Part shown: one piece after another, positions 1 to 64,000 of the stretch | How positions within the stretch are numbered: the stretch's first letter is position 1 | Layout of the letters: each line of letters begins with the position of its first letter | Assembly (NCBI RefSeq): GCF_006912135.1 | Contig: NZ_VIRS01000021.1 | Coordinates: 1-64,000, forward strand | Direction: 5' to 3' | DNA: 64,000 bases | From: Cryptosporangium phraense | Lineage (GTDB): Bacteria; Actinomycetota; Actinomycetes; Mycobacteriales; Cryptosporangiaceae | The notes under the pieces: generated by a model | The model's database searches: none | Seen by the model: only the letters and a program-made list of their open reading frames with translations | Told to the model about the DNA's origin: nothing | Program-made: the position numbers and the translations under genes

Positions 1-46
1 GGGGGATTACCGTGGCGGGGAGTACCGAGATCGGAGAACAGAAAAG

Positions 47-517
47 ATGAGCCCTCGCACCATCGCCACCAGCAAACGCGTCGGCCAGGAGGAACTGCTC
101 GATTTCATCCGGACCCGCCACCAGGCGATCCTGCTGACCCACCGCGCCGACGGCTCCCCCCAGATGTCCCCGGTCACCGCCGGCGTCGACGACGCCGGCC
201 GGATCGTGATCTCGACCTACCCCGAGCGCGCCAAGGCGACGAACGTCCGGCGCAACCCCGACGTCAGCGTGCTGTTCCTGTCCGACGGGTTCTCCGACCC
301 GTGGGTGCAGGTCGACGGCGACGGCGAGGTGCTCGACCTGCCCGAGGCCCTGGAGGCGTTCGTCGAGTACTTCCGGAACATCTCCGGCGAGCACCCGGAC
401 TGGGACGAGTACAAGGAAGCGATGGTGGCCCAGGGCAAGTGCCTGATCCGCATCACGCCGAGGCGGTCCGGGCCGGTCGCGACCGGTGGCTTCCCGGCCC
501 GCCTCGCGGAGCAGTGA
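47..517 (+). CDS. PPOX-class F420/flavin-dependent oxidoreductase
   Basis: A 156-aa protein of the pyridoxamine-5'-phosphate-oxidase-like split-barrel fold, resembling the actinobacterial Rv1155/Rv2074 group. These bind F420 or a flavin and reduce small substrates in the cytoplasm; the substrate here is unknown. The typical N-terminal strand pair is visible at residues 16-57, with DGSPQMSPV, followed by the conserved RAKATNVRRNPDVSVLF segment at about 61-77 that lines the cofactor site. Full length for the family. The ATG has a weak GGAG about 10 bases upstream. It converges on the dehydrogenase gene downstream with no base between the two stop codons. Family assignment is firm; F420 rather than FMN is inferred. 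Confidence 0.85.
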   Translation: MSPRTIATSKRVGQEELLDFIRTRHQAILLTHRADGSPQMSPVTAGVDDAGRIVISTYPERAKATNVRRNPDVSVLFLSDGFSDPWVQVDGDGEVLDLPEALEAFVEYFRNISGEHPDWDEYKEAMVAQGKCLIRITPRRSGPVATGGFPARLAEQ

Positions 518-1651
518 TCACGGCTTGAGCAGCACCTTCGTCCAGCCGTCGGCGCGCTTGTCGAAGTTGTCGTACGCGTAGGCGGCCTCGTCGAGCTTGA
601 GCTCGTGGGAGACGATCACCGACGGGGTCGCGCGGCCGTGGATGATCAGGTCGCGCAGCTCCCGGTTGTACTTCTTGACCGGGCACTGACCGGACGCGAT
701 CGAGATCCCCTTGAAGAACGCCTCGCCGTAGTTGAACGCGATGCGGCCCTCCTTGGCGCTCTCGGTCGCGGCGTCCGGGTCGGACGGGTTGTAGACGCCG
801 ACGACGCCGATGTGGCCGGTCGCGCGGACGGCCTTGACCAGGTTGTCGAGCACCATCTCGGGGTGCTCCTCGCCGGCCGCGTCGTGCGCCTGGTAGCCGA
901 CGGCCTCCACGCCGCAGTCGACGCCGAATCCGTCGGTGGCGTCGAGGATCGCGTCGGCCGGGTCGACGTCGGCGAGGTTGATCGGGGTCGCGCCGAGCTG
1001 CTCGGCCAGCGTCAGCCGGTCGGTCTGCTTGTCGACGACGAACACCTGGTAGGCGCCCCGCAGCAACGCGCTGTAGGCGGCCATCAGGCCGACCGGACCG
1101 GCGCCGAAGACCGCGACCGACGTCCCCGGCCGGACCTGGGCCAGCTCGGTGCCGTGGTAGCCGGTGGGGAAGATGTCGGACAGCATCGTGAAGTCGTTCT
1201 CGAAGTCGCTGCCGGCCGGGAGCTCGAGCAGGTTGAAGTCCGCCCACGGCACGCGCAGGAGCTCGGCCTGGCCGCCCCAGTAGCCGCCCATGTTCGGGTA
1301 GCCGTAGCCCGCGCCCGGATCCCCGGACGGGTTCGCGCGCAGGCAGGCCGAGGTGAAGCCGTCGTTGCAGTTGCGGCAGGTGCCGCAGGCCAGGTTGAAC
1401 GGCACCGAGACGCGGTCGCCGACCTTGATCCGGTTCACGCCGGGGCCGACCTCCTCGACGACGCCCATGTTCTCGTGGCCGAGGACCATGCCCGCCTCGA
1501 GCGGGGCGCGCCCTTCGTACGGGTGCAGGTCGGAGCCGCAGATGTTCGCGGTCGTGATCCGGACGATCGCGTCGAGCGGCGCCTCGATCGTCGGGTCGGG
1601 CACGTTCTCGACCGCGACGTCGTAGGGGCCTTTGAAGACGACGGCTTTCAT
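518..1651 (-). CDS. fdhA: glutathione-independent formaldehyde dehydrogenase-type zinc alcohol dehydrogenase
   Basis: A 377-aa medium-chain zinc dehydrogenase. Catalytic-zinc ligands lie in NICGSDLHPYEGR and in GHENMGVVEEVG. The structural zinc loop CGTCRNCNDGFTSAC has four cysteines, and the NAD-binding motif is GAGPVGLMAAYSA. The long loop around GYGYPNMGGYWGGQAE is characteristic of FdhA-type, glutathione-independent formaldehyde dehydrogenases, which oxidise formaldehyde or other aldehydes with tightly bound NAD. The frame stays open further upstream, but homology begins at MKAVVFKGPYDVAV and that ATG is preceded by GAGAGGAA at good spacing, so this start is chosen. The exact substrate is not provable from sequence. 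Confidence 0.85.
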   Translation of the reverse strand: MKAVVFKGPYDVAVENVPDPTIEAPLDAIVRITTANICGSDLHPYEGRAPLEAGMVLGHENMGVVEEVGPGVNRIKVGDRVSVPFNLACGTCRNCNDGFTSACLRANPSGDPGAGYGYPNMGGYWGGQAELLRVPWADFNLLELPAGSDFENDFTMLSDIFPTGYHGTELAQVRPGTSVAVFGAGPVGLMAAYSALLRGAYQVFVVDKQTDRLTLAEQLGATPINLADVDPADAILDATDGFGVDCGVEAVGYQAHDAAGEEHPEMVLDNLVKAVRATGHIGVVGVYNPSDPDAATESAKEGRIAFNYGEAFFKGISIASGQCPVKKYNRELRDLIIHGRATPSVIVSHELKLDEAAYAYDNFDKRADGWTKVLLKP

Positions 1652-1753
1652 GGACGTTCCTCTCGTCGGGTCCGGGGGCAGTACCCGGGCTGCCGCGCTC
1701 CACGCCGTGATCGAGGCCGCGGTTAGCGGGACCCTCGCCGGGTAGATGGAGGC

Positions 1754-2230
1754 ATGCTGACTGCGCTCCTGCGCGGGGCGGCCGCGGGTGCGGCCGGTAC
1801 CACCGCGCTGAATGCCGCCACCTACCTCGACATGTCCTGGCGGGGGCGGCCGTCGAGCAGCGCGCCCGAGGACACGGTCGAGAAGATCGCCGGCGACCTC
1901 GGCCACCCGGTGCCCGGCGACCCCGACACCCGAGGCAACCGGCTGACCGGCCTCGGTGCGCTCTCCGGGATCCTGACCGGCGTCGGGATCGGCGCGGTGG
2001 CCGGCGTGCTGCACCGGGCCGGGCTCCGGCGCCTGCCGGCCGCGCTCGGCGCGGTCGTGGTCGGTGGCGCGGCGATGGCGTCGACCGACGCGTCGATGGC
2101 CCGCCTGGGGATCAGCGACCCGCGGACCTGGTCGACCGCCGACTGGCTCAGCGACGCCCTCCCGCACCTCGCCTACGGCGCGGTGACCTGGGCCGTCCTC
2201 GACGCGCTCACCGAGGCCCATCGGGATTGA
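1754..2230 (+). CDS. small membrane protein of unknown function
   Basis: A 158-aa protein I cannot place in a named family. Two glycine/alanine-rich hydrophobic stretches, at about residues 68-88 and 95-112, and a weaker N-terminal one look like membrane segments, with a polar loop rich in Asp and Pro at 30-65. It runs divergently from the formaldehyde-dehydrogenase-type gene. A GGAGG lies only one base before the ATG, too close for an ordinary ribosome binding site, so the transcript may be leaderless or the start may differ slightly. Coding character (third-position G+C, no rare codons) is good. Confidence 0.6.
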   Translation: MLTALLRGAAAGAAGTTALNAATYLDMSWRGRPSSSAPEDTVEKIAGDLGHPVPGDPDTRGNRLTGLGALSGILTGVGIGAVAGVLHRAGLRRLPAALGAVVVGGAAMASTDASMARLGISDPRTWSTADWLSDALPHLAYGAVTWAVLDALTEAHRD

Positions 2231-2261
2231 CGATCGATCGGCCCGGCCGGATCGTGGTCGC

Positions 2262-2716
2262 GTGCAGATCGAAGCCGTCGAGTTCGAGGAGCTCTTCCAG
2301 GCCGTTTACCTGGCGTTCCACCGTCGGGACGGGAAGCGTTCGGAGATGTCCGGGGCGTCGCGGGCGGTCCTGACCCACCTCGCGATGAGTGGGCCGCTGA
2401 CCGTCGGCGAGGCCGCGCTCCACCTCGACCGGGCCCAGTCGGTCGTCAGCGACATCGTCACCCAGCTGGAGGCCAAAGGCCTCCTGGAACGCGAACGCGA
2501 CCCGTCCGATCGACGCCGGACGCTGGTCTGGCTGACGGGCACTGCACCGACGCGGACGGCGCCCTGCAGTCGTTCGACGAGCGGTTCGCCCGCATGACGG
2601 CCTGGCAGGAACGCCGTAACCCGGAGGCGCCGCGCGCGCAGATCGAGGCCGAGACGCTCGCGTACCTGGCGACGATGCCGGCCTGGCGCGACCACCCGCG
2701 AGTCGCTAGGGGATGA
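2262..2716 (+). pseudogene. MarR-family regulator, frameshifted near position 2535
   Basis: The frame opening with GTG at 2262 gives a clear MarR winged helix: helix-turn-helix around VGEAALHLDRAQSVVSDIV (residues 47-65) and the wing ERERDPSDRRRTLVWLT. It then becomes nonsensical and stops at 2597. The neighbouring frame continues from about 2535 with a helical tail (ALQSFDERFARMTAWQERR and onward) to a TGA at 2714-2716. Joining the two frames gives a protein of about 150 aa, the normal MarR size. So there is either a real one- or two-base frameshift, making a broken gene, or a sequencing error. The tail overlaps the end of the convergent phosphatase-like gene by 11 bases. Confidence 0.6.
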
Positions 2717-3473
2717 CGACGGCGGCGGTGGCGTCGTCGTGGCCCTTGCGGCGGCGGCCGGACCGCTCGCGGGACTCGGGCGGGAGCTGCTCGCGCTCGG
2801 CCGTCCGCACGGCCCGGATCAGGCTGCCCGGTCCGTCGGTGCGCAGGTGCGCGAGCAGGTCACCCCAGGTGCCGAGGCCGAGCACGTCGGTGTAGCGGCT
2901 GGCCCCGTCGGTCAGCACGGCCGCGGACCGTACGTCGGGGCGGGGGACCGACCCGGTCAGCGCGTGCGCGGCCGCCTCCGGCACGGTCGAGGCGACCCAG
3001 AACCCGCCGTCGTGGTTCCGCGCTTTCCGCACGGTCGCGTTCGAGTAGTCCGGCAGGAACGCGCTGCGCTCGTCGTTGATCACGACCGGTTCCACCTCGC
3101 CGACGTCGACGAGCACCGGACTGTCGGCGAGGACGAGGTAGTCGTACGACGCTGCGCCGGCTCGCAGGATCGCCACGGTCGACGACGGGGAGTCCGGGCT
3201 GTCCAGGTCACACGCGTCGCCGTGCTCGTCTCGCGTCCGCAGGATGGCGTCGGCCAGAACGTCGGAGAGCCCGGCCTCGGGCCGGAGGACGAGCGCGCCG
3301 GAGAGCGCGGCGGCGAGCCGCCGGACCAGCCAGGGCACGCCGTGGGTGCACCCGGAGTCGACGCCCGCGGCCGGCGTGGCGCCGTCGAGCATCACGACCC
3401 AGTCGGGTCCGACGACGACGAAGTCCTCGTTGAGGTGACCGGGGGCGGGGTCGCTGGCGACGGTGATCTGCAC
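2706..3473 (-). CDS. PP2C-fold protein phosphatase-like protein
   Basis: A 255-aa protein carrying the metal-binding signature of PP2C (PPM) Ser/Thr phosphatases: NEDFV near residue 16, VMLDGAT near 27, LADSP near 116, LTDGASR near 188 and GHDDATAAVV at the C-terminus. The acidic residues in these motifs coordinate Mn/Mg in the family. The protein is cytoplasmic with no membrane segment. Its GTG start directly follows the stop of the MFS gene upstream, so it is probably the last gene of a MarR-MFS-PP2C operon. Substrate unknown; a regulatory rather than housekeeping phosphatase is likely. Confidence 0.75.
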   Translation of the reverse strand: MQITVASDPAPGHLNEDFVVVGPDWVVMLDGATPAAGVDSGCTHGVPWLVRRLAAALSGALVLRPEAGLSDVLADAILRTRDEHGDACDLDSPDSPSSTVAILRAGAASYDYLVLADSPVLVDVGEVEPVVINDERSAFLPDYSNATVRKARNHDGGFWVASTVPEAAAHALTGSVPRPDVRSAAVLTDGASRYTDVLGLGTWGDLLAHLRTDGPGSLIRAVRTAEREQLPPESRERSGRRRKGHDDATAAVVIP

Positions 3474-4751
3474 TCACCCAGGTTGACGGGTTTCCGGGGC
3501 TTCCCGCGGACGGGAGACCCCGGGATCGCGTGAATTCGCGGCGACGCGGTCGATCGCGCGGAGCGCGGGGAGCGCGGCCAGGCCGATCAGGATCGTCGGG
3601 ACGCCGCCGGCGATCAGCGACCAGCGGGCGCCGAACGTCTCGCCGATCCAGCCGACGATCGGCCCGCCGATCGGGGTGCTGCCGCCCCAGGCCAGGGTCC
3701 ACAGCGCCATCACCCGGCCGCGCATCTCCGGTGCGGCCGCGAGCTGGAGCGCGGTCTTGGCGATCGCGTTGAACGAGATGCTGCCGTAGCCGACGAACAG
3801 CATCGCGACCAGCGCCAGCGGCAGGGTCGGCGCGACCGCGGCCGCGGTGATCGCGACGCCCCAGCCGATGGCCGCGGTGCTCAGCGTGCGGGCCCGGCCG
3901 GGGTTGCCGCGGTAGGCGGTGATCAGCCCGCCGACGACCGCCCCGACGCCCATCATCGACGCCATCCAGCCGTAGGTGCGGGCGTCGCCGCCGAACGTCT
4001 CGCGGGCGATCAGCGGGAGCGTGACCTGGAACTCCCAGGCCAGCGTGCCGATGACCGTGATCAGCACCAGCGGGACCAGCAGCTCCGGGGTGCCGGCCGC
4101 GTACCGGAGCCCGGCCCGGACCTGGCCGGGTTCCTTCCGGGCCGGCGGAGCGGGGTTCAGCCGGCTCGTCCGCATCAGCGCGAGCGTCAGCACGACCGCG
4201 GCGAACGAGGCCGCGTTGAGCGCGAAGCAGGTCGCGAACCCGAGCGCGGCGACGATCGCGCCGCCGGCGGCCGCGCCGAGCACGCGCGAAAAGTTGATCG
4301 AGACCGAGTTGAGCGTGACCGCGTTGGCCAGTTCCTCGCGCGGCACGACCTCGGGGATGAAGCTCTGCCGGGTCGGGTTGTCGAACGCGGTCAGGCAGCC
4401 CAGGGCCAGCGAGAGCAGGTAGACGCTCCACAGGCGGATCAGGCCGGTGGCGATCAGCAGCGCGAAGAGGCCGGCCAGCGCGCCCAGCAGGGTCTGGGTG
4501 AGGAAGATGAGGCGCCGCTTGTCGACCCGGTCGGCGACGACCCCGCCGAGCGGGCTGAGCAGCAGAACCGGCAGGAAGCGGATCGCGGTGGCCAGGCCGA
4601 GCTGGGTGCCGCTGCCGGTGAGGTGGAGGACCAGGAACGCGAGGGCGACGGCCTGCATCCAGGTGCCGGCCATCGAGATCAGCTGGCCGGTGAAGTAGAG
4701 GCGGTAGTTGCCGACGTGCAGTGAGCTGAAGATTCGGCTGGTGGGGGTCAC
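3474..4751 (-). CDS. MFS efflux transporter (EntS/MFS_3 type)
   Basis: A 425-aa major facilitator with about 12 hydrophobic helices, resembling the EntS-like drug/siderophore exporters. It has the loop-2 motif A pattern GGVVADRVDKRR near residue 65 and FDNPTRQSF near 124, typical of this branch. It starts with a GTG that overlaps the stop of the MarR gene by four bases, so translation is coupled to the regulator. The arrangement suggests a drug or toxic-metabolite exporter controlled by its own MarR repressor; the exported compound cannot be told. Confidence 0.85.
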   Translation of the reverse strand: MTPTSRIFSSLHVGNYRLYFTGQLISMAGTWMQAVALAFLVLHLTGSGTQLGLATAIRFLPVLLLSPLGGVVADRVDKRRLIFLTQTLLGALAGLFALLIATGLIRLWSVYLLSLALGCLTAFDNPTRQSFIPEVVPREELANAVTLNSVSINFSRVLGAAAGGAIVAALGFATCFALNAASFAAVVLTLALMRTSRLNPAPPARKEPGQVRAGLRYAAGTPELLVPLVLITVIGTLAWEFQVTLPLIARETFGGDARTYGWMASMMGVGAVVGGLITAYRGNPGRARTLSTAAIGWGVAITAAAVAPTLPLALVAMLFVGYGSISFNAIAKTALQLAAAPEMRGRVMALWTLAWGGSTPIGGPIVGWIGETFGARWSLIAGGVPTILIGLAALPALRAIDRVAANSRDPGVSRPREAPETRQPG

Positions 4752-5173
4752 GGGCGGTCGGCCAGGCGTTGGAGCAGGATGCCGGCGTGCTGGAGTTCGC
4801 GTTGTTCGTCGGGGGTGAGGGTGGCGTTGATCGCGTCGGCGAGCCAGGCGTCCTTGCCGCGGCGGTGTTCTTCGACGGCGTCTGCGCCGGTCGGGGTGGT
4901 GCGGAGGAGGATGCGGCGGCCGTCGCCGGTGTCGCGGTCGCGGGTGATGTAGTGGGCGGCGTCGAGTTCGCGGAGGGACGCGGCGACGTTGGAGCTGGTC
5001 ATCTGGAGTTCGGTGGTGAGTTCGCCGGGGGTGATCGGGGCGTTGGCGCGGTGGATCGCGAAGAGTACCTGGCGGGCGGTGCGGGAGATGGGGCCGCCGC
5101 TGGTTTCGCGTCGCAACCGCCGCTGCAGCGCATTGACCTGCTGCCGCAATACGCGCACGTCGTCGTCGTTCAC
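4748..5173 (-). CDS. MarR-family transcriptional regulator
   Basis: A 141-aa MarR protein. The winged-helix domain spans about residues 30-100: the recognition region is TPGELTTELQMTSSNVAASLRE and the wing is RDRDTGDGRRILLRTT. C-terminal helices form the dimer interface. First gene of an operon with the MFS exporter and the PP2C-like gene. The GTG start lies directly beside an 8-bp inverted repeat (5177-5206), and a TAGCAT hexamer about seven bases upstream of GTG could be a -10 box of a leaderless transcript. Such an arrangement would let the protein repress its own operon until a ligand releases it. Confidence 0.85.
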   Translation of the reverse strand: MNDDDVRVLRQQVNALQRRLRRETSGGPISRTARQVLFAIHRANAPITPGELTTELQMTSSNVAASLRELDAAHYITRDRDTGDGRRILLRTTPTGADAVEEHRRGKDAWLADAINATLTPDEQRELQHAGILLQRLADRP

Positions 5174-5176
5174 GCT

Positions 5177-5206
5177 CGCTATGCTACATAGCTATTTCGC
5201 ATAGCG
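5177..5206. promoter_or_regulatory. operator-like inverted repeat for the MarR/MFS operon
   Basis: Perfect 8-bp arms CGCTATGC (5177-5184) and GCATAGCG (5199-5206) are separated by 14 bases. On the minus strand TAGCAT inside the repeat sits about seven bases before the MarR GTG and can serve as -10 element. The stretch is AT-rich compared with its surroundings. Position and symmetry fit a MarR dimer site that autoregulates the operon; binding itself is inferred. Confidence 0.6.
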
Positions 5207-5207
5207 A

Positions 5208-5444
5208 ATGACGCCGTCCGATCGTCTGAGGGTGAGCCCCGATCGGGTCGACTTGCCTCACCCTCAGCTGCAGGTCTACAAGGATTCGACGCCGGTGACG
5301 ATCAGCATCACCTACGAGGTGACCGGCTCGGGCCGGGGTGACGGGGGGACGATCAGCTGCCGGATTCTTGCCGACGGCGTCGAGGTCGTGAAGAACACGG
5401 CCTCCGGGCCGTACTCGATCGTCACCTGTCAGGACCGGAACTGA
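5208..5444 (+). CDS. MmpS-like secreted-domain fragment lacking its membrane anchor
   Basis: A 78-aa product ending in TISCRILADGVEVVKNTASG and PYSIVTC, which resembles the C-terminal beta-sandwich half of MmpS-type and similar actinobacterial exported proteins (ITYEVTG plus a Cys pair). Those proteins normally have an N-terminal signal or transmembrane segment. Here an in-frame TAG lies at 5202-5204, directly before the only ATG, and no hydrophobic segment or ribosome binding site is seen. It is therefore probably a 5'-truncated remnant next to the MarR promoter, though a short cytoplasmic protein cannot be excluded. Confidence 0.45.
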   Translation: MTPSDRLRVSPDRVDLPHPQLQVYKDSTPVTISITYEVTGSGRGDGGTISCRILADGVEVVKNTASGPYSIVTCQDRN

Positions 5445-5446
5445 CG

Positions 5447-5480
5447 CCGGGCGGAACCGGCCGGGACCGGTTCCGCCCGG
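5447..5480. terminator. bidirectional hairpin terminator
   Basis: Perfect 14-bp stem: CCGGGCGGAACCGG at 5447-5460 pairs with CCGGTTCCGCCCGG at 5467-5480 around a 6-base loop. It lies between the stops of two convergent genes, three bases after one and five before the other. There is no U tract, as is common in actinomycetes. Confidence 0.8.
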
Positions 5481-5485
5481 GGCCA

Positions 5486-6034
5486 TCAGTGGCCGCCGAG
5501 GTGCTGGGCAGCCCGGTCCAGGAGCTCGCCGTGTTCGGCGATCACCGGGGCCGACGCCCGGGCCAGGGCCCTGACCGGCGCGGCCGAACCGCGCTCGAGC
5601 TCGGACTTTCCGAGCGCCATGGCCTTGTGGTGCGCGGTCATCTGGGTCGAGATCCACAGCCGGTCGAACGCCGGGCCGCAGGTCGCCCGGTAACGGGCGG
5701 CGAGCGCCCGCTGCTCGGCGTTCGGCCGGTCCGGCAAGGCGACGCCGAGGCGGCGCGCGACCGGGCGGAGCGAGGCGTCGAGGCGACTGTGGTCGCGGAT
5801 CCAGCGGACGGCGAGCCGCTTCGTGACCGGCTGGGTCGCCTTCCGCAGCGCGATCCGGGCCGCGGTGATCTCGGCCAGGTTGGCCTGGTGCGCGCCCACC
5901 AGGAACGCCCGGTCCTGCGCGTTCACCGACGTGCCGGTCTGGGCGGCGGTGGCCGGGGCGCTGAAGCCGATCAGCGCGGCGACGAACGCCACCAGCAGTA
6001 CCGCTAGCCGTCGACGTGCGGGTCGAGGGTGCAT
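5486..6034 (-). CDS. secreted DUF4142 protein
   Basis: A 182-aa exported protein. The N-terminus has a basic RPARRR stretch, a hydrophobic core LAVLLVAFVAALIGF and an Ala-x-Ala cleavage site near residue 30. The mature part is all-helical and matches DUF4142 (ferritin-like, YkwD-independent group): DRAFLVGAHQANLAEI near 42-57, then the paired helices with RWIRDHSRLDASL and QMTAHHKAMALG. Function of the family is unknown; some members sit in envelope-stress or metal-related loci. Length is normal for the family. Confidence 0.8.
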   Translation of the reverse strand: MHPRPARRRLAVLLVAFVAALIGFSAPATAAQTGTSVNAQDRAFLVGAHQANLAEITAARIALRKATQPVTKRLAVRWIRDHSRLDASLRPVARRLGVALPDRPNAEQRALAARYRATCGPAFDRLWISTQMTAHHKAMALGKSELERGSAAPVRALARASAPVIAEHGELLDRAAQHLGGH

Positions 6035-6201
6035 TGAGGACTCCTTGTGGTCGGGCTATGACCGCCCGCGATTGCCCGGCCATTGCGGTGCCACGCCCCG
6101 CTGCGTCGGTTGTGTTCGACCGCCGCACGGACGGCCCAGTCTTTGGCTGCTCGCCCGGCGACGGGCACGGACCTACGGGCGGTGGTTCGCCGGGCGGCGT
6201 G

Positions 6202-7233
6202 TCAATGACGGCGGTAGGGCCTCGGGAGGGGGAGGCCCCGGTCGGCGAGGACCGACCGGAGGCGGTCGGGGTAGTCGGTGATGAGGCCGTCGACGCCGGC
6301 GTCGATGAGCGCGTTCATCGTGGCCTCGTCGTCGACGGTCCACGGGATCACCTTCAGGCCGGCCGCGTGCGCGCGCCGGACCAGGTCGGGCGTCGTGTAC
6401 GGCTGGTAGCCGGGGTCGGTGACCTTCCCGTTCTGGGGGTTGCCGTGCACCGGGGAGATCGCGGACGCGCCGAACGACCGGGCCGCGGCGACGAGGTCGC
6501 CGCCGAAGTCGTCGATGTCGAGGCCGCCGAGCCAGGGCGACGCGCCCGGCTGACCGACCTGCAGGAAGTCGCCGTTGGTGAGCGCGACCAGCGGGAGCCG
6601 GGGCTCGACCTGGCGCATCCGCATCAGCGAGCCCCAGTCGAAGCTCCGGATCGTGACCTGGCGCAGCATCCCCCAGGCCCGGACCTGCCGGGCGACGACC
6701 TGCACGAACTGCTCCCGGGGAGCCGTCTCGGACGGGGCGCCGGCCTCGACCTTCGTCTCGACGTTCAGCTTCACGCCGTGCGCATGGTACCGCTTGACCA
6801 GCGCGAAGACCTCGGTCAGCAGCGGCATCCGGGCGCCCGGCGAGGCCTGCTGACCGGGGAAATCGGGCAGGGTCTTCGACCCGCAGTCGACGGTCCGGAC
6901 CTGCGCCAGGATCAGCGTGTTCACGTACTTGCCGACGTACGGGTACTCCGGGTCGCCCGGCTTCGCCGGTCCGGTGTCCGCGCACTTCGCCGCGCTGATC
7001 TGCCGGTCGTGGGTGACGACCGCGGCTCCGTCCTGGGTGATCTGGACGTCCAGCTCGAGCGTCGTGACGCCGAGCTCGAGGGCCCGGGTGAACGACGCGA
7101 TCGTGCTCTCGACGGTGAGTCCGATGCCGCCCCGGTGGGCCTGCAGATCGAACGCCCGGGGCTTGGCCTCGGCGGGGGTACCAGCGGCGGCGACGACGGC
7201 CAGCACGGTGGCTACGAGAAGGATGCGGCGCAC
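6202..7233 (-). CDS. secreted glycerophosphodiester phosphodiesterase
   Basis: A GDPD-family TIM-barrel enzyme of 343 aa that hydrolyses glycerophosphodiesters to glycerol-3-phosphate and an alcohol. Catalytic motifs are visible: AHRGG with the first His, the metal ligands in LELDVQ, THD for the second His, and KLNVETK for a later ligand. The signal peptide ILLVATVLAVVAAAG with AEA cleavage means export. The reading frame continues 20 codons upstream to an ATG, but the GTG at 7231-7233 puts the arginines and signal peptide at the start, as expected, and is preferred. No clear Shine-Dalgarno is present for either. Confidence 0.85.
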   Translation of the reverse strand: MRRILLVATVLAVVAAAGTPAEAKPRAFDLQAHRGGIGLTVESTIASFTRALELGVTTLELDVQITQDGAAVVTHDRQISAAKCADTGPAKPGDPEYPYVGKYVNTLILAQVRTVDCGSKTLPDFPGQQASPGARMPLLTEVFALVKRYHAHGVKLNVETKVEAGAPSETAPREQFVQVVARQVRAWGMLRQVTIRSFDWGSLMRMRQVEPRLPLVALTNGDFLQVGQPGASPWLGGLDIDDFGGDLVAAARSFGASAISPVHGNPQNGKVTDPGYQPYTTPDLVRRAHAAGLKVIPWTVDDEATMNALIDAGVDGLITDYPDRLRSVLADRGLPLPRPYRRH

Positions 7234-7320
7234 GATGTGGAGGGTTCCGTCGGGGATGGACGGTCCTCTGACGATTGGCCCAAGAATCGACAAAAATGCC
7301 GTGAATTAATCTTGCGCAAC

Positions 7321-7362
7321 CTCGAATTTGTGATTCACAAATTCGAGCGGAGCATCCATACT
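7321..7362 (+). promoter_or_regulatory. promoter with overlapping 27-bp palindrome
   Basis: An AT-rich perfect inverted repeat spans 7321-7347, with 13-bp arms CTCGAATTTGTGA and TCACAAATTCGAG around one central base. A -35-like TTCACA (7334-7339) lies inside it and a -10-like CATACT (7357-7362) follows after 17 bases. It is 50 bases before the small gene at 7412. A repressor bound to the palindrome would cover the -35. The regulator is not identified. Confidence 0.6.
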
Positions 7363-7411
7363 CTGAAAAGCAAGTGAACGTGCCACCCCCCTTGCGTCGG
7401 GAGGACGGATC

Positions 7412-7723
7412 ATGCCCCTTCGCTCGCTCTCCAACTTCGCGGACGTGACTGTCCCGAGTGTCCGGTTGCAGCAGGTCCTGCGGACGTACTGCCGCAACCT
7501 CGACCCGTCCGGCATCGCCGACCTGCGGCTGAGCCTGGCCGACGGACGCTACCGGTGGCTGCACGACGAGCTGGCGACGGCGCTGGCCAGCTCGGTGTCG
7601 GCGACGTCCTGGTGGCAGGAGTCCGTTTCGGACCCGACGGCCGAGGTCCGGTCGGTGCTCGACGAGCAGCGGTACCTGTGGCGGTCGCTGTTCCCGGGAG
7701 AGGCCGTCCCGCGCCGGGCCTGA
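7412..7723 (+). CDS. small protein of unknown function
   Basis: A 103-aa soluble protein I do not recognise. It is predicted mainly helical, with RLQQVLRTYCRNLDPSGIADLRLSLADG in the first half (residues 18-45) and a tryptophan-containing segment TSWWQESV near 66. The ATG has a strong GGGAGGA ribosome binding site at correct spacing, and a convincing promoter with a palindromic operator lies upstream (7321-7362), so the gene is almost certainly expressed. It converges on the PhoX-like gene. No partner gene hints at function. Confidence 0.7.
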   Translation: MPLRSLSNFADVTVPSVRLQQVLRTYCRNLDPSGIADLRLSLADGRYRWLHDELATALASSVSATSWWQESVSDPTAEVRSVLDEQRYLWRSLFPGEAVPRRA

Positions 7724-7742
7724 CCCGGCGCGGTGAACGGCC

Positions 7743-9173
7743 TCAGTGCCAGGGGCCGGTGATGATGCAGGTCACGCCCGGGTACTGGACGTTGATGAAC
7801 AGGTGGCGGCCGTCCCGGGTGAAGGCCGCGCCGGCGAGTTCGCTGGCTCCGACCGGGCCGGGCTTCGGGAAGTCCTCGGGGTTCCAGTAGTGCAGGTCCA
7901 GGGGCGCGATGACCTTGGCCAGGTCGGCGATCGTCCCGGACGGCGTCAGCACGCGGAGCCAGTTGTCGCCGCCGGCCTCGTCCTCGCCGTCGCCGTCCTC
8001 GGCCAGCAGCACCGAGCCGTCGGGCGCGACCGTGATCGTGTCCGGCTGGTTGAGCGTCTCCGGGTCCTTCGACTCGTAGAGGAGCCTCAGCCGGCCGGTG
8101 TCGTGGCCGGTCGGCTCGTAGCGCCAGACCTGGCCCTGCTCGGCGTCGCCGGCCTCGCTGGCGACGAACGTGACGCCGCCGTGGGCCCAGGCCGACCCCT
8201 CCAGGCCGAGGAACCGGGCCCCGCCCTTCGCCCGGCCCTGGGCGTAGACCGCGCCCGGGCCGTCCTCGGCGTCCGACGGGTCGGGCTCGTCGATGTCGAC
8301 CCAGTGGGTGGTGAGCACCTCGCCGACGCGTTGCTCGGTCGCCGTGTCGTAGGCGGGCTCGCCGGTGATCGCGAGCATCTGCAGCCGGCCGCCCGCGGCC
8401 AGGTGGCCGGGCTTGCGCGGGACGAAGCGGTAGAAGCCGTCGCCCGGGTCGCCGTTGTCCTCGGTCATGTACGCGATGCCGGTGCGCGGGTCGATCGGTG
8501 CGGTCTCGTGCTCGAACCGGCCCATCGCCTTGAGCGGAACCGGTTCGACCGGGCCTCTGGCGTGCGCAGGGACCTCGAAGACGTAGCCGTGCGGCTTCTC
8601 GTAGCCGGCCTTGACCCCGTCGGTGGTCTCCTCGCAGGACAGCCAGGAGCCCCACGGCGTCGCCGCGCCGCTGCAGTTCGACAGCGTCCCGTTGAGGACG
8701 AGGAAGCTCTCGCGGACGTGGCCGGTCTCGACGTCGACCAGCGACGACGTGCAGCCGGCCGGGGCCGCCCGGTCGTAGGCCCGCGCCGGGCCGAGAGCCT
8801 TCTTGGTGACGCCGGGGATGTCGAGGTCGAGCTCGTGATTGCGGATGACGCGGACGGATCCGTGGCCGGCCGGGAACAGTGCCTGGCCGTCGTGGGCGCG
8901 CGGGGTGGGGAGCCCGTCGCTCATCCGGGTGCCGGCGACGCCGAACTTCACGTAGGAGAACCCGCGGGGGAGCGCGAGCTCGGGCCCGGCGGCGCGGAGC
9001 GGACCGTAGCCCCCCGCCCCGGCCGGGGCGCCACCGGCTGGGGCGCCGCCGGCCGGAACACCCGCGCTGGCCGCGGCGTCGGCCGCGGCCGACGCGGTGA
9101 ACGCGCCGCCCAGGGTTCCACCCACCAATCCCAGCCCGGACAGCGCCAGCATCGTGCGTCTGTCGATCGTCAT
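7743..9173 (-). CDS. PhoX-type (DUF839) secreted phosphatase-like protein
   Basis: A 476-aa beta-propeller protein of the DUF839/PhoX family, whose studied members are Ca/Fe-dependent alkaline phosphatases exported by Tat. The N-terminus DRRTMLALSGLGLVGG has the twin-Arg-like DRR pattern and a hydrophobic core, followed by an Ala/Gly/Pro-rich linker with repeated PAGGA. Diagnostic segments are VRVIRNHELDLD, NCSGAATPWGSWLSCEE, RFEHETAPIDPRTG, YMTEDNGDPGDGFYRF and QPDTITVAPDG. The frame is open a further 50 codons upstream, but the ATG at 9171-9173 has GGGAGG six bases before it and starts the signal peptide. Phosphatase activity is inferred. Confidence 0.85.
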   Translation of the reverse strand: MTIDRRTMLALSGLGLVGGTLGGAFTASAAADAAASAGVPAGGAPAGGAPAGAGGYGPLRAAGPELALPRGFSYVKFGVAGTRMSDGLPTPRAHDGQALFPAGHGSVRVIRNHELDLDIPGVTKKALGPARAYDRAAPAGCTSSLVDVETGHVRESFLVLNGTLSNCSGAATPWGSWLSCEETTDGVKAGYEKPHGYVFEVPAHARGPVEPVPLKAMGRFEHETAPIDPRTGIAYMTEDNGDPGDGFYRFVPRKPGHLAAGGRLQMLAITGEPAYDTATEQRVGEVLTTHWVDIDEPDPSDAEDGPGAVYAQGRAKGGARFLGLEGSAWAHGGVTFVASEAGDAEQGQVWRYEPTGHDTGRLRLLYESKDPETLNQPDTITVAPDGSVLLAEDGDGEDEAGGDNWLRVLTPSGTIADLAKVIAPLDLHYWNPEDFPKPGPVGASELAGAAFTRDGRHLFINVQYPGVTCIITGPWH

Positions 9174-9304
9174 GGCTAACCTCCCAGTCTCAGCCCTGAA
9201 CGACACGCTCGTCCGTTCGAGCCGCCCCGGCGAGGGCGGATACCGAGGTTTCAGACGGCGTTCGCCCTTGATCTCCTTTGCTATCCGGACGTACCTGTTC
9301 AGAT

Positions 9305-10243
9305 ATGTCGGTGTCCTCGGCATACTGGGTCGTCCGGTCGGGCGTTGCTGTGGCCGGTAGAACGCCGCCTCGAGTGCGGCACGGTCTCGCGTCGGCGGTG
9401 ACGTCGGCGAGTTACGCGGGATGGCGCTCCAAGCGCCGATTCACTCAAGAGAACATGGCGACGGTCCTGGGCCTGCCGCCCGACCATCCCCGGGTCCGGC
9501 GCACCGCGCTGCGCTCCTGGAGCAACTACGGACGCACGGCGGCCGGGCTGATCTGCCTGCCCTACGTCGACATGGCCGACGTCGATGCGCGCACCCACGA
9601 CCTGACCGACGACCGGACCTGGCGGGAGAACCTGCAGGACGCGATGGCGCCCGGCCGTGGCGCGCTGATCGCGACCGGCCACTTCGGAAGCTGGGACCTG
9701 GCCGGGGCGATCGCCGCCCGGCACGTGCCGCTGTCCGCTATCGCCGACACGTTCTCCGACCCCGGGATCAACCGGCTGCTGCAGAGCCACCGGCGGGACA
9801 AGCAGGTCGAGATCATCCCGGTCGAGGGCGCAGTGCGGAAGGTGCTCCGTGAACTGAAGGAGGCGCGGGCGGTCGCGATCGTGATCGACCGGCCGGTCAC
9901 CCGGGAGCGGGGCGTCGAGGTCACGTTCTTCGGGCGGCGGACGTACGTGCCGGCCGGGGCGGCCGCGATGGCGGTGAAGTCCGGGGCGGCGATCATGCCG
10001 GGGTACGTCTGGTACGCGGCGCGCGGCCATTACAACATCCGGGCGTTCCCGCCGATCTTCCCGCGTCCGGTGCACGGGGCCGAGGAGCGGGCCCAGGAGA
10101 TCCAGCGGCTGACCCAGTACCTGTTCGACTGCCAGGAGGCGGTCGTGCGTCAGTGCCCGACGCAGTGGTTCATGTTCCGTCGCTTCTGGCCCGCCGGTTC
10201 GGACGCGTCCGCCGAGGGCGGCGCGGAGGTCCGAGCGGCCTGA
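9305..10243 (+). CDS. LpxL/HtrB-type lysophospholipid acyltransferase (PIM acyltransferase-like)
   Basis: A 312-aa membrane-associated acyltransferase of the LpxL/HtrB superfamily. In actinobacteria such proteins acylate phosphatidylinositol mannosides or other envelope lipids. The catalytic H-x4-D motif is HFGSWD near residue 125, followed by the block VAIVIDRPVTRERGVEVTFF and the C-terminal PTQWFMFRRFWP. The ATG at 9305 is preferred over a TTG nine codons upstream. It is divergent from the PhoX-like gene with 131 bases between. No phosphatidylinositol gene is nearby, so the acceptor lipid remains open. Confidence 0.8.
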   Translation: MSVSSAYWVVRSGVAVAGRTPPRVRHGLASAVTSASYAGWRSKRRFTQENMATVLGLPPDHPRVRRTALRSWSNYGRTAAGLICLPYVDMADVDARTHDLTDDRTWRENLQDAMAPGRGALIATGHFGSWDLAGAIAARHVPLSAIADTFSDPGINRLLQSHRRDKQVEIIPVEGAVRKVLRELKEARAVAIVIDRPVTRERGVEVTFFGRRTYVPAGAAAMAVKSGAAIMPGYVWYAARGHYNIRAFPPIFPRPVHGAEERAQEIQRLTQYLFDCQEAVVRQCPTQWFMFRRFWPAGSDASAEGGAEVRAA

Positions 10244-10251
10244 GGCGGACG

Positions 10252-10971
10252 TCAGCCCGTCGCGCGTTCGGCGCGGCGGCGGCGGGCGATCCTCCGTGGG
10301 GGGTCGACGAACCAGCTCCAGGCGCACTGGGCCACGTACGCGCCCGGATTCAGCCGCTGCGGCGGACGCTCCTGGCCGCCGGCGGTGACCGTCCGCCCGA
10401 GGACGGCCGCCCGTAGGTCCTCGGGCGACGACCCGGCGAACGTCGTGTACCCGGCCCCGATGTGCTGCCAGAAGTGCGCGTCGCTCGACCCGATCTCGGC
10501 CAGCCCCCACTCCGCGTTCGCGGTCCGCACCACCGCCCGCTGGGCCGCGTTGGCCGGCGACGGGTTGTACAGCTCGAGCCCGTCGATCACGTAACCGGAC
10601 GACAGCAGCGCCTCGATCTTCCGGCGCGACAGGCTCGGCACCAGCCGCCCGAGCGGGTGCGGCACGACCACCAGCCCGCCCTGGGCCTTGATCTCGTCGA
10701 TGCTCTCCTCGACCGGGCGCATCGGCTTCGGCGCCCGCTCGACGAACAGCCCGATCAGGTGCCCGCTGCGCGTCGACACCTCGACGCCGGTGATCAGCGC
10801 CGGACCCCCGGGTTCGAGCAGCTCGGCGACCCGCTTCGCGCCTTCGAGGTGGTCGTGATCGGTCACCGCGATCACCGACAGCTCGCGCCGGATCGCCTCC
10901 CGGACCAGCCGGGCCGGGCTCGTCCACCCGTCGCCGAGGTTCGTGTGCAGGTGCAGGTCCGCGCGGCTCAC
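10252..10971 (-). CDS. PHP-domain metal-dependent phosphoesterase
   Basis: A 239-aa PHP protein. The four metal-binding motifs are present in order: ADLHLHTNLGDG (residues 4-15), VTDHDHLEG, VVPHPLGR and GSSDAHFW. Proteins of this kind (YciV/TrpH-like) hydrolyse small phosphoesters such as pAp or short oligonucleotides. The C-terminus ends in a very basic segment RRIARRRRAER that might contact nucleic acid or membrane. It converges on the acyltransferase gene with 8 bases between stops. Confidence 0.8.
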   Translation of the reverse strand: MSRADLHLHTNLGDGWTSPARLVREAIRRELSVIAVTDHDHLEGAKRVAELLEPGGPALITGVEVSTRSGHLIGLFVERAPKPMRPVEESIDEIKAQGGLVVVPHPLGRLVPSLSRRKIEALLSSGYVIDGLELYNPSPANAAQRAVVRTANAEWGLAEIGSSDAHFWQHIGAGYTTFAGSSPEDLRAAVLGRTVTAGGQERPPQRLNPGAYVAQCAWSWFVDPPRRIARRRRAERATG

Positions 10972-11087
10972 CGCGGCAGCGTACGAGGTGCCCCGTGAGG
11001 TTCGTCATGGGTGTTCTGTGAACGACTCCCGAATCCTCGTGCGTTCACGCACGGGCGCGGGGCCCGGCCGGCCGAGAGCCTGGAGTC

Positions 11088-12005
11088 ATGAACGCCATCG
11101 ACGTGCGCGACCTGACGCGCACCTACAAATCCGGCGCGGAAGCGGTCCGGGGGATCAGCTTCTCGGTGCCGCCCGGGCAGGTATTCGGGCTGCTGGGCAC
11201 CAACGGGGCGGGCAAGACCTCGACGATGGACGTGATCGCCGGGCTCGCCGCGCCGACCAGCGGCTCGGTCCGCGTGCTCGGTCACGACCCGATCCGCGAG
11301 CGCCGGGCGGTGCGGCACCGCACCGGCGTCGTCCTGCAGTCGGGCGGCTTACCCGGCGAGCTCACGGTCGCCGAGGCCGTCCGGATGTGGGCGGGCACGA
11401 TGCGCCGGCCCCGGCCGGCGTCCGAATCGATCGACGCGGTGGACCTGACGGCCAAGGCCGGCGTCCCGATCAAGAGTCTGTCCGGCGGGGAGCGCCGGCG
11501 TCTGGACCTCGCCGTCGCCCTCCTGGGCCGGCCGGAACTCCTGATGCTCGACGAGCCCACCACCGGGCTGGACGCGGAGAGCAGGCGGTCGGTCTGGACG
11601 CTGGTCCGCGGCCTGGTCGACGGCGGGACCGCGGTGCTGCTCACCACCCACCACCTGGAGGAGGCTGAGGAGCTCTCGGACTCGCTGGCGATCCTGCACC
11701 GCGGCCGGATCGTCGCCGAGGGCACCCTCGACGAGGTCGTCGCGACCTACCGGGCCGAGATCCGCTTCGGCGCGTCGGCCGGCCGGCCGCCGGCCGGGGT
11801 CCTCGCCGACGGCGAGGCCGTCGAGATCGAGGGCCGCCACGTCGTCATCCGCACCGGCAGCCTGCAGCGGACGCTCGGCCGCGTCCTGTACTGGGCGGAC
11901 GGCGCCGGGCTGGCCCTGCCCGAGCTGCGCGCGACGCCCGCCTCGCTGGAAACCGCGTTCCTGGCCCTGGCCCGGGGCACCGAGACTCTGGAGGCTGCAT
12001 CATGA
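11088..12005 (+). CDS. ABC transporter ATP-binding protein (drug/lipid exporter type)
   Basis: A 305-aa ATPase subunit of an ABC-2 exporter (DrrA/CcmA-like). Walker A is GTNGAGKTS near residue 43, the signature LSGGERRRLDLA near 131, Walker B LLMLDEPTTGLD near 153 and the switch His in TTHHLEE. A C-terminal domain of about 90 aa follows, as in DrrA-like subunits. The stop overlaps the start of the permease gene by four bases. It heads an operon with a permease, histidine kinase and response regulator. Confidence 0.9.
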   Translation: MNAIDVRDLTRTYKSGAEAVRGISFSVPPGQVFGLLGTNGAGKTSTMDVIAGLAAPTSGSVRVLGHDPIRERRAVRHRTGVVLQSGGLPGELTVAEAVRMWAGTMRRPRPASESIDAVDLTAKAGVPIKSLSGGERRRLDLAVALLGRPELLMLDEPTTGLDAESRRSVWTLVRGLVDGGTAVLLTTHHLEEAEELSDSLAILHRGRIVAEGTLDEVVATYRAEIRFGASAGRPPAGVLADGEAVEIEGRHVVIRTGSLQRTLGRVLYWADGAGLALPELRATPASLETAFLALARGTETLEAAS

Positions 12006-12751
12006 CCGCTTTATCGAGGACCTGGTCGCTCGGGCGGGCGGAAGTGCTGCTGCTGCGCCGCAACAAGACGCTGCTGTTCACCGCGCTGCTGGTGCCGCTC
12101 GGGCTGATCGGGCTGCTGGCCGGCGTTCAGGACGGCGACCTGGACGACGAGGCGGCCCGGGGCATGGCGAGCATGTTCACCGGCACCGTGCTGCTGTTCG
12201 TCGTCTTCTACACGATCCTGAGCAGCTCGGTCGCCCGCCGGGAGGAGGGCGTGCTGCAACGCCTGCGGACCGGCGAGGCCGCCGACGCCGAGATCCTGAC
12301 CTCGATGGCGCTGCCCGGGGTGGCCGTCGCACTCGTCCAGATCGTGCTGTTCGGCGTCGTCGGCGCCGCCGTGCTCGGCCTGCCGGTGCCGTCGAGCCCG
12401 GTCGTCGTGCTGGTCGCGGTGCTGCTCGGTGCGGTCGTGCTGGCGATGCTCGGGCTGCTCACCGCGATCATCTCCCGGACCGTGGAGTCCGTGCAGATCA
12501 CCAGCCTGCCCGTGCTCGCGGTCTGCCTGGCCGGCGCCGGTCTGGTGGTGCCGCTGGACGCGATGCCCGACGCGCTCGAGCGGATCTGCGGGTTCACGCC
12601 GCTGGCCCCGGTGCTGACGCTGGTGCGGGACGGCTGGGTCGGGCCGCTGGACTGGGCCGGCGCGGCCGGTCAGGCCGGGATCCTGGTGGCCTGGGCCGTG
12701 GTCGGCGCGGTGGCGATCCGAGCATCGTTCCGCTGGTCACCAAGGGCATGA
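12002..12751 (+). CDS. ABC-2 type transporter permease
   Basis: A 249-aa integral membrane protein with about six hydrophobic helices and the ABC-2 layout: N-terminal helix TLLFTALLVPLGLIGLLAG, a coupling loop SSSVARREEGVLQRLRTGE before the third helix, and closely packed C-terminal helices. The loop sequence with LQRLR is typical of daunorubicin/antibiotic exporters. It partners the ATPase directly upstream and overlaps both neighbours by four bases. Substrate unknown. Confidence 0.88.
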   Translation: MTALSRTWSLGRAEVLLLRRNKTLLFTALLVPLGLIGLLAGVQDGDLDDEAARGMASMFTGTVLLFVVFYTILSSSVARREEGVLQRLRTGEAADAEILTSMALPGVAVALVQIVLFGVVGAAVLGLPVPSSPVVVLVAVLLGAVVLAMLGLLTAIISRTVESVQITSLPVLAVCLAGAGLVVPLDAMPDALERICGFTPLAPVLTLVRDGWVGPLDWAGAAGQAGILVAWAVVGAVAIRASFRWSPRA

Positions 12752-13926
12752 TCGTCACCATGAACCCGATGCGGTGGTGGCGCAGCAGCGACGACCTCAC
12801 CCGGGTCGTCGTGTACACCCGGACGTCGATGCTGCCGCTGGTCGCCGTCGGCCCGTTCATCCTGGTGGCGGCGGCCGGGACGCAGGTCGGCGAGATCTCG
12901 CCCGGGCCGCTGGTCGCGCTGGTCGCGGTCGTCGTCGCGGTGTCGCTGATCGTGCTCTACGTGCTCGACGGCCAGATCATGGGCCGGCCGCTGAGCCGGC
13001 GGGACGTCGGGCTCTGGGTCGGCTCGGTGGTGGTCGCGACCGTGGCGATCGTGGTGCTGCCGGCCGGCGACGTGCGCGGGCCCGGGCTGGTGATGATCGG
13101 GGCTTTCGCGATCGCACCGCTGGGCGGGTTCGGGGCCCGGTGGTACGTCCCGGCCGGGCTCGTCGTCGCGCTGGCGATCGCGCTGCAGTCGGACGTCCGG
13201 GACCAGCCGTCCCGGGTCGCGTCGCTGACGTTCCAGATGCTGTGGATCTTCCTCGCCGTCGCGTGGGCCGTGCAGGCGTCGCTCTGGCTGGTGAAGGTCG
13301 TCCGGCGGCTGGCCGACGCCGACCGGACGCGGGCCGAGCTGGCGGTCGCCGAGGAGCGGCTGCGATTCGCCCGGGACCTGCACGACATCGTCGGCCGAGA
13401 CCTGTCGGCGATCGCGGTCACCAGCGACCTGGTCGCCGAGCTGGCCCGGCGCGGCCGGCCGGAGGCGGCCGAGCGGGCCGAGGAGGTCCGGACGATCGCC
13501 CAGGAATCGCTCCGGCAGGTGCGGGCCGCGGTGCGCGGGTACCGGGCGATCGACCTGCGGGTCGAGCTCGAGGGGTCGGCCGCGCTGCTGCGGTCGGCCG
13601 GGGTGACGAGCCGGGTCACCGCGCAGATCGGGGAGCTCCCGGACGACGTCCGGACCGCGGCCGCGTGGGTGGTCCGCGAGGGCGTGACGAACGTGGTGCG
13701 GCACTCGGCCGCGACCGTGTGCCGGATCGAGGTGCGGGAGGACGACGGCGTGGTGCGGGTCCGGATGGAGAACGACGGGGCCCGGGGGCCGATCGGCACC
13801 GGCTCGGGCCTGACCGGCCTCACCGAGCGCCTGCGGCCGCTCGGCGGCGCGCTGTCGTTCTCGCAGGCCGACGGCGTGTTCGTGCTCGAGGCCTCGGTGC
13901 CGGTGACGGTCGGGGTGCCGGCGTGA
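12748..13926 (+). CDS. NarL/DesK-type sensor histidine kinase
   Basis: A 392-aa membrane kinase with about six N-terminal hydrophobic segments (to residue 190) and no large extracellular domain, so it may sense the membrane or the transporter itself. The HisKA_3 phosphoacceptor region is RFARDLHDIVGRDLSAIAV, with the phosphorylated His near residue 212. The ATP-binding domain shows VREGVTNVVRHSAA (N box) and GTGSGLTGLTERL (G box). It overlaps the permease and the response-regulator gene by four bases each, so the four proteins form one unit. Confidence 0.9.
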   Translation: MIVTMNPMRWWRSSDDLTRVVVYTRTSMLPLVAVGPFILVAAAGTQVGEISPGPLVALVAVVVAVSLIVLYVLDGQIMGRPLSRRDVGLWVGSVVVATVAIVVLPAGDVRGPGLVMIGAFAIAPLGGFGARWYVPAGLVVALAIALQSDVRDQPSRVASLTFQMLWIFLAVAWAVQASLWLVKVVRRLADADRTRAELAVAEERLRFARDLHDIVGRDLSAIAVTSDLVAELARRGRPEAAERAEEVRTIAQESLRQVRAAVRGYRAIDLRVELEGSAALLRSAGVTSRVTAQIGELPDDVRTAAAWVVREGVTNVVRHSAATVCRIEVREDDGVVRVRMENDGARGPIGTGSGLTGLTERLRPLGGALSFSQADGVFVLEASVPVTVGVPA

Positions 13927-14528
13927 TCCGGGTGCTGCTGGCCGACGACGAGAACCTGGTGCGGAGCGCGATCGCCGGGCTGCTGGAGCTGCAGGACGGG
14001 CTGGTGGTGGTGGCCCAGGCGGCGTCGGGCACCGAGGCGATCGCGATGGCAGCCAAGGAGCTCCCCGACGTCGCGGTCCTCGACCTGCAGATGCCCGGGG
14101 CCGACGGGCTGGCCGCCGCGGCCCGGATCCACGCCGACGTCCCGGGCTGCGCGACGATGGTGCTCACCAGCCACGGCCGCCCGGGCTACCTCAAACGGGC
14201 GCTCGAGATCGGGGTCCGCGGCTTCCTGCCCAAGACGTCGTCGGGCGCGGTCCTCGCGGCCGCGATCCGGACCGTCGCCGGCGGCGGCCGGTACGTCGAC
14301 CCGGAGCTCGCCGCGGACGCGATCGCGGCCGGCGAGAGCCCGCTGACGCCCCGCGAGGCCGACGTGCTGGAGCTCGCCGCCGACGGCGCGACGATCGAGG
14401 AGATCGCGGTGCGGATCTCGCTCTCACCCGGGACCGTCCGGAATCACCTGTCGTCCGCGACCGGCAAATTGGGTGCGCAGAATCGGCACGAAGCGGTCGC
14501 TACCGCTCGGCGTTCCGGCTGGATCTAA
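13923..14528 (+). CDS. LuxR/NarL-type response regulator
   Basis: A 201-aa two-domain regulator. The receiver has LLADDENLVR (acidic pocket), VAVLDLQMPG with the phosphorylated Asp near residue 54, and the conserved Thr and Lys in VLTSHG and LPKTSSG. The C-terminal LuxR helix-turn-helix begins LTPREADVLELAADGATIEEI and ends GTVRNHLSSATGKLG. It starts at a GTG overlapping the kinase stop by four bases. Likely the cognate partner of the kinase and the regulator of the ABC exporter genes. Confidence 0.92.
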   Translation: MIRVLLADDENLVRSAIAGLLELQDGLVVVAQAASGTEAIAMAAKELPDVAVLDLQMPGADGLAAAARIHADVPGCATMVLTSHGRPGYLKRALEIGVRGFLPKTSSGAVLAAAIRTVAGGGRYVDPELAADAIAAGESPLTPREADVLELAADGATIEEIAVRISLSPGTVRNHLSSATGKLGAQNRHEAVATARRSGWI

Positions 14529-14607
14529 GAGAAAGGCCACGATCACGTAACAATGTCGGTCCATACTGCGAGGACCGGACGGGGCGGCTTCAGGCGGTGG
14601 GTGCAGC

Positions 14608-15285
14608 ATGCTGAATCGAGCAATCCACGTCGGAGCGGCGGTGATCGCGGCGTTAGCCCTGGTCCTCACCGGCGCCTGTGCCGAGCCGGAGTTCACCTAC
14701 GTGAAGAACTCCGGCCAGAAGACCTACTTCAAGGTCCCGCACAACTGGCACGCGACCGCCACCAAGACGCTCGACGACGCGCTCAGCGGAACGAACACCG
14801 ACTCGGCGGCGGCCGCGATGCGGCAGCAGTCCTGGTGGTCGGTCGCGTACGACGCGTCCGAGGACCCGGCCGCCGATCATCTGGTCACGCTGGGCCTCAC
14901 CGACGAGCCGGTCGTCTACGCCCGGGTCGCGCCGCTGTCCGAGGAACAGCAGAGCAAGGTCTCGCTCGACCTGCTGCGCAACGCGTTCCTCCCGGTCACC
15001 GCCGACGCCCGCGAGGAAGCCGCGCAGACCCTCCCGCTCACCGGCTTCGAGCTGGTCCGCAACGAGGTGCTCACCCCGTCCGACGGGCTGCACGGCGTCC
15101 GCGTGGTCTTCGACTACGAGCTGGCCAACGGCGTCCTGCACACGTTCGACCAGACCGCGCTGGTCAACAACGCGGGAACCATGCTCTACCTGCTGATCAT
15201 CCGGTGCTCGACCAGTTGCTATCGCGAGCGGTCGAGCGAGCTGGACACGATCGCGACGTCTTTCACGGTCAGGAGTAGCTCATGA
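14608..15285 (+). CDS. lipoprotein of unknown function
   Basis: A 225-aa exported lipoprotein. The signal sequence ALALVLTGAC ends in a lipobox with Cys at about residue 24. The mature region resembles the PsbP/Mog1-like group of actinobacterial lipoproteins: KNSGQKTYFKVPHNWH early, a central region of mixed strands, and FDYELANGVLHTFDQTALVNN toward the end. The stop overlaps the start of the FtsH-like protease gene by four bases, so the two are translated together. This suggests that the lipoprotein acts with the protease at the membrane, for example as adaptor or periplasmic partner. Confidence 0.7.
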   Translation: MLNRAIHVGAAVIAALALVLTGACAEPEFTYVKNSGQKTYFKVPHNWHATATKTLDDALSGTNTDSAAAAMRQQSWWSVAYDASEDPAADHLVTLGLTDEPVVYARVAPLSEEQQSKVSLDLLRNAFLPVTADAREEAAQTLPLTGFELVRNEVLTPSDGLHGVRVVFDYELANGVLHTFDQTALVNNAGTMLYLLIIRCSTSCYRERSSELDTIATSFTVRSSS

Positions 15286-17696
15286 CGGACACCGTCGAAG
15301 GACTGCGGCCGCCGGAGGCGGGCCCCGGCGAGCGCGAGCGGATCACCCGCAAGCGGCTGCCGTTCTGGGACCGGATCAAGTTCCTGCTGCTGTTCGCGGT
15401 GGCGTGGTTCGCGCTGGTCTGGGCGGCGATGGCCGACAACCCGATCCTCCCGTTCCGCGACGCGCTCCTCGACGAGCTGCGCAGCGGGTTCGGGATCGCG
15501 CTCATGGTCCTGTTCGGGCTCGAGTTGCTGCGTCAGCTCCACTTCCTGGTCAGCGAGCACTGGTCGGGCTACCACCGGCTCTGGACCCGGGGGATCTTCG
15601 GCGGCACCGAGCGGCTGTCGCACCGGATGTTCTCGGACTGGACCCGGTTCCGGCTGATCCGGGTGTTCAAGTGGCTGCTGTTCATCGCGGTCGTCGCGGT
15701 GGTGCTCGCGTCGGTGCTCGACACCTCGCCGTTGATGGCGCTGTTCGCCATCCCGGCGATCCTGTGGCAAGCCGCGCCGATGTTCATCCAGGTCTTGTTC
15801 ATCCTGTTCATCGCCGTCGGGCAGTTCGCGGCGATCTTCTGGTTCCTGTCCCGCGGTGGCGTCGAGGTCTATTACCCGGACGACGTCAAGACGCGCTTCG
15901 CCGACGTCTGGGGCCAGGACCACGTGCTCGAGCGGGTCAAGGAGAACATCGTCTACCTGGAGACCCCGGAGGCGATCGAGTCCAAGGGCGGCTACGTGCC
16001 CGGCGGCATCCTGCTGTGGGGGCCGCCCGGCACCGGCAAGACGCTGATGGCCGAGGCGGTCGCGGGCGAGACCGGCAAGCCGTACGTGTTCGTCGACCCG
16101 GGCGCGTTCATCAACATGTTCTTCGGCGTCGGGGTCCTGAAGGTGAAGGGGCTCTTCCGCAAGCTGCGCAAGCTCGCGCTCCGCTACGGCGGCGTCATCG
16201 TGTTCTTCGACGAGGCCGACTCGCTGGGCAACCGCGGTGCGCTGGCGCAGGGCGGCGGGTCGTTCCCGCGCGGCGGGATGACGCCTCCGGCGCCGTTCGC
16301 GGCGACCGGCTGTCACGGCTTCTCCTACTTGTCGGACGAGTCCCAGCTGCTGCTGACGCGTCAGGCGATGGCGGGTGGCCGACAGGACAAAGTGGTCATG
16401 GGCGGCGGCATGGGTGGCGGGGGCGGTGGCATGGGGACGCTCGAGGCGCTGCTCACCGAGCTGTCCGGGCTGAAGAAGCCGCGCGGATTCGTCAACCGGG
16501 TGGTCCGGCGGGCGCTGGGGATGCGGCCGAAGCCGCCGCCCAAGTACCGGATCCTGGTCATGATGGCGACGAACCTGCCCGAGGCGCTGGACGAGGCGCT
16601 GCTCCGGCCGGGCCGGATCGACCGGATCTACAAGGTCGGCTACCCGAGCAAGGCCGGCCGCGTGCGCACGTACATGGGCTATCTCGACAAGGTGAAGCAC
16701 GAGCTGACCGAGGAGCAGGTCGACAAGCTCGCGACGATCACCCCGTACGCGACCGGCGCCACGATCAAGGACATGGTGAACGAGGCGCTGATCACTGCGG
16801 TCCGCGACGACCGCGACACGATCACCTGGCGGGACATCATCCGGGCCAAGCAGCTCAAGGAACTCGGGCCGGCCGAGAACGTCGAGTACATCGAGCGCGA
16901 GCGGCACGCCGTCGCGGTGCACGAGGCCTGTCACGCGGTGGTCGCGTACCGGACCCGGCACCACATGGAGATCGACATCGCGACGATCGAGAAGGGGTCT
17001 GGGTACCTGGGCATGGTCGCCTCGATCCCGCCCGAGGACCAGTTCACGACCTGGCGCAGCCACTACGAGTCCGACATCTACGTGTCGCTGGCGTCGCTGG
17101 CCGGCGAGCGGATGTTCTTCGACGGCGACAGCTCGTCGGGTGTCTCCGGCGACCTGGAGTCGGCGACCGCGGTGGCGACCAACATGGAGGGTGTCTGGGG
17201 GATGGGCACGACCGTGTCGTCCTACGGGTACTCCAGCCAGGTCGGCATCGGTTCGCCGGGCGGGCCGGGGAAGTCGGAGGACCTGAACGCGCGGAAGGCG
17301 CTGGCCGACCGGATCGAGGACAACCTCGCGCTCATGCTGGTGCGCACGGCCGAGATCCTGGAGGAGAACCGGCGCCAGGTGCTGTCGCTGGCGCACGCGC
17401 TGGAGACCCACAAGACGCTCACCGGCGAGGACGTCATCGCGGTGCTGGAGGGCCGGCCCGGGCCGCTGGTGGACGGATCGATCTACGGCAACACCGAGTT
17501 CACCGATCAGCTGGAGACGTACCACCGGGCGGCGCTCGACGCGCATCGCGGCCACGGCAAGCTCGCGGCGAGGATGCCGGACGCGTCGGGGCGGGAGCCG
17601 GTGAGCGTGGGGGCGGGAGACCAGGCGGCGGCGTCGGATTCGAGCATCTGGCGCCGACCGCCGTCGGCGAACGGCTCGGAGCCGGCGAAGGAGTAA
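15282..17696 (+). CDS. FtsH-like membrane AAA protease (M41), divergent
   Basis: An 804-aa protein. About four hydrophobic segments fill residues 25-195. The AAA module has Walker A GPPGTGKTLMAEA (near 247), Walker B VIVFFDEADSLG (near 305) and the second region of homology NLPEALDEALLRPGRIDR. The peptidase part has the zinc motif HEACH (HExxH, near 546) and the third-ligand region SGVSGDLESATAVA. Unlike ordinary FtsH, there are more N-terminal membrane segments and a Gly/Met-rich insertion of roughly 60-70 residues between Walker B and the second region of homology. Probably an accessory rather than the essential FtsH. Translationally coupled to the lipoprotein gene. Confidence 0.82.
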   Translation: MTDTVEGLRPPEAGPGERERITRKRLPFWDRIKFLLLFAVAWFALVWAAMADNPILPFRDALLDELRSGFGIALMVLFGLELLRQLHFLVSEHWSGYHRLWTRGIFGGTERLSHRMFSDWTRFRLIRVFKWLLFIAVVAVVLASVLDTSPLMALFAIPAILWQAAPMFIQVLFILFIAVGQFAAIFWFLSRGGVEVYYPDDVKTRFADVWGQDHVLERVKENIVYLETPEAIESKGGYVPGGILLWGPPGTGKTLMAEAVAGETGKPYVFVDPGAFINMFFGVGVLKVKGLFRKLRKLALRYGGVIVFFDEADSLGNRGALAQGGGSFPRGGMTPPAPFAATGCHGFSYLSDESQLLLTRQAMAGGRQDKVVMGGGMGGGGGGMGTLEALLTELSGLKKPRGFVNRVVRRALGMRPKPPPKYRILVMMATNLPEALDEALLRPGRIDRIYKVGYPSKAGRVRTYMGYLDKVKHELTEEQVDKLATITPYATGATIKDMVNEALITAVRDDRDTITWRDIIRAKQLKELGPAENVEYIERERHAVAVHEACHAVVAYRTRHHMEIDIATIEKGSGYLGMVASIPPEDQFTTWRSHYESDIYVSLASLAGERMFFDGDSSSGVSGDLESATAVATNMEGVWGMGTTVSSYGYSSQVGIGSPGGPGKSEDLNARKALADRIEDNLALMLVRTAEILEENRRQVLSLAHALETHKTLTGEDVIAVLEGRPGPLVDGSIYGNTEFTDQLETYHRAALDAHRGHGKLAARMPDASGREPVSVGAGDQAAASDSSIWRRPPSANGSEPAKE

Positions 17697-17838
17697 CCCG
17701 GCTCTTGTATCGGCGCCCCGCCGCCGGCCGGGCACTGCTGCGGACGGCGGTGCCGGGGTGGCGTCGACGCTGTTCCGGGCCGAGTTGAGGGAGGCCCTGA
17801 GGACCGGCCTCGCGCTCGAGCCTCGATTGCTGGTCGCG

Positions 17839-17876
17839 CGGGAGGCGCACGACGCGACGGCGTCGTGCGCCTCCCG
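17839..17876. terminator. strong bidirectional hairpin terminator
   Basis: A perfect 17-bp stem with a 4-base loop: the left arm begins CGGGAGGCGCACGACGC at 17839 and the right arm is its exact complement ending at 17876. It lies between the convergent FtsH-like and lipase genes. The remaining 180 bases of this gap show nothing else I can support. Confidence 0.85.
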
Positions 17877-17921
17877 GTCAGCGGGGCGAGATGAATCCGG
17901 CGCCCGATGCCCCGGCCGACG

Positions 17922-19109
17922 TCAGCGGGACTCGCTGAACCAGCGGACTATCCGGGCGGTGGCGCGGGCGTCGGACGTGATGTGGTCGGTCGGCCCCACC
18001 TCCACGATCGGGGCGTCCACCCCGCTCCTCGCCAGGTCCGCACGGCAACCCACCGTGTTCCCGTACGCTGCCTGCTCGTCGGTCGTCGTGGCGTACAGAC
18101 GGATCGGGGCGCGGGGCGTCCAGTCGGCGCACGTCCCGTCGGCTACCCGCAGCGCGGCGGCGAAGCGGGCCGTCGGGTGCTCCAGCAGACGCACACCGCG
18201 GGGTGTCAGTAGCGCCCGGGGTGAGGCCGGCAGCGCGGGCAGGAGTTCCGGCCCCGGATGAGAATTGTCGAACAGCGGCGGCAGCGTCCGATCGTACGGA
18301 GCGCGGAACACCTCGGACGGCGACCCGTACAGGCCGTGCAGCCGGTTCCAGGAGATCAGCAGATACGACACATAGGCGGCGCTCCACTGCGGATGCAGCG
18401 TCCCCGCCAGCATGGCCGGGATCTCGGCGTCCCGCAGGTGATAGGCGCCGCTGATCGGGGCCACCGCGGCGAGCCGGAAGCCGGACCCCGGCGCCTGCAA
18501 CTGCCGGGCCAGCCCCATCGCCGCCGACGCGCCCTGCGAGAAGCCGGTCACGTACACGTCCCGGGTCAGCGTGCGGCCGACCGTCGGGGCGAACCGCTCA
18601 GCCGCACGGAGCAGGTCCAGTGAGGCGGTGGTTTCTGACGGGACGTCCAAATAAGGGTGAAGGCCGGGGCCGACGCCGAGGCCCAGGTAATCCGGGGCGA
18701 CGGCGGCGAAGCCGGCGGACGCGTAGGAGACCGGAGCGGCCGTGCCCCAGGGATCGTCGGTCACCGACGGAGCGTCGCCGCGGTAGACCTCGGTGCCGTG
18801 GGCGTAGGAGACGACCTTCAGGGCCCGCCGGGAGTCGGGGAGCACCACCAGGCCGCTGGCGGTCGTGCGCCGGCCGTTGGCGCCGACCGTGCGGTAGACC
18901 AGCCGGTAGAGCGTGACGCCGTGGCGCGTCTCGGCCGCGTCGAAACCGGCCGAGGTGAGCTCGGCCCTGGCTTGGGTCGCGGTGAGGGTGCGGAGTCTGG
19001 TCGCGGAGACGACGTCCCCGCGGTGCGCGGTAGGGGGACTCGCCGACGCCGGGGCGGCGACGAGTCCGAAGGAGACAACGGCGGCGAGGCAGAGCGTGCG
19101 GAGTGTCAT
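17922..19109 (-). CDS. secreted alpha/beta-hydrolase (secretory lipase family)
   Basis: A 395-aa exported hydrolase of the LIP/secretory-lipase type (Candida lipase A-like fold, common in actinomycetes). The signal peptide is LCLAAVVSFGLVAAPASAS. The nucleophile elbow GFSQGAS lies near residue 195, with the Asp region around TTTDEQAAYGN near 348 and the C-terminal His in GPTDHITSDA. DYLGLGVG and PYLDVPSE are conserved upstream of the elbow. Likely releases fatty acids from lipids or esters outside the cell. No neighbouring gene defines the substrate. Confidence 0.85.
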   Translation of the reverse strand: MTLRTLCLAAVVSFGLVAAPASASPPTAHRGDVVSATRLRTLTATQARAELTSAGFDAAETRHGVTLYRLVYRTVGANGRRTTASGLVVLPDSRRALKVVSYAHGTEVYRGDAPSVTDDPWGTAAPVSYASAGFAAVAPDYLGLGVGPGLHPYLDVPSETTASLDLLRAAERFAPTVGRTLTRDVYVTGFSQGASAAMGLARQLQAPGSGFRLAAVAPISGAYHLRDAEIPAMLAGTLHPQWSAAYVSYLLISWNRLHGLYGSPSEVFRAPYDRTLPPLFDNSHPGPELLPALPASPRALLTPRGVRLLEHPTARFAAALRVADGTCADWTPRAPIRLYATTTDEQAAYGNTVGCRADLARSGVDAPIVEVGPTDHITSDARATARIVRWFSESR

Positions 19110-19180
19110 GACCCGACGGTAGAAATTCCGGCGGTTCCGGTCGTCACCCTGCGGAGTCGCCCGCCGCTAGCTCGGGGGTA

Positions 19181-19486
19181 CTAGCTGTGCCGCTCGGGTA
19201 CCGGGTTCTCGAACAGCGCCCGGAGCGCGGTCACGTGCCGGCCGTAGGCCGCCTTGCCGGCCGGCGTGAGGCTGACCCAGGTCTTGACCCGGCCGCGCCC
19301 GGTGGGCTTCGCGATGTCGACGTAGCCGGCGTCCTGGAGCACCTTCAGGTGCTTGCTCAGGACGGAGTCGGCCACGCCGAGCAGGTCGCGCAGCACGCCG
19401 AACTCGGTGCTGCTGGTCGCGTCGAGGAACGCGCAGATACGCAGCCGGTTGGGGGCGTGGATCGTCTCGTCGAACGGCTCGGTCAC
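19181..19486 (-). CDS. winged-helix (DNA-binding) regulator, ArsR/MarR-like
   Basis: A 101-aa single-domain regulator. Its winged helix covers almost the whole protein: IHAPNRLRICAFLDATSSTE, then LRDLLGVADSVLSKHLKVLQ as recognition region, and the wing GRGRVKTWVSLTPAGK. This is the small 'transcriptional regulator, DUF-winged helix' type frequently encoded next to a membrane protein of unknown function, as here. It starts at a GTG overlapping the stop of the membrane-protein gene by four bases. Likely autoregulates through the direct repeats at 19929-19963. Confidence 0.82.
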   Translation of the reverse strand: MTEPFDETIHAPNRLRICAFLDATSSTEFGVLRDLLGVADSVLSKHLKVLQDAGYVDIAKPTGRGRVKTWVSLTPAGKAAYGRHVTALRALFENPVPERHS

Positions 19487-19926
19487 CCGGCCGCCCGGAG
19501 CTGGGCCCGCAGCGCCGCGTCGAAGCGCCGGCCGAGGACGATCGTGGCCACGACGTCGACCGCGGCGATGAGCCAGGCCACCCAGCGCAGGTCGGTGTAG
19601 GACCCGAGGACCCAGGACGCGGCCAGGCTGACGCCGACCAGCGCGCCGAGCGCGCCCGCCCACCGGCCGGCCCGGCCGGCCTCGAAGCCGGAGACCCAGA
19701 CGCCGGTCATCCGGCGGTAGGCGTTGGCCAGAACGACGCAGAGCGCGAGAAAGACGACGCACCCCACGCACATCAGCACGATGTTCCCGAAGCTCATCAT
19801 GACGACGTCGAAGGCGACGAGCGCGCCGAGGGCCGGGTGGTACCACCAGGGGGTGACGAGCCGGTCGGCGACCGCGGCCCGGGCGTCGGCGATGGCGGTG
19901 AGCTGCTCCGCTGCGTTGCTTTCCAT
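19483..19926 (-). CDS. four-helix membrane protein paired with the winged-helix regulator
   Basis: A 147-aa membrane protein with about four hydrophobic helices: around HPALGALVAFDVVMMSFG, LMCVGCVVFLALCVVLAN, AGALGALVGVSLAASWVL and VAWLIAAVDVVATIVLG. No enzymatic motif seen. The gene precedes and overlaps a small winged-helix regulator gene, a pairing that recurs in actinobacteria. The ATG is only two bases from an 11-bp direct repeat, leaving no room for a Shine-Dalgarno, so a leaderless transcript is likely. Function unknown. Confidence 0.78.
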   Translation of the reverse strand: MESNAAEQLTAIADARAAVADRLVTPWWYHPALGALVAFDVVMMSFGNIVLMCVGCVVFLALCVVLANAYRRMTGVWVSGFEAGRAGRWAGALGALVGVSLAASWVLGSYTDLRWVAWLIAAVDVVATIVLGRRFDAALRAQLRAAG

Positions 19927-19928
19927 GC

Positions 19929-19963
19929 CGGAAAGTCAATCATTTTCCAGAACGGAAAGTCAA
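19929..19963 (-). repeat. direct repeat in promoter of the membrane protein/regulator operon
   Basis: TTGACTTTCCG (minus strand) occurs twice, at 19953-19963 and 19929-19939, 24 bases apart, with TTCTGGAAAAT between. Each copy contains a -35-like TTGACT, and TTTCC/GGAAA also form short inverted repeats. It lies directly before the ATG of the membrane protein gene. Likely binding sites for the winged-helix regulator; inferred from position only. Confidence 0.5.
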
Positions 19964-20032
19964 GAGGGGTTTCCCTTCCCGAGCGTCGCGGGTACCGCCC
20001 TGTCACCCGACACTCTCCACCCAGGAGGAACC

Positions 20033-20242
20033 ATGGCCGACGACACCACGCACGCCCGCAGCGCCGTCACCGGCGAGTTCGTCACCGACGACACCGCCGC
20101 GAAGCACCCCGACACCACCGTCGTCGAGGGCTCGTCCCAGGACGGCGACTCCAAGCGCAATCGCAGCGCGGTCACCGGCGAGTTCGTCTCCGACGACACC
20201 GTCGACAAGCACCCCGACACCACGGTCGTCGAGAAGGGCTGA
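20033..20242 (+). CDS. 69-aa protein made of two copies of a 24-aa module
   Basis: A small acidic protein with an excellent AGGAGG ribosome binding site. Residues 9-32 and 44-67 are near-copies, 21 of 24 identical: RSAVTGEFV, then DDT, then KHPDTTVVE. Single-copy versions of this R-S-x-x-T/S-G-x-F-V ... HP-x-T-T-V motif occur in many short uncharacterised bacterial proteins. Here the unit is duplicated in tandem with an 11-residue linker. No signal or membrane segment. Function unknown; the strong RBS suggests high expression. Confidence 0.75.
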   Translation: MADDTTHARSAVTGEFVTDDTAAKHPDTTVVEGSSQDGDSKRNRSAVTGEFVSDDTVDKHPDTTVVEKG

Positions 20243-20339
20243 ACCTTCTCCGGCGGGCTCGCGTGCACCTCGCTGAGCCCGCTGGACGACCGCCGCGTCC
20301 GGCTCTCCGCCGATCGAATCATCGACCCGAGGAGAAGTC

Positions 20340-21323
20340 GTGACCGTGCAAACCTCCCTCAAACCCACCCTCGCCCTCCTGGCCCTCGGCACCGCCTTCG
20401 TCGCCGGGGGAGTGCTGCTCCTGCACGCCGGCGCCCAGTACGCCTGGGACGGCTCCGCCCCGACCTGCGCCGGCGACGTCATGTCACCCGGCGACCAGTG
20501 CCTCTCCTGGGGCCGCCGCGGCAGCTACGACTACGACCAGGGCATCGTCGACGCGGTCGACAGCGGCCGCTTCCTGCGCGGGATCGGCGGCATCCTGGTC
20601 GGCGGCCTCGGCGCGACGCTCCTGTACGCCGCCGGGAGCTTCGCCCGGCGTCCGGCCGGTCGCATCTGCGCCGCGTCCGGCCTGCTCACGCTGTTCCTGG
20701 CGGCCCTCGGTCTGCTGACCGTCGGCTCCGGGTTCGCGCTCGTCGCGGCCGTCGGCGCGGCCGCCGCCGGCGTCGTGCTCAGCGTCGCGATCGGAGTGCC
20801 GGTCGGGCGGGTGGTGTACTACGCCGCCGGCGTCGGCCTGCTCGCCGGTGCGGCCGCGCTCGTCGCCTCCGGCTCCGCGTATGCCTTCGGTGGACGCCTG
20901 TCCGGCGCCGGCCCGTCCGATTCGCTGACGCTGTTCCTGGCCGACGCGTTCCGCGCGCACGGCGCCGAGTTGCGGTACGTGGGCGCGGTGGTGGCACTCG
21001 CCGTCGCCTGCCGGCTACTGCGCACCGCTCTGGACGGTCTCCCGCGCGAGTCGGTCGGGCCGGACTCCGCCACCGACCTCTCGGACGCCGAGCTCGAAGC
21101 GCGCCACCACCTGATCCTCACGCCGGTCACCCCGACGAGCCTGCGCGCCGGGCTGTGGTGCGCGGCCGGCGCGGTGGCCTGGGCGGGCGCCGCCTACCTG
21201 GCCACCCGGGCCACCGCGGCCGGGTCGGTCGGCGCGGTCGTGCTGGTGCTGCTCGGCCTGGCCGCGGCCGGACGTCTCGCCCCGCGCCGCCGCCCGGTCG
21301 CTCACCTGTCGGAGATCTCGTAG
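20340..21323 (+). CDS. polytopic membrane protein of unknown function
   Basis: A 327-aa protein with about seven to eight Ala/Gly/Leu-rich membrane helices. After the first helix (residues 9-30) comes an extracytoplasmic loop with two cysteines, PTCAGDVMSPGDQCLSW, which may form a disulfide. A cytoplasmic loop near 240-260 is charged. GTG start with GAGGAG upstream. The last 22 bases overlap the convergent acyl-CoA-ligase gene. I do not recognise the family. Confidence 0.7.
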   Translation: MTVQTSLKPTLALLALGTAFVAGGVLLLHAGAQYAWDGSAPTCAGDVMSPGDQCLSWGRRGSYDYDQGIVDAVDSGRFLRGIGGILVGGLGATLLYAAGSFARRPAGRICAASGLLTLFLAALGLLTVGSGFALVAAVGAAAAGVVLSVAIGVPVGRVVYYAAGVGLLAGAAALVASGSAYAFGGRLSGAGPSDSLTLFLADAFRAHGAELRYVGAVVALAVACRLLRTALDGLPRESVGPDSATDLSDAELEARHHLILTPVTPTSLRAGLWCAAGAVAWAGAAYLATRATAAGSVGAVVLVLLGLAAAGRLAPRRRPVAHLSEIS

Positions 21324-22876
21324 CTCCGGGCCAGGTCGCGGAGGACGTTCTTCGCGACCTTGTCGAGGGTGGCGCGGGGGAACTCGTCCACGAAGTAGAC
21401 CGCGCGGGGGACCTTGAAGTCGGACAGCGTCTCCCGGCAGCGGTCGATCACGGTCGTTCCGAGCAGCACCTCGTCGGCGTCCGGGGCCTTGATGACGAAC
21501 GCGACCGGGACCTCGTCCAACATCGGGTGCGCGGCGCCGACGACCGCGACGTCGGCGACGCCGGCGACGGTCCGGCAGACGTCCTCGACCTCGCGGGCCG
21601 AGACGTTCTCGCCGCCGACCTTGAGCAGGTCGGAGTCGCGCTCGCAGTAGACGAGGGCACCGTCCTCGCCGAGGCGGACGATGTCGCCGGTGCGGAACCA
21701 GCCGTCGTCGGTGAACGACTTCGCCATCGCGCCGGGGTCGTCGAGGTACTCGGCGAACAGCTGGATACCGCGGGTGCCGCGGATCCACAGTTCGCCGGGC
21801 CGGCCGTCGGCGCAGACCTCACCGGTGGCCGCGTCGACGACGAGGGCCTCGTAGCCGGGGGTGGGGGTGCCCATCGCCCGCGGTGGCGGGGAGAAGCCCG
21901 GGCCGGCCGTGATCGCCGGGGTGACGGTCTCGGTCATGCCGAACGCGGGCAGGATCGCGAAGCCGAGCGCGGCCTCGAGCTCGGGCACGACCGCGCCGAA
22001 GACCCCGGCCTTCAGCCGGTGCTCCGGGGCCGGGTGGCTGAGGATCGCCCTGATGACGAACGGGATCAGCGAGATGTGCGTGACCCGGTGCCGGGCGACG
22101 ACGTCCCAGAACCGGGACGCCGAGAACCGGGGCTGGAGCACGACCGTGCCGCCCGCCCCGAGCGTCGTCCAGATCGACCAGCTCTGCGCGTTGACGTGGA
22201 AGAACGGCAGGTAGACGAGGTAGACGTCGTCGGCGGTCATGCGCAGGGTCGTCGGGGCGACGCGGGCGGCCCAGAGCGCGTTGGCGTGGGTGTGCACGAC
22301 CGCCTTGGGCCGGGACGTCGTCCCGGACGTGAACAGGATCCCGGCCGGCGCCAGCGGCTCGGCCGCGCGCGGGGCGAGCGAGGCCGGGTCCCCGAACAAC
22401 GCGTCGAACGCGAGGCCGCCGGTTCTGGGCCCGCCGTCGGCGCCGGCGGCGCCGTCGGTGACCGCGACCCACCGCAGACCGGGCGCGGCCTCGGCGATCA
22501 GCGCGGCGAACGCCGGTTGCGTCACCGCGGCGACGCAACCCGCCTTCTCCACGAAGTACGCGACCTCGGCGGCCGAGCTCCGCGTGTTCGTCGTGACCGT
22601 CACCGCGCCCAGCGTCGCGCAGGCGTACCAGGTCAGCACGCCCTCCGGGCAGTTCTCGGCGTGCAGCAGCACGGTGTCACCGGGTCCGATGCCCCGCCCG
22701 GCCAGGCCGGCCGCGACCCGGCGCACGTCGGTCCAGAACTCGGCGTACGTCCAGGTCCGGGGCTCGGCGTCGAACGGGGCCCAGATCAGGAACGGCTTGT
22801 CCGGCTGCCGGGCCGCCCACGACGCCAGCAGCCACGGGATGTCCTGCCCGGCGAACTGGAACTCGGCTGCGCTCAT
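21302..22876 (-). CDS. AMP-forming acyl-CoA ligase (CaiC/FadD-like)
   Basis: A 524-aa ANL-superfamily ligase that would activate a carboxylic acid with ATP to its CoA thioester. The P-loop-like motif A3 is FTSGTTSRPKAVVHTH (near 180), the ATP/adenylate motif FGMTETV (near 310), A7 WFRTGDIV and the A8 hinge with LLKVGGENVSAREVED; the catalytic C-terminal Lys lies in TLDKVAKNVLRD. The N-terminal part is closest in style to crotonobetaine/carnitine-CoA ligases. It overlaps the upstream crotonase gene by one base (TGATG), so both belong to the minus-strand arm of the sterol/lipid cluster. Substrate unproven. Confidence 0.88.
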   Translation of the reverse strand: MSAAEFQFAGQDIPWLLASWAARQPDKPFLIWAPFDAEPRTWTYAEFWTDVRRVAAGLAGRGIGPGDTVLLHAENCPEGVLTWYACATLGAVTVTTNTRSSAAEVAYFVEKAGCVAAVTQPAFAALIAEAAPGLRWVAVTDGAAGADGGPRTGGLAFDALFGDPASLAPRAAEPLAPAGILFTSGTTSRPKAVVHTHANALWAARVAPTTLRMTADDVYLVYLPFFHVNAQSWSIWTTLGAGGTVVLQPRFSASRFWDVVARHRVTHISLIPFVIRAILSHPAPEHRLKAGVFGAVVPELEAALGFAILPAFGMTETVTPAITAGPGFSPPPRAMGTPTPGYEALVVDAATGEVCADGRPGELWIRGTRGIQLFAEYLDDPGAMAKSFTDDGWFRTGDIVRLGEDGALVYCERDSDLLKVGGENVSAREVEDVCRTVAGVADVAVVGAAHPMLDEVPVAFVIKAPDADEVLLGTTVIDRCRETLSDFKVPRAVYFVDEFPRATLDKVAKNVLRDLARSYEISDR

Positions 22877-23679
22877 CACGCCCCCACGAAGTTCGGCGGG
22901 CGCTTCTCCAGGAACGCGGTCGGCCCCTCCACGGCGTCCTTCGAGGCCATCACCTCCCGGCCCAGCGCCTCCTCGATCCCGAACGCCTCGGCTTCCGGCA
23001 GGCACTCGGTCTCGCGCAGCGTCGCCAGGATCGCCCGCACTGCCAGCGGCCCGTTGGCCGCGATCCGATCGGCGATCTCGCGGGCCTTGGCCAGCGCGGA
23101 CCCGTCCGGCACCACGTAGTTGATCAGCCCGAGCTCGCGGGCCCGCTGGGCCGGGATGTCGGCCCCGGTCAGCAGCATCTCGGCCGCCACCGCGTACCCC
23201 ATCTGGCGACGCAGCCGCACCGCCGACCCGGCCATCGGGAACAGCCCGCGCTGCACCTCGGTGACCCCGAACACGGCCGACTCGCCGGCCACCCGGATGT
23301 CGGTGCCCTGCAGGATCTCGGTGCCGCCGGCCCGGGCCACGCCCTCCGCGGCCAGGATGATCGGCTTGGTCGGCCGGTAGGTCTTGAGGTAGGCCGCGAG
23401 CGAGATCCCGGGCTCGTCCTGGAGCCGGACGATCCACTCGTTGTCCTGGACCCCGGCCCGCAGGCGTCCGATCTCGGCCAGGTCCATGCCCGCGCAGAAC
23501 ACCGGGCCGCGTCCGGTGAGGATCGCGACCCGTAGCGTGTCGTCGGCGTCCAGGCGTTTCCAGGCGTCGAGCAGCCGGCAGAGGATCTCGGCGTTCGTCG
23601 CGTTGCGCTTCTCCGGCCGGTTGAGGGTCACGGTCAGCACCGGCCCGTCGGCCTCGACGAGTACGAGCGGCTCGGTCAT
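22876..23679 (-). CDS. enoyl-CoA hydratase
   Basis: A 267-aa crotonase-fold enzyme. The oxyanion-hole segment is CAGMDLAEI (near 62), and GVARAGGTEILQGTDIRVA forms the second part. Both catalytic glutamates expected of a true hydratase appear to be present, in FGVTEVQRGLFP and in AAEMLLTG, so hydration of a 2-enoyl-CoA is likely. The C-terminus FLEKRPPNFVGA matches the common family ending. Four-base overlap with the next crotonase upstream. In the context of the Ltp/DUF35 arm, a role in side-chain beta-oxidation is inferred. Confidence 0.88.
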   Translation of the reverse strand: MTEPLVLVEADGPVLTVTLNRPEKRNATNAEILCRLLDAWKRLDADDTLRVAILTGRGPVFCAGMDLAEIGRLRAGVQDNEWIVRLQDEPGISLAAYLKTYRPTKPIILAAEGVARAGGTEILQGTDIRVAGESAVFGVTEVQRGLFPMAGSAVRLRRQMGYAVAAEMLLTGADIPAQRARELGLINYVVPDGSALAKAREIADRIAANGPLAVRAILATLRETECLPEAEAFGIEEALGREVMASKDAVEGPTAFLEKRPPNFVGA

Positions 23680-24488
23680 CGGGTCCCTTTCTCGGCGGCG
23701 AGGTGGTGGCGGATCGCGTCGCCCATCGCCGGGCTCCGCAGGATGTCGGCGAAGGCCGCGCCCTCCCTCCGGCGGGCCTCGGCCACGGCCTCGCGACGGG
23801 ACGCGGTGATCAGGGCCTTCGTCGCCCGGACGGACGCGTCGGGGTGGGCCGCGATCCTCGCGGCCAGGCCGATCGCGGCCGACAGCAGGTCGGCGGGGGC
23901 GTAGGCCCGGAGGGCCAGGCCGGAGTCGACCGCCTCGGCCGCCGAGATCCAGTCCGACGTGAGGAGAGCCTCGGTCGCCCGCTGGACGCCCATCCGGCGG
24001 GGGAGCAGGTAGCTGCCGGCGGCTTCGGGAACCACGCCCAGCTGGGTGAACGGCGCTTTCAGACGGGCGTTCTCGGAGACGAGCACCAGGTCGCAGTGCG
24101 CCAGCAGGGTCAGCCCGAGCCCGACGCCGGCGCCGTTCACCGCGGCCAGCAACGGTTTCCCGAACCCGACGACGGCGTCGAGAAAAGCGTCGAACGGGTG
24201 GCCCTCGTCGGCCGCACCGCCCTCCGCGGTGTCGGCCATTTCGGCCAGATCCGTGCCCGCGGTGAACGTCCGCCCGGCCCCGGTCAGCACCACGACGCCG
24301 ACGGCGTCGTCCGTATCGGCCTCGGTGAGGGCGGCCGCCGCACGGCGGTACAGCGCCCGGTCGAAGGCGTTGGCCCGGGACGGGCGGTCGAACGTGAGCA
24401 CGCGGACCCGACCGTGGTCCTCGGTCCGGACCCGACCTTCCTCAGCCAAACCGGCCTCCGGAGAACGTTGCGATAACAGCGGAATCAC
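23676..24488 (-). CDS. crotonase-family protein, enoyl-CoA isomerase-like
   Basis: A 270-aa crotonase-fold protein. The oxyanion-hole segment is TAGTDLAEM. The first hydratase glutamate seems to be replaced: the segment reads KAPFTQLGVVPEAAGSY, with a glutamate in VVPEAAGS, the position used by delta3-delta2-enoyl-CoA isomerases. So isomerisation rather than hydration is more likely. First gene of the minus arm. The GTG start lies 10 bases from a KstR-like palindrome, with TAGATT about seven bases upstream as possible -10 of a leaderless transcript. A start some 15 codons further in cannot be excluded. Confidence 0.8.
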   Translation of the reverse strand: MIPLLSQRSPEAGLAEEGRVRTEDHGRVRVLTFDRPSRANAFDRALYRRAAAALTEADTDDAVGVVVLTGAGRTFTAGTDLAEMADTAEGGAADEGHPFDAFLDAVVGFGKPLLAAVNGAGVGLGLTLLAHCDLVLVSENARLKAPFTQLGVVPEAAGSYLLPRRMGVQRATEALLTSDWISAAEAVDSGLALRAYAPADLLSAAIGLAARIAAHPDASVRATKALITASRREAVAEARRREGAAFADILRSPAMGDAIRHHLAAEKGTR

Positions 24489-24511
24489 ACTGTAATCTAG
24501 AACGCGTTCTT
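24468..24511 (+). promoter_or_regulatory. promoter with KstR-like operator between divergent sterol/lipid operons
   Basis: For the plus arm, -35 TTGCGA (24468-24473), 17 bases, -10 TGTAAT (24491-24496; five of six consensus bases). Just downstream lies the perfect 12-bp palindrome AGAACGCGTTCT (24499-24510). Extended to 24498-24511 it reads TAGAACGCGTTCTT, matching the mycobacterial KstR pattern TnnAACnnGTTnnA except for the last base. A repressor bound here would cover the start point of both operons. Confidence 0.7.
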
Positions 24512-24545
24512 GCTTGGACGGAACTGCCCGAACGGAGGGCCGGAT

Positions 24546-25502
24546 GTGACAACGTTCGTCGAGTCGACGGTGAGATTCCCCTACAAGCGCTCGTTAGGGT
24601 CGGTCATCGGGTACTTCATGACCGCGCTCACCGACCGGCGCATCGTCGGGATCCGCAACGGCGATCGAGTACTCGTTCCACCGCTGGAGTGGGACCCCGC
24701 GACGGCCGAGCAGCTCAATCCCGACTTCGTCGACGTCGGACCGGCGGGCACGGTCCGGTCCTGGACCTGGGTCGCCGCGCCGAGCGGACAGCACCCGCTC
24801 GACCACCCGTTCGCGTTCGCGCTGATCGAGCTCGACGGGGCCAGCACGACGCTGCTGCACGCGGTCGACGCCGGTGACATCTCGGCCATGGAGACCGGCC
24901 TGCGGGTCGCCCCGCGCTGGCGGGCCCAGCGGGTCGGGCACCTCACCGACATCGAGGCGTTCGTCCCGGGCGAGGAGCCCGTCACGCCGGAGGACGACGC
25001 CGGGCCGGCGGCCGAGCCGGTCACGATGATGAACTACGACGCCTCGATCTCCTACACGACGCCGGTCCCGGAGACCCAGCTGGTGTTCGGCAAGGCGTTC
25101 GCCGAGGGACGCCTGGTCGGGCTGGAGTGCCCGAACTGCCACCGCGTCTACACCGGGCTCCAGCAGGCCTGCCCGGTCTGCGCGATCCCGCTGAACGGCA
25201 CGCACGAGGTCGAGTTGCCGCAGACCGGCACGCTCACCACGTTCACGATCATCACCCCGGTGCAGTACCCGGGCCAGACCGAGACCGAGCCGTTCGCCCG
25301 CGTGCACGTGCTGACCGACGACATCGACGCGGTGCTCGCCTACCAGCCGGTCGTGGACTTCCCGAACGCCGACGTGCACCCGGGCGTCCGCGTGAAGGCG
25401 GTCTGGACGACCGACGCGGACGGGAAGCAGGAGCTCGCGGGCTGGACCCCGACCGGGGAACCCGACGTCGATGACCCTTCGATCGTGAATCGGATCTTCT
25501 GA
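24546..25502 (+). CDS. DUF35 (OB-fold, zinc-ribbon) acyl-CoA-associated protein, Rv3521-like
   Basis: A 318-aa protein with two parts. Residues 1-160 form an N-terminal domain like that of Rv3521-type proteins. From about 175 there is a DUF35 domain with a rubredoxin-like zinc ribbon CPNC...CPVC (Cys 195, 198, 209, 212) followed by an OB-fold ending in HPGVRVKAVW. DUF35 proteins pair with SCP-x/thiolase-like partners; ChsH2 with Ltp2 is the studied case, making a steroid side-chain aldolase. Here the partners are the next two genes, with a one-base overlap. GTG start with GGAGG upstream; an ATG two bases earlier is out of frame and stops at once. Confidence 0.85.
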   Translation: MTTFVESTVRFPYKRSLGSVIGYFMTALTDRRIVGIRNGDRVLVPPLEWDPATAEQLNPDFVDVGPAGTVRSWTWVAAPSGQHPLDHPFAFALIELDGASTTLLHAVDAGDISAMETGLRVAPRWRAQRVGHLTDIEAFVPGEEPVTPEDDAGPAAEPVTMMNYDASISYTTPVPETQLVFGKAFAEGRLVGLECPNCHRVYTGLQQACPVCAIPLNGTHEVELPQTGTLTTFTIITPVQYPGQTETEPFARVHVLTDDIDAVLAYQPVVDFPNADVHPGVRVKAVWTTDADGKQELAGWTPTGEPDVDDPSIVNRIF

Positions 25503-26554
25503 TGGAGCCTGTGGCGATTGTGGGGTGGGCGCTCACCCCGATGGTCCGGCGGACCGACAAGTCCGAGGCCCGGCTGCTGTTCGACGTCGTGACCGGCGCG
25601 ACCGAGGACGCCGGCATCACCCGCGCCGACGTCGACTTCTCCTGCGCCGGGTCGTGCGACTACGTGGCCGGGCAGGCGTTCTCGTTCGTCCAGAACATCG
25701 ACGCGGTCGGCGCCTGGCCACCCAAGCGCGACTCGCACGTCGAGATGGACGGCGCCTGGGCGTTGTACGAGGCCTGGGTGCGGCTGCAGCTCGGCGACCT
25801 CGACGTTGCGATCGCGATGGGCTCCGGGCGGTCGTCGACCGCCGACCCGGCGACGATCTACCCGATGGAGATGGACCCCTACTACCTCGCTCCGCTCGGT
25901 GCCGACGCGGTCTCGCTGGCTGCGCTCCAGGCCCGCGTCCTGCTGGACGCCGGGCTGGTCACCGAACGGGACATGGCCGGCGTGGCCGCGCGGACTCGGG
26001 CCGACGCGGTCGGCAACCCGTACGCGCAGGTCTCCGGCGAGTACGACGTCGACGCGCTGCTCAAGGAGGACTACGTGCGGGCGCCGCTGCGCAAGCACGA
26101 CCTCTCGCCGATCACCGACGGGGCGGCCGCGGTGATCATCGCCCGCGGCGACAAGGCCCGGGAGCTGAGCGACAACCCGGTCTGGATCACCGGCTTCGCG
26201 CACTCGGCCGAGCCGCACCAGCCGGGCGTCCGGGACCTGCGGGCGTCGACGTCGACGGCACGAGCGGCGAAGGCCGCCGGCGCCGACGGGCACTTCGACG
26301 TCGCCGAGCTGCAGGCCGCGTTCACTCACGAGGAACCGCTGCTCACCGCCGCACTCGGCCTCGGGCCCGACGTCGCCGTCAACCCGTCGGGCGGACCGCT
26401 GGCGGCCAACCCGGTGATGGCGACCGGGCTCGTCCGCGTCATTGAAGCGGCGCGCCAGATCCGGGACCGCGGGAAGCAGCGCACGCTGGCGCACGCGACG
26501 TCCGGCCCGTGCCTGCAGCAGAACCTCGTCTGCGTGCTGGAAGGAACGAAATGA
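25502..26554 (+). CDS. ltp4: Ltp4-like (SCP-x) thiolase/aldolase-type protein
   Basis: A 350-aa thiolase-superfamily protein of the lipid-transfer-protein (SCP-x) type, lacking the C-terminal sterol-carrier domain. It shows the N-terminal VAIVGWALTPMVRR, the loop CAGSCDYVAGQAFSF, MGSGRSS near 100, the DGAAAVIIARGDKA strand, and the C-terminal NPSGGPLAANPVMATGL and ATSGPCLQQN. These proteins catalyse retro-Claisen or retro-aldol cleavage of beta-keto- or beta-hydroxyacyl-CoA. The gene order DUF35-ltp4-ltp3 is that of mycobacterial Rv3521-Rv3523. In Rhodococcus, Ltp3 and Ltp4 have been tied to degradation of C24-branched sterol side chains. Overlaps the next gene by four bases. Confidence 0.82.
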   Translation: MEPVAIVGWALTPMVRRTDKSEARLLFDVVTGATEDAGITRADVDFSCAGSCDYVAGQAFSFVQNIDAVGAWPPKRDSHVEMDGAWALYEAWVRLQLGDLDVAIAMGSGRSSTADPATIYPMEMDPYYLAPLGADAVSLAALQARVLLDAGLVTERDMAGVAARTRADAVGNPYAQVSGEYDVDALLKEDYVRAPLRKHDLSPITDGAAAVIIARGDKARELSDNPVWITGFAHSAEPHQPGVRDLRASTSTARAAKAAGADGHFDVAELQAAFTHEEPLLTAALGLGPDVAVNPSGGPLAANPVMATGLVRVIEAARQIRDRGKQRTLAHATSGPCLQQNLVCVLEGTK

Positions 26555-27717
26555 GCAGCAACCCGTGCGCGATCGTCGGGATCGGGCAGACGAACCACAA
26601 GACCCGGCGGTGGGACGTGTCGCTGGGCGGGCTGGTCCGCGAAGCGGCCACCCGCGCGCTCGAGGACGCGCACATGACCTGGGCCGACATCGACGCGGTC
26701 GTGCTCGGCAAGGCGCCTGACCTGTTCGAGGGCGTCATGAAGCCGGAGCTGTACCTGACCGACGCGCTCGGCGCGGCCGGGAAGCCGATGTTCCGGGTGC
26801 ACACAGCGGGCAGCGTCGGCGGGACGACCGGGATCGTCGGCTCGCACCTGGTCGAGGCCGGGATCCACCGCACGGTGCTGTCGCTGGCGTACCAGAAGCA
26901 GTCCGAGGGCAACGCGCAGTTCGCGCTCGGGTCCGGGCGGGGGGCGTCGCTCGGCGCGGGCGGGGCGTTCGCGCCGTACATGCGCTCGTACATCACCCAG
27001 ACCGGCGCCCCGGCCGACGTCGGCCCGATGGTCGCGGTCAAGGACCGGCTGAACGCGCTGAAGAACCCGTACGCGCACCTGAAGTTGAAGGACATCACGG
27101 TCGAGAAGGTCAAAGAGTCGCCGATGATGTGGGAGCCGATCCGGTACCTGGAGTCGTGCCCGTCGTCCGACGGGGCCTGCGCGGTGATCTTCACCTCACT
27201 CGAAGGGGGGCAGGCCGCGGCGGCGGACGGGCGCCCTCCGGCCTGGGTGCTGGCCTCGTCGTACCGGTCGGAGCCGTCGTCGTTCCCCGGGCGGGACCCG
27301 GTCTGGTCGGCCGGGGCGGCCGACTGCGCGGCCGAGATCTACAAGTCGGCCGGGATCACCCGGCCGCGCGAGCAGATCGACTGCGCCGAGCTGTACGTGC
27401 CGTTCAGCTGGTACGAGCCGATGTGGCTGGAGGCACACGACCTGGCCGACCGGGGCGACGGCTGGAAGATGGTCGAGCGGGGCGACACCGCGCTCGACGG
27501 GTCGTTCCCGGTGAACATGTCCGGCGGCGTGCTGTCGTCGAACCCGATCGGCGCGTCCGGGCTGCTCCGCTTCGCCGAGGCCGCGATGCAGGTCCGCGGC
27601 ACCGCGGGGGAGCACCAGGTCGACGGCGCGAAGGTGGCGCTGGCCCAGGCCTACGGGGCGTCGGCGCAGTACTTCAGCATGTGGCTGGTCGGCAGCTCGC
27701 TCGACGCGGTGGGCTGA
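26551..27717 (+). CDS. ltp3: Ltp3-like (SCP-x) thiolase/aldolase-type protein
   Basis: A 388-aa thiolase-superfamily protein. Recognisable parts: CAIVGIGQTNHKTRR at the N-terminus, AGSVGGTTGIVGSHLVEAG near 95, SCPSSDGACAVIF near 205, PVNMSGGVLSSNPIGASGL near 325 and the C-terminal AYGASAQYFSMWLVG. Most likely a heteromeric partner of the Ltp4-like and DUF35 proteins encoded just before it. Context (KstR-like operator, crotonases, CoA ligase, TetR gene) points to sterol or isoprenoid side-chain cleavage. The reaction, aldol or thiolytic, is not settled by sequence. Confidence 0.82.
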   Translation: MSSNPCAIVGIGQTNHKTRRWDVSLGGLVREAATRALEDAHMTWADIDAVVLGKAPDLFEGVMKPELYLTDALGAAGKPMFRVHTAGSVGGTTGIVGSHLVEAGIHRTVLSLAYQKQSEGNAQFALGSGRGASLGAGGAFAPYMRSYITQTGAPADVGPMVAVKDRLNALKNPYAHLKLKDITVEKVKESPMMWEPIRYLESCPSSDGACAVIFTSLEGGQAAAADGRPPAWVLASSYRSEPSSFPGRDPVWSAGAADCAAEIYKSAGITRPREQIDCAELYVPFSWYEPMWLEAHDLADRGDGWKMVERGDTALDGSFPVNMSGGVLSSNPIGASGLLRFAEAAMQVRGTAGEHQVDGAKVALAQAYGASAQYFSMWLVGSSLDAVG

Positions 27718-27725
27718 GCCCGGCC

Positions 27726-28301
27726 ATGGCGGGCGGGGCGGCGTTCGAGCTCAGCGCGGACGAGATCGTCCGCGCGGCCGTCGAGATCCTCTACGAGCAG
27801 GGTCTGGACGCCGTGAGCATGCGCACGGTCGCCGCCCGCCTCGGTGTTTCGCCGGTGCCCCTGTACAGCCGGGTCGGCAACAAGGAAGCGCTGCTCGACG
27901 CGGTGGCGGACACCGTGCTGGTGGACGTGGCCCCGGATCGTGCTCTCGGCGAGCGCTGGCCGGAGTACACCGCCCGGTGGGCATCGACGTTGCGGGACCG
28001 GCTGGTGACGATCCCCGACATCCGGCGGCTGCTGTCGCTGCGCCGCTCGCCGTTCGTCCCGGCCGCCACCGTGCTCGTCGCGATCCTGCGCGACGAGGGC
28101 GGGTTCGGCGGCCGGGCCGCGGTCGAGGCCGTGCAGTTGCTGTCGTGGGCGGTGATCGGGTACGCGGTGCTGGAGTCGGGCGCGGAACCCCGGCCGCGCC
28201 GGACGGCTCCGGATCCGACGTCGGTCAGCCGGGCCCAGGCGGACCATCTGTTCGAGCTGCACGTGCGGTATCTGGTGGAGGGCCTGGAACGGGATCGCTG
28301 A
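27726..28301 (+). CDS. TetR/AcrR-family regulator
   Basis: A 191-aa TetR protein. The N-terminal DNA-binding domain includes ADEIVRAAVEILYEQGLD and the helix-turn-helix TVAARLGVSPVPLYSRVGNK. The C-terminal ligand domain is of the TetR_C type, with VEAVQLLSWAVIGYAVLESG. It begins 8 bases after the ltp3-like gene and is probably cotranscribed. KstR-type proteins are themselves TetR members, so it could bind the palindrome at 24499-24510 and respond to an acyl-CoA intermediate; that link is only inferred. Confidence 0.85.
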   Translation: MAGGAAFELSADEIVRAAVEILYEQGLDAVSMRTVAARLGVSPVPLYSRVGNKEALLDAVADTVLVDVAPDRALGERWPEYTARWASTLRDRLVTIPDIRRLLSLRRSPFVPAATVLVAILRDEGGFGGRAAVEAVQLLSWAVIGYAVLESGAEPRPRRTAPDPTSVSRAQADHLFELHVRYLVEGLERDR

Positions 28302-28302
28302 G

Positions 28303-29274
28303 TCACCGCGGAAGGCGCCGCAGCAGATATCCGCGGGCCGCGTCGACGTCGGCCCGGACGGACTGCTCGTCGGCGGAGTCCTCCGGCGACCGCCAGTCGA
28401 AGACGCGCCAGTCGCGGGTCGCCCGCGCGTCGACCGGATGCACGGGGCGGTGCTCCCCGGTCTCGAGCTGCCCGGCCAAGCTCTCGGCCAGAGCGGCGTG
28501 GACGTGGGTCGCGGCGATCAGCAGCCGCCAGAGGACCCGGTTCCGCGCGGGATGGAAGCCTTCGAACATCCGGACCGCATAGTCGAGCACGGTCTCCCGG
28601 CTGAGGACGTCGTCGCGGAACGCGCCCAGACCGACCAACGCCGGGTCGGCCGCACCGCCCCCGGTGAGCGCGGCGCTGATCTCCTCCAGAGTTCCGGACA
28701 GGAGGTACTGGCGCTCGTCCCAGGACTCGTCCCGGTGGGCCAGCACCGGAGGGCACGCGGCGAGATCGGGGCCGGCCGTCCAGACGTTCTGTACTTCCTT
28801 GACCAGGCGGTACTGCCAGCGCAGGCCCGGATCGACGGTCAGGTCGAGCCCGGTGAGTCGTTGCCGCTCGATCCGGATCACGCCGAGCGGCGCGAGCAGC
28901 TCCCACAGCGTGGTGACCAGGTGGAGAGGGTCGTCCTCCCAGCCCGGGCCGAGCCGGCCCCCGGTGCCGAGCCGGCCCCCGGTGCCGAGCCGGCCGTCCC
29001 GGGCACCGTCGACGAGATCGTGCAGCACCCGGCGCTGGGCCAGTTCCGACCGCTCGGCCAGGTCGAAGACGAGCGGTTGGAGCTCGGTGTAGAGCCGCTT
29101 GCGGGCTTCGTACTGGTAGTCGCGGAGGGCGTCGCGCTCCCGGCGGTCCCGGTCCTGCCGGTCCTGGAGGGCGGCGATCCGCTGCTGGCTACGGACCGTG
29201 CTGACGTACGACAGCAGCGCCGTCAGCGCGCTGAGAGCCAGCGACGCGAGGGCCGCGATCAGGGCCGTCGGCAT
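28303..29274 (-). CDS. membrane-anchored coiled-coil protein of unknown function
   Basis: A 323-aa protein with one N-terminal membrane helix (ALIAALASLALSALTALLSYV), then a charged coiled coil (QQRIAALQDRQDRDRRERDA, residues 30-60) and a helical cytoplasmic domain. This layout is seen in unnamed actinobacterial proteins that may scaffold or sense at the membrane. A short Gly-rich insert (residues 94-108, RLGTGG repeats) comes from an 18-bp tandem repeat. It converges on the TetR gene with one base between stops. Function unknown. Confidence 0.7.
   Translation of the reverse strand: MPTALIAALASLALSALTALLSYVSTVRSQQRIAALQDRQDRDRRERDALRDYQYEARKRLYTELQPLVFDLAERSELAQRRVLHDLVDGARDGRLGTGGRLGTGGRLGPGWEDDPLHLVTTLWELLAPLGVIRIERQRLTGLDLTVDPGLRWQYRLVKEVQNVWTAGPDLAACPPVLAHRDESWDERQYLLSGTLEEISAALTGGGAADPALVGLGAFRDDVLSRETVLDYAVRMFEGFHPARNRVLWRLLIAATHVHAALAESLAGQLETGEHRPVHPVDARATRDWRVFDWRSPEDSADEQSVRADVDAARGYLLRRLPR
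28948..28995. repeat. 18-bp tandem repeat inside a coding sequence
   Basis: GCCGAGCCGGCCCCCGGT occurs at 28948-28965 and 28966-28983, with 12 more bases of a third copy. On the coding (minus) strand each unit adds RLGTGG to the membrane coiled-coil protein. The unit is a multiple of three, so copy-number change would keep the frame. Confidence 0.85.
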
Positions 29275-29408
29275 GACGGGCCTCCCGGTCGTCTGACGTG
29301 GACCGAACGGAGCGAGCGTTCCGCGGGGGACGGTAGGAACCGCGGATCGACCGGAGCCTAGGGGTAACGCCGGGAGGCTGTCCCGGCGACGCCACGGGAG
29401 GATCCGCA

Positions 29409-29624
29409 GTGAAGCCGTACGACCATCCGCACTACTACCACCTGGAGACCGAAGCGCACCGGCGCGTCCGGCACCGGCATCCCCGGCCCGAGCGGGAGCC
29501 TCGCCGGGTCTCGTTCGGATTCGTGAAGGCGGTCTACCGAGGGGTTCGGCGGCGGGTGGTGGCCCACCAGGCGATCGTCAGGCCGCCGGCCGGGACCTCG
29601 GCGAGCAGCACGAACGCCCGGTAG
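29409..29624 (+). CDS. possible small basic His-rich protein
   Basis: A 71-aa open frame starting with GTG after a good GGGAGGA ribosome binding site. The first 50 residues are rich in His, Tyr and Arg (YDHPHYYHLETEAHRR, then VKAVYRGVRRR) and look like a real small protein. The last 90 bases lie antisense to the end of the next membrane protein gene, where the product turns to low-complexity sequence. Not recognised. Could be spurious. Confidence 0.35.
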   Translation: MKPYDHPHYYHLETEAHRRVRHRHPRPEREPRRVSFGFVKAVYRGVRRRVVAHQAIVRPPAGTSASSTNAR

Positions 29625-30508
29625 AGGAGCAGGCCGGCGAGCGCGCCGGTCGGGTCCACCCGCAGAGCCACCAGCACGGTGATCGTCCCCGCCTCCACGA
29701 AGCCGACGCCGGCCGGGGTGATCGCCAGCAGCGCGAGCAACCGCAGGGCGACCAGCGTGGCGAACGTCGTCGGGAGCGGGAGGTGCAGGCCGACGGCGGT
29801 GAAGCAGAGCCAGAGCAGGACGCCCTGCAGCGCGAGGTATCCGCCCAGGCCGACGACCAACGCCACCCACCGCCGCCGGACGAGCCCCGCCGTCCGCTCC
29901 GCCACCCCCACCGCCCACGACCCGCCCACCCTCGGCGGAACGGCGCGAAGGACGCGCGAGGCGCGGCCGAGCAGCGCCAGCACCACGACCACCCCCACCG
30001 CCGCACCGGCCCCGGCCACCGCCAGCAACACCCACCCACCCCGCGCCGGCGACAGACCCCCCACCGCCAGCAGGCCCCCCACCGCCGGCAGCGGCAGCAT
30101 CAGCTTCGCGACGAAGTCGCACGACTTCGACACCACCGCGAACCGTACGTAGTCCGCGCTCGAGTGCCCCCAGCCACGCACCATCCCGTAGTTCACCGCG
30201 GTCCCGGCCGCCCCGCCGAGCGGCAGCACGTTGGCCACCGCGTTCCCCGCCACGTTCAGGATCAGCGCGCGCCGCCGGGTCAGCCCGGGCAGAGCGGCCG
30301 TGAGCAGCACCGTGTGCACGGCCAGCCCGGCCACCCAGACCGCACCGAACACCGGCGGCCACCACCAGCTCAGCCCGCGCACCGCGGCCAGCGCCTCCGA
30401 CCAGGACGCGCCGAACCGACCGGCCTGCGACAGCGCGAGGACGGCCAGGCCGGCCGCGCCCAGCGCGACGAGGACGCGGGCCCGCGACGGCGCCAGGGCG
30501 GTGGTCAT
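29534..30508 (-). CDS. LPG-synthase-TM/flippase-like membrane protein (UPF0104/YbhN type)
   Basis: A 324-aa polytopic protein with about eight membrane helices. Family signatures are NVAGNAVANVLPLGGAAG near 88-105 and ITPAGVGFVEAGTI near 265, both found in the membrane half of lysyl-phosphatidylglycerol synthases and in stand-alone UPF0104 proteins. The aminoacyl-transfer domain is absent, so a lipid-flippase-like role is more plausible than lysylation. The basic tail ATTRRRTPR would be cytoplasmic. Confidence 0.78.
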   Translation of the reverse strand: MTTALAPSRARVLVALGAAGLAVLALSQAGRFGASWSEALAAVRGLSWWWPPVFGAVWVAGLAVHTVLLTAALPGLTRRRALILNVAGNAVANVLPLGGAAGTAVNYGMVRGWGHSSADYVRFAVVSKSCDFVAKLMLPLPAVGGLLAVGGLSPARGGWVLLAVAGAGAAVGVVVVLALLGRASRVLRAVPPRVGGSWAVGVAERTAGLVRRRWVALVVGLGGYLALQGVLLWLCFTAVGLHLPLPTTFATLVALRLLALLAITPAGVGFVEAGTITVLVALRVDPTGALAGLLLYRAFVLLAEVPAGGLTIAWWATTRRRTPR

Positions 30509-30616
30509 TCATCGAGCGTGAGGGAACCCGGCAGCCACCGGGTGAACGCCGCTGCTGCGCAAAGCGATCGGCGCGCGTACTCGAGCGGGAGCTGCCGGTC
30601 GAGGCGGCCGGGCGAC

Positions 30617-31918
30617 TCACGCGGTGAGCCCGAGCAGTTCCACCAGCCCACCGGCGAGGCCGGGCGTCCACTCCGGATCGGCGCTCAGGTAGCTCTGGCG
30701 GTCGGCCCGCAGCAGGCCGATCAGCACCTCGGCGACGATCCGGCCGCCGACCGGGCCGAGCCGGTCGCCGCCCGCGCGGTACTCGGCCTCCTTGAGCACG
30801 TAGTACCAGAGCGGCGTGCCGTGCGGCCAGTCCCGGTCGGCGTCGAGCGGGGCCTGGCCGAGCAGCGTCGCGACGTCCTCGCCGCTGGGCAGCTGGGTGC
30901 TCTCGCCCCGGAGCAGGTCCCGGACGGCCAGCGAGCGGTAGGCGGCGTCGTCGACCGCGCCGGTGACCTGCTCGGGCAGCCCGATCAGGCTCGCGGCCAG
31001 CCGCCCGTCGAGCCGCTTGGCCCGCTGCGCGGCCGGACGTCCGGGCACGTCGAAGATCTGGGCCAGGTCGAGGCGCCGGAGCGGAGAGCCGAACCCGACC
31101 AGGTCCGGGAAGAGCGGCACCGCCGGGCCACCCTCGACCAGCCGGTAGCTGTGCCGGATCTGGCCGTGCCCGTACCGGTAGGCCGCGTCGGCGAACTCGA
31201 GCGGGATGAACGCCTCGCCCGGCTTCGGGGCGAACCACCGCCCGCCCTCCCCGAGCACCTCCTCGACCAGGGCGCGCCCGACCAGCCGGGGCAGGAAGTC
31301 GTTGACCACGATCCACTGGTAGTGCCAGGTCAGCGCGGTCTGGGCCCGGGTGAAGACGTCGGCCCCGTCGTCCTCCGCCCGGAGCAGGTCGACGATCCGG
31401 TTGTGGGCGTGCAGCAGCGCGACGTGCAGCGTCAGTGAGAACAGGTGGACGTCGTTGCGCGGGTCGCCGATCAGCGCGACGCCCTGCCGGTTGCGCGGTA
31501 CGTCGTGCCCGTCGTCGCTGAGTAGGAACTTCGCGGGATCGTCGACGTCGAACAGGAACGGGGAGCCGACCGGACCGTCGCCGTACACCGTCTCGAGGTT
31601 CAGGCGCGGGGCGCGCGCGTTGCGCAGCGTCGCGGTGTCGACGTCGGCACCGGTGAGCGCGGACCGGTCGGCGGTGATGTCGTGCGCGACGAGCTGACCG
31701 AAGAACGGCCAGCCGGCCGCCTCGGCGGCGTCGTCGCCGTCCGGGGCGAGCCGGTCGAGAACGGCGGCCGCGTCGCAGACGCCGCCGTCGCTCCCGGCCC
31801 GCATCAGCAGGTGCGGGTCGGTGCCCAGCGGGGACAGGGCCGGGAACATGCGGCCGTAGCGGGCCGCGCCGGTGGGCCGGTCGACGGCCCGGGCCGGGCT
31901 CAGACAGTGCGTGTTCAG
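30617..31918 (-). CDS. animal-type heme peroxidase family protein (apparent CTG start)
   Basis: A 433-aa member of the animal heme-dependent peroxidase superfamily. The distal His motif is FFGQLVAHDIT (near 75), the helix with WHYQWIVVNDFLPRLVG lies near 195, and the proximal His region is YRYGHGQIRHSY near 245. Homology begins at RYGRMFPALSP, upstream of the first ATG. The only good ribosome binding site, AGGAGG, is five bases before a CTG at 31916-31918 (peptide LNTHCLSPARAV), so translation probably starts at CTG. It may oxidise lipids, sterols or halides; no signal peptide is seen. Confidence 0.75.
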   Translation of the reverse strand: MNTHCLSPARAVDRPTGAARYGRMFPALSPLGTDPHLLMRAGSDGGVCDAAAVLDRLAPDGDDAAEAAGWPFFGQLVAHDITADRSALTGADVDTATLRNARAPRLNLETVYGDGPVGSPFLFDVDDPAKFLLSDDGHDVPRNRQGVALIGDPRNDVHLFSLTLHVALLHAHNRIVDLLRAEDDGADVFTRAQTALTWHYQWIVVNDFLPRLVGRALVEEVLGEGGRWFAPKPGEAFIPLEFADAAYRYGHGQIRHSYRLVEGGPAVPLFPDLVGFGSPLRRLDLAQIFDVPGRPAAQRAKRLDGRLAASLIGLPEQVTGAVDDAAYRSLAVRDLLRGESTQLPSGEDVATLLGQAPLDADRDWPHGTPLWYYVLKEAEYRAGGDRLGPVGGRIVAEVLIGLLRADRQSYLSADPEWTPGLAGGLVELLGLTA

Positions 31919-31958
31919 AACGACCTCCTGGTGTCGGAGAGAATGACAGCTGCGCTGG

Positions 31959-31981
31959 CGAGTTCGTGACGATCGAACTCG
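31959..31981. promoter_or_regulatory. inverted repeat in a divergent intergenic region
   Basis: Perfect 8-bp arms CGAGTTCG (31959-31966) and CGAACTCG (31974-31981) with a 7-base spacer, located between the heme peroxidase gene and the truncated dioxygenase-like gene. A possible operator for either; no regulator or clear promoter hexamers assigned. Confidence 0.45.
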
Positions 31982-32017
31982 GATGACGTGCCCGGCCGGA
32001 GTCCCGACACTGGAGGC

Positions 32018-32392
32018 GTGGACGAGATCGCGCGCTTCGAGCGGGACGGGTACCTCGTCGTGCGTTCCGCGTTCCCGGCCGACACGGCCGAGGCCTGCCG
32101 GAACGCGCTCTGGAACGCGCTCGGCGGGCACGGGGTGACCCGGGATCCGGCGACCTGGACCCGGCCGGTCGTCTCGGTGCCGTGCCCGGACGGCGAGCCG
32201 TTCGCGGCCGCCGGGTCGTCGCCCGCGCTGGCCGAGGCGTACGACGCGCTGATCGGCGCCGGGCGCTGGACCCCGCGCGGGGGAGTCGGCGGGATGGTGC
32301 CGGTGCGGTTCCCGTCCGGGTTCGCGGTCGACGGCACCGACCCGTCCCCGGTGGGCCGCTCGATCGCCGCCGCCCTGGCCACCGAGTCCTAG
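32018..32392 (+). pseudogene. phytanoyl-CoA-dioxygenase-like gene, 3'-truncated
   Basis: A 124-aa frame whose N-terminus VDEIARFERDGYLVVRSAFP and following helix match phytanoyl-CoA dioxygenase (PhyH) proteins of about 250-300 aa. Sequence similarity continues to GGMVPVRFPS, which in full proteins comes just before the iron-binding HxD motif. Here the frame ends soon after in a tag at 32390-32392. The iron ligands and the 2-oxoglutarate-binding half are missing, so it cannot be an active dioxygenase of this type. A GGAGG lies only one base before this GTG; another GTG lies at 31988. It overlaps the convergent methyltransferase gene by four bases. Confidence 0.55.
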
Positions 32393-33219
32393 CGCTTCCA
32401 GCCGACCGCGCCGTAGTTGCCGCACCAGGCCGCGTCGCCCTCGACGTCGTCGGGCCAGTCCGGGCGCCAGCGGATCACCCAGGTCAGTCCCGGGTCCACC
32501 AGGTCCCAGCCGGCCAGCAGGCGCTCGAGCCGGTCCTTGGTCCGGAACGTCGTCGGGTTCGCGCTCCTGGCGTAGATCTCGGTCAGCCGGTCCATCTCGT
32601 CCGGCCGCCCGTCGAACGTCACGTGGGCCATCGACACCGCGCTGCCCACCGGCAGCGCGTCCCGGAACGTCCGCAGGATCCCGTCCGGGTCGTCGGACTC
32701 GGCGACGAAGTGCAGCACGGCCACCGTCAGCAGCCCGATCGGCCGGTCGAAGTCGAGCAGCCGCCGGGTGATCGGCGAGCTCAGCACCTCCTCGGGCCGC
32801 CGGACGTCCGCGTGCACGATCGCCGCCCGCTCGGTGCCGGCCAGGATCGCCTCGCTGTACGCGACCGCGACCGGATCCAGGTCGACGTACACGACGCTCG
32901 CCTCGGGCGCGGCCTCGTGCACGTTCCCGACCGTCGGGATGCCCGACCCGAGGTCGATGAACTGACGGATGCCCGCGTCGACGAGGTACCGCACGCTGCG
33001 GTGCAGGAACGCGCGGTTGGCCTGAGCCATCAGCGGTACGTCCGGCATCACCTCCAGCACCTTCGCGGCGGCCTCCCGGTCGGCGGCGAAGTTGTGCGAC
33101 CCGCCCAGGTAGTAGTCGTACATACGGGCCGCGGCCGGCCTGCTGGTGTCGATGTCGGCCGCCTGATCCGGAGAATCCACGCGCGCGCTCCCGCCGGTCT
33201 CGATAGCTCGGGCCGTCAC
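32389..33219 (-). CDS. SAM-dependent methyltransferase of the SAV2177/DUF574 family
   Basis: A 276-aa protein of the large actinomycete-specific SAV2177 methyltransferase family. SAM-binding motif I is FIDLGSGIPTVGN near residue 97, with VVYVDLDPVAVAYS as motif II and the early signature RMYDYYLGGSHNF. Substrates of the family are not known. It is the last gene of the operon that begins at 38269. The GTG start overlaps the SDR stop by four bases. It lies tail to tail with the truncated dioxygenase-like gene. Confidence 0.85.
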   Translation of the reverse strand: MTARAIETGGSARVDSPDQAADIDTSRPAAARMYDYYLGGSHNFAADREAAAKVLEVMPDVPLMAQANRAFLHRSVRYLVDAGIRQFIDLGSGIPTVGNVHEAAPEASVVYVDLDPVAVAYSEAILAGTERAAIVHADVRRPEEVLSSPITRRLLDFDRPIGLLTVAVLHFVAESDDPDGILRTFRDALPVGSAVSMAHVTFDGRPDEMDRLTEIYARSANPTTFRTKDRLERLLAGWDLVDPGLTWVIRWRPDWPDDVEGDAAWCGNYGAVGWKR

Positions 33220-33980
33220 CAGGTCTGGTCGCCCGCCCGGACCAGCATCTCGTTGACCGCCACCCGCCGCTCCCTGGTCACGATGTACGCGATCGCGTCG
33301 GCGACGTCCTCCGGGCGCATCGCCTCGATCGACGACGTCTGCCGCTGCGCGGCCTCCCGGATCCCGTCGCCGAGGTGGTCGGTCAGCTCGGTGTCGACGG
33401 TGCCCGGCTCGACGACGCTGACCCGCACCCGCTGCCCGATCAATTCCTGCCGGACCGCGTCCGAGAACGCGACCAGGCCGGTCTTGGTCAGGTTGTAGAC
33501 GCTGCTGCCCGGCCGGGCCACCCGGCCCGCCGTCGAGCTGATGTTGACCAGGTCGGCGACGCCTCGCGGCGAGTCCGCGGCCGCGCGCACCAGGTGCGGC
33601 AGCGCCGCCCGGGTGACGTAGAGCAGCCCCTGGACGTTGAGCGCGACCATCCGGTCCCAGTCGTCGAGCGACGCGTCGAGCGCCGGGCCGAGCAGCATGA
33701 TCCCGGCGTTGTTGACGACCGTGTCGAGCCGTCCGAACCGCTCGATCGTGCGGTCGACCGCGCCGACCGCCTGGTCCCGGGCCGTAACGTCGGCCTGAAC
33801 GACCAGCGCGGAGTCGCCGATCGTCGCGGCGAGCTCGTCGAGCCGGTCGCCGCGCCGGGCGACCAGCGCGACCGCCGCGCCCTCGGCGGCCAGCCGCCGG
33901 GCGGTGGCCGCGCCGATCCCGCTGCTCGCGCCGGTGACCAGCGCGACCGTGTTCTTCAGGGTTGCGTCCATGCCTCCCAT
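33216..33980 (-). CDS. short-chain dehydrogenase/reductase (classical SDR)
   Basis: A 254-aa classical SDR. The NAD(P) motif is TGASSGIGAA near 14-23, NNAGIM near 88 and the catalytic Ser in ISSTAG with Tyr/Lys in YNLTK near 160. The basic residue in LVARRGDR after the second strand suggests NADP(H) preference. ATG at 33978-33980 directly follows the previous stop; a second ATG three codons in is an alternative start. Part of the minus-strand operon with a second, atypical SDR. Substrate unknown. Confidence 0.87.
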   Translation of the reverse strand: MGGMDATLKNTVALVTGASSGIGAATARRLAAEGAAVALVARRGDRLDELAATIGDSALVVQADVTARDQAVGAVDRTIERFGRLDTVVNNAGIMLLGPALDASLDDWDRMVALNVQGLLYVTRAALPHLVRAAADSPRGVADLVNISSTAGRVARPGSSVYNLTKTGLVAFSDAVRQELIGQRVRVSVVEPGTVDTELTDHLGDGIREAAQRQTSSIEAMRPEDVADAIAYIVTRERRVAVNEMLVRAGDQTW

Positions 33981-34703
33981 TCAAGCGCGGACGAACTGCT
34001 GACCGCCGTCGACGTCGTACGTGGCGCCGGTGAGCGCGGTGTTCGTCATCAGGTGGACGGCCAGCGCGGCGACGTCCTCGGGGCCGACGACCCGGCCGAT
34101 CGGCAGCGTGCGGCGGAGCTGGTCCCGGCGTTCGTCGAGGTCGTCGCCGAGGAGGCGGGCCGAGAGCGGGGTGTCGACGAACCCGGCCGCGATCACGTTG
34201 ACCCGGACCGGGGCGAGCTCGATCGCCAGCCCGGCGGCCATGGCCGGGAGCGCGGCGGTCATCGCGGCGGCCAGGATGAGGCCGGGCGCCGGGCGGCGGG
34301 CTCCGGTGCCGCCGACGTACAGGATCGTTCCCGACGGGCGGATCCGGGGCGCGGCCGCCTTGGCCAGGTGCAGCTGGGCCCAGAGGTGCTCGTCGACGTT
34401 GCGCCTGGCCTCGGCGAAGTCCAGGTCGGCCAGCGGGGCGTAGTAGGCGCCTCCGGCGGTGGTGAGCACGTGGTCGATCGGGTCGGGCAGGTCGTCGAAG
34501 AAGCGGTGGAGGCCGTCCGGGTCGGCCGCGTCGAACGTCGCGGTGCGGGTCGCGCCGACGTCGGCCGCGGCCGCGGCCAGGCGCTCGGCCGACCGTCCGA
34601 CGAGCACGACGTCGGCGCCTTCGGCGCGCGCCGCCCGGGCGGTCTCGAGCCCGATCCCCGAGCTTCCTCCGATGAGGACGACGGTCTGGCCGGTGAGCTT
34701 CAC
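33981..34703 (-). CDS. atypical SDR-fold protein without the YxxxK catalytic pair
   Basis: A 240-aa Rossmann-fold protein with a clear SDR cofactor motif GGSSGIGLETA (residues 11-21) and the family C-terminus ATYDVDGGQQFV. The usual Tyr-x-x-x-Lys is not found: after LYVGGTGARRPAPG the helix reads LILAAAMTAALPAMAAGLA, with neither Tyr nor Lys. It may bind a nucleotide without ordinary dehydrogenase chemistry, or use another mechanism. GTG start with AAGGGAG upstream; overlaps the MFS stop by four bases. Confidence 0.8.
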   Translation of the reverse strand: MKLTGQTVVLIGGSSGIGLETARAARAEGADVVLVGRSAERLAAAAADVGATRTATFDAADPDGLHRFFDDLPDPIDHVLTTAGGAYYAPLADLDFAEARRNVDEHLWAQLHLAKAAAPRIRPSGTILYVGGTGARRPAPGLILAAAMTAALPAMAAGLAIELAPVRVNVIAAGFVDTPLSARLLGDDLDERRDQLRRTLPIGRVVGPEDVAALAVHLMTNTALTGATYDVDGGQQFVRA

Positions 34704-36319
34704 GAAGAACTCCCTTCGGACGCCGGCGCGACGGCCGGATCGGTGGCGGGCGGGTTGCCGTCGCGCGGGGCCTCCGCGGGGGCGTCCGCGGACGGGGCTT
34801 CCGCGGGGGCTTCCGCGGACGGGGCTCCCGCCGGCGCCGCGGCGGCGGCCGTGGCCGTGGCCGTGGCCGTCGGAGGGGCGCAGCCGTGGTGGGGGCCGGG
34901 TGGCACGACGGCCGGCACCGGCGACGCCGGCCGGGCGTCGCTGACGAACAGCGCGGTCACCAGCGCAGCGGCCACCGCCACCCCGGCCAGCACGAGCATC
35001 GCCGGCCGGTAGCCGGAGCCGAGCGCGGTGGCCAGCCCGTCGCCGCCGGTGGCCCCGGCCAGGATCGGCACCGCGGCGACCGCGAACAACCCGCCGAGCC
35101 GCGACGCGGCGTCGTTGACCGCCGACGCCTCGCCGAGGTCGGCGTCGGGCACGGCCGCGAGCACCGCCGCGGTCAGCGGAGCCACCGCCAGCCCGATCCC
35201 CAGCCCCCACAGCAACGCCGACGGCAGGATCACCGCCCCGTACGACGACCCCGGCTGCGCGAACGAGAGCCACCCGAACGACACCGCGGCGACCAGGATC
35301 CCGGCCACCATCAACCAGCGCGGCCCGAGCCGGGCCACGAGCACCCCGCTCCACGGCGACACGGCCAGGAACACCACCGACGAGGGGATCAGCGCCGCCC
35401 CGGCCGCGGCCGCCGAGTACCCCAGCCGCAGCTCGCACTGGAGCACCAGCAGATACCCGGCCGCGGCCAGCGCCCCGTAGAACAGCACGGTCGCCACGTT
35501 GATCGCGTCGAACTGACGCGAGCCGAACAGCGAGAGGCGCAGCATCGGCGCCCGGATCCGCCGCTCGGCCGGCACCAGCGCGGCCAGCGCGACGACCCCG
35601 ATCACCACCGGCACCCACACCGACGCGCTGCCCCAGCCCGACCCGGACGCGGTGTTCAGCCCGTAGATCACCCCGCCCAGCCCCACGACCGTGAGGACCG
35701 CCCCGACCGCGTCCAGCGACAGCGCCCGCCGGGCCTCCGGCGACTCCGGCACGAACCGCAGGACGATCAGCCCGGCCACGATCAGCGGCACGTTCAGCAG
35801 GAACACCGACCGCCAGGACGCGTGGTCGACGAACCAGCCGCCCGCGTACGGGCCGAGCGTGGTCCCGATCGTCGCGATCGCGGCCCAGATCCCGATTCCG
35901 CGGGCCCGGTCCGGCACCCGCAGCGCCCCGTTGAGCAGCGCCAGGCTCGTCGGCACGACCAGCGCCGACCCGGCGCCCTGCACGACCCGGGCCGCGATCA
36001 GCGTCCCCACCGACGGGGCCAGCGCGCACAGGATCGAGGCCACGAGCATGACCGCCAGCCCGATCTCCAGCACCCGGCGGCGTCCGAACCGGTCGGCCAG
36101 CGCGCCGGAGAGCAGCAGCAGCGCGGCCACCGAGAGCAGGTAACCGGTGAGCGCCCACTGCAGGCCGGCCAGGCCGGCGCCGAGGTCCCGGCCGATGGCC
36201 GGGATCGCCACGTTGACGACGTTGGCGTCGAGGAAGCTCACCATCGAGGCCAGCACGGTCGCCGCGATCAGCGCGACCCCGGCCGGGCTGCGCAGCGTGA
36301 TCAGGCCCGGCGCGCTCAT
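34700..36319 (-). CDS. MFS transporter, DHA2 (14-TMS) drug exporter type
   Basis: A 539-aa exporter with 14 predicted helices. Motifs: FLDANVVNVAIPAI in helix 1 (family motif D1), GALADRFGRRRVLE in loop 2 (motif A), and ARVVQGAGSALVVPTSLAL with TTLGPYAGGW in helices 4-5 (motif C). The cytoplasmic C-terminal tail of about 70 residues is low-complexity (Ala/Pro/Thr), encoded by short DNA repeats at 34771-34870. Overlaps neighbours by four bases each. It may export the product of, or protect from, the chemistry of the surrounding reductases and methyltransferase. Confidence 0.87.
   Translation of the reverse strand: MSAPGLITLRSPAGVALIAATVLASMVSFLDANVVNVAIPAIGRDLGAGLAGLQWALTGYLLSVAALLLLSGALADRFGRRRVLEIGLAVMLVASILCALAPSVGTLIAARVVQGAGSALVVPTSLALLNGALRVPDRARGIGIWAAIATIGTTLGPYAGGWFVDHASWRSVFLLNVPLIVAGLIVLRFVPESPEARRALSLDAVGAVLTVVGLGGVIYGLNTASGSGWGSASVWVPVVIGVVALAALVPAERRIRAPMLRLSLFGSRQFDAINVATVLFYGALAAAGYLLVLQCELRLGYSAAAAGAALIPSSVVFLAVSPWSGVLVARLGPRWLMVAGILVAAVSFGWLSFAQPGSSYGAVILPSALLWGLGIGLAVAPLTAAVLAAVPDADLGEASAVNDAASRLGGLFAVAAVPILAGATGGDGLATALGSGYRPAMLVLAGVAVAAALVTALFVSDARPASPVPAVVPPGPHHGCAPPTATATATAAAAAPAGAPSAEAPAEAPSADAPAEAPRDGNPPATDPAVAPASEGSSS
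34771..34870. repeat. short repeats encoding the low-complexity tail of the MFS protein
   Basis: From 34771 to 34829 the DNA repeats variants of GCGGGGGCTTCCGCGGACGG, giving alternating SAEAP/AEAP/SADAP peptides on the minus strand. From about 34847 to 34870 a hexanucleotide GCCGTG is repeated about four times, giving an Ala-Thr stretch. These are simple-sequence repeats prone to slippage. Confidence 0.7.
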
Positions 36320-37641
36320 GCCCCGATCGCCTTCCGCAGCGCGAGCAGCGCCCCCACGTAGATCTCGGAGAACGTCGGGAACGGCTGGATCGTGTCGCGC
36401 AGGACGTCGAGCGGCACCCGGGCCCGGATCGCCAGCGTGGCCTGCTGCAGCCACTCGCCGGCCTCCGGGCCGAGCGCGTACGCCCCGGTCAGCCGGGTCC
36501 CGTCGGACAGCAGGGTCAGGAACCCGTTCGACTCGGCGTAGGCCCGGGTGTACGTCTCGGTCTTCGCGATCTCGCTCAGCGGCACGGTCGCCTCGTACGT
36601 CGCCGAGGTCGCCCCGACGGCGGCCGCCGCCGGATCCGTGTAGACCACCCGCGGGACCGCGTCGTAGTTCGCCTCCCGGGGCTCGCCGAGCAGGTTCGCC
36701 GCCACCACGTCCCCCTGGTACTTGCCGACGTGGGTGAGCAGGAACGCGCCCGTGGCGTCCCCCACGACCCAGACGCGCTCGGCGGCGCGCAGGTGGGCGT
36801 CGACCGGAATGCCGGAACCGTCGGCCGAGATCCCGACGGTCTCCAGACCGAGGCCCTCGGTGCGCGGCCGCCGGCCGGTCGCGACCAGCAGACGGTCACC
36901 GCTGACCTCCCGGCCGTCGTCGAGAACCAGGACGGAGGACTCGCCGTCGCGGCGCGCCGCCGTCGCCCGGGGACCGAGGACGACCTCGACACCGTCGCGA
37001 CGCAGGACCTCGGCCAGCGCCGCGCCGAGCGGCGCGGCCTCGCGGGCCAGCAGTCGGTCGCCCGCGACCAGCACCACCTCGCCGCCGAGGCGGCGCACCG
37101 CCTGGGCCATCTCGACGCCGACCGGGCCGCCGCCGAGCACCACCAGCCGGCGCGGGACCTCCTTCATGCCGGTGACCTCGCGGTTCGTCCACACGCCGGG
37201 CAGGTCGCGGAGGCCGGGGATCGGCGGGATCACCGGGTCGGCGCCGGTGGCCAGCACGACATCGCCGGCGGTGTAGCGCACGCCGCCGACCTCGACCACG
37301 CCCGGCCCGGCCAGCCGCCCGAGGCCGCGGATCAGGTCGATGCCCTTGGACGCGAGCCAGCGCTCCTGACCGGCGTCGGAGTAGTCCGACACCATGAAGT
37401 CGCGCCAGGCCAGCGCGGCCGCGACGTCGACCTCGGCGGTGGCCTGGGCCTCGCGGGCGGCGTGCACGGCCTCGCCCGGACGGAGCAGGGTCTTCGACGG
37501 GATGCAGGCGTAGTACGAGCACTCGCCGCCGACCAGCTCGCGTTCGACCAGCGCCACCCGCAGGCCCCCGTCGGCGAGCGCGCCCGCGGTGTGCTCGCCG
37601 GGCGACCCGCCGCCGACGACGATGACGTCGTAGTCGGTCAC
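36316..37641 (-). CDS. FAD-dependent pyridine nucleotide-disulfide oxidoreductase
   Basis: A 441-aa class I flavoprotein disulfide reductase. The FAD motif is [12 protein letters not shown] (near 8), the redox-active disulfide [13 protein letters not shown] (near 38-50), the NAD(P) motif [14 protein letters not shown] (near 170) and the second FAD motif VWVVGDATG (near 295). The C-terminal dimer domain lacks the His-x4-Glu pair that lipoamide dehydrogenases use (it reads [10 protein letters not shown]), so it is a mercuric-reductase/soluble-disulfide-reductase-like member with unknown partner. GTG start overlaps the preceding stop by four bases. Confidence 0.85.
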
Positions 37642-37835
37642 GAGAGGATCGATTCCATGTGCCGCCCGGCGTCGGCGACGGCCTGCTCGGACGGGTGGCC
37701 GTCGGCCCGGGACACGATGTAGGCCGCGTACCAGTCCCACCAGTGGTGCGGCGGTGCGACCGCCTCGTAGGCGCCGTGGTGGTCCTCGGCCTCCTCCAGG
37801 AGCCCGGCCAGCGTGCCCACGTCCACGGCGTTCAC
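37638..37835 (-). CDS. small conserved protein downstream of VOC gene
   Basis: A 65-aa protein, mainly helical, with the aromatic/His-rich core EEAEDHHGAYEAVAPPHH followed by WWDWYAAYIV. I recall similar small proteins, sometimes loosely annotated as bleomycin-resistance related, lying next to VOC genes in actinobacteria, but no function is established. The GTG at 37833-37835 overlaps the VOC stop by four bases and is preferred to an ATG 13 codons upstream that would lie inside the VOC gene. The His/Trp cluster could bind a metal or small ligand. Confidence 0.7.
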   Translation of the reverse strand: MNAVDVGTLAGLLEEAEDHHGAYEAVAPPHHWWDWYAAYIVSRADGHPSEQAVADAGRHMESILS

Positions 37836-38269
37836 CGGCCCGGGAGGCGGGTCGTGATCTCCTGCAGGAACCACTCGTTGCCGTCCGGGTCCGCGAACGA
37901 GGCGAACGACCCGTAGCTGCGGGGCGCCGGACCGGTGACCCGCCCGGTGGTCCCGGCGTGGTGGAACACGCCCCCCTCGTCGTGGAAGACGTCGCTGATG
38001 CCGACGCCGTGTGCGGCGATCTCCGCCCGCGCGGCCGCGATGTCGTCGACCACGAGCTGCAGCCCCTGCACGGACCCGGGCGTCGCCGTCGTCAACCCGG
38101 CGCCGAAGATGACCGACGCGGGGGAGCCCGGCGGGGTGACCTGGACGACCCGGAACGCGTCACCGGTGGCGAGATCGGCGTCGAGCCGCCAGCCGAGGCC
38201 GGTGTAGAAGTCCTTGGCCTTGTCGACGTCGGACACCGGGATGACGACGACTTCGAGTTTGAAATCCAT
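37832..38269 (-). CDS. VOC-family (glyoxalase/bleomycin-resistance fold) protein
   Basis: A 145-aa vicinal-oxygen-chelate protein with two beta-alpha-beta-beta-beta modules: VVVIPVSDVDKAKDFYTGLGW at the start and LQLVVDDIAAARAEIAAHG in the second half, ending in SFADPDGNEWFLQE. Metal ligands would be His/Glu residues on the strands; the Glu in the last motif is present. Family roles include glyoxalases, dioxygenases and antibiotic binding. First gene of the seven-gene minus-strand operon. Confidence 0.85.
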   Translation of the reverse strand: MDFKLEVVVIPVSDVDKAKDFYTGLGWRLDADLATGDAFRVVQVTPPGSPASVIFGAGLTTATPGSVQGLQLVVDDIAAARAEIAAHGVGISDVFHDEGGVFHHAGTTGRVTGPAPRSYGSFASFADPDGNEWFLQEITTRLPGR

Positions 38270-38329
38270 GGGCTCAGCGTGGACCGGCCGGCCGTACCCC
38301 GACCCAGGGAGACTCCCTGGTTCGGCCCC

Positions 38330-41053
38330 CTAGGGCAGGTCGATCTTGCGGAGTTGGCGGCGGGACGTGATGCCGAGCTTGCCGAACACCTTGCGCAGGT
38401 GCCACTCGACCGTGCGGGCGGAGAGGAACAGGTGGGCGCCGATCTCCGGATTGGACAGGCCGTCCTGGGCCAGCCGGGCGATCTGAGCCTCCTGGACGGT
38501 CAGCTCGGTGGACGTCTGCGGGTCGCTGCGCTTGCGCACGGCGGCGCCGACGGCCAGCAGCTCCCGCCGGGCCCGCTCGGCGAACGCGGCCATCCCGAAC
38601 TGGGCGAACATCTCGAACGCGGTCGTGAGCTGCTGCTTGGCGTCGGCCCGGCGGCTCTCCCGGCGGAGCCACTCGCCGTAGACCAGGTGCGCCCGGGCGA
38701 GATCCGCGCGGGCCCGCGTCCGCCCGAGGTACGTGAGCGCGGCGGTGAACGACGCTTCGTCGCCGGTGACCAGCGCGCGACAGCGCGCCTCGACGCCCAG
38801 CGCGCGGTCGGTGCCGCTGGCCAGGGTCCGCTCGGACAGGCGGGCCAGCGCACGGACCGCGACGTCGGCCGAGCCGTGCCGGGTGGCGGCCTCGACGAGC
38901 TCGGGCAGCGCCCAGGCCGGGATCGTGACCTCGTGTGCGTTCTCGGTGCTGCGGACCGCCGCCGCGAGTGCCTCGTCGTACTGGCCCAGGCCGTTGCAGA
39001 GCAGCGCGTGCCAGCACTCGGCCAGCGCGATGCCGGTGCCCTCGTCGGTGGCCTCGGCCGCGCTGATCGCCTCGGCGATCAGCCGGCGGGCGAGCGGCTC
39101 GTCGCCCCGGGCCGCGGCGACGCAGACCGCGCCGTACGCGGCGGTGGGGATACCGGTCGCCTCGTTGATCGCGTAGTTCTCCTCGGCCAGCGCCCAGGCG
39201 GCCGAGAGCTCGCCCCGGTACATCAGCAGCGGCGCGCGGCCGCCCAGCATGAACGGCAGCTCCTGCAGCGCGCCGACCCGCCGGGCCGCCCGCAGATGAC
39301 GCTCGGAGAGGACGTCCCAGCTCTCGTCGTCCCAGAGCTCGATCGCCAGCATCGTGCCCTCCCACAGCCGGCGCAGATGGCTCTCGGGAGCGTCGTCGTC
39401 GCGCAGCACGGCCAGCGCGGCCCGGCAGGCCGGGACGGCGTCGGCGAAATCGCCGGTGAGCGCGATGAACGCGTCGAGCAGGAAGTCGACCGGGGTCTCG
39501 GTCGGCGCGCGCGGGACCGCCTCGGCCACCGTGGCCGGGTCGACGTCGCTGAGGCGCGAGCCCAGCCAGGCGGTGACCATCGCGTCGAGATAGGTCTCGC
39601 GGGCGAGCGGCGGATCGAGCGGCTCCAGCCGGCGGGCCGCGGCCAGCAGCAGCGGGGTCGCGCCCCGGCCGCGGCTGGTGACGAACGCGAGCTGGGCCCG
39701 CAGCAGGTCGGTGCGGGCCTGCTGCCGCTCGTCGAGCGGGCCGGCCGCGGCCGTCGCGAGCAGGGTCCGGGCGCTGTCGACGGCGCCCGCCGCGACGCCC
39801 GCGAACGCGGCGTCGACCGCGCGCCGGACGCGGACGCGCCGGTCGGGCGTCAGCTCGGCGGCCCGGGTGCGGAACGCGGCCGCGGCCGCGAGACCACCCC
39901 GGGACTGCGCGCGTCCGGCCGACCGCTCGAGCTCGGCGGCGACGTCCTCGTCCGGGCCGGCCGCCGCCTGGGCGCGGTGCCAGGCCCGCCGGTCGGGGTC
40001 GGGGTGCGCCTCGGCCAGCGCCCGGTGGGCCCGCCGCCGGTCGGAGACGCTCGCGACGCGGTAGGCCGCCGAGCGGACCAGCGGGTGTGCGAACCGGACG
40101 CTGCCGCCGATCTCGAGCAGCCCGGCGTCGACGGCCGGGGTGGCCGCGGCCAGGTCGAGGCCGAGCGCGTCGCTCGCCGCGTGCAGCAGGACGACGTCGC
40201 CGAGCGGCTCGACCGCGGCGACGAGCACGAGCAGCTGGGTGTCGGCCGGGAGCGTGGTGATGCGCCGGGTGTAGCTCTGCTCGATCCGCCCGGCCACCGG
40301 CTCGATCCGCCCGGTGCCCGGGAAGCCGTAACCACCGGCCTGTTGCCAGGTACGGGGCAGCTCGATGAGCGCCAGGGGGTTGCCGTGGCTCTCGGCGATG
40401 ATCTGGTCGCGGACGGCCGGATCGAGCCCGCCGGGGACGCTGCGGCGCAGCAGCGTCCGGGCGTCGACGTCGCCGAGGCCGTGGATCGTCGTGTCGGGGA
40501 GCCCGGGCAGGACGTCGGTGCGCGTCGCGCACACGATCGCGATCCGCTCGGCCAGCAGCCGGCGGCCGACGAACGCGACGACCTGGGCGCTGGCCCGGTC
40601 GAGCCAGTGGGCGTCGTCGACGACGCAGACGACCGGGGTCCGCTCGGCGCCCTCGGCGAGCAGGCTGAGCGTGGCCAGCCCGACCAGGAACGGATCGGGC
40701 GCGGGCCCGTCCTCCAGGCCGAACACCGTGGCCAGCGCGGTGCGTTGCGGGGCGGGCAGGTGATCGAGGTGGTGCAGGAGCGGCGCGCAGAGCTGGTGCA
40801 GGCCGCTGTAGGCCATCTCGATCTCGGACTGGACGCCGGTGACCGAGATGCGGCAGTACGAATCGGACTTCGCGAGCAGGTGCTCGAGGAGCGCGCTCTT
40901 GCCGACCCCGGCGTCGCCGCGCAGGATCAGGACTCGGCTCGTGCCACCGGCCACATCGGCCACGAGCCGATCGAGCTGCTCGCATTCGGCAGCGCGTCCG
41001 AGCAGTTGCGTCCCCATGTTCGCGCGAACACTGTCGCACGATCCGGACTCCAT
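38330..41053 (-). CDS. LAL-type LuxR-family regulator (large ATP-binding)
   Basis: A 907-aa regulator of the LAL class. The N-terminal P-loop ATPase has Walker A RGDAGVGKSALLEHLL (near 45-60) and Walker B VVCVVDDAHWLD (near 144). A long TPR-like helical middle follows, and the C-terminal LuxR helix-turn-helix is LTVQEAQIARLAQDGLSNPE and TVEWHLRKVFGKLG. These proteins activate catabolic or secondary-metabolite genes in response to inducers and ATP. The start may be the ATG at 41051-41053 or the ATG at 41015-41017, where homology (LLGRAAECEQLDRLV) begins. The latter would place a 14-bp palindrome right at the start codon. Confidence 0.88.
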   Translation of the reverse strand: MESGSCDSVRANMGTQLLGRAAECEQLDRLVADVAGGTSRVLILRGDAGVGKSALLEHLLAKSDSYCRISVTGVQSEIEMAYSGLHQLCAPLLHHLDHLPAPQRTALATVFGLEDGPAPDPFLVGLATLSLLAEGAERTPVVCVVDDAHWLDRASAQVVAFVGRRLLAERIAIVCATRTDVLPGLPDTTIHGLGDVDARTLLRRSVPGGLDPAVRDQIIAESHGNPLALIELPRTWQQAGGYGFPGTGRIEPVAGRIEQSYTRRITTLPADTQLLVLVAAVEPLGDVVLLHAASDALGLDLAAATPAVDAGLLEIGGSVRFAHPLVRSAAYRVASVSDRRRAHRALAEAHPDPDRRAWHRAQAAAGPDEDVAAELERSAGRAQSRGGLAAAAAFRTRAAELTPDRRVRVRRAVDAAFAGVAAGAVDSARTLLATAAAGPLDERQQARTDLLRAQLAFVTSRGRGATPLLLAAARRLEPLDPPLARETYLDAMVTAWLGSRLSDVDPATVAEAVPRAPTETPVDFLLDAFIALTGDFADAVPACRAALAVLRDDDAPESHLRRLWEGTMLAIELWDDESWDVLSERHLRAARRVGALQELPFMLGGRAPLLMYRGELSAAWALAEENYAINEATGIPTAAYGAVCVAAARGDEPLARRLIAEAISAAEATDEGTGIALAECWHALLCNGLGQYDEALAAAVRSTENAHEVTIPAWALPELVEAATRHGSADVAVRALARLSERTLASGTDRALGVEARCRALVTGDEASFTAALTYLGRTRARADLARAHLVYGEWLRRESRRADAKQQLTTAFEMFAQFGMAAFAERARRELLAVGAAVRKRSDPQTSTELTVQEAQIARLAQDGLSNPEIGAHLFLSARTVEWHLRKVFGKLGITSRRQLRKIDLP
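41017..41030. promoter_or_regulatory. 14-bp palindrome at the LAL start region
   Basis: TGTTCGCGCGAACA is a perfect 14-bp palindrome that touches the second candidate ATG of the LAL gene. If translation starts there, the palindrome lies in the leader and could be an autoregulatory site. If the upstream ATG is used, it is inside the coding sequence. Confidence 0.4.
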
Positions 41054-41106
41054 TTCCGACGATTTTCACGGTGTGAGATGGGGGTCGGTGCGGGTACCGG
41101 AACAGC

Positions 41107-41328
41107 ATGGTGATCGTGCTGATTCTGGTGATCGTGGCGTTCGGCGCCGTGGCGGCCCGGCGATGGCAGATCGCGGCCCGTGGACAGCGTCTCGAAGACC
41201 CGCATCCGGCGAACGAGAGCCGGCTGCCGTTGAGCCCCCGCGCGCAGACCGATCGGGCGATGCGCGCGGCCGGCACGTACGTGCAGCCGGAACACACCCT
41301 GCGGCCGGGGGACGGCTCTACCCTCTGA
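41107..41328 (+). CDS. small single-span membrane protein
   Basis: A 73-aa protein with one N-terminal membrane helix VIVLILVIVAFGAVAA followed by a basic, soluble tail containing RLPLSPRAQTDRAMRAAGTY. It is divergent from the LAL regulator gene and two bases ahead of the next gene. No clear Shine-Dalgarno. Not recognised; existence rests on coding character and position. Confidence 0.55.
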   Translation: MVIVLILVIVAFGAVAARRWQIAARGQRLEDPHPANESRLPLSPRAQTDRAMRAAGTYVQPEHTLRPGDGSTL

Positions 41329-41330
41329 GG

Positions 41331-41891
41331 GTGCGCGTAGGGATCGCTCATCACTTCGGGTGGGCCGTGGCGGTGGTGGCGTCGTCGTCGGAGCAGGTCG
41401 TCGACCGGCGGCGGATCGACCTGGTCGAGCCCGGGGTGCCGGTGGCCCCGGTCCACGGCCTGAGCCACTCCTCGGCGGTGCTGTCCGACGACGAGGTGGT
41501 GGCGCTGGTCGCGCGCGTGCGCGCGTCGTCCGCGCGGGCCGTGGCCTCGGCTCTGGACGACCTGCCCGGGCCGATCGTGTCGATGTCACTGCGGGCCTGG
41601 CCGCCGGACTTCCCGGCCGACGTCGCGACGCAGCGCAAGGTGCCGTACGAGGCGCGGGCCGACTCGGTGATGTACCGGCAGGTGCTGGCCGAGGCTGCGC
41701 GGGAGCGCGGCTGGGAGGTGCACCTGTTCGAGGCCCGGGACGTGCAGAGCCGGGCCGTCGCGCTGGCCGGGAACGTGCTCGACGCCCCCCGCGCGGTGTT
41801 CGGGGCGCCGTGGGGCAAGGACCACCGAATGGCGTTCGCGGCGACGATCCTCGCAAACCGCTTGGCCACCCCCGGACAATCATCCGGGTGA
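41331..41891 (+). CDS. protein of unknown function, first gene of possible repair trio
   Basis: A 186-aa protein that begins RVGIAHHFGWAVAVVASSS and has a conserved-looking central part with SMSLRAWPPDFP and YEARADSVMYRQ, then NVLDAPRAVFGAPWGKDHR near the end. No membrane segment. I do not recognise a named family, though the N-terminus looks like a nuclease or RNase-H-like strand-helix pattern. GTG start; the stop overlaps the nucleotidyltransferase gene by four bases, so the two products likely work together. Confidence 0.7.
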   Translation: MRVGIAHHFGWAVAVVASSSEQVVDRRRIDLVEPGVPVAPVHGLSHSSAVLSDDEVVALVARVRASSARAVASALDDLPGPIVSMSLRAWPPDFPADVATQRKVPYEARADSVMYRQVLAEAARERGWEVHLFEARDVQSRAVALAGNVLDAPRAVFGAPWGKDHRMAFAATILANRLATPGQSSG

Positions 41892-42556
41892 ACACCCTGC
41901 TCCTCGGCGTCGTCGGCTCGAACGCCTACGGGCTCGCCCACGCCGACTCGGACGTCGATCGCCTGGGCGTGTTCGCGGCCCCGGCGGTCGCGTTCCACGG
42001 CCTGCGGCTCCCGATCGACCGCGCCGCGACGGTCGTCGAGCACGATCCGGACGTGACGATGCACGAGGCCCGCAAGCTCGCGATGCTGTGCCTGTCGTCG
42101 AACCCGACCGCGACCGAGCTGCTGTGGTTGCCGTCGTACGAGGTCGGTTCTCCGCTGGGCGAGGAGCTCGTGGGCATCCGGGGTGCGTTCGCCTCGGCCG
42201 ACGGGGTGAGGAACGCGTACTTCGGCTACGCGACCAGCCAGTTCAAGCGCCTGCTGACGACCGGGCAGTTCCAGTCGAAGATGCGCAGTCGTCGGTCGAA
42301 GCACGCCCGGCACCTGCTGCGGCTGCTCGACCAGGGCTACGAGTACTACGCGACCGGGCGGCTGACGCTGCGGCTGGCCGACCCGGAGCGCTACCGGGAG
42401 TTCGGCGAGCGCGTCGCCGCGGACCCGTCGGTGGCCCGGGCCGCGCTGGCCGCGGCCGAGGAACGGTTCGCGGCCACCCGCTCGCCGCTGCCCGCGGAGC
42501 CGGACACCCCGGTGGTGGAGGCGTGGCTGCTGCGCGTCCGGGAGGCGTACCGGTGA
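41888..42556 (+). CDS. Pol-beta-superfamily nucleotidyltransferase (COG3541/YcgL-like)
   Basis: A 222-aa nucleotidyltransferase. The catalytic signature is GVVGSNAYGLAHADSDVDRLGVF at residues 7-29, that is GS followed by the D-x-D metal pair. A helical C-terminal half follows (FGYATSQFKRLL; KHARHLLRLLDQGYEYY). Family members transfer a nucleotide to RNA, protein or an antibiotic; most COG3541 proteins are uncharacterised, and some lie near RNA-repair genes. It overlaps the genes on both sides by four bases, including a PNKP-like phosphatase. Confidence 0.82.
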   Translation: MNTLLLGVVGSNAYGLAHADSDVDRLGVFAAPAVAFHGLRLPIDRAATVVEHDPDVTMHEARKLAMLCLSSNPTATELLWLPSYEVGSPLGEELVGIRGAFASADGVRNAYFGYATSQFKRLLTTGQFQSKMRSRRSKHARHLLRLLDQGYEYYATGRLTLRLADPERYREFGERVAADPSVARAALAAAEERFAATRSPLPAEPDTPVVEAWLLRVREAYR

Positions 42557-42972
42557 AGCCGTCGACGGTGCTGGTCGACGTCGACGGGACGCTGGCCGCA
42601 CGGGTCACCGACCGATCGCCCTACGACTGGCACCGCGTGGGCGAGGACGTCCCGGTCGCCGCGGTCGTGACCGCGGTACGGGCGCTGTCGGCGGCCGGCC
42701 ACGCGATCGTCGTCCTCTCCGGCCGCGACGAGTCGTGCCGCCGGCAGACCGAGTCGTGGCTCACGCACCACCTCGACGTGCCGTACCGCGAGCTGCACAT
42801 GCGCCGGGCGAAGGACAACCGGCGGGACGACGTGGTGAAGAGGGAGATCTACGAGCGGTACGTCCGGGACCGGTACGAGGTGGCGTTCGTCCTCGACGAC
42901 CGCAACCAGGTCGTGCGGATGTGGCGCCGCCTCGGCCTGGTCTGTTTCCAGGTAGCCGACGGCAACTTCTGA
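42553..42972 (+). CDS. T4 PNKP phosphatase-like HAD protein
   Basis: A 139-aa HAD-superfamily protein that closely follows the 3'-phosphatase domain of T4 polynucleotide kinase-phosphatase. It has the nucleophile motif VLVDVDGTLA (residues 5-14), motif II VVLSGRDE, a basic segment MRRAKDNRRDDVVKREIYE with the conserved Lys, and motif III/IV FVLDDRNQVVRMWRRLGL. The kinase domain is absent. The family removes 2',3'-cyclic or 3'-phosphates from nucleic acid ends. Four-base overlap with the nucleotidyltransferase gene. Confidence 0.85.
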   Translation: MKPSTVLVDVDGTLAARVTDRSPYDWHRVGEDVPVAAVVTAVRALSAAGHAIVVLSGRDESCRRQTESWLTHHLDVPYRELHMRRAKDNRRDDVVKREIYERYVRDRYEVAFVLDDRNQVVRMWRRLGLVCFQVADGNF

Positions 42973-42982
42973 CCCACCTCGG

Positions 42983-43894
42983 CTACCCGCTCACGTCGTA
43001 GGGCGTCACCAGCGTTCCATCCCGGAAGAACTGCGCGACGTTCGCCAGCACCAGATCGGCCATCGCCTGGCGCGTCTCCACGGTCGCACTCCCCACGTGC
43101 GGCAGCACCACGACGTTGTCCAGGGCCAGCAGCGCCGTCGGCACGTGCGGCTCGTCCCGGACGACGCCCAGGCCCGCGCCCGCCAGCCGCCCCTCCACCA
43201 GGGCCGACACCAGCGCGTCCTCGTCCACCACCGTCCCGCGCGACACGTTGACCAGGTACCCGCCCGGGCCGAGCGCGTCGATCACCTCGGCGGTCACCAG
43301 GCCGCGGGTACCGGGGCCGCCCGCGGCGGTCACGACCAGCACGTCCGCCCACGCGGCCAGCTCCGGCACCGACCCGACGTGGGGGTACGGCACGTCCGGG
43401 CGCGGCCGCCGGTTGTGGTAGGCCAGCGACACCCCGAACGTCTCGAGCCGGCGCGCGACCGCCAGCCCGATCCGGCCCAGGCCGAGGATGCCGACCTTCG
43501 ACCCGCTCACCCGCCGGGTCAGCGGGTACGAGCCGCCGGCGGCCCAGTTCCCGGCCCGCACCCAGCGGTCGTTCGCGCTGAACCCGCGCAGCACGTTCAG
43601 GAGCAGCGCGACCGCCGTGTCGGCCGTGTCGTCGGTGAGCACGCCGGGGGTGTTCGACAGCAGGAGCCCGCGCCGCCGGACCGCGTCCAGGTCGGTGCCG
43701 TCCACGCCGACGCCGAACGTGACGATCGCCCGCAGGGACGGCATCGCGTCGATCAGCGCCGCGGTCATCCCGCCCTTGCCCGACGTCACGGCCAGCACCG
43801 CGTCGGGCCCGTCGGAGTAGCGGACCGCACCGTACTCGGCGGCCAGTTTCGCCGACAGGCCCGCCCCCAGCGGCCCCACCTGCACGACCTTCAC
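42983..43894 (-). CDS. D-isomer-specific 2-hydroxyacid dehydrogenase
   Basis: A 303-aa NAD(P)-dependent dehydrogenase reducing 2-keto acids such as glyoxylate or hydroxypyruvate. It has the nucleotide motif [13 protein letters not shown] (near 145), catalytic Arg in NVSRGT (near 218), Glu in RDEP (near 250) and His in LPHVGSAT (near 268). The strand normally reading ALDVF is GLGVV here, an unusual substitution for the Asp. It overlaps the glucarate dehydratase stop by four bases, so it is likely part of sugar-acid catabolism, perhaps reducing a C3/C4 keto acid. Confidence 0.85.
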
Positions 43895-45198
43895 CGCACC
43901 AGCGCCGGCTTCTTCGGATCGAACGTCCATCCCGGTATCAAAGCCTGCATGCCGGCCGCGTCGTCCCGCGCCCCCAGGTCCAGCGACCGGTACAGGTCGT
44001 GGGCGGCCTCCAGCCGCGGCCGATCGAGCGTGATCCCGAGCCCGCCGCCGGCCGGCACGTCCACCGCCCCGTCCCGGATCTCCGGCGGTGAGACGGTCAG
44101 CCGCTCCCGCCCCTCCTGCCAGATCCAGTGCGTGTCCAGCGGGGTGTACGTCCCCACCGCGGCCGCCCCGACGTGCACGAACATGGCCAGCGATATGTCG
44201 AAGTGGTTGTTCGAGTGCGAGCCCCAGACCAGGCTCGCGTCGGCGCACACCTGGGACACCCGCACCGAGCCCTGCATCGTCCAGAAATGCGGGTCGGCGA
44301 GCGGGATGTCGACGCTGCCCAGCGCGATCGCGTGTCGCAGCTGACGCCAGTCGGTCGCGATCATGTTCGTCGCGGTCGGCAGACCGGTGGCGCGCCGGAA
44401 CTCGGCCATGATCTCCCGCCCGGAGTACCCGTCCTCGGCCCCGCACGGGTCCTCGGCGTACGCGAGCACGTCCCCGAGCTCCCGGCCCAGCTCGATCGCC
44501 GACGCCAGCGACCAGGCCCCGTTCGGGTCGAGCGTGATCCGGGCGTCGGGGAACCGCTCCTTGAGCGCCCGCACCGCGGCCGCCTCCTCCGTACCCGGCA
44601 GCACCCCGCCCTTCAGCTTGAAGTCCCGGAACCCGTACCGCGAGGCCGCGGCCGACGCCTGGGCCACGATCGCCGACGGCGTCAGCGCCTCCTCGTGCCG
44701 CACCCGGTACCAGGGCACGTCGGTCACCGGTGCGGACTCACGCGGGCCCACGTAGAACAGATACCCGAGCATCCGGACCGACTCCCGCTGCTGCCCCTCC
44801 GGCCCCAGCAGCGCCGCCACCGGCAGCTCCAGGAACTGCCCGAGCAGGTCCAGCAGCGCCGACTCGACCGCGGTCACCACGTGGATCGTCGTCCGCAGGT
44901 CGAACGTCTGCGTGCCGCGACCGGCCGCGTCCCGGTCGGCGAACGTCGTCCGGATCCGCGACAGCACCGACCGGTAGTCGGCCACCGACGCGCCGACGAC
45001 CAGCGGCGCGCACTCCCGCAACGTCGCCGTGATCGACGGGCCACCCGGCACCTCGCCGAGCCCGATCCGGCCGGAGGAGTCCTCCACCACGACGACGTTG
45101 CGGGTGAAGTACGGCGCGTGAGCGCCGCTCAGGTTCAGCAGCATGCTGTCCCGCCCGGCCACCGGGAACACCTGGAGGTCCACGACCCGCGGCGGCAC
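43891..45198 (-). CDS. gudD: glucarate dehydratase-like enolase-superfamily enzyme
   Basis: A 435-aa enolase-superfamily enzyme of the glucarate dehydratase subgroup, which converts D-glucarate to 5-keto-4-deoxyglucarate. The acid-base Lys lies in [10 protein letters not shown] (near 198), metal ligands in [10 protein letters not shown] and YAEDPCG, and the catalytic Asp/His part in [12 protein letters not shown] and [12 protein letters not shown]. The C-terminal [14 protein letters not shown] is diagnostic of the subgroup. Length fits the E. coli enzyme (446 aa). Neighbouring genes encode a GarR-type reductase and a 2-hydroxyacid dehydrogenase. Confidence 0.88.
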
Positions 45199-45199
45199 G

Positions 45200-46087
45200 T
45201 CAGCCCTTCCGGAGCTCGACGCCGGACAGGGCCTCGAAATACCGGACGAGCCCGCTGTGGTCCTCCCCGCCGTGCCCGGTCGCCTGCAGGCTCGTCACGG
45301 CCTCCAGCACGGCGGCGGTCAGCGGGAGCGCGGCCCCGTGCTCGTGCCCGGTGTCGAGCGCGTTGAGCAGGTCCTTCGCATGCAGGTCGAGGCGGAAACC
45401 GGGCGTGAAGTTCCGGTCGAGCATCATCGGGGCCTTCGCGTCGAGGACCGCGCTGCCGGCCAGCCCGCCGCGGATCGCCGCGACGACCGCCTCCGGCTCG
45501 ACCCCGGCCTTCTGCGCGAGGACCAGCGCCTCGCCGACCGCGGCGATGTTCAGCGCGACCACGACCTGGTTGGCCAGCTTCGCGACGTTTCCCGCCCCGA
45601 GGTCACCGACCCGGACGACCGACGCCCCCATCACGTCCAGAACCGGTTTGACCTGGTCGAACGTGGCGGCGTCGCCGCCCACCATGAACGAGAGCGTCCC
45701 GTCGATCGCCTTCGGCTCCCCGCCGCTGACCGGCGCGTCGAGCATCCGGACGCCGCTCCGGCCCAGCTCCGCGCCCACGCGCCGGGCGACGCCCGGCGCG
45801 ATCGAACTCATGTCGACGTGGACGAGCCCGGCGTGGGCCCCGTGGACGATGCCGTCCGGGCCCAGGGCGACGTCCTGGACGTGCGGGGAGTTCGGCAGCA
45901 TGGTCAGGACCAAGTCGACCTGTTCGGCGATCTGTTTCGGGGTCTTCGCGGTGCGGGCCCCGGCGGCGGCGAGCTCCTCGGCGGCCGCCGCGTTGTGCTC
46001 GCTGACGACGAGGTCGTGGCCCGCGGCGAGCAGGTTGCGGCTCATGGGTCTGCCCATGATGCCGAGTCCGATGAATCCGATTTGCAT
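45200..46087 (-). CDS. garR: tartronate-semialdehyde-reductase-like beta-hydroxyacid dehydrogenase
   Basis: A 295-aa 3-hydroxyacid dehydrogenase. It has the NAD(P) motif [16 protein letters not shown] at the N-terminus, the substrate-binding [19 protein letters not shown] (near 119) and the catalytic Lys in [13 protein letters not shown] (near 168). GarR reduces tartronate semialdehyde to glycerate at the end of the glucarate pathway. It is one base upstream of gudD, so it leads the operon. The ATG lies ahead of the conserved strand MQIGFIG. A different substrate within the family is possible, as no GarL aldolase gene is in the window. Confidence 0.85.
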
Positions 46088-46157
46088 ATCCGTGCACGCT
46101 AGGGCCCGCCTACGGACGGAGCAAGCCATCGGCGAAGAGGCTCCGTAGAGTGGGGCC

Positions 46158-47480
46158 GTGACGGAGAGATCCCTGATCCTGGGCGCGATGATCTTCTATC
46201 CGGGCGGCGAGCACCTGGCGAGCTGGCGGCTCCCCGGTGCCCAGCCCGAGCGCTACCTCGACGTCGGCTACTACCGCGATTTCGCCCGCACCGCCGAGCG
46301 CGGCGGCTTCGCGACGCTCTTCATCGCCGACGAGCTCTACGTCTGGGACCGCTACCGCTCCGGCATCGACCACGTCGTGAACATCCGCACCGAGCCGTTC
46401 ACGCTGCTCGGCGCGCTGTCCCAGGTCACCGAGCAGATCGGGCTGGCCGCGACGGTCTCCACCACGTACAACGAGCCCTACCACGTCGCCCGCAAGCTGG
46501 CCTCGCTCGACTTCCTGTCGTCCGGCCGGGCCGGCTGGAACGTCGTCACCAGCGCCAGCGACGAGGAGGCTTGGAACTTCGGCCGGGACGCCAACCTCGA
46601 CCACACGGTCCGCTACCGCCGGGCCCAGGAGTTCATCGACGTCGTCGAGGGCTTGTGGGACTCCTGGGACGACGACGCGTTCCGGTACGACAAGGAGTCG
46701 GGCTACTTCGCCGATGCGTCCAAGCTCCACCGGCTCGACCACCGGGGCGAGTTCTTCACGGTCCGTGGCCCGCTGAACATCGCCCGCCCGCCGCAGGGCC
46801 GCCCGGTGCTGTTTCAGGCCGGGGCGTCGGAGGCCGGCCGGGCGCTGGCCGGGGCCACCGCCGAGGCGGTCTTCACGCTCGACCCGGGCGGCCACAAGGC
46901 CGCCCAGGCCCTCTACGACGACTACAAGGCCCGGGCCAGGGCCAACGGCCGCGACCCCGACCACCTCAAGGTGCTGCCCGCGCTCTCCCCGATCATCGGC
47001 GAGACGACGAAGCAGGCCGAGGAGTACCTCGACCTGGTCGAGGAGCTCACCCCCGACCGGCTGAGCCTCGACTGGCTCTCGCACTACCTGCAGTTCGACG
47101 TCAGCAGCCACCCGATGGACGAGGTGTTCCAGCCCGACCTGTCGGCGCCGACCAACCAGGTCCAGTCGGTGCACGCGCAGATCAAGCGGCTGGTCGGGGT
47201 GGGGCGGTTCACGCTGCGTCAGATCAACCGGGCGATGCTGCGCAGCCGGTTCCTGGTCGGCACGCCGGACACGATCGCCGACTTCATCGAGAAGCGCTTC
47301 ACCGGCGGGGCGGCCGACGGCTTCATGCTGGCGTTCTCGTCGATCCCGGTCGGCGTCGAGCAGTTCGTCGAGCTGGTCGTGCCCGAGCTGAAGAAGCGTG
47401 GGGTGTACACGGGGGAGTACCGGGGCACCACCCACCGTGAGAATCTCGGGTTGCCGGTGCCCCGCAGCCGGTATGGCTGA
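46158..47480 (+). CDS. LLM-class flavin-dependent monooxygenase (NtaA/SnaA/DszA type)
   Basis: A 440-aa FMNH2-dependent monooxygenase of the nitrilotriacetate/dibenzothiophene type, acting on sulfur-, nitrogen- or carbon-substituted organics. It has FADELYVW near 55, ISTTYNEPYHVARKLASLDFLS-like block near 97-117, GRAGWNVVTS (near 122), and VLFQAGASEAGRALA (near 215) with the C-terminal AFSSIPVGVEQFV. A flavin reductase is needed; none is adjacent. GTG start. Divergent from the glucarate operon with 70 bases between. Confidence 0.85.
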   Translation: MTERSLILGAMIFYPGGEHLASWRLPGAQPERYLDVGYYRDFARTAERGGFATLFIADELYVWDRYRSGIDHVVNIRTEPFTLLGALSQVTEQIGLAATVSTTYNEPYHVARKLASLDFLSSGRAGWNVVTSASDEEAWNFGRDANLDHTVRYRRAQEFIDVVEGLWDSWDDDAFRYDKESGYFADASKLHRLDHRGEFFTVRGPLNIARPPQGRPVLFQAGASEAGRALAGATAEAVFTLDPGGHKAAQALYDDYKARARANGRDPDHLKVLPALSPIIGETTKQAEEYLDLVEELTPDRLSLDWLSHYLQFDVSSHPMDEVFQPDLSAPTNQVQSVHAQIKRLVGVGRFTLRQINRAMLRSRFLVGTPDTIADFIEKRFTGGAADGFMLAFSSIPVGVEQFVELVVPELKKRGVYTGEYRGTTHRENLGLPVPRSRYG

Positions 47481-47485
47481 CGCCT

Positions 47486-47500
47486 TGTAGTCTCATGTAG
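47486..47500 (+). repeat. direct pentamer repeat before the SARP gene
   Basis: TGTAG occurs at 47486-47490 and 47496-47500, exactly one helical turn apart, within the 46-base gap before the SARP gene. SARP proteins bind direct repeats spaced by about one turn, so it may be an autoregulatory site. Short and therefore weak evidence. Confidence 0.3.
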
Positions 47501-47526
47501 ACAAAAGCGTTCCCGGAGGACTCTTG

Positions 47527-50500
47527 GTGGCGTTCCGCCTGCTCGGCGACCTCGAGGTCCAGGCGGCCGACGGTCGCCCGGTCGCCGCGGGGCGCCGGAA
47601 ACAGCGCGTGTTGCTCGTGATGCTGCTGCTCCGGGCCGGTTCGGTGATCCGGGCCGACGAGATCATCGACGCGCTCTGGGACGGCTATCCGCCCTCCTCG
47701 GCCCGGGCGAACCTGCACTCCTACGTGTTCGGGGTCCGGCACGTCCTCGACCAGGTGGCGCCGGGCGGATCGTCCCGGCTGGTCACGTCGTCGGCCGGCT
47801 ACCGGCTGGACGTCGACGGCGCGCAGTGTGACGTCGACGTGTTCGACGCGCTCGCGGCCGACGGCCGGCGGGCGCTCGACCGCGGACGCCACCGCGAGGC
47901 GCTCGACCACCTGACGCGGGCCCTCGGCCTGTGGCGGGGACCGTTCCTGCCCGACCTGGCCGACCTGGGCTGGCTCGTGCCGCATGCGGCCCGGCTGGCC
48001 GAGAGCCGGCTGACCGCGGTGGAAGACCGGGCCGAGGCCTGCCTCGCGCTCGGCGAGCACGCCGGCCTGGTGGCCGAGCTGGCCGCCGCGGCCGCCGAGA
48101 ACCGCCTGCGCGAGCGGTTATGGGTCGCGTACATCCGCGCGCTGCAGGCGACCGGCCAGCGGACCGAGGCGCTGGCCGCCTACGAGACGATCCGGGCCGC
48201 GCTCGCCGACGAGCTCGGCGTCGACCCCGGCCGGGCGCTGCAGGGGCTGTACGCGCAGCTGCTCGACGAGCCCGCGCCGCCCGAGCACCGGCCCCCGGCG
48301 CTGCTCCCGCCCGCGGTCGCCGACTTCACCGGGCGCACCGAGGAGGTGCGCCGGCTGCGCAAGGCGCTGTCCCCGCACACGCCGCCGGCCGGGCTGACCG
48401 TGCTGGGCATCACCGGCATGGCCGGCGTCGGCAAGACCACGCTCGCGGTGCACGTCGCGCACTCGGCCGCGCCGGCCTACCCGGACGGGCGGCTGTTCGC
48501 GAACCTGGCCGGGGCCGGTCCGAACCCGGTGCCGGCCGCCGACGTGCTGGCCCGCTTCCTCCGCGCGCTGGGCGTCCCGAGCCCGGCCGTGCCGCCCGAC
48601 CCGGACGAGCGGGCCGAGCTCTACCGCACGCTGCTCGACGGCCGCCGGGTGCTGGTCGTGCTCGACAACGCGGCATCGGAGGCGCAGGTCCGGCCGCTGC
48701 TGCCGGGCACCGCCGGCTGCACGGTGCTGCTCACCAGCCGGGTCCGGCTGTCCGGGCTGGAGGGCGCCCGCTGGTCCGAGCTGGACGTCCTCGGCGAGGA
48801 GGACGGCGTCCACATGCTGGCGCGGATCGTGAACGACGCCCGCGTCGACGACGACGGCACCGCCAACACCGAGGCTGCCGACGTCGTGCACCTGTGCGGC
48901 GGCCTGCCGCTGGCCGTCCGGATCGCGGGCGCGCGGCTGACCTCCCGGCCCAGCTGGACGCTGGCCCGGCTGGTCGCGCTGCTGCGCGACGAGAAGCGTC
49001 GCCTGGACCGGTTGGACATCGGCGACCTGCAGGTCCGCGCGTCGCTCGCGCTCAGCGAGGACGCGCTGCGTCCGTCCGCGCGGAGGCTCTTCCGGGCGCT
49101 GGCCACCGTCGACGGGCCGGACCTCCCGGGGTGGCTCGCCACCGTCCTGTCGGACGAGTCGCCCGAGCGCGCCTCCCGCGATCTCGACGACCTCGTGGAC
49201 GCCCACGTGCTGACCGCCGTCGGGACGGACGCGGCCGGGCCGGCGCGGTACCGGTTCCACGATCTGGTCCGGCTCTACGCACGGGACGCCGGCACCGCCG
49301 ACTCGGCCGACACGGTGCTGCGGACCGCGGCCGGAGGCTGGCTGGCGGTCGCCGAGCAGTTGGAACCGGGGCTGCCAGGGCCGTGCTACGCGCCGCTTCC
49401 GGGGCCCGCCTACCGGCCGGACGTGTCGGCGGTGCTGGACGACCTGGCCGGTATCGAGCCGCTCGACTGGTTCGACGCCGAGCAGGCCGGCGCCCGCGCG
49501 GTGATCCGGCAGGCCTGCGCGGCCGGGCTGCACGAGGTCGCGTTCGACCTGGCCCAGCGGCTGGAGAAGTACTTCGACGTCCGCGGCATGTACGCGGAGT
49601 GGGCGGCGACGAACCGGCTGGTGCTGGCCGCGTGCCGGCGGGCGGGCAACCGGCGCGGGGAGGCCGTGATGTTGCGCGGGCTCGTCGACGTCGAGACGTG
49701 GATCGCGGAGGACCAGAGCCGCGAGGCGATGGCCGGCTCGCTGGCCGACGCGTTGGCGCTGCAGGAGAAGTTCGTCGCGCTGGGCGAGCTCGGCGGCGCG
49801 GCCGACGCGGCCGGGATGTACTCGTGGGGCCTGACCGCGGCCGGACGGCGGGACGAGGGGATCGCCGCCGCCGAACAGGCGCTGGCCTGGGCGACCGAGG
49901 TGGGTCACCTGGGCGGACAGGCCCGGGCGCACGTTGCGCTGGCGCTCGCGTACCGGGAGTCGGTCCAGCTGGCCGAGGCCGTCGACCATCTGCAGCGCGC
50001 GCTCGAGCGGGCCCGGGAGCTGGGGAACCCGCGCTGGATCGCCACCGTGCTGCAGTTCCTGGGCATCGGGTACAGCGAGTACGGCCTGCTCGACGAGGGC
50101 GAGGCGTTCCTGACCGAGTCGCTGGCGATCTCCGAGCGGCACCAGGACTCGTACACGTCGGCGCTGACCCGGATCGGCCTGGCCCGGCTGCACCTGCGCC
50201 GGGGCGACGCCGAGGCGCGCCCGTCGGCCGAGGCCGCGCTGGCGCTGGCCCGCGAGCACCGGATGACCCACCACATGGCCGACGCGCTGGGGATCCTCGG
50301 CGAGATCGCGCTGAACGAGGGGCGCCCGGCCGAGGCGGCCGAGTACCTGCGCGAGTCGGTCGCGCTGTGGCGGACGCGGGGCTGGCCGCGCTTCCAGGCC
50401 GCCGCGCTGGTGCTCCTCGGCCGGGCCCTGAACGATCCGGCGCTGAATGAACCGGCGGCCGCCGCCGAGGCCTGGCGGGAAGCGCATGCGTTGTTCGTCA

Positions 50501-50562
50501 CGGCCGGGGACGCCGAGGGTGCCGCCACCGCGGCGCAGTTGCTGGAATCATCGGAAGCCTGA
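47527..50562 (+). CDS. SARP/AfsR-type regulator with NB-ARC and TPR domains
   Basis: A 1011-aa regulator. The N-terminal OmpR-like DNA-binding domain (residues 1-90) has RKQRVLLVMLLLRAGSVI and YVFGVRHVLDQ; the bacterial transcriptional activation domain extends to 250. The NB-ARC ATPase follows with Walker A ITGMAGVGKTTLAVHVA (near 296), Walker B RVLVVLDNA (near 375) and LPLAVRIAGARL. A long TPR region of about 400 aa closes the protein. AfsR-like proteins control secondary metabolism or development. GTG at 47527 has GGAGG six bases upstream and is preferred to the TTG one codon earlier. Confidence 0.9.
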   Translation: MAFRLLGDLEVQAADGRPVAAGRRKQRVLLVMLLLRAGSVIRADEIIDALWDGYPPSSARANLHSYVFGVRHVLDQVAPGGSSRLVTSSAGYRLDVDGAQCDVDVFDALAADGRRALDRGRHREALDHLTRALGLWRGPFLPDLADLGWLVPHAARLAESRLTAVEDRAEACLALGEHAGLVAELAAAAAENRLRERLWVAYIRALQATGQRTEALAAYETIRAALADELGVDPGRALQGLYAQLLDEPAPPEHRPPALLPPAVADFTGRTEEVRRLRKALSPHTPPAGLTVLGITGMAGVGKTTLAVHVAHSAAPAYPDGRLFANLAGAGPNPVPAADVLARFLRALGVPSPAVPPDPDERAELYRTLLDGRRVLVVLDNAASEAQVRPLLPGTAGCTVLLTSRVRLSGLEGARWSELDVLGEEDGVHMLARIVNDARVDDDGTANTEAADVVHLCGGLPLAVRIAGARLTSRPSWTLARLVALLRDEKRRLDRLDIGDLQVRASLALSEDALRPSARRLFRALATVDGPDLPGWLATVLSDESPERASRDLDDLVDAHVLTAVGTDAAGPARYRFHDLVRLYARDAGTADSADTVLRTAAGGWLAVAEQLEPGLPGPCYAPLPGPAYRPDVSAVLDDLAGIEPLDWFDAEQAGARAVIRQACAAGLHEVAFDLAQRLEKYFDVRGMYAEWAATNRLVLAACRRAGNRRGEAVMLRGLVDVETWIAEDQSREAMAGSLADALALQEKFVALGELGGAADAAGMYSWGLTAAGRRDEGIAAAEQALAWATEVGHLGGQARAHVALALAYRESVQLAEAVDHLQRALERARELGNPRWIATVLQFLGIGYSEYGLLDEGEAFLTESLAISERHQDSYTSALTRIGLARLHLRRGDAEARPSAEAALALAREHRMTHHMADALGILGEIALNEGRPAEAAEYLRESVALWRTRGWPRFQAAALVLLGRALNDPALNEPAAAAEAWREAHALFVTAGDAEGAATAAQLLESSEA

Positions 50563-50616
50563 CTCGAGACGGGGGGCGGGTGCGGGCCGCCACCCGCACC
50601 CGCCCCCCGTTTCGAG
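50563..50616 (+). terminator. very long hairpin terminator after the SARP gene
   Basis: Two 24-base arms (50563-50586 and 50593-50616) pair completely apart from one G-U, around a 6-base loop CCGCCA. The stem starts at the base after the SARP stop and ends with TCGAGTCCC. One of the strongest hairpins in the window; it should isolate the cholesterol oxidase gene from read-through. Confidence 0.9.
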
Positions 50617-50707
50617 TCCCCCCTCCGGGCCCCGGGCGCACCCGGGTGGCCCAGCGTCACACCCGCCTCTATACGCGACCTACACATCTCCGGTACGGTG
50701 TGCGGCC

Positions 50708-50723
50708 CCAAGCAATTGCTTGG
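50708..50723. promoter_or_regulatory. 16-bp palindrome upstream of the cholesterol-oxidase-like gene
   Basis: CCAAGCAATTGCTTGG is a perfect 16-bp palindrome, 26 bases before the ATG, in an unusually AT-rich leader. The half-site and symmetry resemble TetR-family operators. It is not the KstR pattern found at 24499. No convincing -10/-35 pair could be assigned beside it. Confidence 0.6.
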
Positions 50724-50749
50724 TCATTTACTGACCCCGAGGAGGGGCA

Positions 50750-52459
50750 ATGGGAGCCGCACATCCCGTTCGCCGGCGGACCGTCCTCAAAGGTGCCGCG
50801 GCGGCCATCGCCGCCGGTCTGGTGGCCGGAGAATCCTTCGCACTACCCGCCGGGGCGGCCACGATCGCCGCGCCGCCGGACTTCCCGTCCGGAATCGAGC
50901 TGTACCAGGAGGGATACAAGAACTGGTCGGGTGAGATCGACCTGGCCGACGTCTGGACCTGCGCGCCGGCCTCGGCCGACGCGGTGGTCGCGGTGGCCAA
51001 CTGGGCCCGGGCCCACGGGTACCGGGTGCGCCCGAAGGGCATGGGCCACGGCTGGTCGCCGACGTTGCTGCCGGCCGGCGCTGACGTGTCGGCGGTGGTG
51101 CTGGTGGACCTGACCAAGCACCTGGCCGGGATCTCGGTCGGCAGCGGGAGCGTGACCGTCCAGGCCGGGGCCACGGTCGACCAGCTGACGGTCGCGCTCG
51201 AGAACGCCGGGTACGGGCTGGCCGCGCTGACCGCACCGGGGAACCTGACGATCGGCGGCGTGCTGGCGATCGGGGCACACGGCTCGGCCGTGCCGGCGAC
51301 CGGCGAGACCCGGGTCCCGGGGACGAGCTACGGGACGCTGAGCAACGCGGTGCTGTCGCTGACGGTCGTGGCCTGGAACGGCTCGGCCTACGTGTTGAGG
51401 ACGCTGACCCGGACCCAGCCGGAGATCTCGGCGTTCCTGGTGCACCTGGGGCGGGCGTTCGTGGTCAGCGCGACGCTGCAGGTCGGGGCGAACAAGCGGC
51501 TGCGCTGCCAGAGCTTCTACGACATCCCGACCGCGACGCTGTTCGCCGCGCCGGGGACGTCGGGGCGGACGCTGTCCTCGTACGTGAACTCCAGCGGGCG
51601 GGTGGAGGCGATCTGGTTCCCGTTCACGGATCGGCCGTGGCTCAAGGTGTGGACTCTCGCGCCGTCGAAGCCGCTGCTGTCGAAGTCGGTGTCGGCGCCG
51701 TACTCGTACACGTTCGCGAACTTCCTCTCGCCGGAGGCCAGTGACTTCCTGTCGTCGGTGGTGCGGGGGGACACCAGCGGAACCGTCGCGTTCGAGAACT
51801 TCCAGATCTCGGTCGTCGGGTCGGGGCTGATCGTCACCGGGACGTGGGACATCTGGGGCTGGTCGAAGAACCTGCTGCTGTACGTGCAGCCGACGACGCT
51901 GCGGATCGTCGAGGCCGGGTACGCGGTGCTGTGTGCGCGTTCGAACGTGCAGCGGGTCGTGCACGAGTTCTACGTCGAGTACCAGGAGCGGATCACCGCG
52001 TACCAGGCCCAGAACAAGTTCCCGATGAACGGCCCGGTGGAGATCCGGGTGACCGGCGTGGACAAGCCGTCGGAGGTGACCGGCGGCGGGGTCAGCCCGC
52101 AGCTCTCGGCGGCCCGGCCGCGCCCGGACCACCCGGAGTGGGACACGGTCGTGTGGCTCGACATGGGGACGATCCCGGGGACGCCGGACTGCGACGCGTT
52201 CTACGCCGAGATGGAGGCCTGGATCGTCGGCAATTACTCGGGGAACTACGCGACCGTGCGGCCGGAGTGGTCGAAGGCCTGGGCGGTCACTCCGTCCGGA
52301 GCCTGGACGGACACGGCCGCGCTGACCGGGCGGATTCCGCAGAGTCTGCGGGCCGGGCAGGCGGCGGGCGACAACTGGGACACCGCGAGGGCGACGCTGA
52401 ACGCCGCCGACCCCCACCGCGTCTTCAGCAACACGTTCCTGGACGTGCTGCTGCCGTGA
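50750..52459 (+). CDS. Tat-exported class II cholesterol-oxidase-like FAD enzyme
   Basis: A 569-aa protein of the vanillyl-alcohol-oxidase fold with a cholesterol-oxidase substrate-binding domain, like the covalent-FAD (class II) enzymes of Brevibacterium and Rhodococcus. The Tat signal is VRRRTVLKGAAAAIAAG with AGA cleavage near 37. Diagnostic parts: PPDFPSGIELYQEGYKNWSG at the mature N-terminus, the FAD domain RPKGMGHGWSP and IGGVLAIGAHGSA (candidate flavin-binding loops), and the large C-terminal domain with DTVVWLDMGTIPG. The family oxidises 3-beta-hydroxysterols to 3-keto-4-ene products with H2O2. GGAGGGG ribosome binding site. Overlaps the convergent MOSC gene by 35 bases. Confidence 0.82.
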   Translation: MGAAHPVRRRTVLKGAAAAIAAGLVAGESFALPAGAATIAAPPDFPSGIELYQEGYKNWSGEIDLADVWTCAPASADAVVAVANWARAHGYRVRPKGMGHGWSPTLLPAGADVSAVVLVDLTKHLAGISVGSGSVTVQAGATVDQLTVALENAGYGLAALTAPGNLTIGGVLAIGAHGSAVPATGETRVPGTSYGTLSNAVLSLTVVAWNGSAYVLRTLTRTQPEISAFLVHLGRAFVVSATLQVGANKRLRCQSFYDIPTATLFAAPGTSGRTLSSYVNSSGRVEAIWFPFTDRPWLKVWTLAPSKPLLSKSVSAPYSYTFANFLSPEASDFLSSVVRGDTSGTVAFENFQISVVGSGLIVTGTWDIWGWSKNLLLYVQPTTLRIVEAGYAVLCARSNVQRVVHEFYVEYQERITAYQAQNKFPMNGPVEIRVTGVDKPSEVTGGGVSPQLSAARPRPDHPEWDTVVWLDMGTIPGTPDCDAFYAEMEAWIVGNYSGNYATVRPEWSKAWAVTPSGAWTDTAALTGRIPQSLRAGQAAGDNWDTARATLNAADPHRVFSNTFLDVLLP

Positions 52460-53108
52460 CCGGGTCACCGATCGCCAGCCGGCCCGGGAGTTCGACGGAG
52501 CCGTAGACACCGAACGTGTTCCCCCGCCGGGTGGCGATCGCGCGGAGGGTCTGCGGGGTGCGGCGGCCGGTGGACGGGTCGACGTTCACGACCACGCAGC
52601 GCCGGTCGCGGCGGTCGGCCCGGACCCGGACCTCGCCCAGCGTGACCGAACCCCCGACCCAGGCCTCCTCCGGCTCGTCGGTCTCGATGACGACGTTCGG
52701 GCGGAACCGTAGCGGGTCGGGCGTTTCGCCCACCAGGGCGGCCAGGTCGCGGAGAGCGCGAGTGGTGAGGAGCGAGATCGGGGCACTGTCGAACGTGCCC
52801 CGGTCGAGCTTCATCGGGATTCCGCCGAGCTCCCGGGCCAGCTCGGGATCGAGGACGTCGTACGACGTCCCGGAGGGCGTGCGCACGACCACCCCCGGAT
52901 CGGCCAGCCGCGGCACGTACCGGGCCAGATCGTTGCGCTCGCGCAGCGTCAGCCACGGGAACCCCGACATGTTCCCCGGCCGGACGAACCCCCAGCGCCG
53001 GTCACCGGCCAGCCCGTGCCACGAGACCTCGATGGCGTCCACCGGCTCGGCGGCCATCGACTTCACCGGGTACCGGTAGAGAGCGGCCACCCGTCCGACC
53101 GTGATCAT
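52425..53108 (-). CDS. MOSC-domain protein
   Basis: A 227-aa MOSC protein with its N-terminal beta-barrel (YRYPVKSMAAEPVDAIEV and GLAGDRRWGFV) and the C-terminal part with LRFRPNVVIETDEPEEAWVG. The conserved Cys lies in RRDRRCVVVNVDPSTG near 183. MOSC proteins handle sulfur for the molybdenum cofactor or act as molybdenum enzymes reducing N-hydroxylated compounds. It is divergent from a molybdopterin oxidoreductase gene 126 bases away, which fits a Mo-related role. The 3' end overlaps the cholesterol oxidase gene. Confidence 0.85.
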   Translation of the reverse strand: MITVGRVAALYRYPVKSMAAEPVDAIEVSWHGLAGDRRWGFVRPGNMSGFPWLTLRERNDLARYVPRLADPGVVVRTPSGTSYDVLDPELARELGGIPMKLDRGTFDSAPISLLTTRALRDLAALVGETPDPLRFRPNVVIETDEPEEAWVGGSVTLGEVRVRADRRDRRCVVVNVDPSTGRRTPQTLRAIATRRGNTFGVYGSVELPGRLAIGDPVTAAARPGTCC

Positions 53109-53234
53109 CGTGCCTCCCGCAGGAGGCGCCCTTCGGTCGAGGAAGGCGCCGGATCGAGCGTGGCAGACGTTCCGAGCCTGCTGCAGCGCCTCTCGACCGG
53201 CCCACCGACGTTATCACCGAGCTAGCGTGCAGAC

Positions 53235-54227
53235 GTGCGCGTAAGGGCCCGGCAGGGCGGTCGTCGGGTGGACCTCGTCCTCGGCCTGCTCCTCGTCGCC
53301 GGGGTGATCACCGGCCTGTCGGCCAACACGATCGGGGTGAACTGGCCGCTCGACCTGATCCAGCTGCACGCCGCCGGGGCGCTGGCGATCCTGCTCCTCG
53401 CGCCCTGGAAGTCCGTCGTGATCCGGCGCGGGCTGCGTAACCCGCGCCAGAAGCGGCCGACCAAGGCGCTGTCGATCGCGCTGCTGGTCCTCGTCCTGGT
53501 CACGATCGGCAGCGGGCTGCTGCACTCCACCGGCCGGGTCGAGGACGTCGGCCCGCTGACGCTGATGCAGATCCACGTCGGTTCGGCCATCGGCGCAGTC
53601 GCCGCGGTGGTGGCCCACTTCGCCGGGCATTGGGTGCGCCCCCGCCGGTCCGACGCCGACCGCCGGGCGTTCCTCCGGCTGGCCGTCCTCGGTGCCGGGG
53701 CGGCGGTGGCCACGGCCGCCTGGGACACGTTCGCGGCCACCGGCCGGCGCTTCACCGGCTCGGTCCCCAAGCCGGAACTCGAGGTCACGTCCTGGATCAA
53801 CGACGGCATCCAGCGGGTCGATCCCGGGGCCTGGCGCCTGAGGATCGGCGAGAGAACACTCGACCTGGCCGAGCTCGACGCGCTCCCGCACGAGCACTTC
53901 ACTGCGATCCTCGACTGCACCAGCGGTTGGTACAGCCGCCAGGACTGGGACGGCGTCCGCCTCAGCACCCTGTTCGAGGGCCTCGACCCGCAGCGCAGCG
54001 TCGAGGTGCGCTCGGTCACCGGCTACGCCCGCTGGTTCGGCTCCGACACGCTCGACGACGTCTGGCTGGTCACCGCGGTCGGCGGCCGCCCGCTCACCCC
54101 CGGCCACGGCTTCCCGGCCCGGATCGTGGCCCCGGGCCGGCGCGGGTTCTGGTGGGTCAAGTGGGTCACGTCGATCCAGCCGTCGAACCGGCCACCGTGG
54201 GCCCAGTCGGTGTTCCCGCTGAGCTGA
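53235..54227 (+). CDS. cytochrome b-type membrane domain fused to molybdopterin (sulfite-oxidase-fold) domain
   Basis: A 330-aa membrane enzyme. Residues 10-135 hold about four helices with His residues placed as in b-type cytochromes (LHAAGALA, LLHSTG, and MQIHVGSAIGAVAAVVAHFAGH with His 14 apart). The rest is a sulfite-oxidase/MsrP-like molybdopterin domain with the Mo-ligating Cys in ILDCTSGWYS and the C-terminal GFWWVKWVTSI. Fusing the electron donor to the Mo domain would replace separate MsrP/MsrQ subunits. A TAGCGT seven bases before the GTG could be a leaderless -10. Overlaps the convergent gene by 62 bases. Confidence 0.82.
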   Translation: MRVRARQGGRRVDLVLGLLLVAGVITGLSANTIGVNWPLDLIQLHAAGALAILLLAPWKSVVIRRGLRNPRQKRPTKALSIALLVLVLVTIGSGLLHSTGRVEDVGPLTLMQIHVGSAIGAVAAVVAHFAGHWVRPRRSDADRRAFLRLAVLGAGAAVATAAWDTFAATGRRFTGSVPKPELEVTSWINDGIQRVDPGAWRLRIGERTLDLAELDALPHEHFTAILDCTSGWYSRQDWDGVRLSTLFEGLDPQRSVEVRSVTGYARWFGSDTLDDVWLVTAVGGRPLTPGHGFPARIVAPGRRGFWWVKWVTSIQPSNRPPWAQSVFPLS

Positions 54228-55125
54228 CGAACCGGGCGACCGCCGCGTGGAACTCGGCCTCCAGCCGGTCGACCACGTCGGCCGTCGGCGCGACCTCGGT
54301 GATCGCGCCCAGCCCCTGGCCGGCCGCCCACAGGTCCTTCCAGCGGGACGCCGGGGCCGCGCTGTCGTAGGCGCGCGCCACCGACGCGGCCGGGTCGATG
54401 CCGTGCCGCTCCAGGCTCGGACGCAGCCAGGACGCCGGCGTGCCGGTGACGGCCGCGCTGATCACCAGGTCGTCGGGGCCGTGGTCCACGACCATCTGCT
54501 TGTACTCCGGCACCGCCCGGCTCTCCGCGGTGGCCAGGAACCGTGTGCCGACCGACACCAGGTCGGCCCCGGTCGCCAGCCCCCCGGCGATGCCGAACCC
54601 GTCCGCGACCCCGCCGCCGACCACGAGGAACCCGTCGAAGAACGACCGCACCGCGGGCACGAACGCCAGCGGCGACAAATGCCCGGTGTGCCCACCGGAC
54701 CCGGCCGACACCAGCCCCAGCCCGTCGACCCCGGCGGCCGCGGCCTTCCGGGCCAGCCGGAGGTCGATCACGTCCGCGATCACCAGCCCGCCGTACCCGT
54801 GCACGATCTCGACGGCGGGCGCCGGCGAGCCGAGCGCGGTGATCACGATCGGCGGCCGGTGCTCGGCGACCAGCCGCAGGTCGTCGGCGAGCCGGGAGTT
54901 CGTCCGGTGCGTGACCAGGTTGAGCGCCCAGGGCGCGTCGCCCACCCCGGCCCGGATCGTCGTGAGCCACTCGTCCAGCTCGGCCGCCGTCCGGCAGTTC
55001 GGCGCCGGGAACGACCCGAGCACCCCGGCCCGCGACGCGGCGATCACCAGCTCCGGCCCCGACACCAGGAACATCGGGGCGCAAAGGACGGGTAGCCGCA
55101 GGCGGCTGAGAACCTCAGGAAGCAT
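54166..55125 (-). CDS. nitronate-monooxygenase-like FMN enzyme
   Basis: A 319-aa FMN-dependent TIM-barrel protein of the NMO/2-nitropropane-dioxygenase family. It has LCAPMFLVSGPELVIAASRAG at the N-terminus, GVDGLGLVSAGSGGHTGH with the active-site His (near 180) and the FMN-phosphate loop VVGGGVADGFGIAGGLATGADLV. Members in catabolic operons often act on enoyl or nitro compounds rather than nitronates. Last gene of the operon beginning at 63490; it overlaps the ligase stop by 11 bases. The C-terminal 62 bases are antisense to the Mo-oxidoreductase gene. Confidence 0.85.
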   Translation of the reverse strand: MLPEVLSRLRLPVLCAPMFLVSGPELVIAASRAGVLGSFPAPNCRTAAELDEWLTTIRAGVGDAPWALNLVTHRTNSRLADDLRLVAEHRPPIVITALGSPAPAVEIVHGYGGLVIADVIDLRLARKAAAAGVDGLGLVSAGSGGHTGHLSPLAFVPAVRSFFDGFLVVGGGVADGFGIAGGLATGADLVSVGTRFLATAESRAVPEYKQMVVDHGPDDLVISAAVTGTPASWLRPSLERHGIDPAASVARAYDSAAPASRWKDLWAAGQGLGAITEVAPTADVVDRLEAEFHAAVARFVSSAGTPTGPTVAGSTAGST

Positions 55126-56647
55126 CGAACCTCTTCCGCAGCTCGTCCTTCTGCACCTTCAGGCTGGCCGTCCGCGGCAGCGACTCGACGACGTGGATCG
55201 CGGTCGGCTTCTTGTACGACGCCAACCGGCTCCGGACCAGCGTCTCCAGCGCGGACGGGTCGACGACGGCGCCCGGCCGCGGGACGACCGCGGCGGTCAC
55301 GGTCTCGCCCCAGCGCGGGTGCGACACCCCGAACACCGCCACTTCCGCGACCCCGTCGCCGAGCGCCAGCACCTGCTCCACCTCCGCCGGGTACACGTTC
55401 ATGCCCCCGGTGACGATCATGTCCTTCAGGCGTCCGCGCACGTAGAGGTACCCGGCGTCGTCGAGCGCCCCCAGGTCCCCGGTGCGCAGCGCCCCGTCGG
55501 GCAACGCCTCCGCCGTCGCGCCCGGATCGCCGAGGTACCCCTCGAACAACGTCTCACTGCGGACGACGATCTCGCCGGTCTCTCCGCTGGGGACGCTCGC
55601 CCCGTCGCGCCCGACGACGGTCACCGAGGCGATCGGGACGGGACGCCCGGCCGACGCGTACGGGTCGTCGGCGCCGCTGCCGGGGCGCCAGTCGTCCGGC
55701 ACGGTGGCGGTGACCGGGGCGCCGGTCTCGGTCATCCCGTACGTCTCGACGTACCGCGGGCCGATCGCGTCGACCAGGTCGGCGACCGTGTCCCGGTCGG
55801 CCAGCGATCCCGAGTGGAGCACGCCGTCCAGCTGCTCGAGGACGGCCGGGCGGCGGCGCACCTCGGCCGCGAACGCGCGCATCAGCGGCGTCGGGGCGTA
55901 GGTGAAGTTCGTGCGCTCGCGGATCATCGCGTCGACCCAGCGCTCGGGGTCGAGCCCGGCCAGGAACGAGATCTCCCCGCCGACGTAGAGGTGGGGGAGC
56001 ACGACGCCCCAGACGCCGGCCACGAACGCCAGCGTCCCGGTGAACCCGCACCGGCTGCCCCAGCGCAGCCCGTCGTGGGCCGGCATGTGCCGCACGATCC
56101 GGGCCAGGTTCCGGTGGGTGTGCACCACGCCCTTGGGCGTGCCGGTCGTCCCGGACGTGAACCCGACGATCCCCGGCCGGTCGGGCTCGGCGAGCGCGTC
56201 CGGCACCATGGTCGACCCGCTCGCGGCGAGGTCCTCGGAGGAGGGCAGGCCGAGCGCGATCAGCGGGGTGCCCGAGCCCCGGAGCAGGTCGGCGACCCGC
56301 TCCAGGTGCCCGGCGGTCGCGCAGACCACCGACGCGTCGGCGCGGTCGAGGATCCCGGCGATCTCCGGACCGGCCAGCCGGTCGTTGACGTGGACCGCGG
56401 TCGCGCCGGTGAGCCCGACCCCCAGGTACGCCTCGACCGCGTCGGCCCGGTCCTCGACGACCAGCGCCACCCGCGACCCGGGCCCGACCCCCCGGGCCGT
56501 CAGCGCGTGCGCGAACCGCACCGCCCGGTCCCGCGACTCGCCGTGGGTGCGCACGACGCCGTGCCCCCGGAACGCGACGTCGGACCGCCGCCGCTCCATC
56601 GAGGCCACGACGAGGTGCGCCCACGACGAGTCACTCGGCGAAGTCAC
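55115..56647 (-). CDS. AMP-forming acyl-CoA ligase
   Basis: A 510-aa ANL-superfamily ligase. Motif A3 is GFTSGTTGTPKGVVHTH (near 165), the adenylate motif TYGMTETGAPV (near 303), A7 LRTGDLG and A8 GRLKDMIVTGGMNVYPAEVEQ, with the catalytic Lys in TASLKVQKDELRK at the C-terminus. Likely activates a fatty, aromatic or steroid-derived acid. The GTG at 56645-56647 overlaps the NTF2-fold gene by 17 bases; a later ATG (MERRRSDVAF) is an alternative start. Confidence 0.86.
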   Translation of the reverse strand: MTSPSDSSWAHLVVASMERRRSDVAFRGHGVVRTHGESRDRAVRFAHALTARGVGPGSRVALVVEDRADAVEAYLGVGLTGATAVHVNDRLAGPEIAGILDRADASVVCATAGHLERVADLLRGSGTPLIALGLPSSEDLAASGSTMVPDALAEPDRPGIVGFTSGTTGTPKGVVHTHRNLARIVRHMPAHDGLRWGSRCGFTGTLAFVAGVWGVVLPHLYVGGEISFLAGLDPERWVDAMIRERTNFTYAPTPLMRAFAAEVRRRPAVLEQLDGVLHSGSLADRDTVADLVDAIGPRYVETYGMTETGAPVTATVPDDWRPGSGADDPYASAGRPVPIASVTVVGRDGASVPSGETGEIVVRSETLFEGYLGDPGATAEALPDGALRTGDLGALDDAGYLYVRGRLKDMIVTGGMNVYPAEVEQVLALGDGVAEVAVFGVSHPRWGETVTAAVVPRPGAVVDPSALETLVRSRLASYKKPTAIHVVESLPRTASLKVQKDELRKRFDAS

Positions 56648-57017
56648 TGCCCAGGCCCATTCCCCGCAGCAGCGTCGCCCGGTCGTAGTACTCGAGCCAC
56701 TCGGTGACCAGCCCGTCGGCGATCCGCAGGATGCCCACGACCGGCACCTCACCCAGGTGCCCGTTGAACGTGAACCGGTCGACCCGCTCCACGAACACCC
56801 GCCCGTCGATGATCCCGAGGGCCTTGATGTCGAGGTGGATCCAGGTCGCTCCCGACGCCAGCTGCCGGAGCCGCCCGGCGATGGCCTCCTTCCCGACCAG
56901 AGGCTCCTGCATGACGCTGTGCAGCACGGCGTCGTCGGCGAACAGGTCGATCGCGGTGTCCCAGTCGAGGTCGTCCCAGGCCCGGAACATCCGCCGCGCC
57001 ACGTCCACGTCGGTCAT
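56631..57017 (-). CDS. NTF2-fold protein (limonene-epoxide-hydrolase/SnoaL-like)
   Basis: A 128-aa cone-shaped NTF2-fold protein. It has ARRMFRAWDDLDWDTAIDLF at the start and FADDAVLHSVMQEPLVGKEAI, then RVDRFTFNGHLGEVPVVGIL and TEWLEYYDRATL. Asp/Arg residues at these spots recall limonene-1,2-epoxide hydrolase. In catabolic operons such proteins can be epoxide hydrolases, isomerases or hydratases. It overlaps ligase genes on both sides. Exact reaction unknown. Confidence 0.8.
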   Translation of the reverse strand: MTDVDVARRMFRAWDDLDWDTAIDLFADDAVLHSVMQEPLVGKEAIAGRLRQLASGATWIHLDIKALGIIDGRVFVERVDRFTFNGHLGEVPVVGILRIADGLVTEWLEYYDRATLLRGMGLGSDFAE

Positions 57018-58708
57018 GCCGATGCTCCCGTCCGCCGAAGTTCGCGCTTGAGGACCTTGCCGACCGGGTTGCGCGGCAGCGCCTCCTGGATCTCGAGGCG
57101 TTCCGGCAGCTTGTACGAGGCGATCTTCTGATCGCGCAGGTACGCGACCAGCTCGTCGAGGGTCAGCGACGCCCCCGGCGCGAGCACGACGATCGCGGCC
57201 ACCTTCTCGCCGAGCACCTCGTCCGGGTCGCCGACCACCGCGACGTCGGCGACCGCCGGGTGCGCCCCGATCAGTCCCTCGAGCTCGGCCGGGGCGATGT
57301 TCATCCCGCCCCGGATGACCAGGTCCTTGGCCCGGTCGAGGAACCGCAGGAACTGGTTCTCGGCGCCGGCGATCTCGAAGATGTCCCCGGTCTTCAGCAT
57401 CCCGTCCTCGTCGAACGGCGCGCCGCCGTTCAGGTATCCCGCGAAGACGGTCGGCCCGCCCAGATGGAGCTCACCCGGCTTGCCCGGGTCGGTGATGACC
57501 TCGCCGGTCTCGACGTCGACGAGCTTGATCGACACCCACTCCGAGATCCGCGACGACCAGGTGACGCCGGGGGCGCCGTAGCGCGGGAAGAACTGGGCGC
57601 GGTCGGCCGGGTCGGGGAAGTCCTCCGGGCTGGAGAGCAGCCCGATGCCCTCGTTCGACCCGAAGAAGTTGATGACGCTGATCCCGAACCGTTCCTGCCA
57701 GCCGCGGACCATGTCCGGCTGGAGCGGCACCGACCCCGATCCTATTCGGGTGAGCGTGGAGAGGTCCGCCTGTGCCCGCAGACGGGAATCCGAGAGCAGC
57801 AGCCAGAGCATGGCGGGCGGCGCCACCGTGTAGGTGACCCGCTCCTCCGCGATCTGGCGCAGGAACACCCCGAGGTCGAACGGGTGGTGCTGCACCAGCA
57901 GGCAGCCGGTTCGGATCCAGGGCAGGAACATGCCGTTGATGCCGGCCATGTTCACCATCGGGAACGGGTTGAGCAGCACGTCGTCGGCGACCATCCGGGG
58001 CGCGTCGACGGTCGCCCAGCAGATCGCCAGCCAGTCCAGATGGCACCGGGGCACCCCCTTGGGCACGCTCTCCGTCCCCGAGGTCCAGCAGATCGTCAAC
58101 GCGTCGTTGGCGTCGTTCGGGTCCGCCGCCCGATGCGCCTCGACCCGCTCCCGGTCGTCCGCCGACGCGGGAGTCGGACTCCACCCCGCACCCTCGGCGG
58201 GTAAGCCGAACGTCACGACCGCCTCCAGCGAGGGGAGCCGGTCGCGGACCGACTCCACCTCGGCCGCGGGCGACCGGCCGCCGAACGCGGCCGCGGTCAC
58301 GAACGCGCGGAAGGACGCCTGCCGCGCCATCTCGACGACCTCGCGCTCCCGGTACTGCATCGGCAGCGGCGACACGACGACGCCGAGCGTCCACGCGGCC
58401 AGGTACACCTCGGCGAGCTCGATCGTGTTCGGCAGCTGCACCCCGAGCACGTCACCCCGGCGCAGCCCGAGGTCGAGCAGCCGGGCCGCCAGCCAGGTCA
58501 CCTCGGCCTCGAGCTCCGCCCAGGTCAGGCGACGCGGCTCCCCACCCAGCAACGCCACCCGGTTGGCCGGGTCGGCGATCGCCGGGTGGTCGGCCCGCGC
58601 CCCGACCGTGTCGCGGAAGATCTGATCGACGGTTTCCGAGCTCCACCAGCCCCGCGCGACGTAATCCGCGACCTTGGACGCTGGGTGGAGACCACGACTG
58701 ACTGCCAC
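57014..58708 (-). CDS. AMP-forming fatty-acid/aromatic-acid CoA ligase
   Basis: A 564-aa ANL-superfamily ligase. A3 reads CWTSGTESVPKGVPRCH (near 215), a variant of the usual TSGTTGxPKG, with Glu in place of Thr. The adenylate motif is NFFGSNEG (near 343), A7 LKTGDIFE and A8 FLDRAKDLVIRGGMNIAP, and the catalytic Lys is in NPVGKVLKRELR. Good GAAGGAGAG ribosome binding site before the GTG. Directly after the Liv-type binding protein gene, suggesting that the imported compound is a carboxylic acid to be activated. Confidence 0.87.
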   Translation of the reverse strand: MAVSRGLHPASKVADYVARGWWSSETVDQIFRDTVGARADHPAIADPANRVALLGGEPRRLTWAELEAEVTWLAARLLDLGLRRGDVLGVQLPNTIELAEVYLAAWTLGVVVSPLPMQYREREVVEMARQASFRAFVTAAAFGGRSPAAEVESVRDRLPSLEAVVTFGLPAEGAGWSPTPASADDRERVEAHRAADPNDANDALTICWTSGTESVPKGVPRCHLDWLAICWATVDAPRMVADDVLLNPFPMVNMAGINGMFLPWIRTGCLLVQHHPFDLGVFLRQIAEERVTYTVAPPAMLWLLLSDSRLRAQADLSTLTRIGSGSVPLQPDMVRGWQERFGISVINFFGSNEGIGLLSSPEDFPDPADRAQFFPRYGAPGVTWSSRISEWVSIKLVDVETGEVITDPGKPGELHLGGPTVFAGYLNGGAPFDEDGMLKTGDIFEIAGAENQFLRFLDRAKDLVIRGGMNIAPAELEGLIGAHPAVADVAVVGDPDEVLGEKVAAIVVLAPGASLTLDELVAYLRDQKIASYKLPERLEIQEALPRNPVGKVLKRELRRTGASA

Positions 58709-58732
58709 GGCTAGCTCTCCTTCGAGCGAGGA

Positions 58733-60016
58733 TCAGGCGGCGTTCAGAACGTCACCGGACGCGAGGAACCGCTTCTGGTCGGCGTGCCACGTGAACGGCT
58801 GGAACGCCTGGATACCCAGCGACTTCTCCTGCGTCATAGTGAACTTGATCCCGTCGATGAACATCGGCGGCTGGTAATCCTGGGTCCGCGCGGCCTCCAT
58901 GATCGAGAGCCGGGACAGGCCGTCCTTCGCCTTGGCCGCGGACTTGAAGACGTCGATCATCAGGTCGGCGATCGCCCAGCCGTTGAGCGTGTAGGTGTTC
59001 GTCGGCGAGTCGGCCCCGTTCGCGGCGACCTTCTGCAGGTAGTCCTTCACCGCCGGGTCGTCGGCGAAGGCCGCGTCGGCCGGGTCCTTGAGCCAGCGCA
59101 TGATCTGCTGCCCGTCGGCCGCGGCCCCGGCCGGCGCGTAGAGCGTCGCGCCGTCGGCGCAGTTCGACGGCTGGATCACGGTCTCCGGCTTCCAGCCGAC
59201 CCGGCCGATGGCCTGGGTCAGCGCCAGGCAGTCGGTGGTGACCCCGGCGTCGACCAGGATCGGCGCTCCGGACGCCTTCAGCGCGGACGCGGCGGTGTTC
59301 GGGTCGGTCAGCGGAGCTTCCTTGGCGATCGTGAAGTTCGTGCCCTCGATCGCGTTCTTGAATCCGTTCGCGTAACCCTGACCCGACTCGGTCTGGTTCG
59401 CGGCCAGCGCGACCTTCGCCCCCTGCGGGTACTTCTTCTTCAGCCCCTCGACGACGGCCTTCATCTCGACGTCGGCCGACGGCAGGTACTCGGTGGTCCA
59501 CGGGAACTTCGTCGCGTCGCGGTAGGCCGGCACGCTGGCCTGGCCGAACAGCAGCGGGACGCAGGCGTCGTTCTGGGCGTCGGACATCGCGTCGAGCTGA
59601 CCGGAGCCGAACGTGTCGAGCACGTCGACCTTCTCCTTCTCGATCAGCTCGCCGACGTTGGTGCGGGCCCGCTCCGGGTTGAACGCGTCGTCCTTCACGA
59701 CGACCGCGAGCTTGACGCCGCCGACGCCGCCGGCCGCGTTCTCGACCGCGAACCGGGCTTCCATGCCCTCGATGACGTTGCCGACCGCGTCGGCCAGCGG
59801 CCCGGACGTGGCGGCCGACCAGCCGACCTTGAGCGTGCCGGTGATCTTCCTGGTGGCCGCGTCCGGATCGGCGCAGTTCTCGACGTCGATGGAGCCTTTC
59901 TGGGCCGACGCGGCGTCGGCCGGATCGTCGCCGGCGGAACTGTTGCTGCCGCAGGCAGCGAGCGTGCCTGCGGTCACCGCCGCGAGCACGAACGAGGTGA
60001 GGAGTCTGCGCGTCAT
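58733..60016 (-). CDS. ABC transporter substrate-binding lipoprotein (Liv/branched-chain type)
   Basis: A 427-aa type I periplasmic binding protein. The lipoprotein signal is LLTSFVLAAVTAGTLAAC with the lipobox Cys near residue 22. The mature part has the Peripla_BP_6 fold: GTLKVGWSAATSGPLADAVGN, then AARFAVENAAGGV-like helix, the hinge region and ILVDAGVTTDCLALTQAIGR. Ligand of the family ranges from amino acids to aromatic and steroid acids; the adjacent CoA ligase favours an organic acid. GGAAGGAA ribosome binding site. 77 bases separate it from the permease gene. Confidence 0.87.
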   Translation of the reverse strand: MTRRLLTSFVLAAVTAGTLAACGSNSSAGDDPADAASAQKGSIDVENCADPDAATRKITGTLKVGWSAATSGPLADAVGNVIEGMEARFAVENAAGGVGGVKLAVVVKDDAFNPERARTNVGELIEKEKVDVLDTFGSGQLDAMSDAQNDACVPLLFGQASVPAYRDATKFPWTTEYLPSADVEMKAVVEGLKKKYPQGAKVALAANQTESGQGYANGFKNAIEGTNFTIAKEAPLTDPNTAASALKASGAPILVDAGVTTDCLALTQAIGRVGWKPETVIQPSNCADGATLYAPAGAAADGQQIMRWLKDPADAAFADDPAVKDYLQKVAANGADSPTNTYTLNGWAIADLMIDVFKSAAKAKDGLSRLSIMEAARTQDYQPPMFIDGIKFTMTQEKSLGIQAFQPFTWHADQKRFLASGDVLNAA

Positions 60017-60093
60017 TGCGTTCCTTCCGGGGTGGGGGTGCAGCACGCGGGCCGCGCCGGGCGGGGCCCGGGCGGGGAGAGGGGAGAGACGGG

Positions 60094-61164
60094 TCAGCGT
60101 GGGGGCGCCGGATGGTCCTTCGGCACGACGGTCACGACCCGCCGGATCAGGAGCCCGAGCCGGCCGGCGATGCCCTCGGGCATGAGGAAGCACAGCGCGA
60201 TCAGCACCGCGCCGAACAGGACCCCGGACAGCGGGCCGGTCGTGAACGACGCCGTGTAGTAGGGCAGGAAGACGACGGCGAGCGCGCCGATGAGCGGCCC
60301 GAGCTGGGTCGCGACGCCGCCCAGCACCAGGCCGGTGACCAGCTCGATCGCCTTCAGCAGCGTGAACGAGCCGTCCGGCGACAGCGCGCCGATGTACATC
60401 GTGAACAGCGCGCCGGCCAGACCGGTGATCGCGCCCGAGATGCCGAACACCAGGATCTTCGTCCGGGCGATCCCGACGCCGTTCGCGGCCGCGGCGATCT
60501 CGTGGTCGCGGACCGTGCGCATCATCAGCCCGAACCGGCTCCGGATCAGCGATCGGCTGAGGATCATGACCAGGACCAGCACGAACGCCGAGAGCCAGAA
60601 CATCCAGATGCCACGCTGGGCCCGGACCAGCCCGGTCCACTCCGGAGGAGCCAGGTACCGGGACCGGACGACCATGCCGGCCGCGCCGCCGGTCAGCGAC
60701 TCCAGCTTCCGGACGATCTCCGGGAACGCGACCGCGACGGCCAGCGTGACCAGGGCCAGGTACAACCCGTGAATGCGCAGCGACGGCAGCCCGACGAGCA
60801 GCCCGAGGACGAACGTCAGCGCCATCGCGATCGGGATCGTGGCCAGCGGCGCGAACTCCAGCTTCACGATCAGCACGCCGGTCGTGTACGCGCCCAGCCC
60901 GAAGAACGCCGAGTGCCCGATCGAGAGCAGCCCGGTGTAGCCGGTCACCAGGTTCAGCCCGATGATCGCGATCGCCATGATGAAGACGGTCGTGAACTGG
61001 CCCACCCGGAACGGCGCGAGCTGCGAGGCCCAGAGGACGCCCAGCGCGGCGACCGCGATGCACGCGGCCCGGATCGCGTGATGAACCGGCGAGTTCTCGA
61101 CGATGACGTACTTCGTTCGCGGGGCGGCGGCCTGGGGCCGCGCCGCCGGGGCCAGGACAGTCAT
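60094..61164 (-). CDS. Liv-type ABC transporter permease (LivM-like)
   Basis: A 356-aa permease with about ten helices. It has the family blocks GLNLVTGYTGLLSIGHSAFFGLGAYTTG near 70-97 (given here in part: GYTGLLSIGHSAF) and the EAA-like coupling loop GLMMRTVRDHEIAAAANGVG near 205. The N-terminus has an extra 40-residue soluble part. The C-terminal LGLLIRRVVTVVPKD is basic. The ATG overlaps the LivH-like stop by four bases. Confidence 0.9.
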   Translation of the reverse strand: MTVLAPAARPQAAAPRTKYVIVENSPVHHAIRAACIAVAALGVLWASQLAPFRVGQFTTVFIMAIAIIGLNLVTGYTGLLSIGHSAFFGLGAYTTGVLIVKLEFAPLATIPIAMALTFVLGLLVGLPSLRIHGLYLALVTLAVAVAFPEIVRKLESLTGGAAGMVVRSRYLAPPEWTGLVRAQRGIWMFWLSAFVLVLVMILSRSLIRSRFGLMMRTVRDHEIAAAANGVGIARTKILVFGISGAITGLAGALFTMYIGALSPDGSFTLLKAIELVTGLVLGGVATQLGPLIGALAVVFLPYYTASFTTGPLSGVLFGAVLIALCFLMPEGIAGRLGLLIRRVVTVVPKDHPAPPR

Positions 61165-62057
61165 ACGCGCACCGTCCGCTTCGAGCCGAACAGGCCGTTC
61201 GGGCGGATGAACAGGATCGCGACGATGATCAGCAGCGCCGAGGTCTGCTGCAGCTCACCGCCGATGAACGAGACGTAGCCGGAGAGCAGGGCCTCGAGGA
61301 CGCCGATCGTCAGGCCACCGACGACCGCGCCGGGCAGGCTGTCGAGGCCGCCGAACAGGGCCGCGGCCGAGGCGGCGATGAAGATGTGGAACATCGTCGT
61401 CAGGCCCAGTTGCTCAGGCGCCAGCGGCGTGACCAGGACGCCGGCCAGCGCGCCGATCGCCCCGGACAGCCCCCAGCCGACCATCAGGATCCGGCCGGTG
61501 CGCACCCCGGCCAGCGCGGCCGACTCGGGGTTGGCCGCGACCGCACGCATGTGCAGGCCGATCCGCGTCCGCCGGAACAGCAGCGTCATCAGCCCGAGCA
61601 GGACGATCAGCGCCGCCCAGACGCCCAGCGCGTCGCCGTACAGGCGGGCCCCGAACACGCTGACGTAGTCGTCGAGCCCGTTCGGGAACGGCGACGGCAT
61701 GATCTTGGTCTCCGAGCCCCACAACAGACCGGCCAGCGAATTCAGCCCGGTGAACAGGCCGAGCGCGACGATCAGCACGGCCATGTCGTTCTTGCGCTGG
61801 ACCGGCCGGATCAGCAGCCGCTCGATCGCCGCGCCGAGCACGAACCCGACGATCAGCGCGGCGACGATCGCCACCCACACCGGCGCGTCCAGCGTGGTGA
61901 GCCACCAGGCGACGAACGTCGTGAACAGCGCGAGCTCGCCCTGGGCGAAGTTGAGCGTCCCGGTGGCCCGGTAGACGACGACCAGCGCCAGCGCCAGCAG
62001 CGCGTACACGGACCCGTTGGTCAGGCCGGCCAAGAGGCGTTCGACGAAGAGCTCCAT
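61161..62057 (-). CDS. Liv-type ABC transporter permease (LivH-like)
   Basis: A 298-aa permease with about eight helices, containing the LivH hallmarks LLAGLTNGSVYALLALALVV at the N-terminus, TGTLNFAQGELA near 32, the coupling loop RTRIGLHMRAVAANPESAAL near 170 and GGLDSLPGAVVGGLTIG near 235. It pairs with the LivM-like subunit encoded just downstream. Nine bases separate it from the LivF-like gene. Confidence 0.92.
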   Translation of the reverse strand: MELFVERLLAGLTNGSVYALLALALVVVYRATGTLNFAQGELALFTTFVAWWLTTLDAPVWVAIVAALIVGFVLGAAIERLLIRPVQRKNDMAVLIVALGLFTGLNSLAGLLWGSETKIMPSPFPNGLDDYVSVFGARLYGDALGVWAALIVLLGLMTLLFRRTRIGLHMRAVAANPESAALAGVRTGRILMVGWGLSGAIGALAGVLVTPLAPEQLGLTTMFHIFIAASAAALFGGLDSLPGAVVGGLTIGVLEALLSGYVSFIGGELQQTSALLIIVAILFIRPNGLFGSKRTVRV

Positions 62058-62066
62058 GGAGGCCTC

Positions 62067-62765
62067 CTAGTAACCGAGGTAGGCGCCGCGGACGGTGTCG
62101 TCCTCGCGGAACCGCTCGACCGGGCCCTCGGCGGCGATCGTGCCGACCTCGAGCAGATAGACCGTGTCGGCGATGTCCATCGCCAGCTCGGCGTTCTGCT
62201 CGACGATCAGCAGCGCGGTGCCGTCGGTGCGGTTGATGTCGGCGAGCGTCGCGAACAGCTCCTGGACGACGATCGGAGCCAGGCCGAGGCTGGGCTCGTC
62301 GCAGAGCAGCAGGCGCGGGCGGCTCATCAGCGCGCGGGCGACCGCGAGCATCTGCTGCTCACCGCCGGAGAGCGTGCCGGCCCGCTGGTTGGCCCGGCGT
62401 CCCAGGGCCGGGAACGTGGTGATCCACCGTTCGATGTCCTCGTCGACCGAGTCCTTGCGGACCGCGGCCCCGACCCGGAGGTTGTCGAGGACCGAGATGT
62501 CGAGCGTGCCGCGGCCCTGGGGGACCAGGCTGACGCCCTGGCGGACGATCTCGTCGGGACGGCGGCCGAGCGGGGCGCCGTCGATCGTCACGTCGCCGCG
62601 GTGGGAGATCAGGCCGGCCAGCGCGCGCATCGTCGTGGTCTTGCCGGCCCCGTTGGCGCCGAGCACGACGACGACCTGACCGGCGTCGACCTGCATGTCG
62701 AGCCCGTGCAGCACGTCCCGTCCGCCGTAGCCGGCCCGGAGACCGGTCACCTCGAGCAGGCTCAT
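62067..62765 (-). CDS. Liv-type ABC transporter ATP-binding protein (LivF-like)
   Basis: A 232-aa ATPase. Walker A is LGANGAGKTTTM near 35, the LivF-specific VPQGRGTLDISVLDNL, the signature LSGGEQQMLAVARAL near 132 and Walker B LLLCDEPSLGLAP near 155. ATG start, overlapping the LivG-like stop by four bases. Together with the LivG-like ATPase it powers the importer. Confidence 0.93.
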   Translation of the reverse strand: MSLLEVTGLRAGYGGRDVLHGLDMQVDAGQVVVVLGANGAGKTTTMRALAGLISHRGDVTIDGAPLGRRPDEIVRQGVSLVPQGRGTLDISVLDNLRVGAAVRKDSVDEDIERWITTFPALGRRANQRAGTLSGGEQQMLAVARALMSRPRLLLCDEPSLGLAPIVVQELFATLADINRTDGTALLIVEQNAELAMDIADTVYLLEVGTIAAEGPVERFREDDTVRGAYLGY

Positions 62766-63490
62766 CGGGCCTCCCGCGCACCGGTTTTCGGACGGCCGAG
62801 GTAGGCCGCGACCACGGCGTCGTCCTCGCGGACGCCCGCGGGCGTGCCCTCGTAGATCTTCTGGCCGAAGTCGAGCGCGACGACGTGGTCGCTGATGCCG
62901 AGGACCAGTCCCATGTGGTGCTCGACCAGCAGCGCGGCGAAGCCGTAGTCGTCGCGCAGCGAGACGAGCAGCCGACCGAGATCGTCGACCTCGCTGTGGG
63001 TGAGCCCGCCGGCCGGCTCGTCGAGCAGCAGTAAGCGGGGGCGGGCCATCAGCGCCCGAGCCAGTTCGACCCGCTTGAGCGTGCCGAACGGGAGCCCGGC
63101 CGCGGGCTCGAGGGCCACGTCGACCAGGTCGAGCCGCTCCAGGATCTCCCAGGCCCGCGACCGCAGGCCCCGGTTCTTCTGCGAGACGCCCCCGGCCATC
63201 GTGTTCTCGAAGACGCTGAGCGTCGAGAACAGCGCCAGGTTCTGGAACGTCCGGGTGATGCCCTTCTTCGCCAGCCGGTGGGGGGCGATCGTCAGTAGGT
63301 CCTCGCCGTCGAACCGGAGCGTCCCGGCGGTCGGCCGGTAGATCCGGGTGATGCAGTTGAACAGCGTGGTCTTGCCGGCGCCGTTGGGCCCGATCAGGCC
63401 GAGGATCTGGCCCGGCTCCACGCCGAACGTGACCCCGTCGAGGGCGCGCACACCCCCGAAGTGGATGGCGACATCCGTGACGTCGAGCAA
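62762..63490 (-). CDS. Liv-type ABC transporter ATP-binding protein (LivG-like)
   Basis: A 242-aa ATPase. Walker A is IGPNGAGKTTLFN near 33, Q-loop FQNLALF, Walker B LLLLDEPAGGLTHSE near 158. The signature is degenerate, LPFGTLKRVELARAL instead of LSYGQQRRLEIARAL, a change seen in some LivG-like subunits. First gene of the probable nine-gene operon; TTG start with GGGAGG four bases upstream. Promoter hexamers are visible upstream (63538-63567). Confidence 0.92.
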   Translation of the reverse strand: MLDVTDVAIHFGGVRALDGVTFGVEPGQILGLIGPNGAGKTTLFNCITRIYRPTAGTLRFDGEDLLTIAPHRLAKKGITRTFQNLALFSTLSVFENTMAGGVSQKNRGLRSRAWEILERLDLVDVALEPAAGLPFGTLKRVELARALMARPRLLLLDEPAGGLTHSEVDDLGRLLVSLRDDYGFAALLVEHHMGLVLGISDHVVALDFGQKIYEGTPAGVREDDAVVAAYLGRPKTGAREAR

Positions 63491-63537
63491 GTCGCCTCCC
63501 TGGTGACGGTGACACTTCAGTTAACGGTGTGATACGG

Positions 63538-63567
63538 ATTACTACAGGAAGCAGAGCAACTCGTCAA
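63538..63567 (-). promoter_or_regulatory. promoter for the Liv-transporter/CoA-ligase operon
   Basis: On the minus strand -35 TTGACG (63562-63567) is followed after 18 bases by -10-like AGTAAT (63538-63543; four of six consensus bases). A further CAC...GTG symmetric element around GTTAAC lies at about 63512-63528, between the -10 and the start codon, and may be an operator. Confidence 0.55.
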
Positions 63568-63584
63568 CGACTCGGAGGCGGCCC

Positions 63585-64000
63585 GTGGATCCCACCGCGC
63601 TCGATACTTTGCTGGCGAAGCAGGACATCTCTGACCTGCTCGTTCGGTACCTCCGGGCGATCGACCGGGGTGATGTCGCGGCCCTCGAGGCCTGCTATCT
63701 GCCCGGGGCGACCGAGGACCACGGCGGCCTGTTCGAGGGGTCGGCGGCCGACTACGTCGCCTCGATCGCCCGGACGATCACCCACCCCAGGGGCGTCTCC
63801 ACGCACGCGGTCACCAACGTCCTGATCGACGTCGACGGCGACCGGGCCCGGGCCGAGTCGTACGTGCTCGCGTTCGCGCGGGTGCGCCGCCCGGACAAGC
63901 AGATCGGTGACACGCTGACCTCGGCGCGGATGATCGACGACCTCGAGCGGGTCGACGGTCGCTGGGGCATCCGGCACCGGGCGCTGCGCTGGGACTGGAA
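63585..64000 (+). CDS. SnoaL-like (NTF2-fold) protein, incomplete at the right edge
   Basis: An open frame from GTG at 63585, with GGAGG six bases upstream, to the end of the window (138 codons, no stop). The product starts VDPTALDTLLAKQDISDLLV and includes RYLRAIDRGDVAALEACY, then STHAVTNVLIDVDGDRARAE and a C-terminal RWGIRHRALRWDW. This is the SnoaL_4 pattern found in dehydratases and isomerases of aromatic and polyketide catabolism. It is divergent from the Liv/ligase operon and may belong to the same catabolic region. Confidence 0.75.
   Translation, partial: MDPTALDTLLAKQDISDLLVRYLRAIDRGDVAALEACYLPGATEDHGGLFEGSAADYVASIARTITHPRGVSTHAVTNVLIDVDGDRARAESYVLAFARVRRPDKQIGDTLTSARMIDDLERVDGRWGIRHRALRWDW

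Follow-up and report, generated by a model that had tools for sequence, protein, structure and literature searches.

A predicted KstR operator and an abutting candidate TetR operator at a divergent lipid/steroid-type promoter of Cryptosporangium phraense

The intergenic region that separates a crotonase/CoA-ligase gene row from a divergent DUF35-Ltp4-Ltp3-TetR operon of Cryptosporangium phraense, within the 64,000-nucleotide stretch of DNA analysed here (the window), carries two adjoining palindromes. Judged from sequence comparison, these are probably best explained as a KstR operator and an abutting TetR operator, which together would constitute a two-repressor promoter.

The predicted KstR box and the genes around it

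The box TAGAACGCGTTCTT (24498-24511, a palindrome assigned to neither strand) matches the fuller KstR consensus, TAGAACNNGTTCTA, at 11 of 12 positions. The core AAC-NN-GTT lies within the TnnAACnnGTTnnA palindrome, both AGAAC/GTTCT arms are perfect, the inner 12 bases (24499-24510) form the perfect palindrome AGAACGCGTTCT, and the last base is T where the consensus has A. This consensus agrees with the table of Kendall 2007 in the available part of that paper (PMC1995591), which also holds a precedent for the last-base mismatch in the Rv3531c/Rv3532 site, ACTAGAACGTGTTCCTGTTT, which is without the final A and is marked +ve. The preliminary description of this DNA had noted a palindrome fitting the KstR pattern save for its last base; this is borne out at 24498-24511, which is very probably a KstR operator, predicted here and of a known kind. 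At no more than one mismatch the box is the sole match to TAGAACNNGTTCTA in the window, against a mean of 0.00 in shuffled sequences, while the looser pattern TNNAACNNGTTNNA at one mismatch gave 8 window matches against a shuffle mean of 1.94, so that the looser pattern alone is weak evidence.

Immediately upstream the box adjoins a putative forward-strand promoter (24468-24496), the hexamers of which were read in the sequence as TTGCGA (24468-24473) and, after 17 bases, TGTAAT (24491-24496), in agreement with the position reported for it previously; in a second species of the genus (G002) the same stretch aligns as TTGACG-17-CGTAAT. Its earlier designation as a strong promoter proved unsupported, since a sigma-70 consensus scan of 24300-24700 for -35 and -10 hexamers returned 0 promoter-like sites under a rule by which the second base of the second hexamer must be A, a base that is G in TGTAAT. 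Transcription would be expected to start at approximately 24503, seven bases past the -10 element and within the KstR box, and the DUF35 start codon (GTG, 24546) lies 42 bases from the box centre.

The flanking genes are those of the two divergent operons described before, a CoA-ligase/crotonase operon and a DUF35-Ltp4-Ltp3-TetR operon. On the forward strand are a DUF35/ChsH2-C OB-fold protein (24546-25502; PF01796, 66.4 bits against a cut-off of 27.1), an Ltp4-type thiolase-like protein (25502-26554; NCBIfam PRK07937 lipid-transfer protein, 459 against a cut-off of 419), an Ltp3-type thiolase-like protein (26551-27717; NCBIfam PRK08313, 584 against 514) and a TetR-family regulator (27726-28301; PF00440), which is not KstR and whose closest solved relatives are ActR and TetR. 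On the reverse strand lie a crotonase (EchB; 23676-24449; PF00378), with a TTG start at 24449 inferred from the start codons of relatives, an EchA19-like crotonase (22876-23679), which exceeds the cut-off of PRK07799 (340 against 316) and falls below that of the EchA19 equivalog NF051848 (332.6 bits against 400), and an acyl-CoA ligase (21302-22876; PF00501). A CoA-ligase gene occupies this place beside the crotonases in the source genome (G000) and in one other species of the genus (G003), and is absent from it in the remaining two (G001 and G002). Elsewhere in the window, a small protein encoded at 20033-20242 consists of two near-identical repeats (SAVTGEFV.DDT..KHPDTTVVE).

Neither thiolase-like protein has a cysteine in the usual place, and a YVPF motif is present in all nine aligned Ltp3 proteins. 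A DUF35 partner accompanied by thiolase-like proteins would be consistent with retro-aldol cleavage of the side chain of a lipid or steroid. The steroid side-chain aldolases Ltp2/Sal with their DUF35 partner, as presented in the available text of PMC12329534, are alike in that thiolase-like proteins stand beside a DUF35 protein, and they retain a Tyr in a Y-x-x-F motif; we read the YVPF of Ltp3 as the counterpart of the YDHF of Ltp2/Sal, the known systems being compared by description. Kinship to an Ltp2/Sal-type structure in the PDB is distant (6ok1, E=1.6e-13), and a PDB search with the window DUF35 protein gave no match at E<=0.001.

KstR and its boxes across the genome

The preliminary description had made its regulon reading depend on a KstR homologue in the genome, and one is encoded in G000 (8.46 Mb) at C1:483437-484093. 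It matches M. tuberculosis KstR (PDB 5ua2) at E=2.6e-72 and the NCBIfam transcr_KstR equivalog NF033703 with 314 bits against a cut-off of 280, its recognition segment reads VALGTLYRYFPSK vs VAVGTLYRYFPSK in alignment to the M. tuberculosis KstR structure, and a box is found in its own promoter, 176 bases upstream of the kstR start.

Throughout the genome AGAACNNGTTCT occurs 19 times against 2 for the reversed control (TNNAACNNGTTNNA: 49 against 19), and 16 of the 19 sites have a start codon at -30 to +250 bases. Twelve are intergenic, in loci whose intergenic share is 10.3% (binomial P 3.7e-8, based on our own simple gene calls and on loci picked around the sites); site C20:50393 was intergenic in one gene-caller run and in-gene in another. 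At least seven boxes lie within called genes, several of which have no link to lipids; the in-gene box on C10 stands 19 bases before an acyl-CoA-dehydrogenase-like start, and those on C12, C27 and C36 look like chance. Such in-gene copies, together with the commonness of the looser motif, are what would favour reading the box at 24498-24511 as a chance match without function. We consider this very improbable, given that so strict a search of 64 kb should yield 0 matches by chance, that the box lies over the expected transcription start, that KstR is encoded, and that the box is identical in G002 inside a 22-base identical block, the longest of the intergenic stretch (next longest, 9). A chance origin was set aside on the excess over the reversed control, the intergenic excess and the shuffled sequences.

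The expectation that further copies of the motif would be located at sterol genes held. On C1, boxes stand before an operon that encodes HsaA (625 against a cut-off of 450) and HsaC (532 against 450) and, with an identical 14-mer TAGAACGCGTTCTT at C1:473455, kstD (863 against 788), opposite which lies a divergent operon with a 4-hydroxy-2-oxovalerate aldolase that is likewise above its cut-off. A fuller-pattern site, TGGAACCTGTTCTA, precedes a steroid 3-ketoacyl-CoA thiolase (639 against 515). The genes that we take to be kshA and cyp125 (a P450) gave no hit to an NCBIfam model at E<=1e-60, and those FadE and FadD proteins that were tested scored under the NCBIfam cut-offs.

Some boxes are arranged in pairs. 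Tandem boxes 2 bases apart occupy the hsaA-hsaC divergent promoter (C1:462195 and 462211; L021:12195-12225), and two boxes 100 bases apart (C20:25438 and C20:25538; L029:7439 and 7539) lie in a CoA-ligase/P450 intergene, beyond which are two similar TetR genes, a DUF35-like gene and a thiolase-like gene; this is likely a further lipid locus linked to KstR and separate from the main cluster. At C15:42566 and C20:137242, KstR boxes stand 23-33 bases before two genes, presumably F420-dependent oxidoreductase-like.

With boxes at sterol genes and an encoded KstR, the cholesterol-type regulon proposed earlier withstands two of the three refuting conditions named for it, the third being transcription on sterols. 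KstR control beyond the mycobacteria is already known: in the available portions of the sources, the name kstR originates from Rhodococcus (Kendall 2007, PMC1995591), and ltp3, ltp4, fadD19 and echA19 are tabulated as KstR-regulated in Nocardioides simplex (PMC7807495). Kendall 2007, in the same available part, gives a KstR motif tagaacaggttcta before M. tuberculosis Rv3521 (DUF35-ltp4-ltp3), a further motif, marked +ve, between Rv3515c and Rv3516, and ltp3, ltp4, fadD19 and echA19 within the KstR regulon. As these four are known KstR genes in the literature, the core finding is expected, and the KstR part taken alone is ordinary, one more site of the sort that this known regulon would lead one to expect. 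The palindrome and the regulator family are shared with the regulon of M. tuberculosis, M. smegmatis and Rhodococcus and its Rv3520c/Rv3521 site, where, as far as the available text of PMC1995591 goes, DUF35-ltp4-ltp3 likewise lies behind a box that overlaps the promoter region. The window operon differs from Rv3521 in that it belongs to a divergent subfamily, encodes a TetR of its own, has another palindrome abutting the box and faces divergent crotonase/CoA-ligase genes. The N. simplex regulon is alike in having non-mycobacterial KstR sites, induced on phytosterol; the available text of PMC7807495 yielded neither a second palindrome nor an operon-borne TetR for it, both of which are features of the window. 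A literature search for Cryptosporangium together with steroid and cholesterol found no papers.

Operon types and distribution of the box among relatives

Matches to the window DUF35 protein occur in 22 of 61 related genomes, and the full-length ones are of two kinds, those of the other three genus species (72-81% identical) and those of the Rv3521 type (about 41-45%). From 38 match rows, the 17 full-length ones (4 window-type, 13 Rv3521-type) were examined for boxes and 21 short split ones were omitted; all 13 Rv3521-type loci examined carry a box of at least 10/12. In G004 a locus of the Rv3521 type bears a 10/12 box but no KstR was found in the genome at E<=1e-20, which weighs against a tidy account of these boxes. 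Both types are present in G003, where they are 41% (DUF35), 55% (Ltp4) and 61% (Ltp3) identical to each other and where the Rv3521-type copy, with its own box CAGAACGTGTTCTA, belongs to the steroid cluster. DUF35 matches number one in G000, one in G002 and one in G001, the last with an additional marginal match (E=7.9e-4), and the Rv3521-type copy seems to be missing from these three genomes. Identification of the window operon as a true Rv3521 operon was rejected on its 41/55/61% identity to the G003 steroid-cluster copy; it would work like the Rv3521 operon yet is a divergent sister.

A search of 394 genomes of the class (DUF35, E<=1e-75) returned the source genome itself and 13 genomes of family f32, including Frankia nepalensis (G295). 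Box counts for the window type and for a third type cover all 16 rows of this search and the three genus members, and the gene calls in relatives are our own, not annotation. The third type (50-53% identical; f32, the Frankia family) has an 11/12 box in seven of nine loci. Among window-type loci, a KstR box is present in two of four in the genus (G000 and G002) and in none of six in f32 (Frankiaceae-like). Both F. nepalensis and G399 carry the window and third types, with boxes on the third type only. At 17 contig loci of relatives, a set that shares F. nepalensis with the f32 set, no 10/12 box lies within 400 bases upstream, and a 10/12 match is found anywhere in the stretch at 2 of the 17.

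KstR itself is present in G001, G002 and G003 (89-93% identical), which hold 21, 23 and 23 copies of AGAACNNGTTCT, respectively. Since G001 and G003 lack the box at this operon despite a KstR that is 92-93% identical and 21 and 23 boxes elsewhere, KstR control of the operon is dispensable in the genus. In the operon tree G000 and G002 fall together (support 100), and an unrooted quartet of 25 steroid-cluster proteins supports the same split with 195 columns against 63 and 58, G000 and G002 having the longer branches. The box was probably gained once in the G000/G002 lineage, and its presence in two of the four genus species and in none of the six Frankiaceae-like copies gives it the look of a recent recruitment. 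The reverse history, an ancestral box lost in G001 and G003, is possible in principle as boxes are found at operons of the Rv3521 type and the third type beyond the genus, but we judge it improbable in view of the tree and the quartet and of the window-type copies outside the genus, which are without a box both in f32 and in the 17 upstream 400-base stretches. A rule by which loss of the Rv3521 type always leads the window type to take up a box was rejected, because G001 has neither; this genome counts against a simple replacement story.

The second palindrome and a proposed two-repressor control

The second palindrome, an inverted repeat (IR1) of sequence AATCACACTGTAATC at 24483-24497 (assigned to neither strand), matches GATTAC-N3-GTAATC at 10 of 12 positions, overlaps the -10 element and abuts the KstR box; no base separates the two palindromes in the window or in G002. 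An overlapping IR1-like copy, GATAACAGCGGAATC, is present at 24472-24486 (10/12, likewise unstranded). In a four-species alignment, the conserved block upstream of the box reads GATTACACCGTAATC in G002 (12/12), AATTACAGCGTAATC in G001 (11/12), GATTACGGTGTTATC in G003 (11/12) and AATCACACTGTAATC in the window, so spelled in G000 (10/12), and IR1 is kept in all four species. Across complete genomes, exact ATTACNNNGTAAT has a single copy in G001 and a single copy in G002, each located at this promoter; G000 has one copy, which lies elsewhere, and G003 has none, with controls at 0-1. The background in 414,205 nucleotides of fetched G000 DNA is 0 positions at 11/12 and 9 at 10/12.

The TetR of the operon is 73-79% identical in the four genus species, all of which possess it, and searches at the cut-offs used detected it in 5 genomes out of 397 in the order and in 3 out of 394 in the class. 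The F. nepalensis TetR is 58% identical, and GATTACGGTGTTACT (9/12) precedes the row's first gene by 101 bases, with the TetR gene further down the row after a 207-base gap. In G595 (TetR 46% identical), GATCACAGTGTAATC (11/12) stands 14 bases before an acyl-CoA dehydrogenase ORF that opens an acyl-CoA dehydrogenase-oxidoreductase-TetR row, ending in the TetR; at locus L126, where the simple gene caller performed poorly, ORFs were taken from a separate listing. No IR1 of at least 10/12 was found nearby in G399 (TetR 37% identical). The distribution of IR1 seems to follow that of the TetR and not that of the KstR box, with G399 as an exception, and IR1 is reasonably likely to be the operator of the operon's own TetR, as predicted from this co-occurrence; the modest matches in the window (10/12) and in F. 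nepalensis (9/12) and the result in G399 weigh against it.

Autoregulation of the operon is common among TetR-family repressors, and this TetR gene is the last of the operon, which would lend some appeal to the view that the box at 24498-24511 is read by this or another TetR-family protein instead of KstR. Such a reading is scarcely credible: the TetR and the neighbouring palindrome occur in all four genus members and the box in two, identical boxes are found at the steroid cluster and before kstR, and the TetR is related to KstR by fold alone. The local TetR (27726-28301) was set aside as reader of the KstR box on this mismatch of distributions.

A more serious, if still doubtful, alternative is that IR1 is no operator and instead represents a pair of -10 elements placed back to back in a symmetric divergent promoter, with GTAAT read on either strand. 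Its right arm overlaps the proposed -10 element, its left arm reads TGTAAT or TGTGAT on the other strand, and the flanking genes diverge. This is countered by the similar site in G595, which precedes a non-homologous row with a 46%-identical TetR, and by the lower scores (7 to 9/12) at Frankia-family type-B operons whose fetched stretches contain no relative of the TetR, TetR content having been checked in one of them (L128).

With IR1 taken as a TetR operator, the mechanism that we infer, from binding and ligands to start site and two-signal logic, draws on the observed sequences, homologues, genome-wide distribution and conservation. A KstR dimer would bind 24498-24511 over the start of the DUF35-Ltp4-Ltp3-TetR operon and would perhaps limit the divergent crotonase/CoA-ligase genes too. 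Sterol-derived acyl-CoAs are the known ligand class of KstR, and they would release the repressor so that the side-chain-cleaving enzymes are made during sterol breakdown. The operon's TetR, bound at IR1 over the -10 element, would hold down the operon that encodes it and respond to some ligand; KstR at the start and TetR at the -10 element would each block RNA polymerase, and full expression would need both to be off.

A parallel is offered by SRTF1, a steroid-responsive TetR of N. simplex with a 22-bp palindrome (available text of PMC7062782), which is also a second, KstR-independent TetR of steroid genes and whose palindrome, like that of the window, is situated at a divergent promoter, the two being likened without sequence comparison. 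Unlike the window, the SRTF1 palindrome is reportedly located next to a kstD-like gene that has no KstR site, according to the available part of PMC7807495.

As to the origin of the zero-gap double operator, we tentatively suggest, at somewhat short of even likelihood, that TetR ancestrally held the promoter of an operon for a steroid or lipid aldolase and that in one lineage the KstR box later arose adjoining the TetR site, over the start. A formerly independent operon would so have joined the cholesterol regulon under two-signal control, in step with loss of the Rv3521 type from these species. If true, this would be regulon expansion caught in the act, by the gain of one operator.

Judged by sequence, the KstR cholesterol regulon hereby reaches one more actinobacterial genus that is not mycobacterial. 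What merits testing is the abutting candidate second operator and the patchy, recent-looking KstR box, which provide a testable case of an operon drawn into a regulon when one operator is gained next to another already in place. Together with its predicted site, the local TetR could constitute a new sensor of a lipid or steroid side-chain intermediate, and the ligand of this TetR would reveal the substrate degraded by the window-type aldolase operon.
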